Positions 1 to 50,848 of a DNA stretch of 50,848 nt are shown here, one piece after another. Source of the stretch: Saprospiraceae bacterium (GTDB lineage: Bacteria; Bacteroidota; Bacteroidia; Chitinophagales; Saprospiraceae); NCBI GenBank assembly GCA_025056735.1, contig JANWVR010000031.1:1-50848 (forward strand). The letters run 5' to 3'. Both the position numbers and the translations under genes were made by a program. The stretch's first letter is position 1. Every line of letters starts with the position of its first letter. The notes under the pieces were generated by a model. It worked only from the letters and a program-made list of their open reading frames with translations, was not told the origin of the DNA and ran no database searches.

Positions 1-764
1 CCACGCTTGCTGGAGCGAACAAAGTGCAGCACCTCATCTCGGTAATCCGACTTTTCTATCTGTTCCTCGATGAGCAAAATTGCTCTGCGAATGCTTAGTC
101 CACGCACAAAAAGGATGCGGTAAATATCCTCCAGATGATGGATGACATCGCGGGAAAAGATGCTGCGATGCAATCCTACCCGGTTAACGCCCATGTAGGA
201 GAGCGGCTCGCGTGCAGCCATCACATAGGGGGGCACATCTTTGCGCACCAAAGAACCACCGCTGATCATTACGTGCTTGCCGATTCGGACGAATTGATGC
301 ACAGCTGTCATGCCGCCCAGACGCGCAAAATCGTCAATATGAATATGGCCCGCCAACGTAGTATTGTTGGCCAGGATGCAAGACTTTCCGATCATACAAT
401 CGTGTGCCACATGCACGTAGGCCATGAGCAAACAGTTGTCGCCAATAACCGTGCGCCAGGCCTCCTTAGTGCCCCGATTGAGGGTGCAAAACTCGCGAAT
501 AATGACCTCGTTACCTATCTCGAGCGTAGTGTTCTCGCCCTGGTATTTCAGATCTTGCGGAATGGCACCAACTACGGCACCTGGGAAAACTTTGCATGCG
601 TTCCCCAGACGAGTGCCATTCATGATTGTAACGTTATTGCCTATCCAGCAATTATCGCCTATCACGACATCTTCCTCAATAACACTGAACGGCCCAATAG
701 TTACATTTTTACCAATTTGCGCTTTAGGATGTATATGACGCAGACGCTTAGACAGAAAAAACAT
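1..764 (-). CDS. lpxA: UDP-N-acetylglucosamine O-acyltransferase LpxA, 3' end cut by window edge
   Basis: First committed acyl transfer of lipid A synthesis: moves a 3-hydroxyacyl chain from ACP to UDP-GlcNAc in the cytoplasm. The minus strand reads open from ATG at 764 to the window edge, giving 254 codons beginning MFFLSKRLRHIHPKAQIG. Hexapeptide repeats typical of the left-handed beta helix run through the first 190 residues. His121 in the AHDCMIG motif corresponds to the catalytic His125 of E. coli LpxA. The stretch LGGMTAVHQFVRIG is also typical of the family. The C-terminal helical domain is present almost to its end, so only a few residues should be missing. It follows lpxC-fabZ by 66 bp on the same strand, the usual Bacteroidota order. 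The frame is open a little upstream of the chosen ATG, but this start matches the family N-terminus. Confidence 0.93.
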   Translation of the reverse strand, partial: MFFLSKRLRHIHPKAQIGKNVTIGPFSVIEEDVVIGDNCWIGNNVTIMNGTRLGNACKVFPGAVVGAIPQDLKYQGENTTLEIGNEVIIREFCTLNRGTKEAWRTVIGDNCLLMAYVHVAHDCMIGKSCILANNTTLAGHIHIDDFARLGGMTAVHQFVRIGKHVMISGGSLVRKDVPPYVMAAREPLSYMGVNRVGLHRSIFSRDVIHHLEDIYRILFVRGLSIRRAILLIEEQIEKSDYRDEVLHFVRSSKR

Positions 765-830
765 GTACGGGAAGAAAATTTGAAGTGATAAAGTAGAATG
801 GGCGGTAGTCTTAGCAGACAAGAAGCGTCG

Positions 831-2234
831 CTATTGTTCGGACTCTCTGACCCGGCGTATGATTTGTGCCGTGAGCTCGCCCTCTGATACGACTCTGCTC
901 CCCACATAGGCAGCGCCTTGCATGTGTACAATGCCCCGCCGGATGGGTTCAAGCAGTTCCATCTTGATGATGAGCGTGTCGCCAGGTACTACCTTAGATT
1001 TAAACCTGGCGTTTTCAATCTTCAAAAAATAGGTGTCCCAGTTATGTGGGTCATCTACGGCATTCAGCGCCAAAATACCGCCTGTCTGAGCCATGGCTTC
1101 AATTTGCAACACTCCAGGAAAGACCGGATTCCCTGGAAAGTGCCCCTGAAAGAAGGGCTCGTTTACGGTAACATTCTTGACACCCACGACGTGCGTGTCG
1201 GTTAGCTCGATGATTTTATCCACCAATAAAAATGGATAGCGATGCGGCAAAAGGCGGCTGATGCTGACCACGTCGAAGAGCGGCTCTTTGTCGGGGTTGT
1301 ATTTGGGCACTCCCAAGAGGCGGCGCTGCTCCATGAGTTTCTTTTTGAGCAATTTAGCGAACTCGATATTGGCCGTGTGGCCAGGTTTCGTCGCTACAAT
1401 TTTGCCCTGGATAGGGCGGCCTACTAAAGCCAAATCGCCAATAACATCCAGCAATTTGTGACGGGCGGGCTCATTAGAAAAGCGCAGCTTAACGGTATTG
1501 AGCACCCCCTCCGACTCCACCCGTACGGAGGGTTTTCCCATTTTTTGCGCCAGGCGATCCAATTCCTCTGGCGCCATTAGTCGGTCGGCAATCACAATGG
1601 CATTATCTAAATCGCCGCCCCGGATGAGGCCCATATCCAATAGTTTTTCCAACTCGTGCAAAAAAACAAAAGTGCGGCAAGGGGCGATCTCGGTGCGATA
1701 GCCATCTAAGTGCGGCAACGTGGCATATTGAGGCCCTAAGACTTTGGAGTTGAAGTCAATCATGACGGCTACCTCAAAAGTATCTGAAGGGAGCGCCAGC
1801 AATTCTGTGCCGGACACCTCGTCTTTGTAGGCAATGGGTTCCGTGATGACAAACGACTCGCGTTCGGCATCTTGCTCTACGCGCCCTGCCTCCTGAAGGG
1901 CCTCGACGAAAGGCAATGAGGTGCCATCCATAATAGGCATTTCAGGGCCGTCTACCTCCATCAGCACATTATCTATGCCCGAGCCAACCAGCGCGGAGAG
2001 GACATGTTCGACCGTAGCCACCTGGGCGTCTCCCTGACGCAGAGTGGTACCCCTGTTGGTCGAGGCAACCAGCTTGACATCGGCAGGAAGCACTGGTTGT
2101 TCACTCAGGTCTATGCGTTGAAAACGATAACCATGGTTAGGCGGGGCAGGTTTGAAGGTCAGCGTTACCGGCTTGCCCGTATGTAGCCCTACTCCTCGGA
2201 CGGTTACCGGATGCTGAATCGTGGTTTGCTTCAT
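831..2234 (-). CDS. lpxC-fabZ: Bifunctional UDP-3-O-acyl-GlcNAc deacetylase / 3-hydroxyacyl-ACP dehydratase
   Basis: A fused enzyme of 467 residues. The N-terminal two thirds is LpxC, the zinc deacetylase that commits UDP-GlcNAc to lipid A. It carries the zinc-histidine motif VEHVLSAL, a second site around LLDVIGDLAL, and the late catalytic histidine in KPGHTANIEF. The C-terminal 150 residues are FabZ, which dehydrates 3-hydroxyacyl-ACP in fatty acid synthesis, with the active-site histidine in LLPHRYPFLLVD and the glutamate in FPGVLQIEAMAQTGG. The fusion is characteristic of Bacteroidota and places two enzymes competing for 3-hydroxyacyl-ACP in one chain. The open frame extends to 2300, but ATG at 2234 gives the family N-terminus (MKQTTIQHPV) and lies about 30 nt downstream of a -7 box. 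lpxA follows. Confidence 0.96.
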   Translation of the reverse strand: MKQTTIQHPVTVRGVGLHTGKPVTLTFKPAPPNHGYRFQRIDLSEQPVLPADVKLVASTNRGTTLRQGDAQVATVEHVLSALVGSGIDNVLMEVDGPEMPIMDGTSLPFVEALQEAGRVEQDAERESFVITEPIAYKDEVSGTELLALPSDTFEVAVMIDFNSKVLGPQYATLPHLDGYRTEIAPCRTFVFLHELEKLLDMGLIRGGDLDNAIVIADRLMAPEELDRLAQKMGKPSVRVESEGVLNTVKLRFSNEPARHKLLDVIGDLALVGRPIQGKIVATKPGHTANIEFAKLLKKKLMEQRRLLGVPKYNPDKEPLFDVVSISRLLPHRYPFLLVDKIIELTDTHVVGVKNVTVNEPFFQGHFPGNPVFPGVLQIEAMAQTGGILALNAVDDPHNWDTYFLKIENARFKSKVVPGDTLIIKMELLEPIRRGIVHMQGAAYVGSRVVSEGELTAQIIRRVRESEQ

Positions 2235-2266
2235 CTCGCTATGCACAGTCGTTATCTTACAAAGCG

Positions 2267-2274
2267 CGAAGGTA
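2267..2274 (-). promoter_or_regulatory. Bacteroidota-type -7 box for lpxC-fabZ
   Basis: Minus-strand TACCTTCG, one mismatch from TAnnTTTG, with the predicted transcription start about 28 nt before the lpxC-fabZ ATG at 2234. No clear -33 TTTG was seen at the usual spacing. The same TACCTTCG octamer precedes the glucan phosphorylase gene. Confidence 0.5.
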
Positions 2275-2327
2275 ATAAACATGCCCTTTAAACCGCCCAC
2301 ACATTACCAGCAACCGCGAGTACTAAG

Positions 2328-4904
2328 TTAAAACTCCGTAGACAGACGAATGCGCACGCCCCATTTCGTTACAAACGGATGATCCGTGTAGGTAAATCGC
2401 CGAAGCAGGTCAATGCGAATGATGCTCAGGATGTTGGCCACACCTACGCTGCCCTCCACGTAGGGCTGCCGTTCTAAGGAATACGTCAAGGGCACACCAT
2501 TCTCATAGGTGGGCAGATGCAGTAATCCGTTGTTTGCATTGGGACGGTTACGTTCGCTCAAACCGCCCCAAAGAGCTTTAACTGTGAACACCTCGCGCCA
2601 TTTGAGCCGGCGCAGCAGCGGAATACGCCCTAAAAACACGCCGCCAAAATTGTGATAATAGCTTACAGCAGCATAGCGGTCGCTGATAAACTCCATGAAA
2701 TTCATCAGGTTGTACGACTCGCGCTGGTACGTGTACGTCTGGTTGGCCCTGTGAATGATCAGCATCGGATAGGGCGCCTGCCCAAACACCCGTCCGCCTT
2801 CCACGATGGCGTAACCTCGCCCGAGGATAGGATAAAAGAATGCTTTGCGCAAAGTAGCGCGTGCAATATGGTAATTGTACTCGCTGCCCAACACACCGCG
2901 GATACCCGCATCGTAGGCCAGCTCCAAAATCGGGTATTTCGTCAGGATGGGCGTCCGGTAGTTCGGACCGTCGTAGAACTTCTCATTGGGCGCATAGCGC
3001 AGGCGGATGCCTACTTCGCTGGCCATGAGGTCGGTTTTATAGCGCGTTTCTCCCTGCTCGGTGTAATCAAAGAGCAAAATACCCCCCGGGTTTTGGCGCG
3101 TATTGCGCAGTATGCAACGCCAGGAAAAGCCGCTGAGTAGCTCTCGCCGATACTCGATACCGTAAGTGCTTTTATAAATCATGCGGTTGTTCGGGCCGCG
3201 CTTGAGCGACAGGAAGAGGTTATCTTCGTTGACGAACTGAAGCCCCTGCCCCGGAATTTCAATATCGTTCTGATGCCATAGCCGCAGATGGTGAATCGGG
3301 AAGAGCCGCACCTTTTCCGGTCCCAGCGAATAGGTGATAGCGCCCATGCCCTTCCAGCGCTGATCGCCGAAGCCGTAGGCCGCATAGCCTTCGAGCGCTA
3401 AACGTTTGCTGAAGTCGTAGTTGGTGCGCCCACCAAAGCGCAATCGCAATCCCTCTATGGGATTGAAGCTATAAAAAACATTTGCCGGGCCGATGTCCAC
3501 ACCTCCTATCGCCGTGTACCCCTCGAAGAGAAAGCGCACGCTCTTTACGATACGCTTAAACGAGCGATCCCTGTTGAGGCTATCCATCGTTTGCTGCAGA
3601 CCCGCCTCGCTGCGCGTCAGTGCTATGTGGCGGTGCTGCGCCCAGAATCGTTCGTCGCGCAGCAGAACGCCCGTATCGCGCACAACTGCTTGCAACGGAG
3701 CAAACAGCGAGTCCGCAACAGGCTCGTTGATGCGATACCCACGATACGTCGTTACTTTATTACCCAGCAACGAACGCGCTTTGGAACCCTTCAAGAGACC
3801 AAATTCAATGGATATTTCATCGCGGCTCAACATGAGCGCCTGCCTCTCCCCCGCTGAATATACCCAAGAGTATTCCTGCCTTAGCTGGATGTCGTTCACC
3901 CAGTTGAGGTTGATCTCGGGCGGCACGCCCACTTCGATGCGGCGCAGCGCGTACGTGGAGTCTATGGCAATCCACAAATGGCCTGTGAAGGCTACATCCG
4001 TCTTCACTCGAGGCGCAAAATACAGGCGCACACAAGGCGTACCCTCCACTAATGTTGTGTCCTGAATATAAAAACGGTAGACGTTCGGAGAAATCGGGTT
4101 GAGCGGGCCGACGAAGCGCGTATTCAGCAGCTCGATGACACCGTCGTAAAAATTGGCGTCTGTGTATAGAGCTTCAATAAAATTGGAGATGCCCATTGCA
4201 TTAAAGGCATCCTCAAAAATTACATGTCGTTCGCCGCGCACATACTCGCGCCGCGTACCTGTAGCGCCACGGTAATACACGTCGGCGAGCAACTCGCGCA
4301 TATAGAGCAGGACGTTGACCTTATTGTTGACCTGGTTGGTGTCTGCGTTGTCGAAAATGACCTTGAAGCGCCGCAACAGAAGGTTATTGCGGGTTTTTTC
4401 GGTAATATTGCTCAGCGAAAAGCCGATCTTTTCATACTTTTCATATTGGTAATACGAAAGAGCTTCCGGCCGGTTTTTATTCTTATTTTCAATGGCTTTG
4501 CGAATAAGCGTCACTGCTGGATTGTCCTTGTTGCGGTAATGCTCAACGCGGACAGTTACCTCCTGTAGCACTGAGGAGGCTTCGCGCAAGGAGATAAGCA
4601 AATCATGATCTTCTCCTACACGCAAAGCAATTTCTTGAGGCGCATATCCTACGTACGTAATGCGCAGCGTCAGCGGGCCGGGCGCCGTTGTGCTGAGCGC
4701 AAACCGGCCATCTGCATCGGCTCGGGCCCCCGTGTTGGCCTCCACTATTCGGGCAGTAGCAAAAGGGAGCGGTTCTTCCGTTAGCGCATCTATAACCCGC
4801 CCGCGCACCGTTGTGAACTGAAGCGACTGGCCGGCAGCAGCAAAAGGAAGCAGAAGAAGGGATAAGATTAAAGTTAAATAAGCGAAAGATGGATTTTTCC
4901 GCAT
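2328..4904 (-). CDS. DUF5686 outer-membrane protein with carboxypeptidase-regulatory-like domain
   Basis: An 858-residue exported protein of unknown biochemical role. A signal peptide covers residues 1-25. It is followed by a CarboxypepD_reg-like beta-sandwich (about 30-115, with GRVIDALTEEPLPFATARI and ITYVGYAPQE), as in the N-terminal plugs of TonB-dependent receptors. The rest matches the DUF5686 family of Bacteroidota, including the YYQYEKYEKIGFSLSNI stretch, and ends in alternating aromatic beta strands expected of an outer-membrane barrel. The last residue is Phe, as in many barrel proteins. Its ATG lies only 37 bp after the gtrA stop with no obvious terminator between, so it is probably the last gene of the ceramide operon. 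That position makes a role in surface lipid handling worth considering, but the sequence does not show a function. Confidence 0.85.
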   Translation of the reverse strand: MRKNPSFAYLTLILSLLLLPFAAAGQSLQFTTVRGRVIDALTEEPLPFATARIVEANTGARADADGRFALSTTAPGPLTLRITYVGYAPQEIALRVGEDHDLLISLREASSVLQEVTVRVEHYRNKDNPAVTLIRKAIENKNKNRPEALSYYQYEKYEKIGFSLSNITEKTRNNLLLRRFKVIFDNADTNQVNNKVNVLLYMRELLADVYYRGATGTRREYVRGERHVIFEDAFNAMGISNFIEALYTDANFYDGVIELLNTRFVGPLNPISPNVYRFYIQDTTLVEGTPCVRLYFAPRVKTDVAFTGHLWIAIDSTYALRRIEVGVPPEINLNWVNDIQLRQEYSWVYSAGERQALMLSRDEISIEFGLLKGSKARSLLGNKVTTYRGYRINEPVADSLFAPLQAVVRDTGVLLRDERFWAQHRHIALTRSEAGLQQTMDSLNRDRSFKRIVKSVRFLFEGYTAIGGVDIGPANVFYSFNPIEGLRLRFGGRTNYDFSKRLALEGYAAYGFGDQRWKGMGAITYSLGPEKVRLFPIHHLRLWHQNDIEIPGQGLQFVNEDNLFLSLKRGPNNRMIYKSTYGIEYRRELLSGFSWRCILRNTRQNPGGILLFDYTEQGETRYKTDLMASEVGIRLRYAPNEKFYDGPNYRTPILTKYPILELAYDAGIRGVLGSEYNYHIARATLRKAFFYPILGRGYAIVEGGRVFGQAPYPMLIIHRANQTYTYQRESYNLMNFMEFISDRYAAVSYYHNFGGVFLGRIPLLRRLKWREVFTVKALWGGLSERNRPNANNGLLHLPTYENGVPLTYSLERQPYVEGSVGVANILSIIRIDLLRRFTYTDHPFVTKWGVRIRLSTEF

Positions 4905-4941
4905 GGCGTTCGTTAATGTCTCATAAGAAAACGGGAAAACG

Positions 4942-5337
4942 TCAAGATTCGTTGGATGGGGCGAAAACGAAGTAGCGATTGAATAAAAAAATCAGGTACC
5001 ACGCCAACAGCGCCACGCTCACGCGCGAAAACCAAGGCGACAGGCCCATCTCGTCGCAGAGCAACCACACGCCGCCCACGTTCAGAGCCATGCCCAACAG
5101 GACGCCCATGCCGTAGCGGACGCCCAGTTTTTGCAAGGGCGTGGCCCTGTGCAGGCCAAACACCCAGTGCTTTTGAATGTAAAAGGCCACCACTGCGCTG
5201 ACCGACCAGCCTACAAACGTCGAACCGCCCGCATGCGCCGTAGCCAGAAAGAGTACGTAAAAAAGCCCAAAATCCACCACCGTCGAGCTGAGCGAACTCA
5301 ACGCGTATTTGAAAACTAAAAAGCCTTTCGAGCGCAT
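4942..5337 (-). CDS. GtrA-family small membrane protein
   Basis: A 131-residue inner-membrane protein with four predicted transmembrane segments and the GtrA-like pattern: early FVKYALSSLSSTVVDF-like segment (here FKYALSSLSSTVVDFG), then FYIQKHWVFG, and a C-terminal FNRYFVF. GtrA proteins are thought to move undecaprenyl-linked sugars across the inner membrane in O-antigen glucosylation and related systems. It starts 3 nt after the PgpA stop and precedes the DUF5686 gene by 37 nt, so it sits in the ceramide operon. By inference it may help translocate a glycosylated lipid or lipid-linked sugar used for the sphingolipid headgroup. No glycosyltransferase lies beside it in the window. Confidence 0.83.
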   Translation of the reverse strand: MRSKGFLVFKYALSSLSSTVVDFGLFYVLFLATAHAGGSTFVGWSVSAVVAFYIQKHWVFGLHRATPLQKLGVRYGMGVLLGMALNVGGVWLLCDEMGLSPWFSRVSVALLAWYLIFLFNRYFVFAPSNES

Positions 5338-5340
5338 ACG

Positions 5341-5817
5341 TTAATTCCATAACCACCAAAAAACTTGCCACGATAGCCAGGCGTAGATTCCTGCCAATAT
5401 GTCATCCAGCATTACGCCCCAGCCTCCTGGCAGGCGTTCTAAAGAACGAATGCCCAGTGGCTTGAATATATCGAACAATCGAAACGACGCAAAGATAACC
5501 GCCCAGGCCTCCCATTCGACCGGCGCGACCCATAGAGCGACCCACATGCCGACCATTTCGTCCAATACTACTGGTGAAGGGTCTTTGCCCCACAAGGCCT
5601 CCGCGCGGGGGATGCCCACAATGCCCACGACGAAACCCGCGGCGATCGCCAGCGCCAGTACGGGTTGATAAAAAACGGGCGCTGCCACGACCAGCCCGCC
5701 CGCCAGCAGCCAGGCCAGCGCTGCACCCCACGTGCCCGGCGCAACAGGCAGCCTGCCGGCGCCAAAACCGCAAAGCACCCACAGCACGCCGTCAAAACGT
5801 CGTTTAGAGCCAGCCAT
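5341..5817 (-). CDS. pgpA: Phosphatidylglycerophosphatase A family lipid phosphatase
   Basis: A 158-residue membrane protein of the PgpA family, which removes the phosphate from phosphatidylglycerol phosphate at the inner membrane. Family motifs are visible: GAGRLPVAPGTWGA near the N-terminus, VVLDEMVGMW with the conserved acidic residues, and GGWGVMLDDILAGI near the C-terminus. The frame is open to 5865, but ATG at 5817 gives the family start (MAGSKRRFDG) and a 14-nt overlap with the end of the upstream SDR gene. It lies inside the sphingolipid operon, followed 3 nt later by gtrA. It may simply make phosphatidylglycerol, or it may act on a phosphorylated sphingolipid intermediate; the context suggests the second but does not prove it. 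Confidence 0.85.
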   Translation of the reverse strand: MAGSKRRFDGVLWVLCGFGAGRLPVAPGTWGAALAWLLAGGLVVAAPVFYQPVLALAIAAGFVVGIVGIPRAEALWGKDPSPVVLDEMVGMWVALWVAPVEWEAWAVIFASFRLFDIFKPLGIRSLERLPGGWGVMLDDILAGIYAWLSWQVFWWLWN

Positions 5818-6796
5818 GTTGGCGATACCATTTGACCGTCTCTTCCATGCCCCGGTATAAGTCATACTGAGGCTGGAAGTTCAGGAGGCTAAAGGTTTCC
5901 GAGGTGTCGCAGTGCCAGTTGGCGCCGCCCAATTCGCGCAGTTTTTCCCGGTTGAGGGCCGGCATTTTGCCCTGCCACTTACCTGCCCACTCGCTCAACG
6001 CGGCAATGGCCTGCACGCCTGCCAACGGCAAGCGCAGGCGCAGCGTGCGGCGGCCCAGCGCCGTGCGCACAGCTTCGCCTAAGTCGTCGGTGGTGTAATC
6101 GCGCCCATCAGCAGCGATGTATTTACGCCCCTGCAGCCCGCGCTCCAAAGCGGCCAACATTAGCGCCACTAAGTCGCTGACGTAGATGAAGCTGGCGCGC
6201 TGCGGTGTCAGTCCGATGTATAGCTCCAGCCCGTGGTTGACCAGCTGGACAAACTGGAACAGGTCGCGATCGCGCGGGCCGAAAACGGCCGTAGGCTGCA
6301 CCACCACCCAAGGGAGCCGTCCCGTCAGGGCTTCTAAGTGTTCTTCGGCGGCCCGTTTGCTGGCTCCGTACGTTGTGACGGGCATGGGCGGCTGGTCGGG
6401 CCGCACACGCTCAGCGTTCGTAGCTGGCCCTAAGGCTGCCAGGCTGCTCAAGAACAAAAAACACTGCGGGCGCAAATCCTCCTCCACTAAAGCCTCAGCC
6501 AAATGCCGGGTATAGTCAGTGTTTATGCGAAAGTAGTCCTCACTCCTAAGCGCCTTGGTTGCGCCAGCAATGTGCGCCACGTAGTCGAAGCGTCCTTGCT
6601 GGCGCAGCATCTCGGCCAATGCTGGTGGCGTATGGTAGGGCAGATGGACGAAGCGCAAACGCCTGTCCTGCAAATAGGTGCGGTCGCTGTTGGGCCGCAC
6701 AGCTGCCGTTACTTCCCACCCCCGCGCCAGCGCCGCGTCGGTCAGCGCGCTGCCGATGAAGCCGTTGGCGCCCGTAATGAGCAGTCGAGGACTCAT
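5804..6796 (-). CDS. Extended SDR, candidate bacterial ceramide/3-ketosphinganine reductase (CerR-like)
   Basis: A 330-residue NAD(P)-dependent epimerase/dehydratase-type short-chain dehydrogenase. The Rossmann glycine motif is GANGFIG at residues 9-15, and the catalytic set is Ser118 with Tyr143 and Lys147 (YGASK). In bacteria making ceramide by the route described in Caulobacter, an extended SDR of this annotation (CerR) reduces the 3-keto group; a Bacteroides SDR is reported to reduce 3-ketosphinganine. I use these from memory. Its position, with the upstream desaturase stop and this start sharing ATGA (6793-6796) in an operon with serine palmitoyltransferase, makes that role likely. The reaction is inferred from context; the SDR fold itself is clear. 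It could instead modify a sugar nucleotide for a headgroup. Confidence 0.82.
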   Translation of the reverse strand: MSPRLLITGANGFIGSALTDAALARGWEVTAAVRPNSDRTYLQDRRLRFVHLPYHTPPALAEMLRQQGRFDYVAHIAGATKALRSEDYFRINTDYTRHLAEALVEEDLRPQCFLFLSSLAALGPATNAERVRPDQPPMPVTTYGASKRAAEEHLEALTGRLPWVVVQPTAVFGPRDRDLFQFVQLVNHGLELYIGLTPQRASFIYVSDLVALMLAALERGLQGRKYIAADGRDYTTDDLGEAVRTALGRRTLRLRLPLAGVQAIAALSEWAGKWQGKMPALNREKLRELGGANWHCDTSETFSLLNFQPQYDLYRGMEETVKWYRQHGWL

Positions 6797-7800
6797 GCGG
6801 TTTTCTCGATAAGCGCCACATCGGGCGTGGACTCATCGCTCAAGGGCACGCCGCCGCGGTCTTTGCGCACAATGCGCGAAAAGAGGCTAATCTCTTGGCT
6901 GAACAAGAAGCGCAGTAGCAGCAGCGTATACGACTTATGGTATTTTAATGACTGATAAAATTCCGGTGCCATGGCCCGTAGTTTGGGTAAATTGTTCCAT
7001 GGCACGGAGGGCATGTCGTGGTGCTCATTGTGGTAGCCCACGTTCAGGTTGATGGTGTTAAGTGGCCCATAATAGCTGTACGTCTCCTGGTCGGGGTCGA
7101 GCACCAGATAGTGTTCCTGTATCCAGCGCGCGCCCAACGGATGCAGACCGATAGAAAACATTAGGCTCAGACCCAGATAGGCAAACGCCTGCCAGCCCCA
7201 AAAATAAACCACGGCCACATCGAAGGCCAGCTGCACCACCACGTTCAGGACAACCCAGCGGTCTATCAGCATAGCCTCCTTGCAGCGCAACACGCGCACC
7301 GCCTGAAAAAACGGATAGAACAGCAACCACAATGCCTTGCCAATGAAATAGTTATTAATAAGGCGTGCTTCCCAGCGCGATGGCAGGTCGGCATCCAGTT
7401 CGTGCACGCCCTGAAAAGCGTGGTGCTTGAGGTGGTAATTTTTGAAGGAAATGGCAGAGGGGATGATGGTTGGCAGGTTGGCCACGATACCCGCGTAAAT
7501 ATTCCACTCCCGTTTGCGAAAGATCAGGTGGTGCGCCGCTTCGTGAATACACACAAAAAGCACATGCGCGGGGAAAGCCCCCACAAACCACGCCAACCCT
7601 ACGATCCACCACCCGCTTTGCTCGCGCAGCAAATAAGCCATGGCGAGCTGAAAGGCTACACAGACGAGGATAATCAGGGCCGTCCATGGGTTTTTACCGA
7701 TGAGATGACGCGCTTCGGGATGGGCTTCTAAAATAGCTCTCGTGCGCTGACGGTGCGGCTCCGGGCCGGTTTTGTAGCGAAAATCGTTATGACGCTCCAT
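6793..7800 (-). CDS. Sphingolipid delta-4 desaturase-like membrane di-iron protein (DES1/DEGS-like)
   Basis: A 335-residue membrane fatty acid desaturase. Three histidine boxes are present: HEAAHH at 86-91, HLKHH at 123-127 and HNEHH at 257-261. Beyond these, the protein carries stretches I recognise from eukaryotic dihydroceramide delta-4 desaturase: NDFRYKTGPEPH at the N-terminus (compare DFEWVYTDQPH), ANLPTIIP before FKNYHLKHH, GLHPLGARWIQEHY, and the diagnostic ETYSYYGPLN followed by NVGYHNEHHDMPSVP. DES1 introduces the 4,5-trans double bond of sphingosine into dihydroceramide. The neighbours are sphingolipid genes, which supports the same substrate here. ATG at 7800 was chosen (14-nt overlap with the acyltransferase gene); an ATG at 7818 adds six residues. 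DES1 enzymes can also hydroxylate C4, so a phytoceramide product is the main alternative. Confidence 0.88.
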   Translation of the reverse strand: MERHNDFRYKTGPEPHRQRTRAILEAHPEARHLIGKNPWTALIILVCVAFQLAMAYLLREQSGWWIVGLAWFVGAFPAHVLFVCIHEAAHHLIFRKREWNIYAGIVANLPTIIPSAISFKNYHLKHHAFQGVHELDADLPSRWEARLINNYFIGKALWLLFYPFFQAVRVLRCKEAMLIDRWVVLNVVVQLAFDVAVVYFWGWQAFAYLGLSLMFSIGLHPLGARWIQEHYLVLDPDQETYSYYGPLNTINLNVGYHNEHHDMPSVPWNNLPKLRAMAPEFYQSLKYHKSYTLLLLRFLFSQEISLFSRIVRKDRGGVPLSDESTPDVALIEKTA

Positions 7801-8929
7801 GTTCAAGAGTTTTCTCATATAGGCGATATCGCCGATAAACGCGCGCGCCGATGTGCTCCAAGGCGCGGTTCATCAGGGTGTTGTTTTCTAATATCCAGGA
7901 GGCTTCGCCTTCGACAATCCCTCGTTGAACGGCTGCTTGATACGTACGCACATAAAAACACGTATCTATGCCCAGACGGCGATATTCTTTGAGCGTACCC
8001 AGCGCAATCACCCGGGCGGTGCGCACGCGCCGAAGCCCAAACAACAACCGAAAGATACCAAACGGGAACAAGCGGCCCCGCCTCAGTCGGATGAGGATCT
8101 CATTGATATTGGGAACCATGAGCGACACGCCAATCGTCTGGCCGTCTTTTTCCGCAAAGAAGACCAGTTTTGGGTCAATCACCGGGCGCAAATCCCGGGC
8201 TATCTGACGAATTTCGGCATCCGTCATCGGCACAAAGCCGGTATTCTCCGCCCATGAAGCGTTGTACACCGGCAAAAACTTATTCAGTTCCTCCTGAAAA
8301 TGCCGCATATTTATTTTCCGAATGACGATGCCTCGTTGTGCCAATCGCTCTTCCAGTTGCCGCGCCATTTCCATAACAGAGGCCGGCATGCCCTCCCGCG
8401 TCAACCAATAACACAGCAAATCTACGTGTTTAACAAAACCCAAACCCTCCAAAAGCGCAGCGTAATACGGCGCATTGTACGTCATCATCACCATGGGCGG
8501 CCGATCGAAGTTTTCTACCAGCAAGCCACACGTTTCATTGGTAGAGAAGTTGGCCGGCCCAATGACTTTTTTCACTCCTTGCTGGCGTAACCACTGTTCA
8601 GCGGCGTTGAGCAGTGCCGCGGCTGCACGTTCGTCGTTCATCACGTCAAAAAAGCCAAAGAAGCCCTCCCGGCGCCCAGTAAAGGCAATATGGTTGCGGT
8701 TCAGGATGGCTGCAATGCGACCCATAGGCCGCCCATTATCAAAGGCCATGAAGTACTCCGCCGTCGAATGCAGGAAAAAAGGCGACTTCTTCGGGTTGAG
8801 CAAGGCCTCTTGCTCCATGTAGAGCATGGGCACGTAGTTGGGATCGCCGACGTACAGGTCGTGCGGGAAATCAATAAAGGCGCGCAGTTGCCGGCGGCTG
8901 GCCGGGTCTATCCGCTCTACACGTATCAT
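7787..8929 (-). CDS. GNAT-fold acyltransferase, candidate bacterial ceramide synthase
   Basis: A 380-residue protein of the acyl-CoA N-acyltransferase (GNAT-like) superfamily. It has two GNAT-like halves: an N-terminal region with FFGFFDVMND and GPANFSTNETCGLLVENFD, and a C-terminal region with an acetyltransferase-like core (LVFFAEKDGQTIGVSLMVP, then LGTLKEYRRLGID). There is no transmembrane segment and no similarity to eukaryotic LASS/TLC ceramide synthases. In Caulobacter the N-acylation step of ceramide synthesis was assigned to a GNAT-type protein (bCerS), which I recall rather than checked. The gene is translationally coupled to serine palmitoyltransferase (ATGA, 8926-8929) and overlaps the desaturase gene, so an N-acyltransferase acting on the long-chain base is the natural reading. 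The exact substrate is inference. Confidence 0.78.
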   Translation of the reverse strand: MIRVERIDPASRRQLRAFIDFPHDLYVGDPNYVPMLYMEQEALLNPKKSPFFLHSTAEYFMAFDNGRPMGRIAAILNRNHIAFTGRREGFFGFFDVMNDERAAAALLNAAEQWLRQQGVKKVIGPANFSTNETCGLLVENFDRPPMVMMTYNAPYYAALLEGLGFVKHVDLLCYWLTREGMPASVMEMARQLEERLAQRGIVIRKINMRHFQEELNKFLPVYNASWAENTGFVPMTDAEIRQIARDLRPVIDPKLVFFAEKDGQTIGVSLMVPNINEILIRLRRGRLFPFGIFRLLFGLRRVRTARVIALGTLKEYRRLGIDTCFYVRTYQAAVQRGIVEGEASWILENNTLMNRALEHIGARVYRRYRLYEKTLEHGAS

Positions 8930-10152
8930 ACCACCGTCGCCTCTACTTCGTCCATCTGTCTGTCTAAGATGCCCAAGCCTTTGGCGTGGCGATAGAGGAT
9001 GTCCACTGCGCGCTCAATTTGCTCAAACGTGTGGGTAGCCATCAGCGAGAACCGGATGAGCGACTCCTCGCTGGGCACCGCCGGCGACACTACCGGGTTG
9101 ATGAACACCCCATCGTCAAAAGCCAGCCTCGATAGCATGAAGGTTTTCATATTATTGCGCACATAAAGCGGAATAATTGGCGATTGCGTGTTCCCAATCT
9201 CGAAGCCGGCTTCGCGGAAAAGCTTCATCGAGTAGTGCGTGTTTTCCCACAGGCGGTCAATGCGCTCGGGTTCCTCTTTCAAAATTTCCAAAGCAGCCAG
9301 CACGCTGGCAGCGGCAGCAGGCGTCATGCTGGCGCTGAAAATGAGCGAACGCGAGTGGTGCTTCAAGTATTCAATCACCGAATGCGAGGAGGCGATAAAC
9401 CCACCTAACGACGCTAACGATTTGCTAAACGTGCCAATCTGGATGTCCACCGCGTCGTGCAGGCCAAAATGCGAGCCCGTGCCGATGCCCAACTCCCCGA
9501 TGACGCCGATGGAATGCGCGTCGTCGCATACTACAACGCAATTATACTGACGGGCAATACGCACAATGTCAGGCAGCGGTGCAATGTCGCCCTCCATGCT
9601 GAAAATGCCGTCCACAACGATAAACTTCAAGGCCTCTTCAGGCGCCCGAGCGGCTAAGCGCTCTAAGTCCATCATGTCGTTGTGGCTGAATTTCTGTATT
9701 TTATTGGTGAAGCAAAGCCGCGTAGCATCAATAATAGAGGCATGCACGCGCTCGTCAATGAAGATGTAGTCGTGTCGGCCCACTAAAGGCGATAGGGCGC
9801 CTAAGTTGGCCTGAAAGCCCGTGCTGTACAACAGCACTGCCTCGCGCTTCAGGTACTCCGCCAACGCCTCTTCTAATTCGATGTGGATACTGAGCGTGCC
9901 GTTCAGGAAACGCGAGCCAGCGCATCCGCTGCCGTAGCGATCTACCGCTGCCTTTGCTGCCTCCTTAATCCGCGGGTGGTTGGTCAGGCCCAGATACGAG
10001 TTCGAGCCAAACATCAAAACCGGCTTGCCGCCAATAAGCACCTCAGTATCCTGTTCCGACTGGATGACGCGGAAATACGGATATACTCCTGCCTGCCGGG
10101 TTTCCTCAGCTGCAGTATAAGACTCCGTTCGAGCGCGTAGGACTGGATTCAT
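8926..10152 (-). CDS. spt: Serine palmitoyltransferase (alpha-oxoamine synthase family)
   Basis: A 408-residue PLP enzyme that condenses L-serine with a long acyl thioester to 3-ketosphinganine, the entry step of sphingolipid synthesis; bacterial forms are soluble homodimers. The PLP lysine is Lys244 in GTFSKSLASLGGFI, the sequence pattern of serine palmitoyltransferases rather than the GTLGKA type of 2-amino-3-ketobutyrate ligase or BioF. Other family marks are NSYLGL near residue 51, GSGCAGSRFLNGT at 74-86 and the PLP-binding CDDAHSIG at 209-216. Length is normal for the bacterial enzyme. It starts inside the stop of the upstream hydroxylase gene (ATGA, 10149-10152) and its own stop overlaps the next start, so stoichiometry with its neighbours is probably set by coupled translation. 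Confidence 0.94.
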   Translation of the reverse strand: MNPVLRARTESYTAAEETRQAGVYPYFRVIQSEQDTEVLIGGKPVLMFGSNSYLGLTNHPRIKEAAKAAVDRYGSGCAGSRFLNGTLSIHIELEEALAEYLKREAVLLYSTGFQANLGALSPLVGRHDYIFIDERVHASIIDATRLCFTNKIQKFSHNDMMDLERLAARAPEEALKFIVVDGIFSMEGDIAPLPDIVRIARQYNCVVVCDDAHSIGVIGELGIGTGSHFGLHDAVDIQIGTFSKSLASLGGFIASSHSVIEYLKHHSRSLIFSASMTPAAAASVLAALEILKEEPERIDRLWENTHYSMKLFREAGFEIGNTQSPIIPLYVRNNMKTFMLSRLAFDDGVFINPVVSPAVPSEESLIRFSLMATHTFEQIERAVDILYRHAKGLGILDRQMDEVEATVV

Positions 10153-10838
10153 AACGATATTTTTCGTTTAAAAAATGAAGTGAAAAACGGGAAAATCCCC
10201 ATCGAATTGGATGGCGATTTTTTCCTCAACACAAAGGTAGTTTTAAAAACAAAATCCCACAACGGACTGCTGACTCCAAAACCTTTATCAGGTTGCTGGA
10301 AATGATGTAGCATGTGGTGTTGCTTCAGACGCTGCCATAGAGGATGCTTCCAGTGCAGGTGATGTATGGCATAATGGGCCATATCGTAGCCTAAATAGCC
10401 CAACAAAAAGCCGGCGAAAAAAGGATAGACAGAGGGCACGCCCAACAGCCACCGAAATAAATTAAAGAATAACACTGCTAACGGAAGGCTCACCACTGGC
10501 GGCATCACTAAGCGCAACCGGTCGTTCGGATAGTCGTGATGCACCCCGTGGAGAATAAAATGAATTCGAGCCCCCCAGCGACCCGGCGGCGTCCAATGAA
10601 AAAGAAAGCGATGCAGCGTATACTCCGCAAACGTCCATGCTAATAAACCTCCTATCAGCCAACCCACCGACGGCCATCGAGCTTCCGATAGCCATAACAA
10701 CCAGCCGACAACCGGCAAGTATAACACCAACGGTACACTGAAATGCACTTTAGACAGTGCCTCCATCCAGTCCTTCTCAAACATGCGAACCGAGTTTTCG
10801 CTACTCGAGACGAATAGCTGCTGACGTGTTCCGTTCAT
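10149..10838 (-). CDS. Fatty acid 2-hydroxylase-like membrane di-iron protein (FA2H/Scs7 type, no cytochrome b5 domain)
   Basis: A 229-residue member of the fatty acid hydroxylase/sterol desaturase superfamily with about four membrane segments. The histidine clusters follow the FA2H/Scs7p layout: HRFLFH at 76-81, HFILHGVHH at 93-101, HYAIHH at 155-160 and HHMLHH at 174-179. The text around them is also FA2H-like: FAEYTLHRFLFHW, LHGVHHDYPND, GYLGYDMAHY and GFGVSSPLWDFVF. FA2H adds the 2-hydroxyl to the N-acyl chain of ceramides. The N-terminal cytochrome b5 domain of the animal and yeast enzymes is absent, so electrons must come from a separate carrier. It is the first gene of the ceramide operon and is coupled to spt by an ATGA overlap. 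Carotenoid hydroxylase is a less likely alternative because of context. Confidence 0.87.
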   Translation of the reverse strand: MNGTRQQLFVSSSENSVRMFEKDWMEALSKVHFSVPLVLYLPVVGWLLWLSEARWPSVGWLIGGLLAWTFAEYTLHRFLFHWTPPGRWGARIHFILHGVHHDYPNDRLRLVMPPVVSLPLAVLFFNLFRWLLGVPSVYPFFAGFLLGYLGYDMAHYAIHHLHWKHPLWQRLKQHHMLHHFQQPDKGFGVSSPLWDFVFKTTFVLRKKSPSNSMGIFPFFTSFFKRKISL

Positions 10839-11043
10839 TCCTAAAGACTTTTAACTGGTGATTGTCCTAAACCAACGATACTCCAGAACCCCTCTCACGG
10901 CAACAACTACCCACGCAATCGCTTGCAGCCGTCAAGGGAGGAAGAGGAGAATGGGCAAACTCAATAAGCGAGACCTTTAAGTGGCTTGATTTTGTAAAGT
11001 CTTTTGTCTTAGAGCACGCCGGATTAAATACAAAATACGTCTG

Positions 11044-11051
11044 CAAAGTTA
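11044..11051 (-). promoter_or_regulatory. -7 box for the ceramide operon
   Basis: Minus-strand TAACTTTG, an exact match to TAnnTTTG, in the 243-bp gap between recR and the hydroxylase gene. The predicted start near 11040 leaves a leader of about 200 nt, long for this genome, in which I found no recognisable riboswitch. No clear -33 element was seen. Confidence 0.5.
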
Positions 11052-11081
11052 CGGCGCCTTCAGACATATGCCATCAGGCTA

Positions 11082-11687
11082 TCATTTTGAATACGGCAAC
11101 CGCGCCAGGATGGAACGCGCCAGCGTAATTTCGTCGGCATATTCCAATTGGCCGCCAAAGGCTACTCCTCGCGCAATAGCGCTGACCAATACGCCCGAGG
11201 GTGCTAGCTGCCGTGAAAGATAAAAGGCCGTCGTTTCGCCTTCGATGGTCGGGCTAATAGCCATGATAACCTCTTTGATTTCGCCTTCCGACACGCGCTG
11301 AAGCAGAGACGTTATGTTGAGCTGGTCCGGCCCGACTCCTTCCATCGGCGAAATAATGCCGCCCAGCACGTGGTAAAGCCCGCGATACTGGCCCGTGTCC
11401 TCGATGGCCATCAAGTCCCGAATATTTTCCACCACACATACCAAGGCCCGGTCGCGCCGAGGATCGGCGCAAATGCGGCACACTTCAGCATCCGAAAGAT
11501 TGTGGCAGATACGGCATTCCCGAATGCCCGCGCGCATAGCCAGCAGAGCTGCTGCAAAGCGCTCCGTCGTCGCCGGCTCCTGCTTGAGCAAATGCAGCAC
11601 CAAGCGCAGCGCCGTCTTGCGCCCAATACCGGGCAGGCTGGCAAACGCCTCAACGGCTTTCTCGATGAGCTGAGAGGAGAAATTCAT
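11082..11687 (-). CDS. recR: Recombination mediator RecR
   Basis: A 201-residue protein that works with RecO (and RecF) to load RecA on gapped DNA coated with SSB. It has the N-terminal helix-hairpin-helix (SLPGIGRKTALRL, about 17-29), a four-cysteine zinc finger at Cys58, 61, 70 and 73, and a Toprim domain starting with VCVVENIRDLMAIE. The length matches the family. The open frame reaches 11795, but the extra N-terminus is proline/arginine/glycine-rich and unlike RecR; ATG at 11687 fits. A perfect -7 box ends only 8 nt before this ATG, implying a very short leader. Confidence 0.96.
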   Translation of the reverse strand: MNFSSQLIEKAVEAFASLPGIGRKTALRLVLHLLKQEPATTERFAAALLAMRAGIRECRICHNLSDAEVCRICADPRRDRALVCVVENIRDLMAIEDTGQYRGLYHVLGGIISPMEGVGPDQLNITSLLQRVSEGEIKEVIMAISPTIEGETTAFYLSRQLAPSGVLVSAIARGVAFGGQLEYADEITLARSILARLPYSK

Positions 11688-11695
11688 ACGGTTGG

Positions 11696-11703
11696 CAAAG
11701 GTA
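11696..11703 (-). promoter_or_regulatory. -7 box immediately upstream of recR
   Basis: Minus-strand TACCTTTG, exact match to TAnnTTTG, ending 8 nt before the recR ATG. With the start point about 4 nt past the final G, the leader would be about 5 nt, nearly leaderless. Confidence 0.6.
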
Positions 11704-11820
11704 CGCCGCCAGCGCCCTCCCCAAACCTTCCCTTTGCGCTTACCTCCTACAAGAAAAAAGAACGGCGGCCCTCCTCTTACAGGGGGCCGCCGCATGGAAA
11801 ACTACCCTGTCATGTCCTGT

Positions 11821-12669
11821 CTATTTCTTAAGCGGAATGCTCAGCACCGGAATGTCCGAATGGTTGGCCATATCTTCCGTCAGGCTACCAAAGAGCAGGT
11901 GCGAAAGCCCTTGCCGCTGGTGTGTGCCCATTGCAATGATGTCCGCTTGCCGTTCGTGAGCTACTTCCAGAATGGCCAACTCTTCGTTGAATGTATTGCC
12001 CCCAATAAGCACCGAGCAGCGCTGCAGCCCGGCTTCCCTCGTCATCTCGTGGGCCTTTTTCTCGATCGCATGGTTGTTGACCAGCCCCAGCGGGTCGTTC
12101 AAATACAAAACCCAAACGTCAAATAAAAAATACGCCTGCCACTCTGCTAACCATTCAAATACCCGCGCCTGATCGGGTCGAAGCGTACTGGGAACCACCA
12201 CCGTTTTCCAGTGAAATGCCCGTGTGCTCTCAGGTACCGCCAGCACTGCACATGGCGCCGTGCGAATGACTTTCTCTGTATTGGAGCCCAGGAAAAACTC
12301 TACTGCCCCTGTAGCGCCTTTTGTGCCCATCACCACCAGATCTACTGCGTCTTCCTCGGCAATACGTCGGATGGCTTGATGCAAAAAACCCTCCTCTACC
12401 GCACTTTCGAAGGGCACTTCCGCAAAGCCTTCCGTCTCCGATAGCTCCTTTTTTAGCGCATGCAACGCCTCCGCTGCATTCTCCCGATAACCCTCCAAAT
12501 CAAATGCCTGCGGCACACTGTAATCGGGCAATGGCGGTGTATAGGCAATAGCCGTATTAACATGGAGCAGCGTTACTCGCGCTTTCGTCTCGCGTGCGAT
12601 AATAGCCGCTACTCGTGCGGCATGTCTGGCATTTGCCGAAAAGTCGGTCGGAACGAGAATTTTTTTCAT
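11821..12669 (-). CDS. Tandem-domain universal stress protein
   Basis: A 282-residue cytoplasmic protein with two UspA domains. The first starts MKKILVPTDFSANA and ends with the nucleotide-binding pattern GTKGATGAVEFFLGSNTEKVI, fitting the ATP-binding G-2X-G-9X-G-S/T rule. The second domain has only a degenerate version (GTHQRQGLSHLLFGSL), so probably one site binds ATP. Such proteins modulate stress survival; the target is unknown here. The open frame extends to 12717, but ATG at 12669 gives the normal UspA N-terminus. A -7-like box lies 17 nt upstream. It stands between recR and truA with no sign of a functional link. Confidence 0.9.
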   Translation of the reverse strand: MKKILVPTDFSANARHAARVAAIIARETKARVTLLHVNTAIAYTPPLPDYSVPQAFDLEGYRENAAEALHALKKELSETEGFAEVPFESAVEEGFLHQAIRRIAEEDAVDLVVMGTKGATGAVEFFLGSNTEKVIRTAPCAVLAVPESTRAFHWKTVVVPSTLRPDQARVFEWLAEWQAYFLFDVWVLYLNDPLGLVNNHAIEKKAHEMTREAGLQRCSVLIGGNTFNEELAILEVAHERQADIIAMGTHQRQGLSHLLFGSLTEDMANHSDIPVLSIPLKK

Positions 12670-12685
12670 AGATATAAAAGTGAAA

Positions 12686-12693
12686 CAAAGGTG
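12686..12693 (-). promoter_or_regulatory. -7-like box for the universal stress gene
   Basis: Minus-strand CACCTTTG, one mismatch from TACCTTTG, ending 16 nt before the ATG at 12669. The same variant stands before folC. Confidence 0.42.
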
Positions 12694-12748
12694 CTCAGCG
12701 TCCTTTGCTCGCTTCAATGATGTCGGTCAGAAACTCGCATGAGTGATA

Positions 12749-13498
12749 TCAGAGTACGGGATAAGGATACCGGACATCCGTGAGGGCCAGCCCTTGTGCC
12801 GGTGCGCTCAGAACCTTGGGCAGCGGCTTCTGCTCCTCCAGCGCCTGCTGCACAGCCTCGAACGAAAGCGTTCCGTGCCCTACGGCCATGCAGGTTCCTA
12901 CAATGAGGCGCACCATGCCGCGCAAAAAGCGATTCGCCGCAATGTGGAACACCAGCATACTACCGTCGGATAGACGCTCCCAGCGCGCAAAACGTACGAC
13001 ACACCGGTAATGGTCGTTGCCTCCCTCGGTTTTACAAAAGGGCAGAAAAGCCTCGTATTGAGGCAGCAAATCGGCCACGGCCTGGAGTACACCTATGTTT
13101 ATATGGGCTGCGCGTGGGTGCAGCCATGCTGTTTCTACGGCGAAAGGGTCTTTTCGCAGCGCGATGTGATAATGGTAATGCCGCTCTATGGCATCGTAGC
13201 GTGCATGGGCCTCCGGAGGCATGGCCTTCACGGTATAAACCGCGATATCCTCAGGCAGTATGCCGTTGATGTTTTGCAAAAACGTCGCCGGCAGGTCGCC
13301 GTTGGCATCAAAATGAGCCACATAGTAGCGTGCGTGCACCCCGGCATCCGTCCGCCCACAGCCTACCACTTCGATGGGCTGGCGCAACAACACCGACAGC
13401 GCCTTCTCCAACACCTCCTGTACGCTGAGCGCGTTGGGCTGACGCTGCCAGCCCGCGTAACGAGTGCCGCGATAGGCCATAGAAAGAAAATAGCGCAT
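12749..13498 (-). CDS. truA: tRNA pseudouridine(38-40) synthase TruA
   Basis: A 249-residue enzyme that isomerises uridines 38-40 in the tRNA anticodon stem-loop. The catalytic aspartate is Asp51 in GCGRTDAGVHA, and the N-terminus MRYFLSMAYRGTRYAGWQRQPNALSVQE matches the family (start motif split here across residues 1-28). FRYQMVR-type RNA-binding residues appear as NRFLRGMVRLIVG. The open frame begins at 13534, but ATG at 13498 gives the conserved N-terminus. Confidence 0.95.
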   Translation of the reverse strand: MRYFLSMAYRGTRYAGWQRQPNALSVQEVLEKALSVLLRQPIEVVGCGRTDAGVHARYYVAHFDANGDLPATFLQNINGILPEDIAVYTVKAMPPEAHARYDAIERHYHYHIALRKDPFAVETAWLHPRAAHINIGVLQAVADLLPQYEAFLPFCKTEGGNDHYRCVVRFARWERLSDGSMLVFHIAANRFLRGMVRLIVGTCMAVGHGTLSFEAVQQALEEQKPLPKVLSAPAQGLALTDVRYPYPVL

Positions 13499-13811
13499 AT
13501 GCCACTCCACAAACGGCGTCCCGACGCGCCGCACGCAAAGATGGCGGTTAACTCCAGAAAGACAGCGTCAACCCATCAATAAGAAACCTCAGACGCTGCT
13601 GCACGGCTCAATTCGGTATCCTGGAAAACGTGCCCTCAAAGTCATCGCACTCCATCACTAACGCCCGCACGACAGACGCAAAGTACGCTTTTGGTTTTTA
13701 TCCGCTTCTCCACTCATAGAAAAATGAAGGCAGATGGGCGAGTACTTGTGTGTGGCACAATTGGAACACAGGAGTACCCACTAGAACGTCAGCAGAAGCC
13801 CTATCCTGGCC
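13499..13811. other. Intergenic stretch without a supported gene
   Basis: About 310 bp between truA and the tRNA-Lys terminator. I see no ORF with family character, no exact -7 box directed at truA and no repeat. The truA promoter should lie here but is not recognisable. Confidence 0.5.
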
Positions 13812-13857
13812 AAAAAACATTGGCCCTCGCAAGCCAGACGCTCAAGAGGGCCAATGT
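13812..13857 (-). terminator. Intrinsic terminator of tRNA-Lys
   Basis: A perfect 12-bp inverted repeat: left arm 13817-13828 (ACATTGGCCCTC), right arm 13846-13857, with a 17-nt loop. On the minus strand it is followed by a run of six T (13812-13817, sharing one base with the arm). It lies 8 bp beyond the tRNA 3' end. Confidence 0.88.
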
Positions 13858-13864
13858 ATCACTG

Positions 13865-13937
13865 TGATCCCGATGGGACTCGAACCCATGACACCTTGAT
13901 TAAAAGTCAAGTGCTCTACCGCCTGAGCTACGGGATC
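13865..13937 (-). tRNA. tRNA-Lys (anticodon TTT)
   Basis: A 73-nt cloverleaf. Acceptor arms GATCCCG and CGGGATC pair fully and are followed by discriminator A. The D arm contains GCTCAG and the T arm GGGTTCGAGTCCC. The anticodon loop CTTTTAA is closed by stem TTGA/TCAA, giving anticodon TTT. No CCA is encoded. It has its own promoter box and terminator, so it is a single-gene unit. Confidence 0.97.
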
Positions 13938-13952
13938 TGCCAAAAGCGGCTG

Positions 13953-13960
13953 CAAAGGTA
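13953..13960 (-). promoter_or_regulatory. -7 box for tRNA-Lys
   Basis: Minus-strand TACCTTTG, exact match to TAnnTTTG, ending 16 nt before the mature tRNA 5' end; predicted leader about 12 nt. Confidence 0.65.
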
Positions 13961-14139
13961 AAACCGCGTGAGCATGCATCCGCGTTTTATCCCAAAAAAA
14001 ATTTGGAACATTGCGGCGCAAAGGGCGGCATGGCCAGATTTTTTATTTTTTGTTTAAACAGCACGCCTATTGCCAGAGTTCACTGTGCTGCGCTTTGATT
14101 GTTTTTTAAAAAAAAGCCCTCAACGCCGCTGCAAAAAAC

Positions 14140-14147
14140 GACCTTTG
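14140..14147 (+). promoter_or_regulatory. Possible -7 box for rbfA-nadD
   Basis: GACCTTTG, one mismatch from TACCTTTG, about 60 nt before the rbfA ATG at 14210, in an AT-rich 270-bp gap shared with the divergent tRNA promoter. Confidence 0.35.
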
Positions 14148-14209
14148 CCCTTGAAGCCACTCACATTCTTTCACCGCTCCGAAAGAGGAGCACAAAAGTA
14201 CCCTGGCGT

Positions 14210-14587
14210 ATGGAATCGAAACGACAAAAACAGGTAGGTGAACTGATCCGACGGCATTTCAGCATGATTCTGATGGAAGAAGGTAATTTGATTTATGGAC
14301 GCGACAAATTGGTAACGGTAACCAACGTCAGGATGACACCCGATCTCTTGGTCGCTAAAGTTTACATTAGCGTTTACGGCGTTGAAAACAAGCAAGAGGT
14401 CATCTTAGAAATGGAAGAACACATGGCTCGGCTGCGCCACGTTTTGGGCAATCGTATTGGCAAGAGCCTTCGCCGCGTGCCGCAATTAGCCTTTTTTCTG
14501 GACGATACGGTGGACGAAATGTACCGCGTAGAGGCCCTTCTTAATCGCGTCCAGCAAGAGGACAGCAATTTGAAGTCTTCATCGTAG
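14210..14587 (+). CDS. rbfA: 30S ribosome-binding factor RbfA
   Basis: A 125-residue protein that assists late 16S rRNA maturation of the 30S subunit. It shows the KH-like fold pattern of RbfA: SKRQKQVGELIRRHFSMIL at the N-terminus, VTVTNVRMTPDLLVAKVYISV in the middle and LRRVPQLAFFLDDTVDEMYRVEALL at the C-terminus (motifs quoted in pieces). The frame is open from 14099, but the upstream codons are not RbfA-like and ATG at 14210 gives the family N-terminus. nadD follows after 9 bp, so the two are probably co-transcribed. Confidence 0.94.
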   Translation: MESKRQKQVGELIRRHFSMILMEEGNLIYGRDKLVTVTNVRMTPDLLVAKVYISVYGVENKQEVILEMEEHMARLRHVLGNRIGKSLRRVPQLAFFLDDTVDEMYRVEALLNRVQQEDSNLKSSS

Positions 14588-14596
14588 GCACTGGCT

Positions 14597-15169
14597 ATGA
14601 AGATCGGGCTGTTTTTTGGCTCCTTCAACCCTGTCCACATCGGCCACTTGATTATCGCCAATTACATGGCTACCCAAACCGACTTAGACAGGGTTTGGTT
14701 GGTCGTCAGCCCGCAGAATCCGTTTAAACCTAAGGCCTCTTTAGCACGCGACCACGACCGCCTGCATTTGGTACGGCTCGGCATCGGTGACAACCCCTTG
14801 CTCGAAGCCTCCAGTGTCGAATTTGGCTTGCCTCGGCCCTCCTACACGGTGGATACGTTGGCGTATTTGTGGGAAAAGTATCCGGAGCGCGAGTTTGCCC
14901 TCATCATGGGTGGCGACAACTTAGCCACCCTGCCTCTGTGGAAAAACTACGAAATACTGCTCGAACGCTGCGACATTTACGTCTATCGCCGCCCTGCTAC
15001 CGATGTCGGTCCCTTGGCTCAGCACCCGCGCGTGCGCATCTGCCCGGCTCCGCTGCTCGACATTTCCTCTACCTACATCCGCGAGTGCTTGCGCAACGGC
15101 CGATCGGTGCGCTACTTGGTGCCCGATGCGGTGCTGGAGTACTTAGAGAACAGCAACCTGTATCGCTGA
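14597..15169 (+). CDS. nadD: Nicotinate-nucleotide adenylyltransferase
   Basis: A 190-residue enzyme that joins nicotinate mononucleotide and ATP to deamido-NAD, the penultimate step of NAD synthesis. The nucleotidyltransferase motif is [10 protein letters not shown] (residues 8-17, with His14 and His17), and the C-terminal signature is [22 protein letters not shown] near residue 37 is the usual NaMN-binding loop. It follows rbfA by 9 bp. Confidence 0.96.
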
Positions 15170-15235
15170 GCAGCCGTTGGCAACCTGTTGGATGGCCTTC
15201 GGGTTATCCCACTGGAATGGCCGCGCGCCAGAGTG

Positions 15236-15243
15236 TACCTTTG
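15236..15243 (+). promoter_or_regulatory. -7 box for the glutaryl-CoA dehydrogenase gene
   Basis: TACCTTTG, exact match to TAnnTTTG, about 45 nt before the predicted leader end and 49 bp before the ATG at 15292. Confidence 0.62.
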
Positions 15244-15291
15244 CGCCATTCAGACCAGTCTCTTCTCCTTTTTTATAAAATATCCGCTGAA

Positions 15292-16515
15292 ATGATGCAC
15301 GAAAACGGTATAAATACCGCCACAACAAAGCGCTCTGTCCGCGAAGATCGCTATCAGCACCACGACTACTACCAGGTAGATGAGCTGCTTTCGCCCGAAC
15401 ACTTGCTGGCCCGCGAAGCTGTGCGCGAATGGGTCAAAGCCGAAGTCAGCCCCATCATCGAAGACTACGCCAATCGGGCCGAGTGCCCGACCCACCTGTT
15501 CAAGGGGCTGGCCGAAATTGGTGCTTTCGGCCCCAGCATCCCTGCCGAATACGGCGGCGGCGGCATGGACGAAATCGCCTACGGCGTCATTATGCAAGAA
15601 CTCGAACGCGGCGACTCTGGTATCCGCTCGATGGCCTCTGTGCAAGGGTCGCTCGTGATGTATCCTATTTACAAGTACGGCTCCGAGGAGCAGCGCCGCT
15701 ACTACCTGCCTAAGCTGGCCTCTGGCGAATTCATCGGCTGCTTCGGCCTTACCGAGCCCGATTACGGCTCTAACCCCTCGGGCATGGTTACGAACGTGCG
15801 CGACGATGGCGATGCCTATATCCTCAACGGCGCCAAGATGTGGATCACCAACTCGCCTGTGGCCGACATCGCCATCGTGTGGGCCAAGCGCGAAGACGGC
15901 AAAGTCATCGGCCTTATCGTTGAGCGCGGCATGAAGGGCTTTTCTACTCCCGAAATCCACGGTAAATGGTCGCTGCGCGCCAGCATCACAGGCGAATTGG
16001 TATTTGAAGATGTGCGCGTGCCAAAGAAAAACGTGCTCCCAGGCATCGAAGGCATGCGCGGTCCGCTCAGCTGCCTGACCAAAGCCCGCTACGGCATTGC
16101 TTGGGGCGCTATTGGCGCCGCCTTGGACTGCTACGACTCCGCCCTGCGCTACTCCAAAGAGCGCATCCAGTTTGGTAAACCGATTGGCGCCTTCCAGCTG
16201 ACGCAAAAGAAATTGGCCGAAATGATCACAGAAATCACAAAAGCCCAGTTGCTCGCCTGGCGTCTGGGCACGCTGGCCAATGCCGGCAAAGCCACACCAG
16301 CTCAGGTATCCATGGCTAAGCGCAACAACGTCATGATGGCCTTAGAAGTCGCTCGCGAGGCGCGCCAAATCCACGGCGGTATGGGCATTACCAACGAGTA
16401 TCCCATCATGCGCCACATGATGAACTTGGAAACCGTGCTCACCTATGAGGGCACTCACGACATCCATCTGCTCATTACCGGCCACGACATTACGGGCTTC
16501 GATGCCTTTAAGTAA
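15292..16515 (+). CDS. gcdH: Glutaryl-CoA dehydrogenase-type acyl-CoA dehydrogenase
   Basis: A 407-residue FAD enzyme that oxidises and decarboxylates glutaryl-CoA to crotonyl-CoA in lysine and tryptophan breakdown. It resembles glutaryl-CoA dehydrogenase more than other acyl-CoA dehydrogenases: FGLTEPDYGSNPSGM, ILNGAKMWITNSPVADI, LRASITGELVFEDVRVP and ARYGIAWGAIGAA. The catalytic base is Glu386 in the C-terminal YEGTHDIH. An upstream open frame to 14869 overlaps nadD and is not credible. ATG at 15292 or 15295 fits. It is monocistronic between a promoter and a strong terminator; the thiolase at 37826 could finish the same pathway but is far away. Confidence 0.88.
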   Translation: MMHENGINTATTKRSVREDRYQHHDYYQVDELLSPEHLLAREAVREWVKAEVSPIIEDYANRAECPTHLFKGLAEIGAFGPSIPAEYGGGGMDEIAYGVIMQELERGDSGIRSMASVQGSLVMYPIYKYGSEEQRRYYLPKLASGEFIGCFGLTEPDYGSNPSGMVTNVRDDGDAYILNGAKMWITNSPVADIAIVWAKREDGKVIGLIVERGMKGFSTPEIHGKWSLRASITGELVFEDVRVPKKNVLPGIEGMRGPLSCLTKARYGIAWGAIGAALDCYDSALRYSKERIQFGKPIGAFQLTQKKLAEMITEITKAQLLAWRLGTLANAGKATPAQVSMAKRNNVMMALEVAREARQIHGGMGITNEYPIMRHMMNLETVLTYEGTHDIHLLITGHDITGFDAFK

Positions 16516-16577
16516 AAACAGGTATTTCGGCCTTTTCAACGAGTTTAAGGCCATAAAAACGATAGCCAAATCGTTTT

Positions 16578-16613
16578 AAAGCGGTTTTCCCCGAGCGGAG
16601 AACCGCTTTCTTG
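16578..16613 (+). terminator. Intrinsic terminator of gcdH
   Basis: A 13-bp stem with one G-U wobble: left arm 16578-16590 (AAAGCGGTTTTCC), right arm 16597-16609, 6-nt loop, followed by CTTG. The arms end in AAA/TTT, so it may act in both directions, though the U tract is short. Confidence 0.72.
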
Positions 16614-16675
16614 CATTCCTTGCCAGATTTCGGCACGGTTTTACCCGTTCACTCGACCACAAAAGCAGACAGAAT

Positions 16676-17866
16676 ATGCTACCGAGAACAAAAACACTTT
16701 GGGCTTTAGCGGCAGGACTTGCGCTTCCCTGCCTGCTGTTGGCCCAAAAGGAAATCCTTCTAAACAACCCGTCTTTTGAAGACACGCCTGCCGCAGGCAA
16801 AACCCCGCAAGGGTGGTACAACTGCGGTGCGCCCGAAGAGACACCGCCCGACATACAACCCGGCGCTTTTGGCGTTACGAAGGCACCCAACCACGGCAAA
16901 ACGTATGTGGGCTTAGTCGTGCGCGACAACGAAACCAATGAAGCCGTTGGCCAGCGCCTGGCCCGACCGCTGGAGGCTGATGAATGCTACGAGTTCTCCG
17001 TAGACCTGTGCCGCTCCGAAACCTACATCAGCCTCAGCCGAACCACTGCCGAAATGGTCAATTATGCCACACCCGTCGTGCTGCGTGTCTGGGGAGGCAA
17101 CGCCTACTGCGAGAAAGGAGAAATGCTTTACGAAACCAACGTCATCACCACCACTCGTTGGCTCACGTACACCTTTCGGCTGCACCCCAAGCGCGGTAAT
17201 TACACTTACTTGACCATCGAAGCCTACTATAAAACGCCGACGCTCTTCCCTTACAATGGCAACGTTTTGCTCGACAACGCAACACCCATTCGGCAGATTG
17301 ATTGCAACATGCCGGCCATGGTGGAAACTCCGCTGACACCACCCTTGCCCAACGAAACCCCAGCCGATAAAACCAAAAAAAATCCTGAGCCACTCGTGCA
17401 ACCCGAGCGAACATCCACCCGAACCCCGCCACCTACTGTAGCGGTTGCCGCTACGCCGCCCTCATCTTCGTCCATGGTACTGGAAACGATCAGCCGCAGC
17501 TCGCTCCGAAAGGGCTCCACTTTTCAACTGCGCAACCTTTATTTCGATGCCGACAAATACACCATCAAAGAAGAATGCGTGCCCTCCTTAGAGGCTGTCT
17601 ATCGCTTCTTAGTAGAAAATCCCGACGTCGTCATCGAAGTGGGTGGCCATACTAATAACTGGCCTTCCGACGACTTTGCCCAGACGCTCTCCACCAACCG
17701 CGCTAAAGCCGTGGCCGACTGGCTCGTGGGAAAAGGTATCCCCCGAGAGCGCGTACACCACAAAGGCTATGGTAAAACCCAACCCATAGACACCAACCTC
17801 ACTCCTGAAGGACGCAAGCGTAACCAACGGGTCGAGTTCAAGATAATCTCCATGCGCGAAAACTGA
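16676..17866 (+). CDS. OmpA-type peptidoglycan-anchoring surface protein, copy 1
   Basis: A 396-residue exported protein. A signal peptide (residues 1-22) is followed by a beta-sandwich domain of about 190 residues starting at NPSFED and containing a TPQGWYNCG motif and several paired cysteines; similar domains occur at the N-terminus of many Bacteroidota surface proteins. Then comes a Pro/Thr/Ser-rich linker of about 60 residues. The last 110 residues form an OmpA C-terminal domain (LYFDADKYTIKEE, VEVGGHTNN-like IEVGGHTNNWPSD, LSTNRAKAVADWLVGKGI, RRNQRVEF-like KRNQRVEFKI) that binds diaminopimelate peptidoglycan. It is a tandem paralogue of the next gene, with the same layout. Substrate of the N-terminal domain is unknown. 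Confidence 0.87.
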   Translation: MLPRTKTLWALAAGLALPCLLLAQKEILLNNPSFEDTPAAGKTPQGWYNCGAPEETPPDIQPGAFGVTKAPNHGKTYVGLVVRDNETNEAVGQRLARPLEADECYEFSVDLCRSETYISLSRTTAEMVNYATPVVLRVWGGNAYCEKGEMLYETNVITTTRWLTYTFRLHPKRGNYTYLTIEAYYKTPTLFPYNGNVLLDNATPIRQIDCNMPAMVETPLTPPLPNETPADKTKKNPEPLVQPERTSTRTPPPTVAVAATPPSSSSMVLETISRSSLRKGSTFQLRNLYFDADKYTIKEECVPSLEAVYRFLVENPDVVIEVGGHTNNWPSDDFAQTLSTNRAKAVADWLVGKGIPRERVHHKGYGKTQPIDTNLTPEGRKRNQRVEFKIISMREN

Positions 17867-17893
17867 ACGCGCCCTTGCCCAACTGCCGCTTAA

Positions 17894-17935
17894 GCCCGCC
17901 TCACCTCGAATAATCCCCAGCGAGGCGGGCTTTTT
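17894..17935 (+). terminator. Intrinsic terminator between the two OmpA-type genes
   Basis: A perfect 9-bp stem GCCCGCCTC (17894-17902) / GAGGCGGGC (17922-17930) followed by TTTTT. It directly abuts the -7 box of the next gene (17938), so the paralogues are separately transcribed. Confidence 0.88.
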
Positions 17936-17937
17936 CG

Positions 17938-17945
17938 TACCTTTA
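17938..17945 (+). promoter_or_regulatory. -7-like box for OmpA-type copy 2
   Basis: TACCTTTA, one mismatch from TAnnTTTG, 62 bp before the ATG at 18008 and only 2 bp after the terminator U tract. Confidence 0.42.
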
Positions 17946-18007
17946 TCCTGCAAAAAGTCGTATCCAATACTCGACGCTTTCTACAACCACTAAAACACGA
18001 GCAGAGC

Positions 18008-19186
18008 ATGCTATCTTACAAGAAAACTGGGTGGGCGCTCGCGGCCAGCATCGTGTTTCCTGGCCTGTTGCTGGCCCAAAAAGAGATCGCACTGAGCAAC
18101 CCCTCCTTTGAAGACATCCCTAACCATAGTACAACGCCGCAGGGCTGGTATAACTGCGGCTTTCCCGCGGAGTCGCCGCCCGATGTTCAACCCGGCGCCT
18201 TTTACGTCAGTCACCCACCCAGCCATGGAAGAACGTACTTAGGCTTGGTCGTACGCGACAACGAAACCTATGAGGCCGTAGGCCAGCGCCTGACAGCTCC
18301 GTTGGAGGCAAACCAGTGCTACGAGTTCGCCTTAGACCTATGCCGCTCCGAGACTTACCTGAGCCTCAGCCGCACCACCGGACAGGCAGCCAACTACGCA
18401 CAGCCCGTCGTCCTGCACATCTGGGGCGGCCACGGCTATTGCGACAAACGCGAGCTGCTCGATAAAACCGACGCCATCACTACCACACAATGGCGCACCT
18501 ATACCTTTACCCTGCGCCCCAGACGCGGCAGCTATACATACCTAATGCTCGAAGCTTTCTATAAAACACCTACGCTACTCCCCTACAACGGCAACGTCCT
18601 GCTCGACAACGCCACAACCCTTCGACAGGTGGCCTGCGAAACACCTACAACAGTCAAAAACTCCACACCCTCGCCACCCACGCCTTCAAGCACTAAAGCC
18701 ACTGCGCAACCTCCTACTCCATCGCGAAGCCGACCCACCACTCCAGACTCCTCGGGCTCGCCCGCTGTAGAACCGTCACCTGCAGCGGCGGCGCCTTCCA
18801 AAGACCTGCCCACCCGCGACACCCTCAAGCAAGGCGCAACCTTCCAAGTGAGCAACCTCTACTTCGACGCCGATAAGTACGACATCAAACCAGCGTGCCT
18901 GCCAGCCTTGGAGGCCATCTATCACTTCCTGATCCAAAACCCCGACATTATCCTCGAAGTGGGAGGGCATACCAATGAATTACCTTCGTATGAAGCCTCC
19001 CTAACGCTCTCTACCCTACGGGCAAAAGCAGTGGCCGAATGGCTCGTCAATAAAGGCATCCCCGCTGAACGCATCCAGTACAAGGGCTATGGCAAAACCA
19101 AACCTATAGACACCCGCATGACCGACGAAGCGCACCGCCGAAACCAACGGGTCGAGTTCAAAATCCTGTCCATGCGCGAAAACTGA
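18008..19186 (+). CDS. OmpA-type peptidoglycan-anchoring surface protein, copy 2
   Basis: A 392-residue paralogue of the preceding gene with identical architecture: signal peptide, NPSFED/TPQGWYNCG beta-sandwich, Pro/Ser/Thr linker and C-terminal OmpA domain (LYFDADKYDIKPA, LEVGGHTNELPSYE, RAKAVAEWLVNKGIP, RRNQRVEFKILSMREN). Both copies end in MREN. The folded domains are strongly conserved between copies while the linkers are not, as expected of an older tandem duplication under selection on the domains. It probably anchors the outer membrane or a surface layer to peptidoglycan. No partner gene is adjacent. Confidence 0.87.
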   Translation: MLSYKKTGWALAASIVFPGLLLAQKEIALSNPSFEDIPNHSTTPQGWYNCGFPAESPPDVQPGAFYVSHPPSHGRTYLGLVVRDNETYEAVGQRLTAPLEANQCYEFALDLCRSETYLSLSRTTGQAANYAQPVVLHIWGGHGYCDKRELLDKTDAITTTQWRTYTFTLRPRRGSYTYLMLEAFYKTPTLLPYNGNVLLDNATTLRQVACETPTTVKNSTPSPPTPSSTKATAQPPTPSRSRPTTPDSSGSPAVEPSPAAAAPSKDLPTRDTLKQGATFQVSNLYFDADKYDIKPACLPALEAIYHFLIQNPDIILEVGGHTNELPSYEASLTLSTLRAKAVAEWLVNKGIPAERIQYKGYGKTKPIDTRMTDEAHRRNQRVEFKILSMREN

Positions 19187-19537
19187 AACTACACGACTCC
19201 TGCAGCGCTTTCGCGAACGACAGCACTTGGTTATAACCACGCTCTCTTGTGTCCGCCAGAAAAAAAATCTGGACTCAAGCAGCGCTCGTCTGGCGCTGTT
19301 CGTTCTCTCGTTGCGCAACTTCAACACGCGCATTCGCGACCGATTTCCTGAACCGTTAATCCTGACCAATCTTTGCTTCTTAACCATGATAGCCACCATT
19401 TCCTACACCATCCTGCTGGCCGCCATCTACGTCGCTCGCAAAGTCGTCGTTACTGCCAAAGAGAGCGAAATGCCTTAAGCAAACCTCCGTGCCGCTCGCC
19501 TGCAGGAAAAAATCCTCCGCAAATGCGCTCTTTCAGC
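19187..19537 (+). other. Intergenic region after OmpA-type copy 2
   Basis: About 350 bp with no strong gene. It holds a short hairpin CAGCGC/GCGCTG (19280-19298) and an A-rich CCAGA/TCTGG hairpin (19257-19273) that might serve as weak terminators, and one small open frame listed separately. Confidence 0.4.
19386..19478 (+). CDS. Possible 30-residue membrane microprotein
   Basis: A short frame beginning MIATISYTILLAAIYVARKV: one hydrophobic helix followed by a basic then acidic tail (VVVTAKESEMP). The frame is open upstream to 19227, but that extension looks random. No ribosome site, promoter or family is recognised, so it may be chance. It is listed because the hydrophobic-then-charged layout is that of single-span microproteins. 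Confidence 0.2.
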   Translation: MIATISYTILLAAIYVARKVVVTAKESEMP

Positions 19538-19545
19538 TACTTTTG
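19538..19545 (+). promoter_or_regulatory. -7 box for the small lipoprotein gene
   Basis: TACTTTTG, exact match to TAnnTTTG, 31 bp before the ATG at 19577. Confidence 0.58.
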
Positions 19546-19576
19546 GGCTGACTACACATACTAACCACCCGAGCGC

Positions 19577-19990
19577 ATGGCTTACCGAACCTTCCTCTAC
19601 TACCTTTGCTTTTTCGTATGGCTCGCCTCACTGTTCGCTTGTAGCGCACAAAGGCAGCTGCAGCGGCGCCTCACCGGCACGTGGAACGTTACACGTTACG
19701 AAATTCTCTATCCCTCCGGGCAGCGTGAGGAGACCTTCAACGTGGGCACCATTGTCTTTCACCGCAACGGTAACGGAGATAACGATATGCCCATCCTGAC
19801 GCGCAACATTCGCACTCCCAACACTCGCCGATTTTCTTGGAAAAACACCGACCAGAGCGTAACCATCATCAGCGAGAACACCTTTCTGGCCAAAGCCTGG
19901 ATCATCGTGGAAAACCGCCGAAACCGTCAGGTGTGGCGCTCTACTACCAACGAATTGATCCAGACCATGGAACTACAAAAAGTGCAGTAG
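19577..19990 (+). CDS. Small lipoprotein, lipocalin-like
   Basis: A 137-residue predicted lipoprotein. The lipobox LFAC places the lipidated cysteine at residue 22. The mature part starts with a helix and then LTGTWNVTRYEILYPSGQ, the opening strand pattern of Bacteroidota lipocalin-like proteins, and continues with a short beta-rich domain. Ligand and function are unknown. It is monocistronic, facing the FAD oxidoreductase gene convergently with 24 bp between stops. Confidence 0.72.
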   Translation: MAYRTFLYYLCFFVWLASLFACSAQRQLQRRLTGTWNVTRYEILYPSGQREETFNVGTIVFHRNGNGDNDMPILTRNIRTPNTRRFSWKNTDQSVTIISENTFLAKAWIIVENRRNRQVWRSTTNELIQTMELQKVQ

Positions 19991-20014
19991 CGCCTGAGCG
20001 CAAACGGAGGTATC

Positions 20015-21157
20015 TTAAGCCAGCAGTCGCTCGGCGCCCTCCTCGCCCACGAGCGTGCCAATGGCCACGCCCATGCCGCTCAGGCGAACGGCGACGACCA
20101 CATTCTTCGAGTACTGCTCCACAACGGGCTTCTTCACCGGGCCTAAGCCCAGAATGCCCGTCCACCAGGCGTCCACCTCGATTGGCTGACCAGGGCAGAT
20201 GATCGTCTTGAGCAGCTGCACCAATGCGCTGCGGATGAGCTCGTTGGGGCCAAATTCGCTGGTCGTTTCGGTTGAGTTATCTAAATGGCGCCCGCCGCCC
20301 AGGAGGATGCGCCCATCCACGTCACGGAAGTAGTAGTAGCCGCGGTCGTAGTGGAAGCAGCCGCGCACCTTCAAGCCCGGAATGGGCTGCGTGATGAGCA
20401 CCTGATTGCGCGCCGGCGTAACCTCTATGCCGGGCATCAGCTGGCGAGCGAAGCCGTTGACGGCCACCAATACCCGCGGCACGCGGAGCGTCCAGCCAGC
20501 AGCCGTTTGCAGCTCCACACCCTCTGCGCTGTCCTCTATCTGCTCGATGTGAATGCCGTTGAAAATGCGCACGCCCGCTTCCGCAGCCAGCTGAAGCAGT
20601 CGCGCCATCATTTTGCCCGTGTGCACTTGCCCTTCGGGTTGGTTCAGGATGAGGTGCGCCGCACCGCGAAAGCCAAAATCAGCCAACCGTTCGTCGGCCA
20701 CCACGTACGGCTGCGGATGGCCTGTAATAGCGCCTACGATGCGGTTGAAATGCGCCATGCGGTCGCGGCATTCTTCAAAAACCTCCTCCTCTTCCTCTGT
20801 AAACACCTCAAAACCGCCGTTTTGCTCGAAGTCCATGGGCTCGTCGCCGACCAGCTGGCGCAGGCGCTGCAGGCCGCGCCAACGCTTCTCCACTACGGCA
20901 AACACGTCGTCTTCCGACATGCGAGTCATGTCGTCGAGCAGTTCTGTCATCGAGCCGTAGCAGGCAAAACCTGCATTGCGCGTACTGGCGCCAGCGGGTA
21001 AGGCACCGCGCTCCAACACCACGACATTCAGCCGCGGCTGCAGACGCTTGAGGTGCAGGGCTGCCGTGAGACCCACAATGCCGCTGCCAATGATGGCTAC
21101 ATCAAAGTCTTTGAAAAAGGTCTCTCGTTCCCAATAACTCAGGTTGTATTTCAACAT
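20015..21157 (-). CDS. DAO-family FAD-dependent amine/amino-acid oxidoreductase
   Basis: A 380-residue flavoprotein. The FAD-binding motif is IIGSGIVGLTAALHL at about residues 22-36, followed by VVVLERGALPAGASTRNAGF, which is typical of the gamma-glutamylputrescine oxidase / glycine oxidase branch of the DAO family. The C-terminal region has the second FAD-contact segment (VRLSGMGVAIGTLVGEEGA). No signal peptide is present, so it is cytoplasmic. It is likely to oxidise a secondary or primary amine or amino acid, but the substrate cannot be read from the sequence, and the neighbours give no hint. Confidence 0.84.
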   Translation of the reverse strand: MLKYNLSYWERETFFKDFDVAIIGSGIVGLTAALHLKRLQPRLNVVVLERGALPAGASTRNAGFACYGSMTELLDDMTRMSEDDVFAVVEKRWRGLQRLRQLVGDEPMDFEQNGGFEVFTEEEEEVFEECRDRMAHFNRIVGAITGHPQPYVVADERLADFGFRGAAHLILNQPEGQVHTGKMMARLLQLAAEAGVRIFNGIHIEQIEDSAEGVELQTAAGWTLRVPRVLVAVNGFARQLMPGIEVTPARNQVLITQPIPGLKVRGCFHYDRGYYYFRDVDGRILLGGGRHLDNSTETTSEFGPNELIRSALVQLLKTIICPGQPIEVDAWWTGILGLGPVKKPVVEQYSKNVVVAVRLSGMGVAIGTLVGEEGAERLLA

Positions 21158-21191
21158 AGATTTCGCTGTCGCCGGGTTTTCGCCGTAAAAA

Positions 21192-21513
21192 TCAATGTGT
21201 TAGCAAAATGTGTTGCTTGAGCGGGCGGTCGTCGAAGCGGAGCGTCAGCAGGTAACTGCTGCGCGGCAAATTTCCAGCATCCGCTTTTATTGTCAGCAAG
21301 CCGACTGTTCTTTTAGCGCCGGACAGTCTGCCTTAGGCAACAACGCGATACGACTGGCCCACTAACGCTACCAGATTTGAGGGTCTGGGCAGCCTGAGTC
21401 AGGTTGGCAAACTGGCCGTCGGCGCCGCCTATGGTGTACACGCCCGAAAGTTGGGCCCACGTGGGCGCGCTGGCGGCAAGCCAGGCCAGGAAGAGGAGGG
21501 TGTGCTTAAGCAT
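21192..21513 (-). pseudogene. Remnant of a T9SS-secreted protein with a large internal deletion
   Basis: From ATG at 21513 the frame encodes a signal peptide (MLKHTLLFLAWLAASAPTWA) and then LSGVYTIGGADGQFANLTQA, the usual opening of long Bacteroidota secreted repeat proteins. It then breaks after about 55 residues and stops. Immediately downstream, in a different frame, is the end of a T9SS sorting domain (GNLPRSSYLLTLRFDDRPLK, stop at 21192). The two ends of one secreted protein therefore remain, joined out of frame, and the middle is missing. Inactivation looks recent because both ends are still readable. Confidence 0.72.
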
Positions 21514-21540
21514 AGCCGGATGGGTATTAGTGGGTTGCTG

Positions 21541-24500
21541 TTAAGGGCGCGCGCCTTCTTGCTCCAGTTCTGCGATACGCACTTTGAACAGGTGCTGGGG
21601 CGTGCGTTGATAGAGTGTTCGATAGAGTTCCAGTGCGCGCTGTCGGTGTGGTTTGGGGTCGTCGGCCACGCGGCGCAATTCGTAATGGACGCCGGCCTGC
21701 TCGCGCTCGGTTCGGGCCAGTGGTTGTAATTGAACCAGCTGCCGGAGCGCCTCGTGGCGATGGCCCTCGGCAATAAGGATTTGCGCGCGCAAGAGGTTGG
21801 CAGCAAAGACGAGCTCGGTGTTTCCCAGCGTCAGGGCAATGTCGCGGCCTTCTTCCAGCAGCAGGCGTGCGGCAGGCAGGTTGCCGGCGCGCAGTTCGGC
21901 CATGCCTTTTTCTAAAAGGGAATGGCCCAGGATGAGGCGGTTGCCCATGCTGCGCGCCTGTTCGATGGCCTCAGTGTAGTAGGCTAAGGCGCGCTGGAGG
22001 TCGCCTTTGTAGTACCAGTTGTCGCCCAGTGTGTTGAGCGCTTTGGCGATGCCCTTTTTGTAGTTGAGTTCGCGCGAGAGCGCCAAGGCTTTTTCTACGT
22101 AGTCATTGGAGCGCTCAAATTCGCCCATGAGCGAGAGCAGGTCTCCAATGAGACCGTTAGCGATGGCCAACCCCTGTTTGTCGCCGAGTTCTGAGCACAG
22201 GGCCAAGTCGCGCTGAAACATGTCCATGGCCCGGCCAAAGTCACCTTTCTTTTCCCAGACAGAGCCGATGCTGCCGATGCAGATGGTGGTGAATAGCTTA
22301 TTGCCCAATTCTTCGGACAGCGCCAGGCCTTTTTCCAAGCAAAGCAAGGCGCTGTCTAAGCTGCCTTTTTCCAAATAGACGATGCCGAGGTTGGTGTACA
22401 GGATGGTTAGCGCCTGCTTATCTTCGGCACGCTGGGCGATGTCCAGCTGTTCTTCGAGCCATCGGATACCTTCGTCGTAGTGGCCCTGGTTCATGTAGAT
22501 AAGGCCGAGGGTGGCCACGATGGGCGCATTTTCAGCGTCGCGCTGGAGCGAGCGGTTGATTTCGATGGCTTTCGTGAACCAGCTTTGCGCCGAGGCGTAG
22601 TTACCCTGGCGAAAGAAATAGTTGCCCAAATTACCGTAGGTTTCGGCCAGCCCAACCTCGTTGTTGGCCATCTCGAAGCAGGCGATGGCGATGTCTAAGT
22701 GCTTTTTGCCGCCTTCGTAATCGCCGCGCAAGACGAGCAGTTGGCCCAACCGGCGATGGCTGTGGCCCAGAAAGGCATTATTCTGCAGCACCTGGGCCTG
22801 GTGCAGAGCGGTTCGGTACTCGTCTTCGGCCTCTGGCCATTGGCCGATGAGTTCGTGCACGGCGCCTTTACGCAGGTGGAGTTTGAGGCATTTTTCAGCC
22901 TTTTCGGGCTGGTCGCCCAGGTACTGGATGAGTTTGCCGTAGTACTGAATGGCCTGGCGGTTTTGGAAGTTGCGCTGGGCGTATCGAGCAGCTTTTTCTA
23001 AGTAATGGGCGGTTTTTTCCTCGTTTTCGGCCTGTTCGTAGTGGAAGGCTAAATCAATATAGCGCTCCTCAGAGTTGGGGTACAGGTGTTCAATGGCTTC
23101 GGCGATGAGCTGGTGCAGTTCGCGCAGGCGGGTGCGCAATTGCATGTCGTAGGCGGCTTCGCGCAACAACGAGTGGCGGAAAATGTAGCGCAGCTCGTTC
23201 ATGGCGTACCAGATTTGCCATTTTTCGGCGGTTTGCACCTGCTCGCGCAGCACCCTGTCCAAGTCGCCGTTGTGCCGAATAAATTCTTCCTGGCGGGCCA
23301 TGACAGCCGACAGCACGGGCAGTTCAAACTCGCGCCCAATGACGGCGGCGGCTTTGACGGTCTCTTTGACCAAGCCGCTGAGGCGGTCAATGCGAGCCAT
23401 CATGATTTGCTTGACCGAGTCCGAAATCTGGACGTCCTGGTTTTTCAGTTGCCAGGCGCCGCCGACGTTTTCTAAGAGGTCGGTTTCCTGGAAGTATTCG
23501 GCCATTTGCTCCAGATAGAAGGGATTGCCCTGCGTCATGCGCTGGAGCAATTCCATCAGGTCAGGGTGGAGCGGGCCGCCCAGCCGTGCTTCGGCGAAGG
23601 CGCGCAGGTCGTCGGCTTGCAGGTAATTGAGGTCCACTTCGGTGTAGGGCGCCCCAATCTCTTGCAACAGCGACAGGCGCAGGGCGTAGTTTTTGCTGCC
23701 GTCGTCTTCGTAGCGGCTCGTGGCCAAAAAGAGGATCGGGTAGGCCTGGGCGCGGCGGATGAATTGTGCCAGAAACTCGCGCGACATGTCGTCGAACCAG
23801 TGCGTGTCTTCCAGTTCGATGACGACGGGCTGCAGGATGGCCTCGGCTACGAAGAGGTTAGCCATGGCCGATAGGGCATTCTGATAGCGACCGCGCGCGT
23901 CGAGTTGTTCCCACAGCGAGCCGGGCATATGAAGCCCCACTAAAGCCGCCAGTACGCTTTGGGTGCGAATAATTTCGCGCCGCACAGCATCGGCCTCGGG
24001 ATGTTTGCTGGCCGCCAAGTCATAGGTCAGTTCCACAAAGTTGGACTCGAACAGCTCGCGGTTGCGCTCCGGCGTGTTGTCGGGGCTTTGCTCAAAGTAG
24101 TTTTTGAGCAGGTAGATGAAAGGATTGAACGGCTTGCGCAAAATCTGGTCGCTCTGACAGTGTAGCCAACTGACCGACATGACATCGCGTAGCGAACGGC
24201 GCAGCTCGTAGCTGAGGCGGCTTTTGCCAATACCGGCTTCGCCAAAAATAAAGGCCACGCCGGCAAAGCGTCCCTCGCGCAGCGGAAGGGCAAACGCCTG
24301 GAGCGCTTTCAGCTCGGCCTCGCGCCCAAAGTATTCGCCGCTAAAGGAGGTCCGGCCGGCGAGATTGCGCCCGCTGAGCAGGTAAGTCGGTATTTTGTTT
24401 TCAAAACCCTTGTACTTTTCTTCGCCGCGGAAGGTGAATTTGAAATTGCGGTTGTGTTGCACGTTTTCATCGGCGACAACCTCACCCCAGTCGGCACGGG

Positions 24501-25599
24501 CCATGAGGCGAGCCGCTAAGTTAACGCGCGCACCCACAGCCGCATACTGGCACCGCTCGGCGCTGCCAATGACGCCGGCAAAAGCTAGCCCCGATGAAAT
24601 GCCCATGCGATAGCGCGCCCCCGTGATGTTTTCCATCGGCTGCAACTCCTCTTGCACAGCAGCAATAAATTCTAAGGCCCGCTCCGTGTTGTTTTCAAAC
24701 GACACGGGCGCGCCAAAAAGGCAACACATGACACCGCCCTTATCGCCGAAGTCAATTTCTTTGAAATAGCCACCAAAATTGAGGCTTTGCTCCAGCACGA
24801 TAGAGGCAAAGTGGTCGAGCGCCTCGTGTGTATCCAACCCGCTAAACGACAAAAAGACGCTGACTACATTGCGGAACTCACCCGTGTTACCTTCGGCAAA
24901 GGCCTCAGGCGGCATGAACTCAGCGATAATCGCCGGGTCGGGCGCGGGCAATCGGAGCGGTTGGGCGCCCGGTTCGGCCAGCGATACAGCGCTCATGTCT
25001 AATACAAAGTAGCCGCCTTCGCGCGCAGCTACCGGTCGGGCTTCCGGGGCGCCAGCGGCCAAAAACTCGGCATCGCACAGAACTTCGAGGCTGGCAGCGC
25101 GCGTCTGGGCCAACGCACTGGACTCAATGGGCCGGCCGCGAAAATAGAAGCCCTTGCGCCGCTGGCCCACGATGCCCCATTCTACTTCGCCTGCCGATAA
25201 GCCGACTTTGATACCAATGCGATGCTCAGCCAGAAGCGAGTCAGCCTGCTGCTGGTCGTGGAGGAAGCGCTGGAGCGTCGTCTGCGATGTGCGAAGCACG
25301 CGCGTTGCCACGTCGGCAGCCGACTCCCGCTCTGAAACAGGGAAGAGCGCCGTAAAGCTGTCGCCAGCAAAATAGGGGATAAAACCGCCCTGCTCATACA
25401 CCAACCGCACAGTGGGCTGGAAGATGTGGTTGAGCACATACGACAGTTCCTCGGCGCCTTCAGCGCCTTGCTGCATGAGCCGCTCGGTCAGGCGCGTAAA
25501 GCCGCTCAAGTCTATGAAAAGTACGCACGCACGCATGCGGCCCTGCCATAGACCGAGGCGGTAATGCTCCTGGATAAAATGCGGAAGAAAGTGTTTCAC
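21541..25599 (-). CDS. Soluble adenylyl cyclase-like multidomain protein (two class III cyclase domains, ATPase, TPRs)
   Basis: About 1352 residues from a GTG at 25599, the best match to the family start (VKHFLPHFIQEHYR); an ATG at 25674 would add a cysteine-rich, unlikely extension. Domain order: cyclase C1 (about 20-160) with metal aspartates near residue 30 (FIDLSGFT) and 80 (FAGDSFTALF); a C2-like cyclase domain (about 240-400) in which the first metal aspartate is replaced (FLSFSGL) but the GVIG/VNLAARLM core remains; a STAND/AAA-type ATPase with Walker A GEAGIGKS near 453 and Walker B VVIELEDTHWFDD; then about 11 TPRs from roughly residue 860. This is the layout of mammalian soluble adenylyl cyclase. 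It should make cAMP in the cytoplasm if C1/C2 form one active site. It diverges from folC across a 206-bp gap. Confidence 0.86.
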   Translation of the reverse strand: MKHFLPHFIQEHYRLGLWQGRMRACVLFIDLSGFTRLTERLMQQGAEGAEELSYVLNHIFQPTVRLVYEQGGFIPYFAGDSFTALFPVSERESAADVATRVLRTSQTTLQRFLHDQQQADSLLAEHRIGIKVGLSAGEVEWGIVGQRRKGFYFRGRPIESSALAQTRAASLEVLCDAEFLAAGAPEARPVAAREGGYFVLDMSAVSLAEPGAQPLRLPAPDPAIIAEFMPPEAFAEGNTGEFRNVVSVFLSFSGLDTHEALDHFASIVLEQSLNFGGYFKEIDFGDKGGVMCCLFGAPVSFENNTERALEFIAAVQEELQPMENITGARYRMGISSGLAFAGVIGSAERCQYAAVGARVNLAARLMARADWGEVVADENVQHNRNFKFTFRGEEKYKGFENKIPTYLLSGRNLAGRTSFSGEYFGREAELKALQAFALPLREGRFAGVAFIFGEAGIGKSRLSYELRRSLRDVMSVSWLHCQSDQILRKPFNPFIYLLKNYFEQSPDNTPERNRELFESNFVELTYDLAASKHPEADAVRREIIRTQSVLAALVGLHMPGSLWEQLDARGRYQNALSAMANLFVAEAILQPVVIELEDTHWFDDMSREFLAQFIRRAQAYPILFLATSRYEDDGSKNYALRLSLLQEIGAPYTEVDLNYLQADDLRAFAEARLGGPLHPDLMELLQRMTQGNPFYLEQMAEYFQETDLLENVGGAWQLKNQDVQISDSVKQIMMARIDRLSGLVKETVKAAAVIGREFELPVLSAVMARQEEFIRHNGDLDRVLREQVQTAEKWQIWYAMNELRYIFRHSLLREAAYDMQLRTRLRELHQLIAEAIEHLYPNSEERYIDLAFHYEQAENEEKTAHYLEKAARYAQRNFQNRQAIQYYGKLIQYLGDQPEKAEKCLKLHLRKGAVHELIGQWPEAEDEYRTALHQAQVLQNNAFLGHSHRRLGQLLVLRGDYEGGKKHLDIAIACFEMANNEVGLAETYGNLGNYFFRQGNYASAQSWFTKAIEINRSLQRDAENAPIVATLGLIYMNQGHYDEGIRWLEEQLDIAQRAEDKQALTILYTNLGIVYLEKGSLDSALLCLEKGLALSEELGNKLFTTICIGSIGSVWEKKGDFGRAMDMFQRDLALCSELGDKQGLAIANGLIGDLLSLMGEFERSNDYVEKALALSRELNYKKGIAKALNTLGDNWYYKGDLQRALAYYTEAIEQARSMGNRLILGHSLLEKGMAELRAGNLPAARLLLEEGRDIALTLGNTELVFAANLLRAQILIAEGHRHEALRQLVQLQPLARTEREQAGVHYELRRVADDPKPHRQRALELYRTLYQRTPQHLFKVRIAELEQEGARP

Positions 25600-25793
25600 G
25601 GCGTTGCGCAGCCTCAAACAGGCGGCGCAAGGTACGACAATTGGCGCGCATGCGAGGCGCGCGCAACCATACAAGCGCCCTGTGCTCGTCGCCCTGTCTA
25701 AGCCCTGGTGCGCATACCCAGCCTCCCGAGCAGTCCTCAGGAAAAAACGAGCTTAAGGCAACGGATGGCTTTTCAATGAGGCCCTCAAACCCT

Positions 25794-25801
25794 CACCTTT
25801 G
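25794..25801 (+). promoter_or_regulatory. -7-like box abutting the folC start codon
   Basis: CACCTTTG, one mismatch from TAnnTTTG, ending 4 nt before the folC ATG at 25806. If used, transcription would begin at or next to the start codon and the mRNA would be leaderless. Confidence 0.42.
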
Positions 25802-25805
25802 CCGC

Positions 25806-27128
25806 ATGAATTACGCCGAGACACTTCAGTACTTGTATGCTCACCTGCCGATGTTTCAGCGGATCGGGCCGGCAGCATACAAAAAAGACCTGACCAACAT
25901 CCGGGCGTTGTGCGCGCACTTAGGCGAGCCACACACGCGCTTTGCCAGCCTGCACGTAGGCGGCACCAACGGCAAAGGCTCTGTGAGCCATTTCCTGGCG
26001 GCGCTGTGCCAACTGGCCGGGCTGAAGACGGGCCTGCATATCAGTCCCCATTACAAGGACTTCCGCGAGCGCGTCAAAGTGAACGGGCGCTATATCTCCC
26101 CGGCCCGCGTAGTGGCCTTTGTCGAGCAAAATCGCGCCGCTTTGGACGCCATTAAGCCCTCGTTTTTTGAGATGAGCGTGGCCTTGGCTTTCGACCATTT
26201 TGCTCGAATACGTGTGGATGTGGGCGTTGTGGAAGTTGGTCTGGGCGGGCGGTTAGACAGCACCAACGTCCTGACGCCGTTGGTCAGCGTAATTACCAAT
26301 ATTGGCTACGACCACCAGGATGTGCTGGGCCACACCCTCGAGCTCATCGCCGGTGAGAAGGCTGGCATCATCAAGCCGGGCGTGCCGGCCGTTATTGGCG
26401 AGACACACCCGGAGTCGGCGCCGGTGTTTCGACGCAAGGCCGAAGAGACCGGCTCAGAACTCGTTTTTGCCGACCAGCGCTACGAAGTAGTAGAGGTCTC
26501 CTCGGACTGGGAGACAACCACTTACGACGTTTATCGCGAAGGAAAACCGTTTCTTTCCGGGCTAAAGGTGGACGTGGCCGGTCCGTTTCAGGCGCGCAAT
26601 CTGGCTACGACCTTACAGGCGTGGGAAACCTTTTGCGAACATTACGCCGGGCGTTGGGGCGCCACGCCGGCAGAGTGGAGCATCGAGCGCCTGTGCGCAT
26701 CGCCGGAAGGGCTGTTTTTCCCCGCACGTCGGCTCACGCGCTTCATTGGGCGCTGGCAGGTCATTGGGCGCGAGCCGATTATTCTGTGCGACAGCGCACA
26801 CAACGAGCCAGCCCTGCAGCTGCTGTGGGAACGCCTGTCCAGCGTACCGGCAGAGCGCGTTCATGTGGTGATGGGCATGGTCAGCGATAAGGACTCTGGG
26901 CAGTTGCTCGCGTGCTTTCCGCCTTCGGCGCGGTACTATTTTGCCAAGGCTAACATTCCGCGCGGGCTGGATGCCGGCATCTTGCGCGAGCGCGCAGCAG
27001 CCTTTGGGCTGCAAGGACGCGCCTATCGTTCCGTGCGCCATGCCCTGAGTGCAGCAAAACGCGCCGCCCGGCCGGACGATCTCATCGTCGTCACGGGCAG
27101 CATCTTCGTGGTGGCAGAAGTATTGTAA
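25806..27128 (+). CDS. folC: Bifunctional dihydrofolate / folylpolyglutamate synthase
   Basis: A 440-residue Mur-ligase-family enzyme that adds glutamate to dihydropteroate and extends folate polyglutamates using ATP. The P-loop is GGTNGKGS at 52-59, with the folate-binding TGLHISPHY loop just after and the Mur-type VEVGLGGRLDSTNV and ITNIGYDHQDVLG motifs in the ATPase domain. The C-terminal glutamate domain carries the DSAHNEPAL motif. The frame is open from 25641, but ATG at 25806 gives the family N-terminus. It is convergent with the MFS gene. Confidence 0.95.
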   Translation: MNYAETLQYLYAHLPMFQRIGPAAYKKDLTNIRALCAHLGEPHTRFASLHVGGTNGKGSVSHFLAALCQLAGLKTGLHISPHYKDFRERVKVNGRYISPARVVAFVEQNRAALDAIKPSFFEMSVALAFDHFARIRVDVGVVEVGLGGRLDSTNVLTPLVSVITNIGYDHQDVLGHTLELIAGEKAGIIKPGVPAVIGETHPESAPVFRRKAEETGSELVFADQRYEVVEVSSDWETTTYDVYREGKPFLSGLKVDVAGPFQARNLATTLQAWETFCEHYAGRWGATPAEWSIERLCASPEGLFFPARRLTRFIGRWQVIGREPIILCDSAHNEPALQLLWERLSSVPAERVHVVMGMVSDKDSGQLLACFPPSARYYFAKANIPRGLDAGILRERAAAFGLQGRAYRSVRHALSAAKRAARPDDLIVVTGSIFVVAEVL

Positions 27129-27146
27129 GCAGCCAGTTGGCCATGC

Positions 27147-27169
27147 GCCTGAGCCAGGAACGCTCAGGC
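27147..27169. terminator. Probable bidirectional hairpin between folC and the MFS gene
   Basis: A perfect 8-bp stem GCCTGAGC (27147-27154) / GCTCAGGC (27162-27169) with a 7-nt loop, in a 48-bp convergent gap. There is no real U tract, so termination efficiency is uncertain. Confidence 0.5.
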
Positions 27170-27176
27170 TATGCCG

Positions 27177-28418
27177 TCAGACGGTCTCCATGTAGTTCAG
27201 GTCCTGGTCAAAAGTTTCCTTCATGCCAATGAGGGCAGCAAAGGCAATCAACAGGCAGGCAGCGCCCACAACAGCAGCGGCAGGAATAACGTCGCCAGTC
27301 ATGGTAGGGCCCTTAAGCCATAAAAAGGCCGAAGCGATAGGCACGAGCATCCCGCGGGCAAAGTTGGGCACGGAAGTAGCCACAGTAGCGCGCAGGTTGG
27401 TGCCGAATTGCTCTGCGCCAATGGTTACAAAGATTACCCAGAAACCGACCGAAAGACCCAGCAAGAAATGGGCAAAATGAAAGGCAGCCACACTGCAGAA
27501 GGGCGCCGCCAAATAATAGGCCACGGCCAGCGCATCGGCAATCAGAAAAATCCACATTACCTTCAACCGGCTGCGCAGCAGCTGGCTGAGCAGGCCCGAA
27601 GCGATGTCGCCCACGATGAGACCAGTATAGCAGGCAGCGATAGCGTTGCCAGCCGATACGCCCGATAGGCCTTTTGCCTGGCCGAATTCGGGCGCCAGCG
27701 TGACGAGCACGCCCACCACGAACCACGTTGGAAAGCCGATAAGCAGGCATCGGGCGAACCGCGAGAAGCGATCCCAGTGGGTGAACAGCGCCAAAAAGTT
27801 GCCGCGGCTGATGCCTTCAGCGGCTTCCATCTGCCGAAACATACCTGACTCGTTGACGCTGATGCGCAACACCAGCAACAACAGCCCCAGGCCGCCGCCG
27901 ATGAAAAAGCACACCCGCCAGGGGAAAAACATGTCAATGACCCAGGCCAACAGGGCGCCGGTCAGGCCCACTGAGGCCACAATCATGGTGCCGTAGCCGC
28001 GTTTTTCCTTAGGCAGGCTCTCGGCCACAAGCGTGATGCCCGCACCCAGCTCGCCCGCCAAACCAATGCCGGCCAGAAAACGCAACACAGCGTAATCGAG
28101 CGAAGAAGTTACTAAACCATTGAGGATGTTGGCAATGGAGTAAAGGGCGATAGAAAAATAAAGCACGCGCACGCGACCGCGCTTGTCGCCCAGCACGCCC
28201 CAAAGCACGCCGCCTAAGAGCATGCCCGCCATCTGCCAGTTGAGCAGCGTCAGGCCAATATCGGTGAGCTGCTGCCCCGAAAAGCCCAGTGATTGCAAGC
28301 TTTTGACTCGCACAAAGCCAAACAGCAGCAGGTCGTAGATATCTACAAAATAGCCCAACGCCGCCACAACAACGGCGGCGTTGAGCAATCGAGGCGCTGA
28401 AGCGGCGTCTTCCTTCAT
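27177..28418 (-). CDS. Major facilitator superfamily transporter
   Basis: A 413-residue inner-membrane protein with 12 predicted helices. It has the MFS loop 2-3 motif (GVLWGVLGDKRGRVRVL) and helix 5-type glycines (GLAGELGAGITLVAESLPKEKRGYG) typical of the sugar- and metabolite-proton symporter branch. Two extra residues groups suggest a substrate like an organic acid, but this is not decidable. A TTG at 28445 could extend it by nine residues; ATG at 28418 fits the family better. It follows the TPR gene by 33 bp (6 bp if TTG is used), so they are probably co-transcribed. Confidence 0.87.
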   Translation of the reverse strand: MKEDAASAPRLLNAAVVVAALGYFVDIYDLLLFGFVRVKSLQSLGFSGQQLTDIGLTLLNWQMAGMLLGGVLWGVLGDKRGRVRVLYFSIALYSIANILNGLVTSSLDYAVLRFLAGIGLAGELGAGITLVAESLPKEKRGYGTMIVASVGLTGALLAWVIDMFFPWRVCFFIGGGLGLLLLVLRISVNESGMFRQMEAAEGISRGNFLALFTHWDRFSRFARCLLIGFPTWFVVGVLVTLAPEFGQAKGLSGVSAGNAIAACYTGLIVGDIASGLLSQLLRSRLKVMWIFLIADALAVAYYLAAPFCSVAAFHFAHFLLGLSVGFWVIFVTIGAEQFGTNLRATVATSVPNFARGMLVPIASAFLWLKGPTMTGDVIPAAAVVGAACLLIAFAALIGMKETFDQDLNYMETV

Positions 28419-28451
28419 AAGGCCAGCGGTGTCCTTTCTGGGCAACCTGGA

Positions 28452-29780
28452 CTACATTTTAAAATACGACTGGGCGTTCTTGCCACCGCCCCGGACGACC
28501 TCTAAGCGCTTTTTGAACTCGTTGGCTTTCTCCAAATCGTCCTTGCGCGCATAGATTTCCGAAAGGGCAATGAGGGTGTTGGTATCGTTGGGATCAAGCG
28601 ACTCCGATTTCTGGAAATAGGGCAGCGCTTCATCGAAGAGTGCCATGATTTCCTTCTGCATCTGCTGGTACTTCTTGATGGTAGCTGCCGAATAGTCGTC
28701 TTGCGGCAGGGCATTCAAGTCTTGCGTACGTGCGGCGGCTTTGTTGTAATACAGCGCCCCAAGCGAGTAATAGGCATCGTTGGACTTGGGGTCTATCTCG
28801 ATGGCCTTTTCATAGTACTTTTTGGCCTCGTTGAAGTATTCTGTGGCCTTGGCGTTATTCTTCGCCTGTGCCTCGCGCTGGTATAGGTTATCGTACACGC
28901 TGCCCAGCGTGATGAACAGGCTCAAGTTGTTAGGTTCTTGCTCGATGGCTTGCTTCAAGCGCGTAATCAGGCCATCCAATTCGCCTTTCTTCAAGTAGAG
29001 GTTGATTTCTGCAAATAGCAAGGCGCCGTCGTTCGGGTATTTCTGGCGACCCTCCTTGAGGATACGCTCTGCGACAGCCTCCTCTCCTTTCGCCGTTTTT
29101 ATTTGATAAAGGCCTTCATAAACGGCTGCCTGAGCATTGCCTTGCTCGTACAGGCGCATATAATACTTCTCGGCCTCGTTGTTCAGACCCGCCAATTGGC
29201 CGCACAGCGCTGTAACATATAGCTGATTCTGGTATTGTTCGGGATCGTCCAAATAGCTTTTGATTTTTTCTGCCTTCAGAATGTCGTGGCTCCTGACCAG
29301 AGCATCGAAGGAACGATAGGCCTTATCGTAGGCCTGCGCTTCGTATTTCATCAAGCCGATGTTGACTAAATAGCTCTGTATTTCAGCAATGCCTTTAGCT
29401 GCATCGGACTTCTCAAATTTTTTAGTGGCTAAATTGTAGGCTTTTTCAAAAGCTTCATATGCTGCTAATGCGTCGTTGTCGCCGCTGAGTTTTGCGCTCG
29501 GGTTGATCTGGCGCATCATCATGTCGCGCTGAACGATGGTGCTGTAAATCTCGCCTTTGGTCTGCCAGGCAGAGACCATGCCCTGAACGCTCTCGGCGTT
29601 TAACGCCTGGTCAATTTTTGTCTTGGCTTCGTCCAGCTTGGCAGCGCTGCCGCTAGGGTCCATGTTGTAGCTGGTCAGCGCGCGAGCGGCTTGCTTGGAG
29701 AGCTTAACGGGGTCTTCTTGCGCCTGGGCCGCTGTGATGGCATAAGCAAGGGCAATCAGGATAGCAACGGTTTTTCTCAT
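28452..29780 (-). CDS. Exported tetratricopeptide-repeat protein
   Basis: A 442-residue protein with a signal peptide cleaved near residue 20 (ITAAQAQ) and at least five TPR-like units, clearest around residues 300-430 (AKKYYEKAIEIDPKSNDAYYSLGALYYNKAA, in pieces; then ALPYFQKSESLDPNDTNTL). TPRs are protein-binding scaffolds; here it would work in the periplasm. Homologous TPR proteins are common in Bacteroidota without known role. A -7 box and a leader hairpin lie upstream, and the MFS gene follows. Confidence 0.85.
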   Translation of the reverse strand: MRKTVAILIALAYAITAAQAQEDPVKLSKQAARALTSYNMDPSGSAAKLDEAKTKIDQALNAESVQGMVSAWQTKGEIYSTIVQRDMMMRQINPSAKLSGDNDALAAYEAFEKAYNLATKKFEKSDAAKGIAEIQSYLVNIGLMKYEAQAYDKAYRSFDALVRSHDILKAEKIKSYLDDPEQYQNQLYVTALCGQLAGLNNEAEKYYMRLYEQGNAQAAVYEGLYQIKTAKGEEAVAERILKEGRQKYPNDGALLFAEINLYLKKGELDGLITRLKQAIEQEPNNLSLFITLGSVYDNLYQREAQAKNNAKATEYFNEAKKYYEKAIEIDPKSNDAYYSLGALYYNKAAARTQDLNALPQDDYSAATIKKYQQMQKEIMALFDEALPYFQKSESLDPNDTNTLIALSEIYARKDDLEKANEFKKRLEVVRGGGKNAQSYFKM

Positions 29781-29807
29781 GGTGAAAGCAATTTTAATGG
29801 TGTGTGG

Positions 29808-29830
29808 ACGGGCTTTTGCGGGTTGCCCGT
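29808..29830 (-). other. Hairpin in the leader of the TPR gene
   Basis: A 6-bp stem ACGGGC (29808-29813) / GCCCGT (29825-29830) with an 11-nt loop, lying between the predicted transcription start near 29856 and the ATG at 29780. A regulatory role is only a guess. Confidence 0.35.
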
Positions 29831-29859
29831 GGGTTAAAACATATTTTTTTCATACGCAG

Positions 29860-29867
29860 CAAAGGTA
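29860..29867 (-). promoter_or_regulatory. -7 box for the TPR-MFS operon
   Basis: Minus-strand TACCTTTG, exact match to TAnnTTTG, giving a leader of about 75 nt. Confidence 0.62.
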
Positions 29868-29905
29868 GTTTGGTTTCGTGAAAACGCTTTAACACACCGT
29901 TAAGA

Positions 29906-29933
29906 GCGCGCCGTTTAAACGCCAACGGCGCGC
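29906..29933. repeat. Perfect 10-bp inverted repeat in a divergent intergenic region
   Basis: GCGCGCCGTT (29906-29915) and AACGGCGCGC (29924-29933) flank an 8-nt loop, between the divergent TPR and lipoprotein genes. No U tract follows on either strand, so it is not a standard terminator. It could be an operator or an RNA hairpin in the lipoprotein leader. Confidence 0.6.
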
Positions 29934-30010
29934 ACAGGTCTATAAAGCGCGTTTGCCAAAAGCACAAATAGCCGTTTAATCTTTCATCAAAAAAACACAA
30001 ACCACGCGCT

Positions 30011-30811
30011 ATGCAAAAGTATTGGTTGCTCATTGGCCTGCTGATAGCAGGCGTGTTTTATCTGCCTTCTTGTCAAAAGGAGGACTCGACCGATGCCGAT
30101 GTCTTAACCTCAGAGGATGTGGCGGCCCTGGAGGACTTCTCTGCCGAAATTGACCAGGTGGCCGACCTCGCCATCGAAGAGCGCGGCAGCGGCGCCTGCC
30201 CTGCGGTTACGCTGGCACAGCCGTGGGGAACCTGGCCCAACACCATCACCATTGATTATGGAACGACGGGCTGCGCTGGCCCAAACGGCGAACACGTCCT
30301 CAAGGGCAAGATCATCGTCGTGCAAACGGCCGAAATGTTTACTGCTGGCGCCCAACGCACCAAGACGTTCGATAACTTCTACGTGGACGATGTGCGCGTA
30401 GAAGGCACAAAAACGTGGAAAAACAACGGCAAAGACGCCAGCGGAAACTGGTCGTACACCCGCACCGCAACCGACATGAAGCTGACTTACCCCGACGGCG
30501 CCTCCACGACGTGGAACCACACGCACACCGCTACGCTCGTGCAAGGCGGCGCCACACCTACGCACCGCGACAACGCGTGGAACATCACCGGCAACTCGTC
30601 GGGCACGAACCGCAACGGCAAGGCCTTTTCGGCCAACATCACCGAACCGCTCGTCAAGCGCGGCAATTGCCGCTGGATTGTACAGGGCACCGTTCAATTC
30701 ACCCGAGACGGCAAAACCTCCACGCTCGACTTCGGCAACGGCTCGTGTGATCGCTTTGCCCGCCTAACCCTGCCCAACGGCGATGTGGTCAATGTGCGTC
30801 TGCGCCGCTAA
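30011..30811 (+). CDS. Hypothetical lipoprotein
   Basis: A 266-residue predicted lipoprotein with lipobox LPSC (Cys21), an acidic helical segment (residues 25-60), then a beta-rich domain with two cysteine pairs (ACPAVTLAQPWGTWPNTITIDYG in pieces; GNCRWIVQGTV; GNGSCDRFARL). The repeating pattern of a trapped acidic stretch followed by wash-board strands occurs in many Bacteroidota surface lipoproteins of unknown role. I do not recognise a function. It is closed by a strong terminator. Confidence 0.75.
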   Translation: MQKYWLLIGLLIAGVFYLPSCQKEDSTDADVLTSEDVAALEDFSAEIDQVADLAIEERGSGACPAVTLAQPWGTWPNTITIDYGTTGCAGPNGEHVLKGKIIVVQTAEMFTAGAQRTKTFDNFYVDDVRVEGTKTWKNNGKDASGNWSYTRTATDMKLTYPDGASTTWNHTHTATLVQGGATPTHRDNAWNITGNSSGTNRNGKAFSANITEPLVKRGNCRWIVQGTVQFTRDGKTSTLDFGNGSCDRFARLTLPNGDVVNVRLRR

Positions 30812-30837
30812 GCATGGACTGAAAGACATTCTCAACG

Positions 30838-30883
30838 AGGCGCGGCTGTGTGCTAAGGGCATACAGTCGCGCCTATGTTTTTT
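30838..30883 (+). terminator. Intrinsic terminator of the lipoprotein gene
   Basis: A near-perfect 15-bp stem, left arm 30838-30852 (AGGCGCGGCTGTGTG), right arm 30860-30874, with 7-nt loop, followed by ATG and six T (30878-30883). Confidence 0.88.
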
Positions 30884-30919
30884 GTTGACAGGCGGCCAAA
30901 AGCATTTGACCGTTACGGG

Positions 30920-31756
30920 TTAGCGGCAGCCAGCAGGCAGTTCTTGGGTCAGGTATAGGTCTACCTGCTCGCCCACGCGAAGGGTGCCGTTGGGGTCGTA
31001 AGGGGGTGACTGGCGCCACACGTAAGCCGACATTTGATCCACCACCGTGCCGTCGTTGATGACGGCGCCCACGTTGAGGTTGCTGGCGCTCAGCAAAAAG
31101 CGCGCAGCATCGTAGGTCAGGCATACACAATCAGGTATTTCCACGACTAAGGCGACCTGCTCAGAGACGATGAAGTCAATTTCCGAACCCATCTCTACCT
31201 CGAAGCCATAGCGAATGGCCTCCGTAATGGTGTCGCCGCGAAAGAGAACGGCCACAATGGTATTGGGCGCCAGCTTAGGGTCTGCAACGCGCATCAGGAC
31301 GCGCGGCTTTAGCCCCAGCCGCAGGCACTTGCGACTGTACAGGTCGTAGTCGTCGTTGCCCACCAAATTAGGCAGCCGCACGATGTCGGGATTGCGCTTA
31401 GCGACGGTCAGGTAAATCGTGCGGCCCTCTTTGACACGGCTCTCCGGCTTTGGGTTCTGCAACAACACTACGCCCGGCGGCTTGCCAAGCACATAGATCG
31501 AGTCGTTGATCACTACGTTGAAGCCTCGCGCTTCTGCTTTGACGGTTGCCTCGCGAAAGCCCATGCCTACGAAGTTGGGCACCTGCACGCTCTCGCCGTG
31601 GTGAGTGTAGCATTTCAACCACCAAAAGGTGAACAAGACAAAAGCACCCACCACAGCCATAAGCGACAGGCAACTCCTGATTACATAAGGCGTCGTCAGG
31701 AAACTATAGACCTCGAGGCCTGTGCGCCGAAGAAAAAGCCATATTTTTTGCATCAT
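30920..31756 (-). CDS. Membrane-anchored protein with three PASTA domains
   Basis: A 278-residue protein (ATG at 31756, or 31753). A short basic cytoplasmic segment is followed by one membrane helix at about residues 27-47. The periplasmic part holds three PASTA domains: the first starting VQVPNFVGMGFREA, the second VRLPNLVGNDDYDL, the third VVEIPDCVCLTYDAA. PASTA domains bind muropeptides or beta-lactam-like ligands in the penicillin-binding proteins and Ser/Thr kinases of Gram-positives. Here there is no kinase or transpeptidase domain, as is usual in Bacteroidota. In other members of the phylum it is often near cell-wall genes; here it follows a T9SS protein gene. It may sense or scaffold peptidoglycan synthesis. 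Confidence 0.87.
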   Translation of the reverse strand: MMQKIWLFLRRTGLEVYSFLTTPYVIRSCLSLMAVVGAFVLFTFWWLKCYTHHGESVQVPNFVGMGFREATVKAEARGFNVVINDSIYVLGKPPGVVLLQNPKPESRVKEGRTIYLTVAKRNPDIVRLPNLVGNDDYDLYSRKCLRLGLKPRVLMRVADPKLAPNTIVAVLFRGDTITEAIRYGFEVEMGSEIDFIVSEQVALVVEIPDCVCLTYDAARFLLSASNLNVGAVINDGTVVDQMSAYVWRQSPPYDPNGTLRVGEQVDLYLTQELPAGCR

Positions 31757-31767
31757 GGCAAAAGAAA

Positions 31768-31799
31768 CGCGGCAGCTGCGTTTGAGAGCAGCTGCCGCG
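31768..31799 (-). terminator. Intrinsic terminator of the T9SS gene, overlapping the PASTA-gene leader
   Basis: A perfect 12-bp stem, arms 31768-31779 and 31788-31799 (CGCGGCAGCTGC and its complement), with an 8-nt loop. On the minus strand it is followed by TTTCTTTTG. It terminates the upstream gene (stop at 31856) but also stands directly against the -7 box of the PASTA gene, so the start of that transcript would fall inside its first-transcribed arm. Confidence 0.75.
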
Positions 31800-31807
31800 C
31801 AAAAGTA
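31800..31807 (-). promoter_or_regulatory. -7 box for the PASTA gene
   Basis: Minus-strand TACTTTTG, exact match to TAnnTTTG, touching the terminator hairpin. The predicted start is near 31796, giving a leader of about 40 nt. Confidence 0.55.
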
Positions 31808-31855
31808 GTTCGGTCCGGCCGGTTGGCGTGCGCCAGGCGTCAGGCCCGGCGTCAA

Positions 31856-34800
31856 TTATTTCGCAAAGCGCGTCGTCAGGCGCTGGCCGTCGGGCAAGAA
31901 AGCCGTCAGGTGATAGACTCCGGACGGCCACTGAGCCGGCAGCGGGAGGACATAGAGCGCGCCAGAGGAGGCGTTGGCGTCGTCCCAGAGCAGGCGCCCG
32001 AGCGCATCCGTTACCCAGATGCGCATGAGGCCGGGTGCAAAAGCCGTAGCGTCCACCTGCAGGCGGTCGGTGGCCGGGTTGGGGAACACCGTCAGACTGG
32101 CGGCCCTTGATGCTGGGAGTGCAGCATCGCGGTGGCGCTCGTCGGCCTCATTGCCATCGAGCAGGGTTTGAATTTGCTGCACCGGACAGCCAAACACATT
32201 CAAGTGCGTCTCTACATATGTGTTGGGCGCTAAACGCGCCAGCGCGTAGATGTACTGCGGATTGGCTTGCGGCGGCAGTGTGTATTCAAAAATATCGGCA
32301 GCGCCTGAGGCAATGCCGGGCCCCATGCTGCTGAAACGAATGGAGCGCTGCGGCGCCAACTGCGGATTGCGCACCGAATACTGCCGCCCGCTTGGCGCTG
32401 TGTAAGTGTCGCCATTCGCCGGCGCCTTGGCCACAATGCCCTGTGGCAGCTGGTAGGAAACACTGACCAATTCGGCAGCGCATTTATTAATTACGCGCAT
32501 ACGGTAGGTTTTATCGCTTACGGCGTTTCGCGTAATGCGCAGGATTTCAAAGCGCACACACGGCGTCTCCTTGACTTCGCAGGGCTGGTCCTCGGCAGGT
32601 GTAGCTGTTACGCGCACGGTGAAGCAGCAGCTCGTCTGGCCTAAGCAGCCGTCCTCGGCGCTGAGGCAGACCGTCGTGAGGCCCACCGGGAAGGCTGCGC
32701 CGCTGGGCAGACCTTGTGCGAGCGCCCAGGCAGCAGGGCCGCAGGGGCAAGAGGTGGATGCAGCCGGAGGAGCGTAGTTGACTACGGCCGTGGTGGCGCC
32801 AGGCGCTGTGCTGACGCTCACGTTGGGCGGACATTGCAACACAGGCTGGCTGGCGTGGAAGTCAATGGCGAAGGTGTCGCGCAGTGTGCAACCCAAGGAG
32901 TCTGTCGCCAGCAGGGTGTAGGTAGTCGGCACGCTGGGTCTGGCGATGACTTCGGGGCACGTTGTGCAGTTCAGCCCGGCGGCTGGCGACCACTGATAGG
33001 TGTTGAAGCCCGGCGCCGCATAGCGAACGGCCTGGCCGGGGCAGATGACGGTATCGCCGAAGCGCGTATCGGGCAGCAGGCTAAAGGAGAAAAACACCGA
33101 GTCGCGCTGGGTGCGCCCGCAGGCGTCGGTAGCGTCCACCCAATAGTACAGCCCTGGCTCGGCGGCTGTGAAGGTGCGGTTGGTGGAGCCGTCCTGCCAC
33201 TCGTATCGCACAAAGTTTGGCCCGGCATCCAGGGTAACCGTGTTTTTTTCGCACAGGATGAGGTCTGGCCCCAGGTTGAGCACGGGCGCGGACGGCCAGG
33301 TGAGTTGGGCAGAGGAGAGGTTGTTCGTGTAATCACACTCCTCAATATTGGTAGTCGGCAGGGCGGATAGGGCGAAGGGCGTAGGGAGCGAGTTGTCGTA
33401 GTTGATGAGGCTGAAAACCGTCTGTGATTGGTTGGGATTGAGCCAGTTCAGCCCCGTCAGCTGGCCGCTACGGCATTCGCCCGGCGCCAGCGGCGGATTG
33501 AGCGTCAGCGTAGCGCTGCCTGATGCGGTCGTGTTAGCCTGGGTAGGATTTTTAGGATAAAACCACACCGAGACATCGCCGCCGATTTCAGCAGTGCCCT
33601 TGTTGCAAACCGTGTAGGAAAGGGCTGGCGAGCCGGCGTTGCACACAGCCCCATTGACGCTGAAGGTCAGGTCGGCGCAGGGACTTACAGGGCCGCACAA
33701 CAGCGTGGTTTGCGGGATAAACTTGACGGGTGGGCTGACCGGCCAATTCAGGATAAAAAGCGGATCGCCTGGCACGATGAGCTGCGGGTTGCGCGGGCCA
33801 CCGTCGGCAACCAACGTGGAATTTGCCGAAATTTCAACAAGCCAATCGCACGTCTGGGTAATGTTGTGCGCTAAGTCTATTTTGAGCACAAACATACTGG
33901 CAATAAGTGAGTAGTGGAACATTTTTCCGGTGATATATAGCGCGCCGTCGTGCACAATGGCTTGATAGTGACTTTCCAAAAAATCGCCGGCAAAAGAAAA
34001 GTCGGTCTGATATGCCCATTGCACCTCACCTTCTTTGTTTAGCTTAGCAATAACGATGTCCGTCACGTAGCTAAAAAGCACAAAGCCGTCCGGCACTGAA
34101 ATCAGATTCTTCGCCGTGGTAGAAGTAAGCGGCAAGTTCAGTCGCCGCAGCCAGAGAAGGTTTCCATTTAGATCGCGCTTTTGCAGATAGACCCGGCCCT
34201 CTCCATCGATGGCGCCGCTAAATACCGAATACACAGCGCCGTTCTCAACGACGACGTCTTTGGACTCAAGGTTCCCAAACGCGCCCGACTGGAGCGGTAG
34301 TGGGCTTCCTTTGGCCCATGAAACAAAACCGCTGTTCAAAGAGGCGCGCATCATGAATGGCATGCGGCCTTTGTATTGCGTTGGAGAAGATTTTTCCAGG
34401 TGGTAGCCTACCACGTAAACATCTCCTTGATGCAGCGCCATGCGCTTGGGCACAGTGAGGCTATCCAACCGGTAGCCAAAGGCTGAGCCGGGCACGATGA
34501 CGCCATTAAGGCGGCTGATTTTGACGATTTCTACGGAGAAAGCCGAGAAGGCCACGACATACGCATTTTCAGCAGGCAAGTCTATGATGGCGCCTGAGCT
34601 GAAAAAGTTTTGCTCTGATATCCTGGCCCACAGGGTAGTACGCAAAACGGGGTCGTAGCGCAGGATGAAACTGCGCGAATTGAACGGGAAAAGAATTCGG
34701 CCCATGATAGCGATTTTACCCTCCGAGTCGGTGATGGCGCTCATAGGGTACACGGTCGAGCCATTGCCCACGCCCAGGTAGTCAGCCGAAAGCACCTCCC

Positions 34801-35023
34801 CTTGAGGCGATACCTTCAGAATGACTATTTCAGCGCCTTGCGAGCCGACAACGTACACGTTGCCGTCGGGCGCAGGGCAGACGGCATGGCCTGCATCCAC
34901 GTTATTCACTTTCAGGAGAAAAGACTGGTCTGCGTTTGTCAGAGCCGCTTGCGGCTGTTGGGCCACAGCGCTCAGCACGCCGAACGCGGCAGCGATGAGT
35001 AGTAGAGCAGTAGAGCGTTTCAT
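31856..35023 (-). CDS. T9SS-secreted multidomain protein with HYR and CARDB-like domains
   Basis: A 1055-residue secreted protein. Signal peptide at 1-21. Residues about 40-440 form repeated beta-propeller-like units (GHAVCPAPDGNVYVVG and similar). A CARDB-like region follows around 460-600 (CNKGTAEIGGDVSVWFYP), then immunoglobulin-like units with CPGQAVRYAAPG, an HYR domain at about 720-805 (LQCPPNVSVSTAPG, DGCLGQTSCCF), a DUF11-like conserved region, and a type A T9SS sorting domain over the last 80 residues (LTVFPNPATDRLQVD, TDALGRLLWD). The sorting domain directs export across the outer membrane and cell-surface attachment. It is likely an adhesin or surface structural protein; ligand unknown. 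Confidence 0.85.
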   Translation of the reverse strand: MKRSTALLLIAAAFGVLSAVAQQPQAALTNADQSFLLKVNNVDAGHAVCPAPDGNVYVVGSQGAEIVILKVSPQGEVLSADYLGVGNGSTVYPMSAITDSEGKIAIMGRILFPFNSRSFILRYDPVLRTTLWARISEQNFFSSGAIIDLPAENAYVVAFSAFSVEIVKISRLNGVIVPGSAFGYRLDSLTVPKRMALHQGDVYVVGYHLEKSSPTQYKGRMPFMMRASLNSGFVSWAKGSPLPLQSGAFGNLESKDVVVENGAVYSVFSGAIDGEGRVYLQKRDLNGNLLWLRRLNLPLTSTTAKNLISVPDGFVLFSYVTDIVIAKLNKEGEVQWAYQTDFSFAGDFLESHYQAIVHDGALYITGKMFHYSLIASMFVLKIDLAHNITQTCDWLVEISANSTLVADGGPRNPQLIVPGDPLFILNWPVSPPVKFIPQTTLLCGPVSPCADLTFSVNGAVCNAGSPALSYTVCNKGTAEIGGDVSVWFYPKNPTQANTTASGSATLTLNPPLAPGECRSGQLTGLNWLNPNQSQTVFSLINYDNSLPTPFALSALPTTNIEECDYTNNLSSAQLTWPSAPVLNLGPDLILCEKNTVTLDAGPNFVRYEWQDGSTNRTFTAAEPGLYYWVDATDACGRTQRDSVFFSFSLLPDTRFGDTVICPGQAVRYAAPGFNTYQWSPAAGLNCTTCPEVIARPSVPTTYTLLATDSLGCTLRDTFAIDFHASQPVLQCPPNVSVSTAPGATTAVVNYAPPAASTSCPCGPAAWALAQGLPSGAAFPVGLTTVCLSAEDGCLGQTSCCFTVRVTATPAEDQPCEVKETPCVRFEILRITRNAVSDKTYRMRVINKCAAELVSVSYQLPQGIVAKAPANGDTYTAPSGRQYSVRNPQLAPQRSIRFSSMGPGIASGAADIFEYTLPPQANPQYIYALARLAPNTYVETHLNVFGCPVQQIQTLLDGNEADERHRDAALPASRAASLTVFPNPATDRLQVDATAFAPGLMRIWVTDALGRLLWDDANASSGALYVLPLPAQWPSGVYHLTAFLPDGQRLTTRFAK

Positions 35024-35068
35024 CTTTCAGAAAAGTTGCGTAATGGATAAAACAAAAAATGGGTGAGG

Positions 35069-35076
35069 CAAATTTA
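35069..35076 (-). promoter_or_regulatory. -7 box for the T9SS gene
   Basis: Minus-strand TAAATTTG, exact match to TAnnTTTG, with the predicted start near 35065 and a leader of about 42 nt. Confidence 0.52.
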
Positions 35077-35123
35077 AACTGATGGCGCGCAGGTCAAACG
35101 TCGTCAGGGCGTCAGAGTCGCCT

Positions 35124-35131
35124 TACCTTCG
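35124..35131 (+). promoter_or_regulatory. -7-like box for glgP
   Basis: TACCTTCG, one mismatch from TAnnTTTG and identical to the lpxC-fabZ box, 27 bp before the glgP ATG. Confidence 0.45.
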
Positions 35132-35158
35132 CGCGTCTTTTGTTTAAATATCGTTTGT

Positions 35159-37738
35159 ATGACCCATCATCCGGCCATCGTTGGCGATTTGACCGAGAGC
35201 GCCTCCAAACTCAAGCGCATTTTCATAGAGCCTACCCTTCCTGCCGAACTGATGCCGTTGCGCGACCTGGCCCACAACCTGTGGTGGTCGTGGCATTACG
35301 AGGCCACCGAGTTGTTCCGTTCCATAGACCCTGCCCACTTTGAGCGGCTGAATTACAACCCGTTAGCCCTGTTAGACAACCTGAGCATCGAACAGGCCCA
35401 GGCCTTGCTCAAGAACGCGGATTTCATGGCGCGCATGGAGCGAGTGCTGCAGCAATTCCGGGCGTATATGGAAAAAAAGCCCGAGCGCACGCATCCGCAG
35501 GTGGCCTACTTCTGTATGGAATACGGCTTGCACCAAAGCCTGCGTTTGTACTCGGGCGGCTTAGGCGTATTGGCCGGCGACTACCTCAAGGAGGCCAGCG
35601 ACCGATGCTTCCCGATGGTGGCGGTAGGGCTGCTGTACCGGTACGGCTATTTTCAGCAGACGATTTCGCTACACGGCGAACAAATCCATCAGCTGGAAGC
35701 GGCCAAGTTCACGCAAATGCCTTTAGTGCCTGTGCGCGACGCGCGCGGCGAGTGGATCAAGGTAAACGTCTCTTTCGGCCAACGCACCATATGGGCCAAA
35801 GTATGGCTCCTCAACGTCGGACGAGTCCCGCTGTATCTGCTCGACGCCGACATTGACGACAACCTCTGGGAAGACCGCAGCCTGACGCATCAACTCTATG
35901 GGGGCGACAACGAGCACCGGCTGAAACAGGAAATCCTGCTCGGCATCGGCGGCGCTCGCCTGCTCAAAGCACTCCAAATGCGTCCTGATCTCTATCACCT
36001 CAACGAAGGGCATGCGGCGTTTCTGGGCTTAGAACGTCTGCGTTACTACCTCCAAAACCAGCAATTCTCCTTCGATGAGGCCCTTGAAATCGTCCGTGCT
36101 ACCCAGTTGTTCACTACCCACACGCCCGTGCCGGCCGGACACGATGCTTTCCCAGAGTCGCTGTTGCGCACCTACCTGTTCAACTATGTGTACGAATTAG
36201 ATATCCCCTGGGATACCTTCGTAGCTATGGGGCGCATTTCGCCCGAAGATACCAACGAACTGTTCTCGGTGAGCCATTTTGCTTTGCGCACTTCCAGTGA
36301 AGCCAACGGCGTCAGCCGCTTGCACGGAGAAGTGAGCCGGCGCATGTTCAACGAGCTCTATCCCGATTACAACTACGCCGAAATCCACATCGGCCACGTA
36401 ACCAACAGCGTCCACTACAAAAGCTGGACGGCCCCAGAATGGGATGCCCTGTATCGCCAGACCTTTGGCAACGAGTTTGAAGAACGCCAAAGCGACCCAG
36501 AACTGTGGGCTAAAATCTATGACGTTGCCGATGAAACCATTGCCGAACTTCGCAAAACCCTCAAAAAACGCCTGCTGGATTGGGTGCGCCGGTCTTTGCG
36601 CGAAGACCTGACGCGCCGCGGAGAAAATCCGCGCACCGTCTTCGAGATCACCAACGCCATACAGGACAACGCCTTGGTCATCGGCTTCGCCCGCCGTTTT
36701 GCCACCTACAAACGCGCCACCTTGCTCTTCACCAACGAACAGCGCTTGGCCACTATCGTCAATAACTCCGAGCGGCCCGTCCTGTTCCTGTTCGCGGGCA
36801 AAGCCCATCCCGCTGACAAAGGCGGGCAGGAGTTTATCCGGCTCATTTACAACACCACCAAAAATCCAGCCTTCCGAGGAAAAGTCATTTTTTTAGAAAA
36901 CTACGGCATGGAAATGGCCAAACTGCTGGTGCAAGGCGTGGATGTATGGCTCAATACTCCCACTCGCCCTAAAGAGGCCAGCGGCACCAGCGGCATGAAA
37001 GCCGTCCTCAACGGCGTCCTCAACTTCTCTGTGCTCGACGGCTGGTGGATAGAAGGATACCGCCCCGGCGCCGGCTGGGCCTTGCCCCAACACGAAACTT
37101 ACACTGACCCTAACCTTCAAAATGAATTAGACGCCGAAACCATCTATAATACCCTTGAAAGCGAGATCATCCCGACCTACTTCGAGCAAAACGACCAGGG
37201 TTTTAACCCAAAATGGGTGGCCTATATCAAGAAAAACATCGCAGAAATCGCCCCGCGCTTTGTCATGAAGCGTATGCTCGACGATTACAACTCCCTTTAC
37301 TACGAAAAACTCTGGAAACGCAGCCAGCGATTGGTCAAAAGCCAGTACCACTCGCTTCGCGAATTGGTGGACTGGAAGAGTCGCATCCGGCGCGCGTGGG
37401 AAACGCTCGACCTCGTTTCGTTGGAAGCCCCCGACACGTATAACTATCCACTATCGTTGGGCACACCATTCGAGGCGCGCGTTACGCTGAACTTGCAGAC
37501 CCTGAGTTCCTCCGATGTCGGCGTGGAGGTTGTTTTCCTGCGCCGCCGCACAGAGACAGAACTCGAATTGGTCGAGACCCACGAACTTGAGCTGGAGCGC
37601 CAGAAAGGCGAACTCGCCACCTATTCGTGTAACTTTACGCCCCAAAAGGCGGGTGTCTTTGAATACGGCTTTCGCCTCTTCCCGAAGCACCCCCTGCTGG
37701 CGCACCGGCAAGACTTTCCGCTGGTGCGTTGGCTCTAA
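35159..37738 (+). CDS. glgP: Alpha-glucan (glycogen) phosphorylase, GT35
   Basis: An 859-residue PLP enzyme that releases glucose 1-phosphate from alpha-1,4-glucans. The N-terminus carries the DUF3417-type segment found in the actinobacterial/archaeal-like branch of the family (LRDLAHNLWWSWH), followed by YFCMEYGLHQSLRLYSGGLGVLAGD. The PLP lysine is Lys614 in EASGTSGMKAVLNG, and the phosphate-binding region RFATYKRATL is present. The last 100 residues form a small beta domain (DVGVEVVFLRRR) as in other members of this branch. Likely role: mobilisation of glycogen. No other glycogen gene is in the window; thiolase lies 87 bp downstream. Confidence 0.95.
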   Translation: MTHHPAIVGDLTESASKLKRIFIEPTLPAELMPLRDLAHNLWWSWHYEATELFRSIDPAHFERLNYNPLALLDNLSIEQAQALLKNADFMARMERVLQQFRAYMEKKPERTHPQVAYFCMEYGLHQSLRLYSGGLGVLAGDYLKEASDRCFPMVAVGLLYRYGYFQQTISLHGEQIHQLEAAKFTQMPLVPVRDARGEWIKVNVSFGQRTIWAKVWLLNVGRVPLYLLDADIDDNLWEDRSLTHQLYGGDNEHRLKQEILLGIGGARLLKALQMRPDLYHLNEGHAAFLGLERLRYYLQNQQFSFDEALEIVRATQLFTTHTPVPAGHDAFPESLLRTYLFNYVYELDIPWDTFVAMGRISPEDTNELFSVSHFALRTSSEANGVSRLHGEVSRRMFNELYPDYNYAEIHIGHVTNSVHYKSWTAPEWDALYRQTFGNEFEERQSDPELWAKIYDVADETIAELRKTLKKRLLDWVRRSLREDLTRRGENPRTVFEITNAIQDNALVIGFARRFATYKRATLLFTNEQRLATIVNNSERPVLFLFAGKAHPADKGGQEFIRLIYNTTKNPAFRGKVIFLENYGMEMAKLLVQGVDVWLNTPTRPKEASGTSGMKAVLNGVLNFSVLDGWWIEGYRPGAGWALPQHETYTDPNLQNELDAETIYNTLESEIIPTYFEQNDQGFNPKWVAYIKKNIAEIAPRFVMKRMLDDYNSLYYEKLWKRSQRLVKSQYHSLRELVDWKSRIRRAWETLDLVSLEAPDTYNYPLSLGTPFEARVTLNLQTLSSSDVGVEVVFLRRRTETELELVETHELELERQKGELATYSCNFTPQKAGVFEYGFRLFPKHPLLAHRQDFPLVRWL

Positions 37739-37825
37739 ACTCAGCCAGCCATCACATCGTTGGCAAACAGCAATAGCGGCCAAAGGCTCAACGTGTTCTC
37801 TCTTCACAACAAAAACATCAGCGCC

Positions 37826-39001
37826 ATGCAAGAAGCATACATCGTAGCCGGTTATCGAACAGCCGTAGGTAAAGCCGGAAAAGGCGGTTTTAAAAACACG
37901 CGCCCCGACGATCTGGCGGTCGAAGTCATCCGCCGCCTGATTGCCGATGTGCCCGGGCTCGAACCCAAACAGATAGACGACGTCATTGTCGGCTGCGCTA
38001 ATCCGGAGGGCGAACAAGGTTTGCAAATCGGACGGCTCATCGCTCTGCGCGCCTTAGGCAAGGACGTGCCCGGCATGACCGTCAACCGCTATTGCGCCTC
38101 TGGCTTAGAAACCATCAGCATCGCCACCGCAAAAATCCGCGCCGGCATGGGCCACTGCTACATCGCCGGTGGCGCTGAAAGCATGAGCCTCATCCCCATG
38201 ACGGGCTACAAACTGGCGCCCAACTATCACATCGCTTCGCAAACACCCGATTATTTGGTAGGCATGGGCCTGACAGCCGAGGCCGTCGCTAAGAAATACG
38301 GCATCACCCGCGAGGCCTCCGATGTCTTTTCACTGCGCTCGCATACTCGCGCGGCGGAGGCCATTGAACAAGGCAAATTCAAGGGCGAAATTGTGCCTAT
38401 CACCGTTGAGGAGGTCTGGGTTGAAAACGACAAGCGCCAGAGCCGCACCTTTACGGTGGATACCGACGAGGGCGTGCGCCGCGACACTTCTTTAGAAGCG
38501 TTGGCTAAGTTGCGCCCGGCCTTTGCCAACGGCGGCATCGTTACAGCGGGCAACTCGTCGCAAACCTCCGATGGCGCCGCTTTCGTGCTTGTTATGTCCG
38601 AAGAAATGGTTAAACAACTGGGCGTAACTCCGGTAGCGCGCTTAGTGGCTTGTACGGTAGCCGGCGTAGAGCCGCTGCATATGGGTATTGGGCCAGTGGC
38701 AGCCATTCCCAAAGCCCTCCGCCAAGCCGGTATGCACTTGAACGACATCGAGCAAATAGAACTCAACGAAGCGTTTGCCGCCCAGGCCTTAGCCGTCATC
38801 CAGGAAGCTGGCCTCGACCCTGAGCGCGTCAACGTCAACGGCGGCGCTATTGCACTGGGGCATCCCTTAGGCTGCACAGGAGCCAAACTCACTGTCCAGC
38901 TCATCAATGAAATGCGCCGGCGCCATCAAAAATACGGCATGGTCACCGCCTGCGTCGGCGGCGGCCAGGGCATTGCGGGCATCATCGAGCGGCTCAATTA
39001 G
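37826..39001 (+). CDS. Thiolase (acetyl-CoA C-acyltransferase)
   Basis: A 391-residue thiolase that cleaves 3-ketoacyl-CoA in beta-oxidation or condenses two acetyl-CoA. The nucleophilic Cys is Cys90 in VNRYCASGLETI. The C-terminal active-site motifs are GGAIALGHPLGCTGAK with the catalytic histidine and CVGGGQGIAGI with the second cysteine. The pattern is closer to FadA-type long-chain thiolases than to AtoB. ATG at 37826 gives the family start MQEAYIVAGYRTAVGK; the frame is open from 37760. It may be co-transcribed with glgP. Confidence 0.93.
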   Translation: MQEAYIVAGYRTAVGKAGKGGFKNTRPDDLAVEVIRRLIADVPGLEPKQIDDVIVGCANPEGEQGLQIGRLIALRALGKDVPGMTVNRYCASGLETISIATAKIRAGMGHCYIAGGAESMSLIPMTGYKLAPNYHIASQTPDYLVGMGLTAEAVAKKYGITREASDVFSLRSHTRAAEAIEQGKFKGEIVPITVEEVWVENDKRQSRTFTVDTDEGVRRDTSLEALAKLRPAFANGGIVTAGNSSQTSDGAAFVLVMSEEMVKQLGVTPVARLVACTVAGVEPLHMGIGPVAAIPKALRQAGMHLNDIEQIELNEAFAAQALAVIQEAGLDPERVNVNGGAIALGHPLGCTGAKLTVQLINEMRRRHQKYGMVTACVGGGQGIAGIIERLN

Positions 39002-39047
39002 GCTACCACTATCCCATCAAAGCAGGCCACACTCTCTCGCCTACGTC

Positions 39048-39716
39048 TCACATACCTCCTATCCACCAGGCTACAAAAGCGCTAGCCAAACCAATCGCAT
39101 AGCCGTACCACACCTGCTGCGGAGTATGCACTTTCAACGCTATACGCGCCCAGCCCACGGCGCCGGCGAGTAAAATGCCTTTGACCAACAGAAGAAACGG
39201 GCTGACTTGGAGCCAAAGCCCCCCCCAATGCAAAGCCAGCGAGCGGTTGGGCCATTGCAGGCCCAGCAACAGCAGCATGCCTACCCAGCCGCCCATGCCC
39301 GCCGCATGTGCGCTCACCTTCGTGAACACATTGACGAAAAACAAACCAAATAACGCTAAGGCAGCCCCCAGTACGCAGGCCCGATACAACGGCGGCACTT
39401 GTACGCCCGACTTCAAATTCTGGTACAACCACAAGTAGAACACTCCCGCGATGATGTACGGCCCTATGCGCTCCAACCGCTCTGGCGACTCCAGACTGCT
39501 GATGAAACCCAGCGGCTTCATCAGTGCAATACCCACCCCCGGAATCAGCGCTGTCGTAGCAAAAACATACAACAACAAGACGAGCGCTTTTCGATGAAAA
39601 AGAGAATGTACACCAAACTCATAGGGGTCTGCCAACAATAAAGCTATCAAGGCATACGAAAGCACCAGAAGCGGGTGCCCGATTGCTGAAAAAAAACGAG
39701 CCAGCGATAACGACAT
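39048..39716 (-). CDS. PAP2-like multi-pass membrane protein
   Basis: A 222-residue protein with about six membrane helices. The C-terminal pattern KVHTPQQVWYGYAIGLASAF resembles the third catalytic motif of PAP2 phosphatases (SxxH...H-TPxQVxxG), and KVSAHAAGMGG may hold the second. A full first motif (KxxxxxxRP) is not evident. Homologues occur widely in Bacteroidota as PAP2-family or hypothetical proteins. If active it would dephosphorylate a lipid such as undecaprenyl diphosphate. It ends 6 bp from the DUF2851 stop and may be read from the DUF2851 promoter. Confidence 0.68.
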   Translation of the reverse strand: MSLSLARFFSAIGHPLLVLSYALIALLLADPYEFGVHSLFHRKALVLLLYVFATTALIPGVGIALMKPLGFISSLESPERLERIGPYIIAGVFYLWLYQNLKSGVQVPPLYRACVLGAALALFGLFFVNVFTKVSAHAAGMGGWVGMLLLLGLQWPNRSLALHWGGLWLQVSPFLLLVKGILLAGAVGWARIALKVHTPQQVWYGYAIGLASAFVAWWIGGM

Positions 39717-39722
39717 AAAACG

Positions 39723-40994
39723 TTAGCGTAAAAGCGCAGCGCCAATAGCGCATTCCAGACAGCGCTGCGGCTGACAGTAGCGCGTTTTCAGATGAAGCAG
39801 CGCCTGCGCCTGGGCCGCATTTTGCGGCTTAAGACCCAGCTCTGCCCATTTTTGTAAAACAGAATTGTCCTCCGGCGGCAGCGCATCCAGCAGACGCAAG
39901 GCCTGGTCCTGGTGGTGGCTTATGCCTTTTATCTGGCCAAAATGAAAAAGAAACGGCGCCACGGTATTGATGAGCAGCAAATGTACAAAACTCTGGCTGA
40001 GTAGCTTTGGGCGCGCGGGCGAGACTTTGCCAAAGCGATAGTGGGTTAGCCAATACGGGCTGACCTCTACCTCGAAGAGCTGTTCAATACTGCCCGACTC
40101 TGCGGCGGTTAGCACAGCAGCAAAAGGCCGCTGTGTGCGATGCAAGAAGGCGGCCAGCTGAGCGATGCGCACCGTGGGGAAACTCGTTGGCCGCAGGCGA
40201 AAAAACTTCCACTGGCTGGCCGCCAAAGGCCGCAACTGATATTTATGCCGCAGAAACTGGTATTCTCGCGCCAATGCCTGTGCGTACTCATCGCGGTCGG
40301 GCGCCTCTTCCAGCAAGCCTGCCTGCCCAAAGAGCAAGGCCTCCAATTGCAGGCGGTTGTCGCTATGCCGGGCCAACAAACTTAGCGGTGCTATTCGGGC
40401 CAGATACTCGAAAGTTTCGGCGTTGATTTTCAGGCCAAAACTGTGGGCCAGCTGCCGGTAAAACGCCTCCTCCCATTGTCCATCGGTTTCGGCGATGCGC
40501 CGGGCTACAGCATCGGTCTTTTCTTGTAATCGCTCCACCAGCAGACGGTCGAGCCAGTTCACTTTAACGATGGCCGATACCTCGCCCAAGCGCTGAGCAC
40601 AGGGCACCCATTCGCGAGCATACAGGAGGCGGTGATATTGCTCCAGCAAGCCGGATGGAATACGCGAGCGCAGCGCCAGACAGGGCAGGCGCTGACCATC
40701 GGGCCGATGGATAGGTTCGTCTTCGTCGAGCACGACGTGCAGCACCACATTGTCGTAGGCGCGATCGGCGTCGTGCCCATGCGCCAGCCACTCTGAGGCG
40801 CGCAGGTGCATCTCTATATTTCCGGCCCAAAGGGTGTCGCCAATGCGGATGCGAGCGTTGAAAAAATCTGGCCCGGCATGCGCATTCGGCTCACCTGGGT
40901 GCACGATTTCCAACGGCTGCCCGTCCGTCGTTTGCAGATCCTGCGCATTAAAGCGCCGCCAACGCCACAGGAAATGGAGAAAATCTTCCCGCAT
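39723..40994 (-). CDS. DUF2851 family protein
   Basis: A 423-residue cytoplasmic protein of a Bacteroidota-wide family of unknown function. The N-terminal part has EIVHPGEPNAHAGPDFFNARIRIG, VLHVVLDEDEPI and other marks of the family (the first motif is conserved and probably nuclease-like in fold, judging from the D and E pattern, which is inference). The C-terminus holds a CxxxxCxxC cluster (YCQPQRCLECAIG). A -7-like box lies 22 nt upstream of the ATG. No function is assigned. Confidence 0.85.
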   Translation of the reverse strand: MREDFLHFLWRWRRFNAQDLQTTDGQPLEIVHPGEPNAHAGPDFFNARIRIGDTLWAGNIEMHLRASEWLAHGHDADRAYDNVVLHVVLDEDEPIHRPDGQRLPCLALRSRIPSGLLEQYHRLLYAREWVPCAQRLGEVSAIVKVNWLDRLLVERLQEKTDAVARRIAETDGQWEEAFYRQLAHSFGLKINAETFEYLARIAPLSLLARHSDNRLQLEALLFGQAGLLEEAPDRDEYAQALAREYQFLRHKYQLRPLAASQWKFFRLRPTSFPTVRIAQLAAFLHRTQRPFAAVLTAAESGSIEQLFEVEVSPYWLTHYRFGKVSPARPKLLSQSFVHLLLINTVAPFLFHFGQIKGISHHQDQALRLLDALPPEDNSVLQKWAELGLKPQNAAQAQALLHLKTRYCQPQRCLECAIGAALLR

Positions 40995-41016
40995 GGGCTG
41001 TTTTTATCAGGTGCAA

Positions 41017-41024
41017 CAAAGGTT
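41017..41024 (-). promoter_or_regulatory. -7-like box for DUF2851
   Basis: Minus-strand AACCTTTG, one mismatch from TAnnTTTG, 22 nt before the ATG at 40994, with a hairpin immediately upstream at 41037-41076. Confidence 0.38.
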
Positions 41025-41036
41025 TTGGCTCCGAAT

Positions 41037-41076
41037 GTCTTTTGGGCTAAAGCGCCAGCATTTTTTCCCAAAAGAC
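41037..41076. repeat. Perfect 10-bp inverted repeat upstream of DUF2851
   Basis: GTCTTTTGGG (41037-41046) and CCCAAAAGAC (41067-41076) with a 20-nt loop, lying between the DUF2851 -7 box and the metalloprotease terminator. On the minus strand no U tract follows, so it is not an obvious terminator. It could be an operator or part of a nested terminator. Confidence 0.55.
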
Positions 41077-41144
41077 CAAAAAAGGAGCGCGGACTTTTCC
41101 GAGCGCGCGCCGTTTTCGGCTGTGAATTTCGGAAAAATCCGCGC
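41077..41144 (-). terminator. Strong intrinsic terminator of the metalloprotease gene
   Basis: A 16-bp inverted repeat with one wobble: arms GCGCGGACTTTTCCGA (41087-41102) and TCGGAAAAATCCGCGC (41129-41144). On the minus strand it is followed by TCC and six T (41078-41083). Confidence 0.85.
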
Positions 41145-41183
41145 CCTACAGGTAAGCGGCCCTAATTCTTTGCGGCCTAAGGC

Positions 41184-44100
41184 TTATCGAACAGACACCT
41201 TGCGCACGCCAACGCCTTCGGCATTCTCAACACTCAGTGTGTAAAAGCCACCAGGCAGGCCAACGACTGACAGGGTCAGCATGCTCTGGCCTGCGCCCCA
41301 CACGCGCTCGCGCACTAAGCGCCCTGAGGCGTCGAACAGGCGCACGCGCGTATCGGAGCGGAGCGCTTCGCCGAAAAACAGGCGTACTTCGTCGGTGGCC
41401 GGGTTGGGCGTTAGCATAAACTCCAGCACAGGCAGGTCGCGCGTGCCGACCGGGCGTATCTGAATGGGCAAGCAGTCGTAAATGAGGCCGCCCTCGCCAT
41501 CGGTAACGGTGAAGCAGAACTGGTCTGGCAGCACGTTGGCGCCATAGTGGAAATAGCGCAGGGCGCCATTGTTAATCTGCGTTTGCGTAAACTGTGCGCC
41601 CACTGCCATCTCGCCTGTCCAGTTCAGCTCTAAGCGGCCGTACTTAGGCTGGCTCACCAGAGTATAGCGAATCTGGTCGCTATTGTTGTTGGCGTCCTCC
41701 GTCTTGAGCAGCGCTTCCGTCACGGGCGCATTCGTGCCGATGTCTAAAATAAGCGGTAATTTTTTGACCAACACAGGCGGCGTGAGCGAGCTGCCCGAGC
41801 ACAGTTCAATTTCGAATTCGGACAGCGTGCCGCCCGAGCTCACGAAGTTGTCTTTGACCTCAAGCGTCCAGGTACCGAGCGCGGACTGGCCGTTAAAGGC
41901 ATTGAGCATGCCCTCGGGCCGATAGATTGTCCCAATATTGCCCGGAGGGCAAGCAAAGGCCGTAGGACTGGAGTCGTCGAAGCCGAAGGTAAACGGGACG
42001 TTGATACCGCCGCAGCGCTGGCGGAAGAGCAGCACTTTCGTGCCGACAGGACTGATGAGCGACATCTCTAAGTCGCGGAAGAATTGGTGGTTACCGCGGA
42101 TTTTGCTCACATTGACATCGCTGATGATAGCATTAGCCTGCACGTTTATTTTGGACTCGATAGTGCTGACGCTTGTTGGGATGTTTTTAGGCAAGTCAAA
42201 GGCCTCGAACTTCGCACATACATCTACGAGAGTAGCGAAGGCGAAGGGGCCTACCCAAGCGCCACGGCCACATTCGTTGATGGGGCGCATACGCCAGTAA
42301 TAAACCGTGCCTTTTTCGAGCAGCAAAGGCACCTGGAACGTATCCACAGTGATGCCGTCTCGGGTAGATACGATAGTGGAGGGCTCAAACGAGGGGTTGG
42401 TGGCCAGCTGCACCTCATAGGTATTGGCATTGGGCGAGCCCTTCCAGCGCAAAGAAGGCGCGCGGTTCTGGCCGTCGGCGCCATTAGGCGGCAACTGTAG
42501 GGCCAGTCCGGTGAAATCGTTGAAAAAGACAGCGACGGACTTATTAAACGTAGCCGTTTGGGTGCCGGCTTCAGCTCGGATGGTTACTTCAAACGTGCCT
42601 TCGGGTTGATTAGCCGGGAAAGCGATTTCCATGACGGCGTCTTGGCCGGGCATTACTGGGTTGGGTGTAAATTTAGCCGTAGCGCCAGCAGGCAAATTAA
42701 GCGCGCTTAAGGTGATCGGTGTACTGAAGCCTCCGATGGCGCGCGTAGTGATGACGCTGCTGTGTGCGGCCGGCAGGCAGACAGTGTCATAGACCGTGGG
42801 CGCGCACAGGCTAAAGGCCGGTTGGGTAGGCGCTTCAATGCGCAGGTTGGCATTTGAGATGTCGAAAAAGAGATTGTCGGCTGCCTCTACCATGATGCGT
42901 ACTTGCGTGCTAACGATATTAGGCACGCGAATACAATGGCGGCCCTTGTTGGGCACGTCAGTGGCTAAGGTGATGGGGTAGGTCAGGCCGCCGTCGGTGC
43001 TCATGCGGATGTTGACGCGCTGGCAATTAATGGGCGCGCGGTCGGTGTTAGCCACGTCCCATACGATCACCTGGTCTTCGCCCTGCCGCCAGACGATGCC
43101 GTTCGCGTTCGGATAGTCCACGCGGAAGGGACCAGCGGCATCGTTAACAGAGAAGCGAATTTCATCCCATGCTTGGGCGCCTCTGTTGTCGCGCACGCTA
43201 ACGCGGAAGGTGAAGGGACGGTTGTAGATAGGAATAACCTCTGTAATTGAGGTGGTGTTGTTGGCCACTATCTGCATTCGCGGCAGGAAGCGCGTGGTGT
43301 TGGCCGTAGGCGGGAACGAACGGAACATTGGCGCCGTACCGGTTGGAGCGCCCAGGGGCGAGCTAGGGCCAGTATCGAATTGCTCCCAGTTGTAGCGCAG
43401 TGCGTCGCCGTCGGGGTCGGAGCCTTGCGCCATCAGGCGGAACGGCGTCTGAACGGGAATGACCACATTGCGCGGGCTGACGACGCTTACTGTGGGTCGC
43501 TGATTGTTTACATTTACTTCGCCGCCACAGGTAGCACCTTCATCTTGCGTAACGAAGTTGCGTACCTGAATGATAGAAGCCAAATGGAAGTACGAGTCTG
43601 CGTCGCCCTGGACGTTGCTGCTGCCGCAGGCGCCAGCATACGACATGATAGTGCTGCCGCTACCCGGCTCAAAGGCCGTGCTCTGAGCCAGTTGTTGCTC
43701 AGCGCCCGGGCAGTTCGACCACGTATGGCTGGCACTCATTTGGTGGCCTAGCTCGTGAGCCGCTACCCGATAGAAGTATTCTGTGCTTGTATTGGAAGCC
43801 GAAGAAGCACCACGGGCTTTACCAAAACTACTGCAGGCCCGCCCACCGGCTACACCGGCCTGGTTGCCTGTGATGTAGCGCGCAAAGACGTGCCCAATAT
43901 CGTAGGAGTCAATACCAATAATAGGGTTGATAGCTCCTGGGTTTTGATTCATCCAATCGCCTACCGTCTCGCCTGAATATGGATCAGTATTGGGATCGAG
44001 AAAAATAATGGCATCGTTGTTCGGAATGAGCACTAAGCGCACGCCGAAGTCCGGCTCCTGAATATTGACGATGTAATTAAGTGCTATGTTAATAGCATTT

Positions 44101-44822
44101 AGCACCGAGGCTTTGGTTCCGCCGTGAAATTGCGAGTATTCGCCCTTTGCAGCAATAGCAGTGCGATAAGTTTTCACGGGCGCCGGGTTATTTGAGCGAC
44201 TCTGCACGCCGCGTTGGCCATTCTCCAGAATACGCTCCCATTCTTCAGCGCTGTGTTCGTCGTCTGCCACACCACACGGAATACCGCCCTGGAGCATCGG
44301 TTCTGCGGGCAGGTCGCGCTGGTGGTAAACCACATAGTAGTCGCGCTGCCCATCGGCATACGTGCGCACCGACTGGATGCGACCGGATTCGTCGCGAATA
44401 AAGGCATGAAAACCCAGATAGCCCACTCCCAAACGCACGCGCACACTGGGGTCATCTACGGCTTCGCCCGCGTAGGTACGAATTTCCGGGTAACGCTCTG
44501 TTAGCTCCGGCGCCATAATTGGCGACTCCCACACGCGGAAGGTGCGCAGCGCTCCATCTGCCGTAGGTATCTGTACCATCAGCGGATGCCGGTGAGCTGC
44601 TTCGGTGTATTCCATTGGCGCCTGGCGCAAAGCCGCGGCAAGGGCTGTGTAATTCAGCTGGTACACCTGGTAGCGCATCGGCTCCACAGTACGGCGCGCC
44701 TGCTCTGGCAACGCCACAGCGCTCTCCGGGATCGCTTTCCAAAAGTTCAGCGCCGATTGGGCGCCCAGGGTGTTCATCAGCCCGAAAAGACAGGCCAAAA
44801 GGGCTATTTTTCGCATAATCAC
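41184..44822 (-). CDS. T9SS-secreted reprolysin-type zinc metalloprotease
   Basis: A 1212-residue secreted protease. Signal peptide at 1-21. The catalytic domain follows, with zinc site HELGHQMSASH (His356, 360 and 366) and the Met-turn TIMSYAG. Downstream come Ig-like/cadherin-like beta domains (DPDGDALRYNWEQFD), a proprotein-convertase P-domain at roughly 870-1010 (FEAFDLPKNI, NGQSALGTWTLEVKDNF), a short cadherin-like domain and a type A T9SS sorting domain (LTPNPATDEVRLFF, FDASGRLVRERV). It is probably a surface or released protease for protein degradation. It is monocistronic. Confidence 0.93.
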   Translation of the reverse strand: MIMRKIALLACLFGLMNTLGAQSALNFWKAIPESAVALPEQARRTVEPMRYQVYQLNYTALAAALRQAPMEYTEAAHRHPLMVQIPTADGALRTFRVWESPIMAPELTERYPEIRTYAGEAVDDPSVRVRLGVGYLGFHAFIRDESGRIQSVRTYADGQRDYYVVYHQRDLPAEPMLQGGIPCGVADDEHSAEEWERILENGQRGVQSRSNNPAPVKTYRTAIAAKGEYSQFHGGTKASVLNAINIALNYIVNIQEPDFGVRLVLIPNNDAIIFLDPNTDPYSGETVGDWMNQNPGAINPIIGIDSYDIGHVFARYITGNQAGVAGGRACSSFGKARGASSASNTSTEYFYRVAAHELGHQMSASHTWSNCPGAEQQLAQSTAFEPGSGSTIMSYAGACGSSNVQGDADSYFHLASIIQVRNFVTQDEGATCGGEVNVNNQRPTVSVVSPRNVVIPVQTPFRLMAQGSDPDGDALRYNWEQFDTGPSSPLGAPTGTAPMFRSFPPTANTTRFLPRMQIVANNTTSITEVIPIYNRPFTFRVSVRDNRGAQAWDEIRFSVNDAAGPFRVDYPNANGIVWRQGEDQVIVWDVANTDRAPINCQRVNIRMSTDGGLTYPITLATDVPNKGRHCIRVPNIVSTQVRIMVEAADNLFFDISNANLRIEAPTQPAFSLCAPTVYDTVCLPAAHSSVITTRAIGGFSTPITLSALNLPAGATAKFTPNPVMPGQDAVMEIAFPANQPEGTFEVTIRAEAGTQTATFNKSVAVFFNDFTGLALQLPPNGADGQNRAPSLRWKGSPNANTYEVQLATNPSFEPSTIVSTRDGITVDTFQVPLLLEKGTVYYWRMRPINECGRGAWVGPFAFATLVDVCAKFEAFDLPKNIPTSVSTIESKINVQANAIISDVNVSKIRGNHQFFRDLEMSLISPVGTKVLLFRQRCGGINVPFTFGFDDSSPTAFACPPGNIGTIYRPEGMLNAFNGQSALGTWTLEVKDNFVSSGGTLSEFEIELCSGSSLTPPVLVKKLPLILDIGTNAPVTEALLKTEDANNNSDQIRYTLVSQPKYGRLELNWTGEMAVGAQFTQTQINNGALRYFHYGANVLPDQFCFTVTDGEGGLIYDCLPIQIRPVGTRDLPVLEFMLTPNPATDEVRLFFGEALRSDTRVRLFDASGRLVRERVWGAGQSMLTLSVVGLPGGFYTLSVENAEGVGVRKVSVR

Positions 44823-45002
44823 GAGACAGTGTGTGTTTTTTGTAAAAAGCGGGTGAAATTTCTGTGTTTATGAGCTACAAAATTCCAGCTTTCGCCCGGC
44901 CTCAGGTCTTTTTTTCGAGGAAATGCCAGAATTAGACAAAGTAGGGCGGTGAGGAAGGCGATGAACAGGCGTAAATTAGCCGGTAAACAGTTGTCAAGGC
45001 TT
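44823..45002. other. Divergent intergenic region
   Basis: 180 bp between the metalloprotease and the frameshifted T9SS gene, AT-rich (T and A runs) as expected for divergent promoters, but no exact TAnnTTTG box on either strand. Confidence 0.35.
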
Positions 45003-45865
45003 ATGAAAAATTTTTATGTCGCGCTGCTTTACCTGCTTACGGCCACTGCCCTTGAAGGGCAGACCTATTTCGCTCCTGTGGGTACGCGGTGGCAATACTT
45101 TCGCTACCAGTTTGGCCCCTGGCCGCCAATTCCCCCAGTGGCCGAAGTTATTGCTACCGACACCGTAGTTGTTCAGGGTAAGCCCTGTCTAAAGATCGAG
45201 GGGGGCAAGACTGCGGCTGGCTGCCCATCGCCTATTTGCACTATGACAGCGGCCGGGTTTCCTACACCCTTCACCCCAGCCAACCCTTTCAACTCGTGTA
45301 TGACTTCAACGCGGGCGTAGGGCATGTATTTCGTCTCTGCGCTTTCAATGCTCCTGAGCAGTGTAGCCGCTATCACATCACAGCTGTGGACTCTATTTTC
45401 GTCAGCGGCCAGCATTTGCGGGTTCAACGCATAGTGCGAGATAGCGGATATGTTTATTTGGGCAACAGGATTATTCAACACATTGGCTCGGTCGGTTTTC
45501 TCTTTCCGCAAAGTGCCACCTGCGACCCTGTCCTGGGCGGGCTGTTGTGCTTCCACAACGGCTCCTGGGGGTACCCTACCCCAACTGCCTGCACCGTAAG
45601 TGCTCAGCCACTCCCAAATCCTTACACCGATGCTTACATCAGCCCTAATCCAACAGTTGGACCTTTCATCCTGACGCTCTTTAGCGCAGAAGGCGCTCAG
45701 CCTCTATTGCGCATTTTTGACTCGACGGGGCGCGTACTTTACCAGCGTATCCTCACCTTGCACGCCGGTGAAAACCGCATAGAAATGACCCATCTGCAAG
45801 GGCACCAAGGTCTTTTCTGGCTAATGCTGGATGGGCATTTCATCGGCAGAGTGATCGTGCATTAG
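45003..45865 (+). pseudogene. T9SS-secreted protein split by a frameshift at a run of six G
   Basis: Frame 1 from ATG at 45003 encodes a signal peptide (MKNFYVALLYLLTATALEGQ) and APVGTRWQYFRYQFGPWPP up to KIEGG. Continuing sense text then appears one frame back, from QDCGWLPIAYLHYDSGR to a C-terminal sorting domain (ISPNPTVGPFILTLF, IFDSTGRVLYQRIL) ending at 45865. The switch falls at six G (45200-45205); a seventh G would restore one reading frame of about 288 residues. The full protein would be a short surface protein with a T9SS sorting domain. It may be a real inactivation, slippage or a sequencing error. Start choice: ATG at 45003 opens on the signal peptide; the ATG at 44949 does not. 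Confidence 0.8.
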
Positions 45866-45877
45866 TTAAGGGCCACT

Positions 45878-48280
45878 CTAAGCCCGGCCGCTGTTGGCTA
45901 AGCGCGCCTCTGCAGCGTTGATGTTCTCAATGCCGCTCAGCAGGGCATCTGGCGTGAAGGAGATGCTGTGGATACCCTCCTGAACTAAAAACTGTGCAAA
46001 TTCCGGCATGTCGCTGGGCGCCTGGCCACACAGACCGATTTTGATACCCTTTTGGCGCGCAGTGCGTATGGCGGTGGAAATCAGCTGCATGACTGCCGGG
46101 TTTTTCTCGTTGAACAGCTCGCTAACCAGCGTTGAGTCGCGGTCGAGGCCTAAAGTCAGTTGGGTAAGGTCGTTAGAACCGATAGAAAAGCCGTCAAATA
46201 GGTCGGCGAACTGCTCGGCCAATAGCACGTTGGAAGGGATCTCAACCATAACATAAACCTCTAAACCGTTTTTGCCGCGCTCTAAGCCGAATTCGCGCAT
46301 GGTCTCTAAGACGTGCTGGCCCTCTTCCAGGGTTCGGCAGAAGGGGATCATGACCTTGACGTTGGTAAAGCCCATTTCCTCGCGCACCCTAAGAATGGCT
46401 TTGCACTCCAGCGCGAAACCGTCGCGATATCGCGGCGAATAGTAGCGCGAAGCGCCGCGGAAACCCAGCATCGGGTTTTCCTCCTCCGGCTCGAACGGGC
46501 GCCCGCCAATGAGGTTAGCGTACTCGTTGCTCTTAAAATCGCTCATGCGCACAATGACATCGTGCGGATGGAAGGCTGCGGCGATGACGGCAATGCCCTG
46601 GGCTAAGTGGTCAATGAAGTACTCCTTTTTGTCGCGGTAGTGTTTGGTCAGCTGGGCGATCTGCGCCCGCACATCAGGCTGAGTAATTTGCTCGAAGCGG
46701 GTGAGTGCCAGGGGATGTACCAGGATATGGTGCGTGATGAGGAACTCCATGCGGAGCAGCCCTACACCGCGCTGGGGCAGAAAGGCATGTTGGAAGGCCA
46801 GGGATGGGTCTCCCAGGATGAGCATGGGTGCCGTTTGGGGCATCGTCAGGTTGGAAATGTCCTTTTCCTCCACTGTCCATTCGGCCTTGCCGGCATAGAC
46901 GTAGCCCGTTTTGCCCTCGGCGCAGCTGACAGTGATAAGGTCGCCATCGTGAATGGTGTCCGTGGCATTGCCGCAGCCCACAATGGCCACCGTGCCCAGC
47001 TCGCGGGCTACAATGGCGGCGTGGCTGGTGCGGCCGCCCTTGTTTGTAACGATAGCCGAAGCGCGTTTCAAAATAGGATCCCAGTCCGGATTAGTGATGT
47101 CGGTTACGAGTACTTCGCCATCTTGCAGCAACGCGCCTTCTTCGGGTGAACGCAGTAAGCGCGCGCGACCACAGGTGATTTTACTCCCTAAAGCAATACC
47201 TTCGGCGAGTTTGCGACCTTTCGCTCGTAGAGAATACACCGATACTGTCGTCTGCCTCGGCTTACCGGCATGCACGGTCTCCGGGCGAGCCTGCACAATG
47301 TACAACTGCCCATCTTCGCCGTCCTTTGCCCACTCGATGTCCATGGGTCGGCCGTAATGCTGCTCAATGCGGACGCACCAGCGGCCCAGTTCCACAGCAT
47401 CCGCATCAGACAGGGAGAATTGCTCACACTTGTGCGTCGGTGTATGATGGTTTTCCGTCGTAACACCCGCCTGACCGTGCCGCGCATAGACCATTGTCCA
47501 CTCTTTGCTGCCGATTTTCCTATAAATGATGGGATTGTACGTGGTCTCCAGGTGCGGTTTAAATAACCAGAACTCATCGGGCGTGGAACGACCCTGGACG
47601 ATATTTTCGCCTAAACCGTACACGCTGTTGATCACCACTACCCGGTCAAAACCCGTGTCGGGATCGAGGGTGAATGCCACACCCGAGCAGGCCAGATCGG
47701 AGCGCACCATCTTCTGCACACCTACCGACAGGGCCAAATCTAAGTTGCCGAATCCCATGTCTTCGCGGTATTTGATGGCCCGATCGGTAAACAGTGAAGC
47801 GAAACAATGTTGCACGGCCCACATCAGCGCCTCTTCGCCCCGAATGTTGAGAAAACTGTCTAAGCGCCCAGCAAAGCTGGCTGAAGGAAGATCCTCCGCC
47901 GTCGCACTGCTGCGCACCGCTACAGAAACCTCGCCGCCTTCGCGCGCGCACAAATCGCGATAGGCCGAAGCAATGGCCTCTCGCAACTTCGCCGGCATTT
48001 GGGCCTCATAGATTTGCTGACGTGCCGCAGCTCCAATAGTGGATAGATTGCTTAGCGTCGCATGGTCTAACTGGCGCATGAGGGCATCCAGGGGCGCGCG
48101 CAGCTGATTCTGCTCTATAAACAGGCGATACGCTTCCGCTGTAACAGCGAACCCATCGGGCACACGCACACCAGCAGCATTCAACTGGTTGTACATCTCG
48201 CCTAAGGAGGCATTCTTGCCCCCTACCAGCGATAAATCCCGGTAAGTAATTGCGGAAAAAGGGAGGATAAACGGACGCAT
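45878..48280 (-). CDS. ppsA: Phosphoenolpyruvate synthase
   Basis: An 800-residue enzyme that makes PEP from pyruvate and ATP for gluconeogenesis. The N-terminal ATP-grasp domain begins LVGGKNASLGEMYNQL, the swivelling domain carries the phosphohistidine His420 in GGRTSHAAIVARELG, and the C-terminal PEP-binding barrel includes RMSDFKSNEYANLIGG, GSNDLTQLTLGLDRDS and the catalytic cysteine in GLCGQAPSD. The length and motif set fit PpsA rather than PPDK. The gene is 12 bp from the end of the convergent frameshifted gene. Confidence 0.96.
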   Translation of the reverse strand: MRPFILPFSAITYRDLSLVGGKNASLGEMYNQLNAAGVRVPDGFAVTAEAYRLFIEQNQLRAPLDALMRQLDHATLSNLSTIGAAARQQIYEAQMPAKLREAIASAYRDLCAREGGEVSVAVRSSATAEDLPSASFAGRLDSFLNIRGEEALMWAVQHCFASLFTDRAIKYREDMGFGNLDLALSVGVQKMVRSDLACSGVAFTLDPDTGFDRVVVINSVYGLGENIVQGRSTPDEFWLFKPHLETTYNPIIYRKIGSKEWTMVYARHGQAGVTTENHHTPTHKCEQFSLSDADAVELGRWCVRIEQHYGRPMDIEWAKDGEDGQLYIVQARPETVHAGKPRQTTVSVYSLRAKGRKLAEGIALGSKITCGRARLLRSPEEGALLQDGEVLVTDITNPDWDPILKRASAIVTNKGGRTSHAAIVARELGTVAIVGCGNATDTIHDGDLITVSCAEGKTGYVYAGKAEWTVEEKDISNLTMPQTAPMLILGDPSLAFQHAFLPQRGVGLLRMEFLITHHILVHPLALTRFEQITQPDVRAQIAQLTKHYRDKKEYFIDHLAQGIAVIAAAFHPHDVIVRMSDFKSNEYANLIGGRPFEPEEENPMLGFRGASRYYSPRYRDGFALECKAILRVREEMGFTNVKVMIPFCRTLEEGQHVLETMREFGLERGKNGLEVYVMVEIPSNVLLAEQFADLFDGFSIGSNDLTQLTLGLDRDSTLVSELFNEKNPAVMQLISTAIRTARQKGIKIGLCGQAPSDMPEFAQFLVQEGIHSISFTPDALLSGIENINAAEARLANSGRA

Positions 48281-48417
48281 TATTGAGGCAGGTTTAAAAC
48301 TGAAAAATTGAGTCTTCTTTAGTTACCCTTTACCTAAGGGAACTCAGTCCTCGCTTTTTCAAGATTTTGATCCTCTGAGTCGGGTCTCAAGAAAAAGCAG
48401 AGATATCTAACGCTTTC

Positions 48418-49998
48418 TTATTGCTTCACCACCGTCCGCGTTTGTTGCATTTGCCCGCTGATGAGTCGGCAGAAATACGTGCCTGGTGTCACGGCAGCGG
48501 CATCCCAAGCTTCCCGGTATCGGCCTTGCGGCTGCCAGCCACTGACGGGCGTCGCCACCACACGGCCCGAAGCATCGAGGACTTGCACCAGCGTAGGTGC
48601 GCCCGTGCTTTCGTACTCGAGGTGAAGCGTATGGCGGAATGGATTGGGCCAGCACGACAACAAAGTGCGGCCAGCCTCCTGGTTGTCTTCGTGCACAGAA
48701 GAGGTGGCGCAAGCCACTCCTGGGCGGAAGAGCCCGCTCAAGAAGGGACGCTTGTGCAGCAGGATACCCGGCACGTTGGCTTCGGGTACGCAGAACCAGT
48801 CGCGCAGGAGCGTGGCATACACAGAGCGGAAGTCCACTTCCATGTCTAAGTTGTCGTACACGGTAGGGTTGGGCGGGAGTTTGGGATTGTTGCCCGTGAC
48901 GCCACCAGCCACCGGGGCGCCGAAGAGGAAGACGGGAGCGGACTCGCCGTGGTCGGTGCCGTCGCTGAAGTTGCTGACGATGCGGCGGCCAAATTCGGAG
49001 AAAGTCATGCCGGCAACGCGGTCAGCCACACCCAGAGCCTGCACGTCCTGGCAAAAAGCCCACACAGCATCGCCCAGTTGGCGCAACAGGTTCGCATGCG
49101 CGCCTTTAGTGGGGTCACTCGGGTCAGCCTGCTGAGCGTGAGTATCGAAACCGCCAATACTGACTAAGTAAAGCCGGGTTTTGAGGCCACCGGCAATCAA
49201 TCGGGCGATGATTTTCAGTTTGGCTGCCAGCGGCGTATCGGGATAAATGGCTAAGTTGTTAGCCTTCTTAGAGGCGTCGAGGATGGCCTGCGCATACACG
49301 CGCGATTGCTGGGCGATAAGACGCACATAGGCCAACTGCTCGCCCGCCGGCGTGTCGGGTGCGGGCGTCTGCTGCCCGGAGAGCAGCTGGTAATAAGCGT
49401 CGGTGTTCGGAATAACGAAGCCCATCCCTGTTTGTGGGCCCATAACCGTTAGCGACATAGAGTAGCCGATTTCAACCGCCAGCGGGTGCGGCATGGTGGC
49501 ATTCGGGTAGCCGACGGGAAAGTTCGGATACTCATAGGCCAGGTAGCGCCCGGCCCAGCCACTGCTGATGAACTCGTTGGCATCAGAGCCAGACATCCAG
49601 ATGTCCGTAGCGCGGAAATGGCTGAGGTTCGGATTAGGATAACCCACGTTTTGCACGATGCGCACCTGACCTTCTTCGTACAGGTTGCGCATCCCTACAA
49701 AGGCCGGGTGCATAGCCAGTGTGCTCAGCCCCGTCAGCGGCAGCAGGCTGTTCTCCGGCAAGGCAATTTTGGGCCGCGCTTTCTTGAGGCGGTCATATTG
49801 GTCTAGCGGAGACACTGTGGCCAGTCCGTCGTTGCCGCCATCGAGCTGGATGAGCACCAAGGCACGGCCGTTGTCCGCATTGAGCGGGGCCAACAGGCGC
49901 GTTAGCGGCGCCGCATGCAGTCGCACGCCGAAGCCGTTCAGAAGCGAGGGCAGGGCTACCCCTGCTGCAATGTTTTTGATGAAAGAACGCCGTTTCAT
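48418..49998 (-). CDS. DUF1501 family exported protein with T9SS sorting domain
   Basis: A 526-residue protein. ATG at 49998 gives a twin-arginine-like signal (MKRRSFIKNIAAGVALPSLL); the frame is open to 50094. The DUF1501 domain (sulfatase-like fold) fills residues about 45-420, with LIQLDGGNDGL near the start, SHFRATDIWMSG, VSIGGFDTHAQQ and MTFSEFGRRIVSNFSDGTDHGE. The last 90 residues form a T9SS sorting domain (LLSCWPNPFRHTLHLEY, VLDASGRVVATPV). DUF1501 proteins often pair with a DUF1800 protein; none is visible here. Substrate is unknown. Confidence 0.88.
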   Translation of the reverse strand: MKRRSFIKNIAAGVALPSLLNGFGVRLHAAPLTRLLAPLNADNGRALVLIQLDGGNDGLATVSPLDQYDRLKKARPKIALPENSLLPLTGLSTLAMHPAFVGMRNLYEEGQVRIVQNVGYPNPNLSHFRATDIWMSGSDANEFISSGWAGRYLAYEYPNFPVGYPNATMPHPLAVEIGYSMSLTVMGPQTGMGFVIPNTDAYYQLLSGQQTPAPDTPAGEQLAYVRLIAQQSRVYAQAILDASKKANNLAIYPDTPLAAKLKIIARLIAGGLKTRLYLVSIGGFDTHAQQADPSDPTKGAHANLLRQLGDAVWAFCQDVQALGVADRVAGMTFSEFGRRIVSNFSDGTDHGESAPVFLFGAPVAGGVTGNNPKLPPNPTVYDNLDMEVDFRSVYATLLRDWFCVPEANVPGILLHKRPFLSGLFRPGVACATSSVHEDNQEAGRTLLSCWPNPFRHTLHLEYESTGAPTLVQVLDASGRVVATPVSGWQPQGRYREAWDAAAVTPGTYFCRLISGQMQQTRTVVKQ

Positions 49999-50053
49999 AA
50001 GAACCTTCCAACGGCCAAGTGAGTCTGGCCTGAATAAAGTGTTAAAAATGTCG

Positions 50054-50848
50054 TTAAGCCTGGCCAACCAAACGCACCTCCTCCACGCGCTCAATCTCGT
50101 AGCCTACAACCACCCAAAGGTACGCCACAAAATCACCCTGCGCCACCACCTCCGGATGCGACAAATAACGCCGCAACTGCGCGCGACCTTCCTCTACCAC
50201 CTCGCTCAGACGGCTCGCATCGCTCTTTTTGAGGTATTTTAATTCAAACACATACTGCCGCTTCGGCTCCAAAATCGGCGGACGGCGCAGCAACAATATG
50301 TCCGGATACCCCTGACCCAACGCCTGCTCGCTGCGCACCATGTACACACCCGTGGGCGACATCAACGCAATCAACGCCGTCTTCAGGTGCTTCTCGTCCA
50401 GCTGACGCGCATCGCGGTTATCTAAATGGCTCAGTACCATCTGAAACGCCTCCCGCAGCGGCTCGATATCGCCGTCGCGCGCCAGGGCAATCATCCGCTC
50501 CGGAATACGTAAATCCAAACGCTGCAAATCGCCGCGACGCAACAGCATCTGCTGAAAAAACTTGTAGTACAACTCGCCAATCACATGGTTCGGAATCTGA
50601 AGCGCCCACTGATCGAAAATCGCCTCGCGCACCGTCAGCATACCCAAATAAAACAGCATACTCACAAAATCCTGGCGCGTCCAGTCCCGCTCAAAACTAA
50701 ACTGCTCAGTAATGCCCGATACCACCGAACCTTCCTCGATGACCTCCTCCAACACCGCCGTATTGATGGCCTCATCGCCCACTCTAAGCATGCGGTTGAT
50801 TTTGCCGTAGTCGCTTGCGATATTCGTATCCACTAAACTCTTGGGATA
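50054..50848 (-). CDS. AAA-ATPase-like / PD-(D/E)XK nuclease protein, 5' end beyond window
   Basis: The frame is open to the window edge, so the N-terminal part is missing; 264 codons are seen. The visible part matches the C-terminal half of a large Bacteroidota family: the end of an AAA-ATPase-like domain (VDTNIASDYGKINRML with the preceding codons, FSFERDWTRQDFVSMLFYLG) followed by the PD-(D/E)XK nuclease-type domain (GYPDILLLRRPP, YVFELKYLKK, EGRAQLRRYL). The acidic residues PD and E-x-K are present. The family often occurs in many copies per genome and its role is not established. A GTG within the frame is not needed as a start. Confidence 0.85.
   Translation of the reverse strand, partial: YPKSLVDTNIASDYGKINRMLRVGDEAINTAVLEEVIEEGSVVSGITEQFSFERDWTRQDFVSMLFYLGMLTVREAIFDQWALQIPNHVIGELYYKFFQQMLLRRGDLQRLDLRIPERMIALARDGDIEPLREAFQMVLSHLDNRDARQLDEKHLKTALIALMSPTGVYMVRSEQALGQGYPDILLLRRPPILEPKRQYVFELKYLKKSDASRLSEVVEEGRAQLRRYLSHPEVVAQGDFVAYLWVVVGYEIERVEEVRLVGQA

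Follow-up and report, generated by a model that had tools for sequence, protein, structure and literature searches.

Does this locus hold everything needed to make a ceramide with a 4,5-unsaturated base and a 2-hydroxylated acyl chain? The question is raised by a minus-strand run of seven packed genes, 10838 to 4942 of the window (the whole stretch of DNA analysed, 50,848 nucleotides), for which such a product had been predicted. All seven open reading frames were found in the order given by the original prediction, and family matches far above chance confirmed their identification as FA2H, SPT, GNAT, DES, SDR, PgpA and GtrA. The features of the locus, in order of transcription, are as follows.

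11043..11052, minus strand: conserved GTAACTTTGC box, a probable -7 promoter element (leader alignment)
10149..10838, minus strand: FA2H/Scs7-type fatty acid 2-hydroxylase (FA2H), 229 aa; PF04116
8926..10152, minus strand: serine palmitoyltransferase (SPT), 408 aa; NF047600
7787..8929, minus strand: GNAT-family N-acyltransferase, candidate bCerS type, 380 aa; PF00583, YghO homology
6793..7818 (likely start 7800), minus strand: DES1-type sphingolipid desaturase (DES), 341 aa; PF08557 and PF00487
5804..6796, minus strand: extended SDR, candidate 3-keto reductase (CerR type), 330 aa; PF01370
5341..5865 (likely start 5817), minus strand: PgpA-family phosphatase, 174 aa; PF04608
4942..5337, minus strand: GtrA-family membrane protein, 131 aa; PF04138
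2328..4904, minus strand: DUF5686/carboxypeptidase-regulatory-like protein, 37 bases past the GtrA gene

Adjacent reading frames share bases (4 at each of three joints) or are separated by a 3-base gap, in agreement with the tight operon previously proposed. The DUF5686/carboxypeptidase-regulatory-like gene is possibly its last gene; the product, itself scanned with NCBIfam only, shows 50% identity to that of an L062 gene matching PF18939 and PF13715. A DUF5686-type gene is present at the corresponding place in loci L059, L060, L062, L087 and L205-L211 and was not found in the L061 locus. Alignment of four leaders (window, L059, L060 and L061) revealed that the GTAACTTTGC box is identical in all of them while the surrounding stretch has diverged, and TAACTTTG occurs once in the 50.8-kb window, both strands counted. 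TAnnTTTG is the Bacteroidota -7 motif, and the box probably serves the operon as its -7 element; a promoter and terminator consensus scan gave chance-level matches only. Gene packing together with the conserved upstream box suggests a single transcript. Conservation of gene order in relatives, a check proposed earlier, was observed in the related Saprospiraceae loci L059, L060 and L061, where the order is the same, and the gene set is conserved in L059-L062 and L087.

The predicted serine palmitoyltransferase proved to be of the serine rather than the cysteate type, scoring 647 bits against NF047600 (CFB type serine palmitoyltransferase, cut-off 640) and, in the PDB, 511 bits to the SPT 3a2b versus 227 bits to the cysteate acyltransferase 28eh; assignment of this operon AOS as a cysteate acyltransferase (CFAT/SulA) was rejected on these PDB scores. 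Its motifs are HASIID (137), DDAHS (210), FSKSLAS (242) and RFSLMATHT (367). The third AOS of G249 and of G146 was considered as a new long-chain-base synthase and dropped, PDB matches being BioF-like in both; that of G249 is also BioF-like in NCBIfam, under the cut-off. The GNAT protein matches Pfam weakly (PF00583, E 1e-5) and a PDB sequence search returned no match, but identity to YghO of an E. coli plasmid is 38% over 99% of the GNAT length, identity to a Roseomonas plasmid protein is likewise 38%, and with verrucomicrobial proteins included the range is 37-38% over 370-381 positions. A GNAT gene lies near the SPT gene in most SPT loci examined (exceptions L189 and L192), and by comparison with these plasmid and verrucomicrobial proteins it encodes a candidate bacterial ceramide synthase of the bCerS type. 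The SDR (PF01370, E 1.5e-34) is 28% identical (E 6e-27) to the SDR adjoining an SPT-like gene on the E. coli plasmid and, on this comparison, is a candidate 3-keto reductase of the CerR type. That plasmid, NZ_MG591698, carries SPT-like, ACP, SDR, acyl-AMP ligase and yghO genes, with 39% identity for SPT; it differs in that yghO is transcribed oppositely and no desaturase or hydroxylase is among the 11 features displayed.

The claimed DES1-type desaturase is a true Lipid_DES-domain protein, matching PF08557 ('Sphingolipid Delta4-desaturase') with 41.1 bits against a gathering cut-off of 23 at residues 11-45, a domain for which none of 14 named control genomes was positive, and PF00487 with E 5e-28. 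Its boxes HEAAH, HLKHH and HNEHH have histidines invariant in all 36 aligned bacterial homologues. Both the Lipid_DES domain and three His boxes are features of eukaryotic DES1 (DEGS1); the alignment and tree covered bacterial sequences. A Foldseek search of the PDB with the AlphaFold2 model (pLDDT 88.7) gave, among others, FtAlkB (E 1.3e-3) and a weak match to stearoyl-CoA desaturase (E 1e-2); a PDB sequence search yielded a single chance match and nothing else, and a plasmid search with DES as query yielded no match. The predicted activity is 4,5-desaturation of the long-chain base in (dihydro)ceramide, position and substrate both being putative. In the DES tree the window protein arrived by a path other than that of the remaining copies in the Saprospiraceae family, so its membership of the operon may be recent.

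The hydroxylase was correctly identified as FA2H/Scs7 type, with a PF04116 match (E 5e-20); PDB matches at E up to 1 are confined to Scs7, two entries at E 2.8e-29 and 5.5e-29. Its His motifs, whose first residues are 76, 93, 155 and 174, align with those of Scs7 (4zr1), and 12 motif histidines (76, 81, 93, 97, 100, 101, 155, 159, 160, 175, 178 and 179) are invariant in all eight FA2H rows. The structure model is poor (pLDDT 66). In contrast to eukaryotic FA2H/Scs7, no cytochrome b5 domain was found in the 229-residue protein, which contains PF04116 alone; plant FAH likewise lacks this domain, an N-terminal copy being typical of the animal, fungal and protist form (PMC10002949). The enzyme would hydroxylate C-2 of the N-acyl chain. 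Both modifications had been described as eukaryote-like, which holds in so far as animals and fungi are where they have mainly been described, but 2-hydroxylation is already on record for bacteria: functional myxobacterial FA2H-type enzymes have been reviewed (PMC10002949), and an extract of PMC11324152 cites a Caulobacter N-acyl hydroxylase of the DesA family, CC_0202. Among 395 genomes, 18 of them SPT-positive, FA2H lies within 10 kb of SPT on the same strand in eight of the nine having both. High-scoring FA2H (threshold 1e-60, chosen after two score groups were seen) is present in 24 of 40 DES-positive and 61 of 355 DES-negative genomes, kinship ignored.

The same modifying genes are clustered with GNAT, and in most cases with an SPT-like gene, in a second phylum as well. 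When 288 Verrucomicrobiota genomes were searched, DES, FA2H and GNAT were together in all four that were DES-positive, in an order different from that of the window, and three of these clusters contain an SPT-like gene, which falls below every SPT cut-off. The three genes are also together in L113 and L117.

We lean, by a modest degree, towards reading the operon as a self-contained route to 2-hydroxy, 4,5-unsaturated ceramide, every reaction of which is predicted from sequence. SPT would join serine to a fatty acyl thioester by condensation, the bCerS-type GNAT would attach the acyl chain in amide linkage, the CerR-type SDR would reduce the 3-keto group, DES, a di-iron membrane enzyme, would introduce a 4,5 double bond into the long-chain base and the FA2H/Scs7-type di-iron enzyme would hydroxylate C-2 of the amide-linked chain, giving a 2-hydroxyacyl-4-sphingenine ceramide. 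This reading draws on observed families, motifs, gene order and conservation, namely an SPT over its curated cut-off that is SPT-like and not CFAT-like, the N-terminal Lipid_DES domain and invariant His boxes, an FA2H matching Scs7 alone in the PDB, homology of GNAT and SDR to their counterparts in an SPT locus from Proteobacteria, retention of the gene set in the five related loci, the DES-FA2H-GNAT clusters elsewhere, FA2H-spt linkage and co-occurrence of DES with high-scoring FA2H. Counting against it are the poor FA2H model, solitary DES genes, the low number of DES-positive genomes with an over-cut-off SPT, the presence of DES in CFAT genomes (the window genome included), the separate path of DES in its tree and the verrucomicrobial SPT-like gene falling below the cut-offs. 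DES stands alone in 20 phylum-sample regions, where it lies away from sphingolipid genes, and in nine other same-family regions examined. SPT over the cut-off is present in nine of the 40 DES-positive genomes; in another 25 the match, at 477-526 bits, stays under the threshold, a score class common in DES-negative genomes too, and of four such genes examined three are SPT-like beside GNAT.

It is rather unlikely, though less so than the other alternatives, that DES and FA2H modify N-acyl capnine besides or instead of ceramides, their place in the spt operon being a regulatory convenience. The window genome is predicted to encode a capnine pathway elsewhere, on G000:C107: its 294-bit AOS turned out to be CFAT (630 bits to 28eh), and the gene just before it has CapA as its best NCBIfam match (460 bits, below the cut-off of 600). 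DES homologues 57-69% identical to that of the window are found in genomes without an SPT-class match, and all six such DES-positive genomes fetched contain a CFAT 58-64% identical to that of the window genome; the close homologues accompanied by CFAT and no recognisable SPT are from Cytophagales. DES may therefore serve sulfonolipids, and with CFAT also in the window genome, context alone leaves its substrate unsettled. A known sulfonolipid, RIF-1, has a 2-hydroxy acyl chain (PMC3463246, extract). Against this, the genes packed around DES and FA2H include spt but not capA-capB, the FA2H-spt linkage is as described above, and the verrucomicrobial SPT-like gene is nearer SPT (258 bits) than CFAT (209 bits). 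A combined reading is tentative: one transcript for the whole 2-hydroxy-4E-sphingenine ceramide route, a similar verrucomicrobial cluster in another order, and both enzymes perhaps acting on sulfonolipids too, so that the operon finishes two backbones. If it is true, the eukaryotic enzymes may have their source in the bacterial DES and FA2H lineages, or these may be an early branch of them.

It is improbable that the desaturase instead hydroxylates C4 or acts at a different position, which would yield phytoceramide-like or other unsaturated ceramides. The family has bifunctional members, DEGS2 being both desaturase and hydroxylase (PMC10499023, extract), and the DES of the window may likewise be capable of 4-hydroxylation, which counts against the ceramide proposed here; however, the match to PF08557 and the invariance of the His boxes suit the Delta4 family and no feature specifically indicates hydroxylation.

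PgpA (PF04608, E 8e-37) and GtrA (PF04138, E 7e-15) had been counted in the ceramide set, which was not upheld, as they are not ceramide-core proteins and resemble leftovers of an inositol module. A role for PgpA in phosphatidylglycerol synthesis was also dropped, the lone CDP-alcohol transferase being PssA-like and no PGP route being seen in the genome. The PgpA gene follows an inositol synthase (MIPS) gene in L062 and L087: L062 has its sphingolipid genes beside those for MIPS, PgpA and GtrA and for a PIP synthase scoring over the cut-off, and L087 has the order MIPS-PgpA-GtrA. The window frame looks like a derived form of a Bacteroidota sphingolipid-inositol operon, spt-cerS-cerR-MIPS-pgpA-gtrA-DUF5686-PIPS-FA2H, the presumed ancestral order being displayed by L205-L211, and PgpA and GtrA are probably remnants of the inositol head-group module present in relatives. 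On this descent DES would have been acquired from a Cytophagales-like source, FA2H would stand at the operon front, and PgpA and GtrA would be what remained after the loss of inositol synthase and PIP synthase. According to extracts of PMC9246714, the B. thetaiotaomicron cluster BT_1522-BT_1527 similarly groups PgpA-family, GtrA-family and carboxypeptidase-regulatory-like genes: BT_1525, most probably a PIP phosphatase, adjoins BT_1526, BT_1524 has a GtrA motif, and the 2328..4904 product resembles BT_1527 homologues. L062 shares with it MIPS and a BT_1523-type PIP synthase, whereas these two genes of the Bacteroidetes inositol-lipid cluster were not found in the window, where the remaining genes are joined to spt, cerS, cerR, DES and FA2H; the B. 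thetaiotaomicron SPT, BT_0870, lies outside the cluster (PMC9246714, extract).

These relatives would also favour an inositol-type phosphosphingolipid as the operon product, as it probably was for the ancestral operon, with PgpA acting on an inositol-phosphate intermediate. This is quite improbable, since MIPS was found in none of five genome handles, comprising the window genome, G432 and those of L059-L061 (draft assemblies, of which two look like a single genome), in a search positive for six of the 14 named genomes, and each of the five has one CDP-alcohol transferase. Least probable, and very much so, is production of saturated dihydroceramides only, with DES and FA2H acting on other membrane lipids, for example ornithine-type lipids, carotenoids or free fatty acids: the families PF00487 and PF04116 are broad and DES is solitary in the phylum-sample regions, but carotenoid ketolase was ruled out for DES (best carotenoid model 26 bits, cut-off 350), no NCBIfam model matched FA2H at E up to 1e-3, and DES and FA2H genes cluster in two phyla.

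The ceramide route favoured here resembles that of Caulobacter (spt, cerR, cerS, acpR, aasR), where SPT, N-acyltransferase and reductase make dihydroceramide and N-acyl hydroxylation is also cited (CC_0202); it differs in that Caulobacter has a dedicated ACP and acyl-ACP synthetase, and DES is not named in the extracts of PMC11324152 and PMC11087976 on which this comparison draws. The PMC11324152 extract further places cerS always in a separate operon from other ceramide genes, whereas it is joined to them in the window; the joined spt-cerS-inositol operon of the relatives runs counter to that remark and to another (PMC11334938) that in Bacteroidota such genes lie apart. Neither a bacterial DES gene nor the present gene set was found described in the literature searched, subscription papers being mostly outside it. 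Extracts of a 2025 paper (PMC12724326) put bacterial sphingolipid simplicity down largely to missing glycosyltransferases and desaturases and also list a ceramide of the d18:1 type, detected by LC-MS in Sphingobacterium detergens. The window presents a sphingolipid-family desaturase inside a bacterial spt operon, with relatives clustered with similar genes in another phylum. This provides a gene with which bacterial formation of 4,5-unsaturated bases can be tested, a compact set of genes for producing eukaryote-like ceramides in bacterial hosts, and sequences bearing on the origin of eukaryotic DES and FA2H. Lipids with 2-hydroxyacyl chains and 4(E)-unsaturated bases are reported for the Bacteroidota Flectobacillus major and Cyclobacterium marinus, whose lipids are the subject of Batrakov 2000 and 1998. 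In Flectobacillus loci, DES is 66-69% identical to that of the window but lies outside any spt operon; SPT over the cut-off was not found in the genomes of Flectobacillus longus and Flectobacillus sp. BAB-3569, and CFAT was confirmed in F. longus.

Seven genes run along the minus strand of the window from 10838 to 4942, in the order FA2H-type hydroxylase, serine palmitoyltransferase (SPT), GNAT acyltransferase, DES-type desaturase, extended SDR, PgpA and GtrA, and the open reading frames place all seven where the original prediction had put them. Three joints (FA2H/SPT, SPT/GNAT and DES/SDR) are 4-base overlaps; the GNAT/DES and SDR/PgpA overlaps are longer, at 14 bases each if the inner ATGs at 7800 and 5817 serve as starts, and 3 bases separate PgpA from GtrA. 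A DUF5686-like gene lies 37 bases downstream of GtrA, and recR (identified by NCBIfam) is found 243 bases upstream of the operon. Alignment of the leaders of the window and of related loci L059, L060 and L061 (L062 and L087 were left out) indicated divergence apart from GTAACTTTGC, which is kept in all four and is probably the Bacteroidota -7 promoter element. TAACTTTG occurs once in the window, both strands counted, and TAnnTTTG 29 times.

The predicted gene identities were confirmed by Pfam, NCBIfam and PDB matches. The SPT scored 647 bits against a curated NCBIfam cut-off of 640 and its nearest PDB entry was SPT 3a2b (511 bits), with cysteate acyltransferase (CFAT) 28eh far lower at 227 bits. 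The first gene matched FA_hydroxylase, the SDR Epimerase and the last two PgpA and GtrA (Pfam/NCBIfam), and yeast Scs7 was the sole PDB match of the hydroxylase at E up to 1. The desaturase contains Lipid_DES and FA_desaturase domains (Pfam) and three His boxes whose histidines are invariant across 36 aligned DES proteins chosen from the loci examined. Searching PDB with its sequence gave no credible match; its AlphaFold2 model (pLDDT 88.7) was closest by Foldseek to a Chlamydomonas FtsHi complex chain (E 6e-6, TM 0.62), followed by FtAlkB (E 1.3e-3, TM 0.52), with stearoyl-CoA desaturase a weak match (E 1e-2, TM 0.31). A second, more distant FA2H-like gene is present elsewhere in the window's genome (contig G000:C87, L212 4609-5298; 196 bits with the FA2H alignment model A2); the 10-kb stretch around it yielded no further sphingolipid gene.

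The operon is real and conserved. A DES scan of genome contigs gave 60 loci, eight with other operon genes beside DES; at the remaining 52, some on short contigs, none of the seven was found there. Conservation in relatives, proposed earlier as a check on gene order, was borne out: five loci have the full set (L059, L060, L061, L062 and L087), with the gene order recurring in L059, L060 and L061. L087 (1-11984) bears a Thermoanaerobaculia MAG title, yet recR lies upstream there and its genes follow the Saprospiraceae order FA2H-SPT-GNAT-DES-SDR, with identities of 64-81%; it is probably a misbinned contig. The other three loci (L112, L113 and L117) are Verrucomicrobial, with the arrangement DES-FA2H-SPT-like-CDP-alcohol transferase-GNAT-CDP-alcohol transferase. 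DES was detected at E up to 1e-30 in 4 of 288 Verrucomicrobiota genomes, accompanied in all four by FA2H and GNAT and in three (L112, L181 and L182, not L183) by an SPT-like gene. That of L112 falls under every SPT cut-off, its best PDB score being with SPT (258 bits, versus 209 for CFAT). The two CDP-alcohol transferases at L112 (10260-13052) resemble PIP or archaetidylinositol-phosphate synthases, both below cut-offs, and an inositol synthase lies on another contig of that genome; the product of this cluster perhaps carries an inositol head group.

GNAT and SDR fit the published descriptions of the Caulobacter ceramide enzymes CerS and CerR (PMC11324152 and PMC11087976). GNAT homologues were found by tblastn in 44 PLSDB plasmid records, every one below 60% identity, and two of these records were examined. 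In the first, an E. coli plasmid, it is YghO (38% identity, BLASTP), and the genes beside it are annotated as aminotransferase, ACP, NAD-dependent epimerase and fatty acyl-AMP ligase; the aminotransferase is SPT-like and 39% identical to the window SPT, and the SDR of this locus matches the window SDR at 28% (E 6e-27, BLASTP). The Roseomonas plasmid homologue is flanked by a nucleotidyltransferase gene and a member of the sterol desaturase family, with no SPT annotated in the surrounding stretch. Within L175 8204-10125, the sterol desaturase family gene, 26% identical to the window FA2H, runs into the first bases of the bCerS-like gene, itself annotated 'dATP pyrophosphohydrolase'.

Papers by Batrakov on Flectobacillus major and Cyclobacterium marinus reportedly describe 4(E)-unsaturated, 2-hydroxylated lipids; if so, the chemistry is known in Bacteroidota, and no gene assignment was found in the literature searched. 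PMC12724326 describes complex-sphingolipid glycosyltransferases and desaturases as largely missing from bacteria and lists a d18:1/24:1 ceramide, by LC-MS, for Sphingobacterium detergens; unsaturated bases would then not be new in Bacteroidota, if that d18:1 annotation is right. The view of 2-hydroxylation as unusual in bacteria needs correcting, judging from passages reporting that FA2H-type enzymes of myxobacteria are functional and that Flavobacterium and Sphingomonas have 2-hydroxylated sphingolipids (PMC10002949), citing CC_0202 as the Caulobacter N-acyl hydroxylase (PMC11324152) and giving the fatty acid 2-hydroxyl as a CPE feature of both periodontal bacteria studied (PMC9324278).

The most likely operon product, with moderate confidence, is a 2-hydroxylated, 4,5-unsaturated ceramide, the weak point of this reading being the DES substrate. 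Among 40 DES-positive Bacteroidota genomes, nine had SPT over cut-off, 25 a sub-threshold match at 477-526 bits, a score class also common in DES-negative genomes, and six none above 360 bits. The four sub-threshold genes examined among these 25 (L187-L190) are each 46% identical to the window SPT, and three of them adjoin GNAT. An NF047600 match above 360 bits was absent from 23 of 25 non-Verrucomicrobial DES-positive genomes searched (19 named records plus the six sample genomes without such a match). Turning to the next class of AOS enzymes, CFAT was present in all six of these 23 genomes that were fetched (G391, G371, G249, Hymenobacter arizonensis, Flectobacillus longus and Aquirufa rosea), 58-64% identical to the CFAT of the window's genome. 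The latter scored 630 bits with the solved CFAT 28eh, and the gene preceding it has cysteate synthase CapA as its top NCBIfam hit (460 bits, cut-off 600); because of this pair of genes (L005 289-2613, contig G000:C107, outside the window), the window's genome probably makes sulfonolipids besides sphingolipids. Since CFAT occurs both there and in DES-positive genomes lacking such an SPT match, the substrates of DES may include capnine-type bases in addition to sphingoid-type ones. These findings lower confidence in a ceramide-only DES, not in long-chain-base modification by DES.

The identities predicted for PgpA and GtrA stood, their assignment to a ceramide gene set did not; comparison with L062 and L205-L211 makes inositol-operon remnants more likely. 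Within a sample of 395 Bacteroidota genomes, SPT over cut-off was found in 18, PF08557 in 40 and a high-scoring FA2H relative in 85 with E no higher than 1e-60 (115 with the limit at 1e-20), the 1e-60 threshold being chosen after two score groups were visible. Nine genomes had both SPT and FA2H, on the same strand within 10 kb in eight: the window's own locus and the seven examined (L205-L211). All seven have SPT-GNAT-inositol synthase-DUF5686-PIP synthase-FA2H, presumably the ancestral arrangement, unlike the published statement that genes of this kind do not lie near one another in Bacteroidota (PMC11334938). GtrA is present in six (not found at L206) and PgpA was picked up by the search in three (L205-L207). 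The same three have an SDR, placed between GNAT and inositol synthase, with none found in L208-L211; both PIP synthases checked exceed the NF052561 cut-off. At L062, DES belongs to an operon of this type that also contains inositol synthase, PgpA, GtrA and a PIP synthase (360 bits, cut-off 350), and L087 retains inositol synthase. No inositol synthase was found in the five draft genomes of the window, G432 and L059-L061 (G432 and the L061 genome look like one genome, counted twice), the control search matching 6 of 14 named genomes; a gene could have been missed because the assemblies are drafts. Each of the five has one CDP-alcohol transferase, PssA-like in the window's genome (99 bits, cut-off 107). 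PMC9246714 describes PgpA-like BT_1525 of B. theta as most probably a PIP phosphatase, BT_1524 as having a GtrA motif and its loss as leaving inositol lipids unchanged by TLC, and mentions BT_1527 homologues as carboxypeptidase-regulatory-like. PgpA and GtrA of the window are therefore most plausibly remnants of an inositol-lipid operon.

For a DES tree of 81 proteins (quick method with SH-aLRT, midpoint-rooted, long branches, without eukaryotic rows), ten of 90 fetched rows were excluded beforehand by judgement because they were short or broken, had a doubtful start or nearly duplicated other rows. In this tree the operon copies (window, L059-L062 and L087) form one group (support 97), which joins Cytophagales copies (97) and then Hymenobacter and others (100), apart from the DES copies that other genomes in the family carry (L140-L148). 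This placement fits acquisition of the operon DES from a Cytophagales-like donor. L095 is titled Cellulophaga, but in the same tree its DES hardly differs from the Flectobacillus protein (end branch 0.007), and that genome is probably misnamed.
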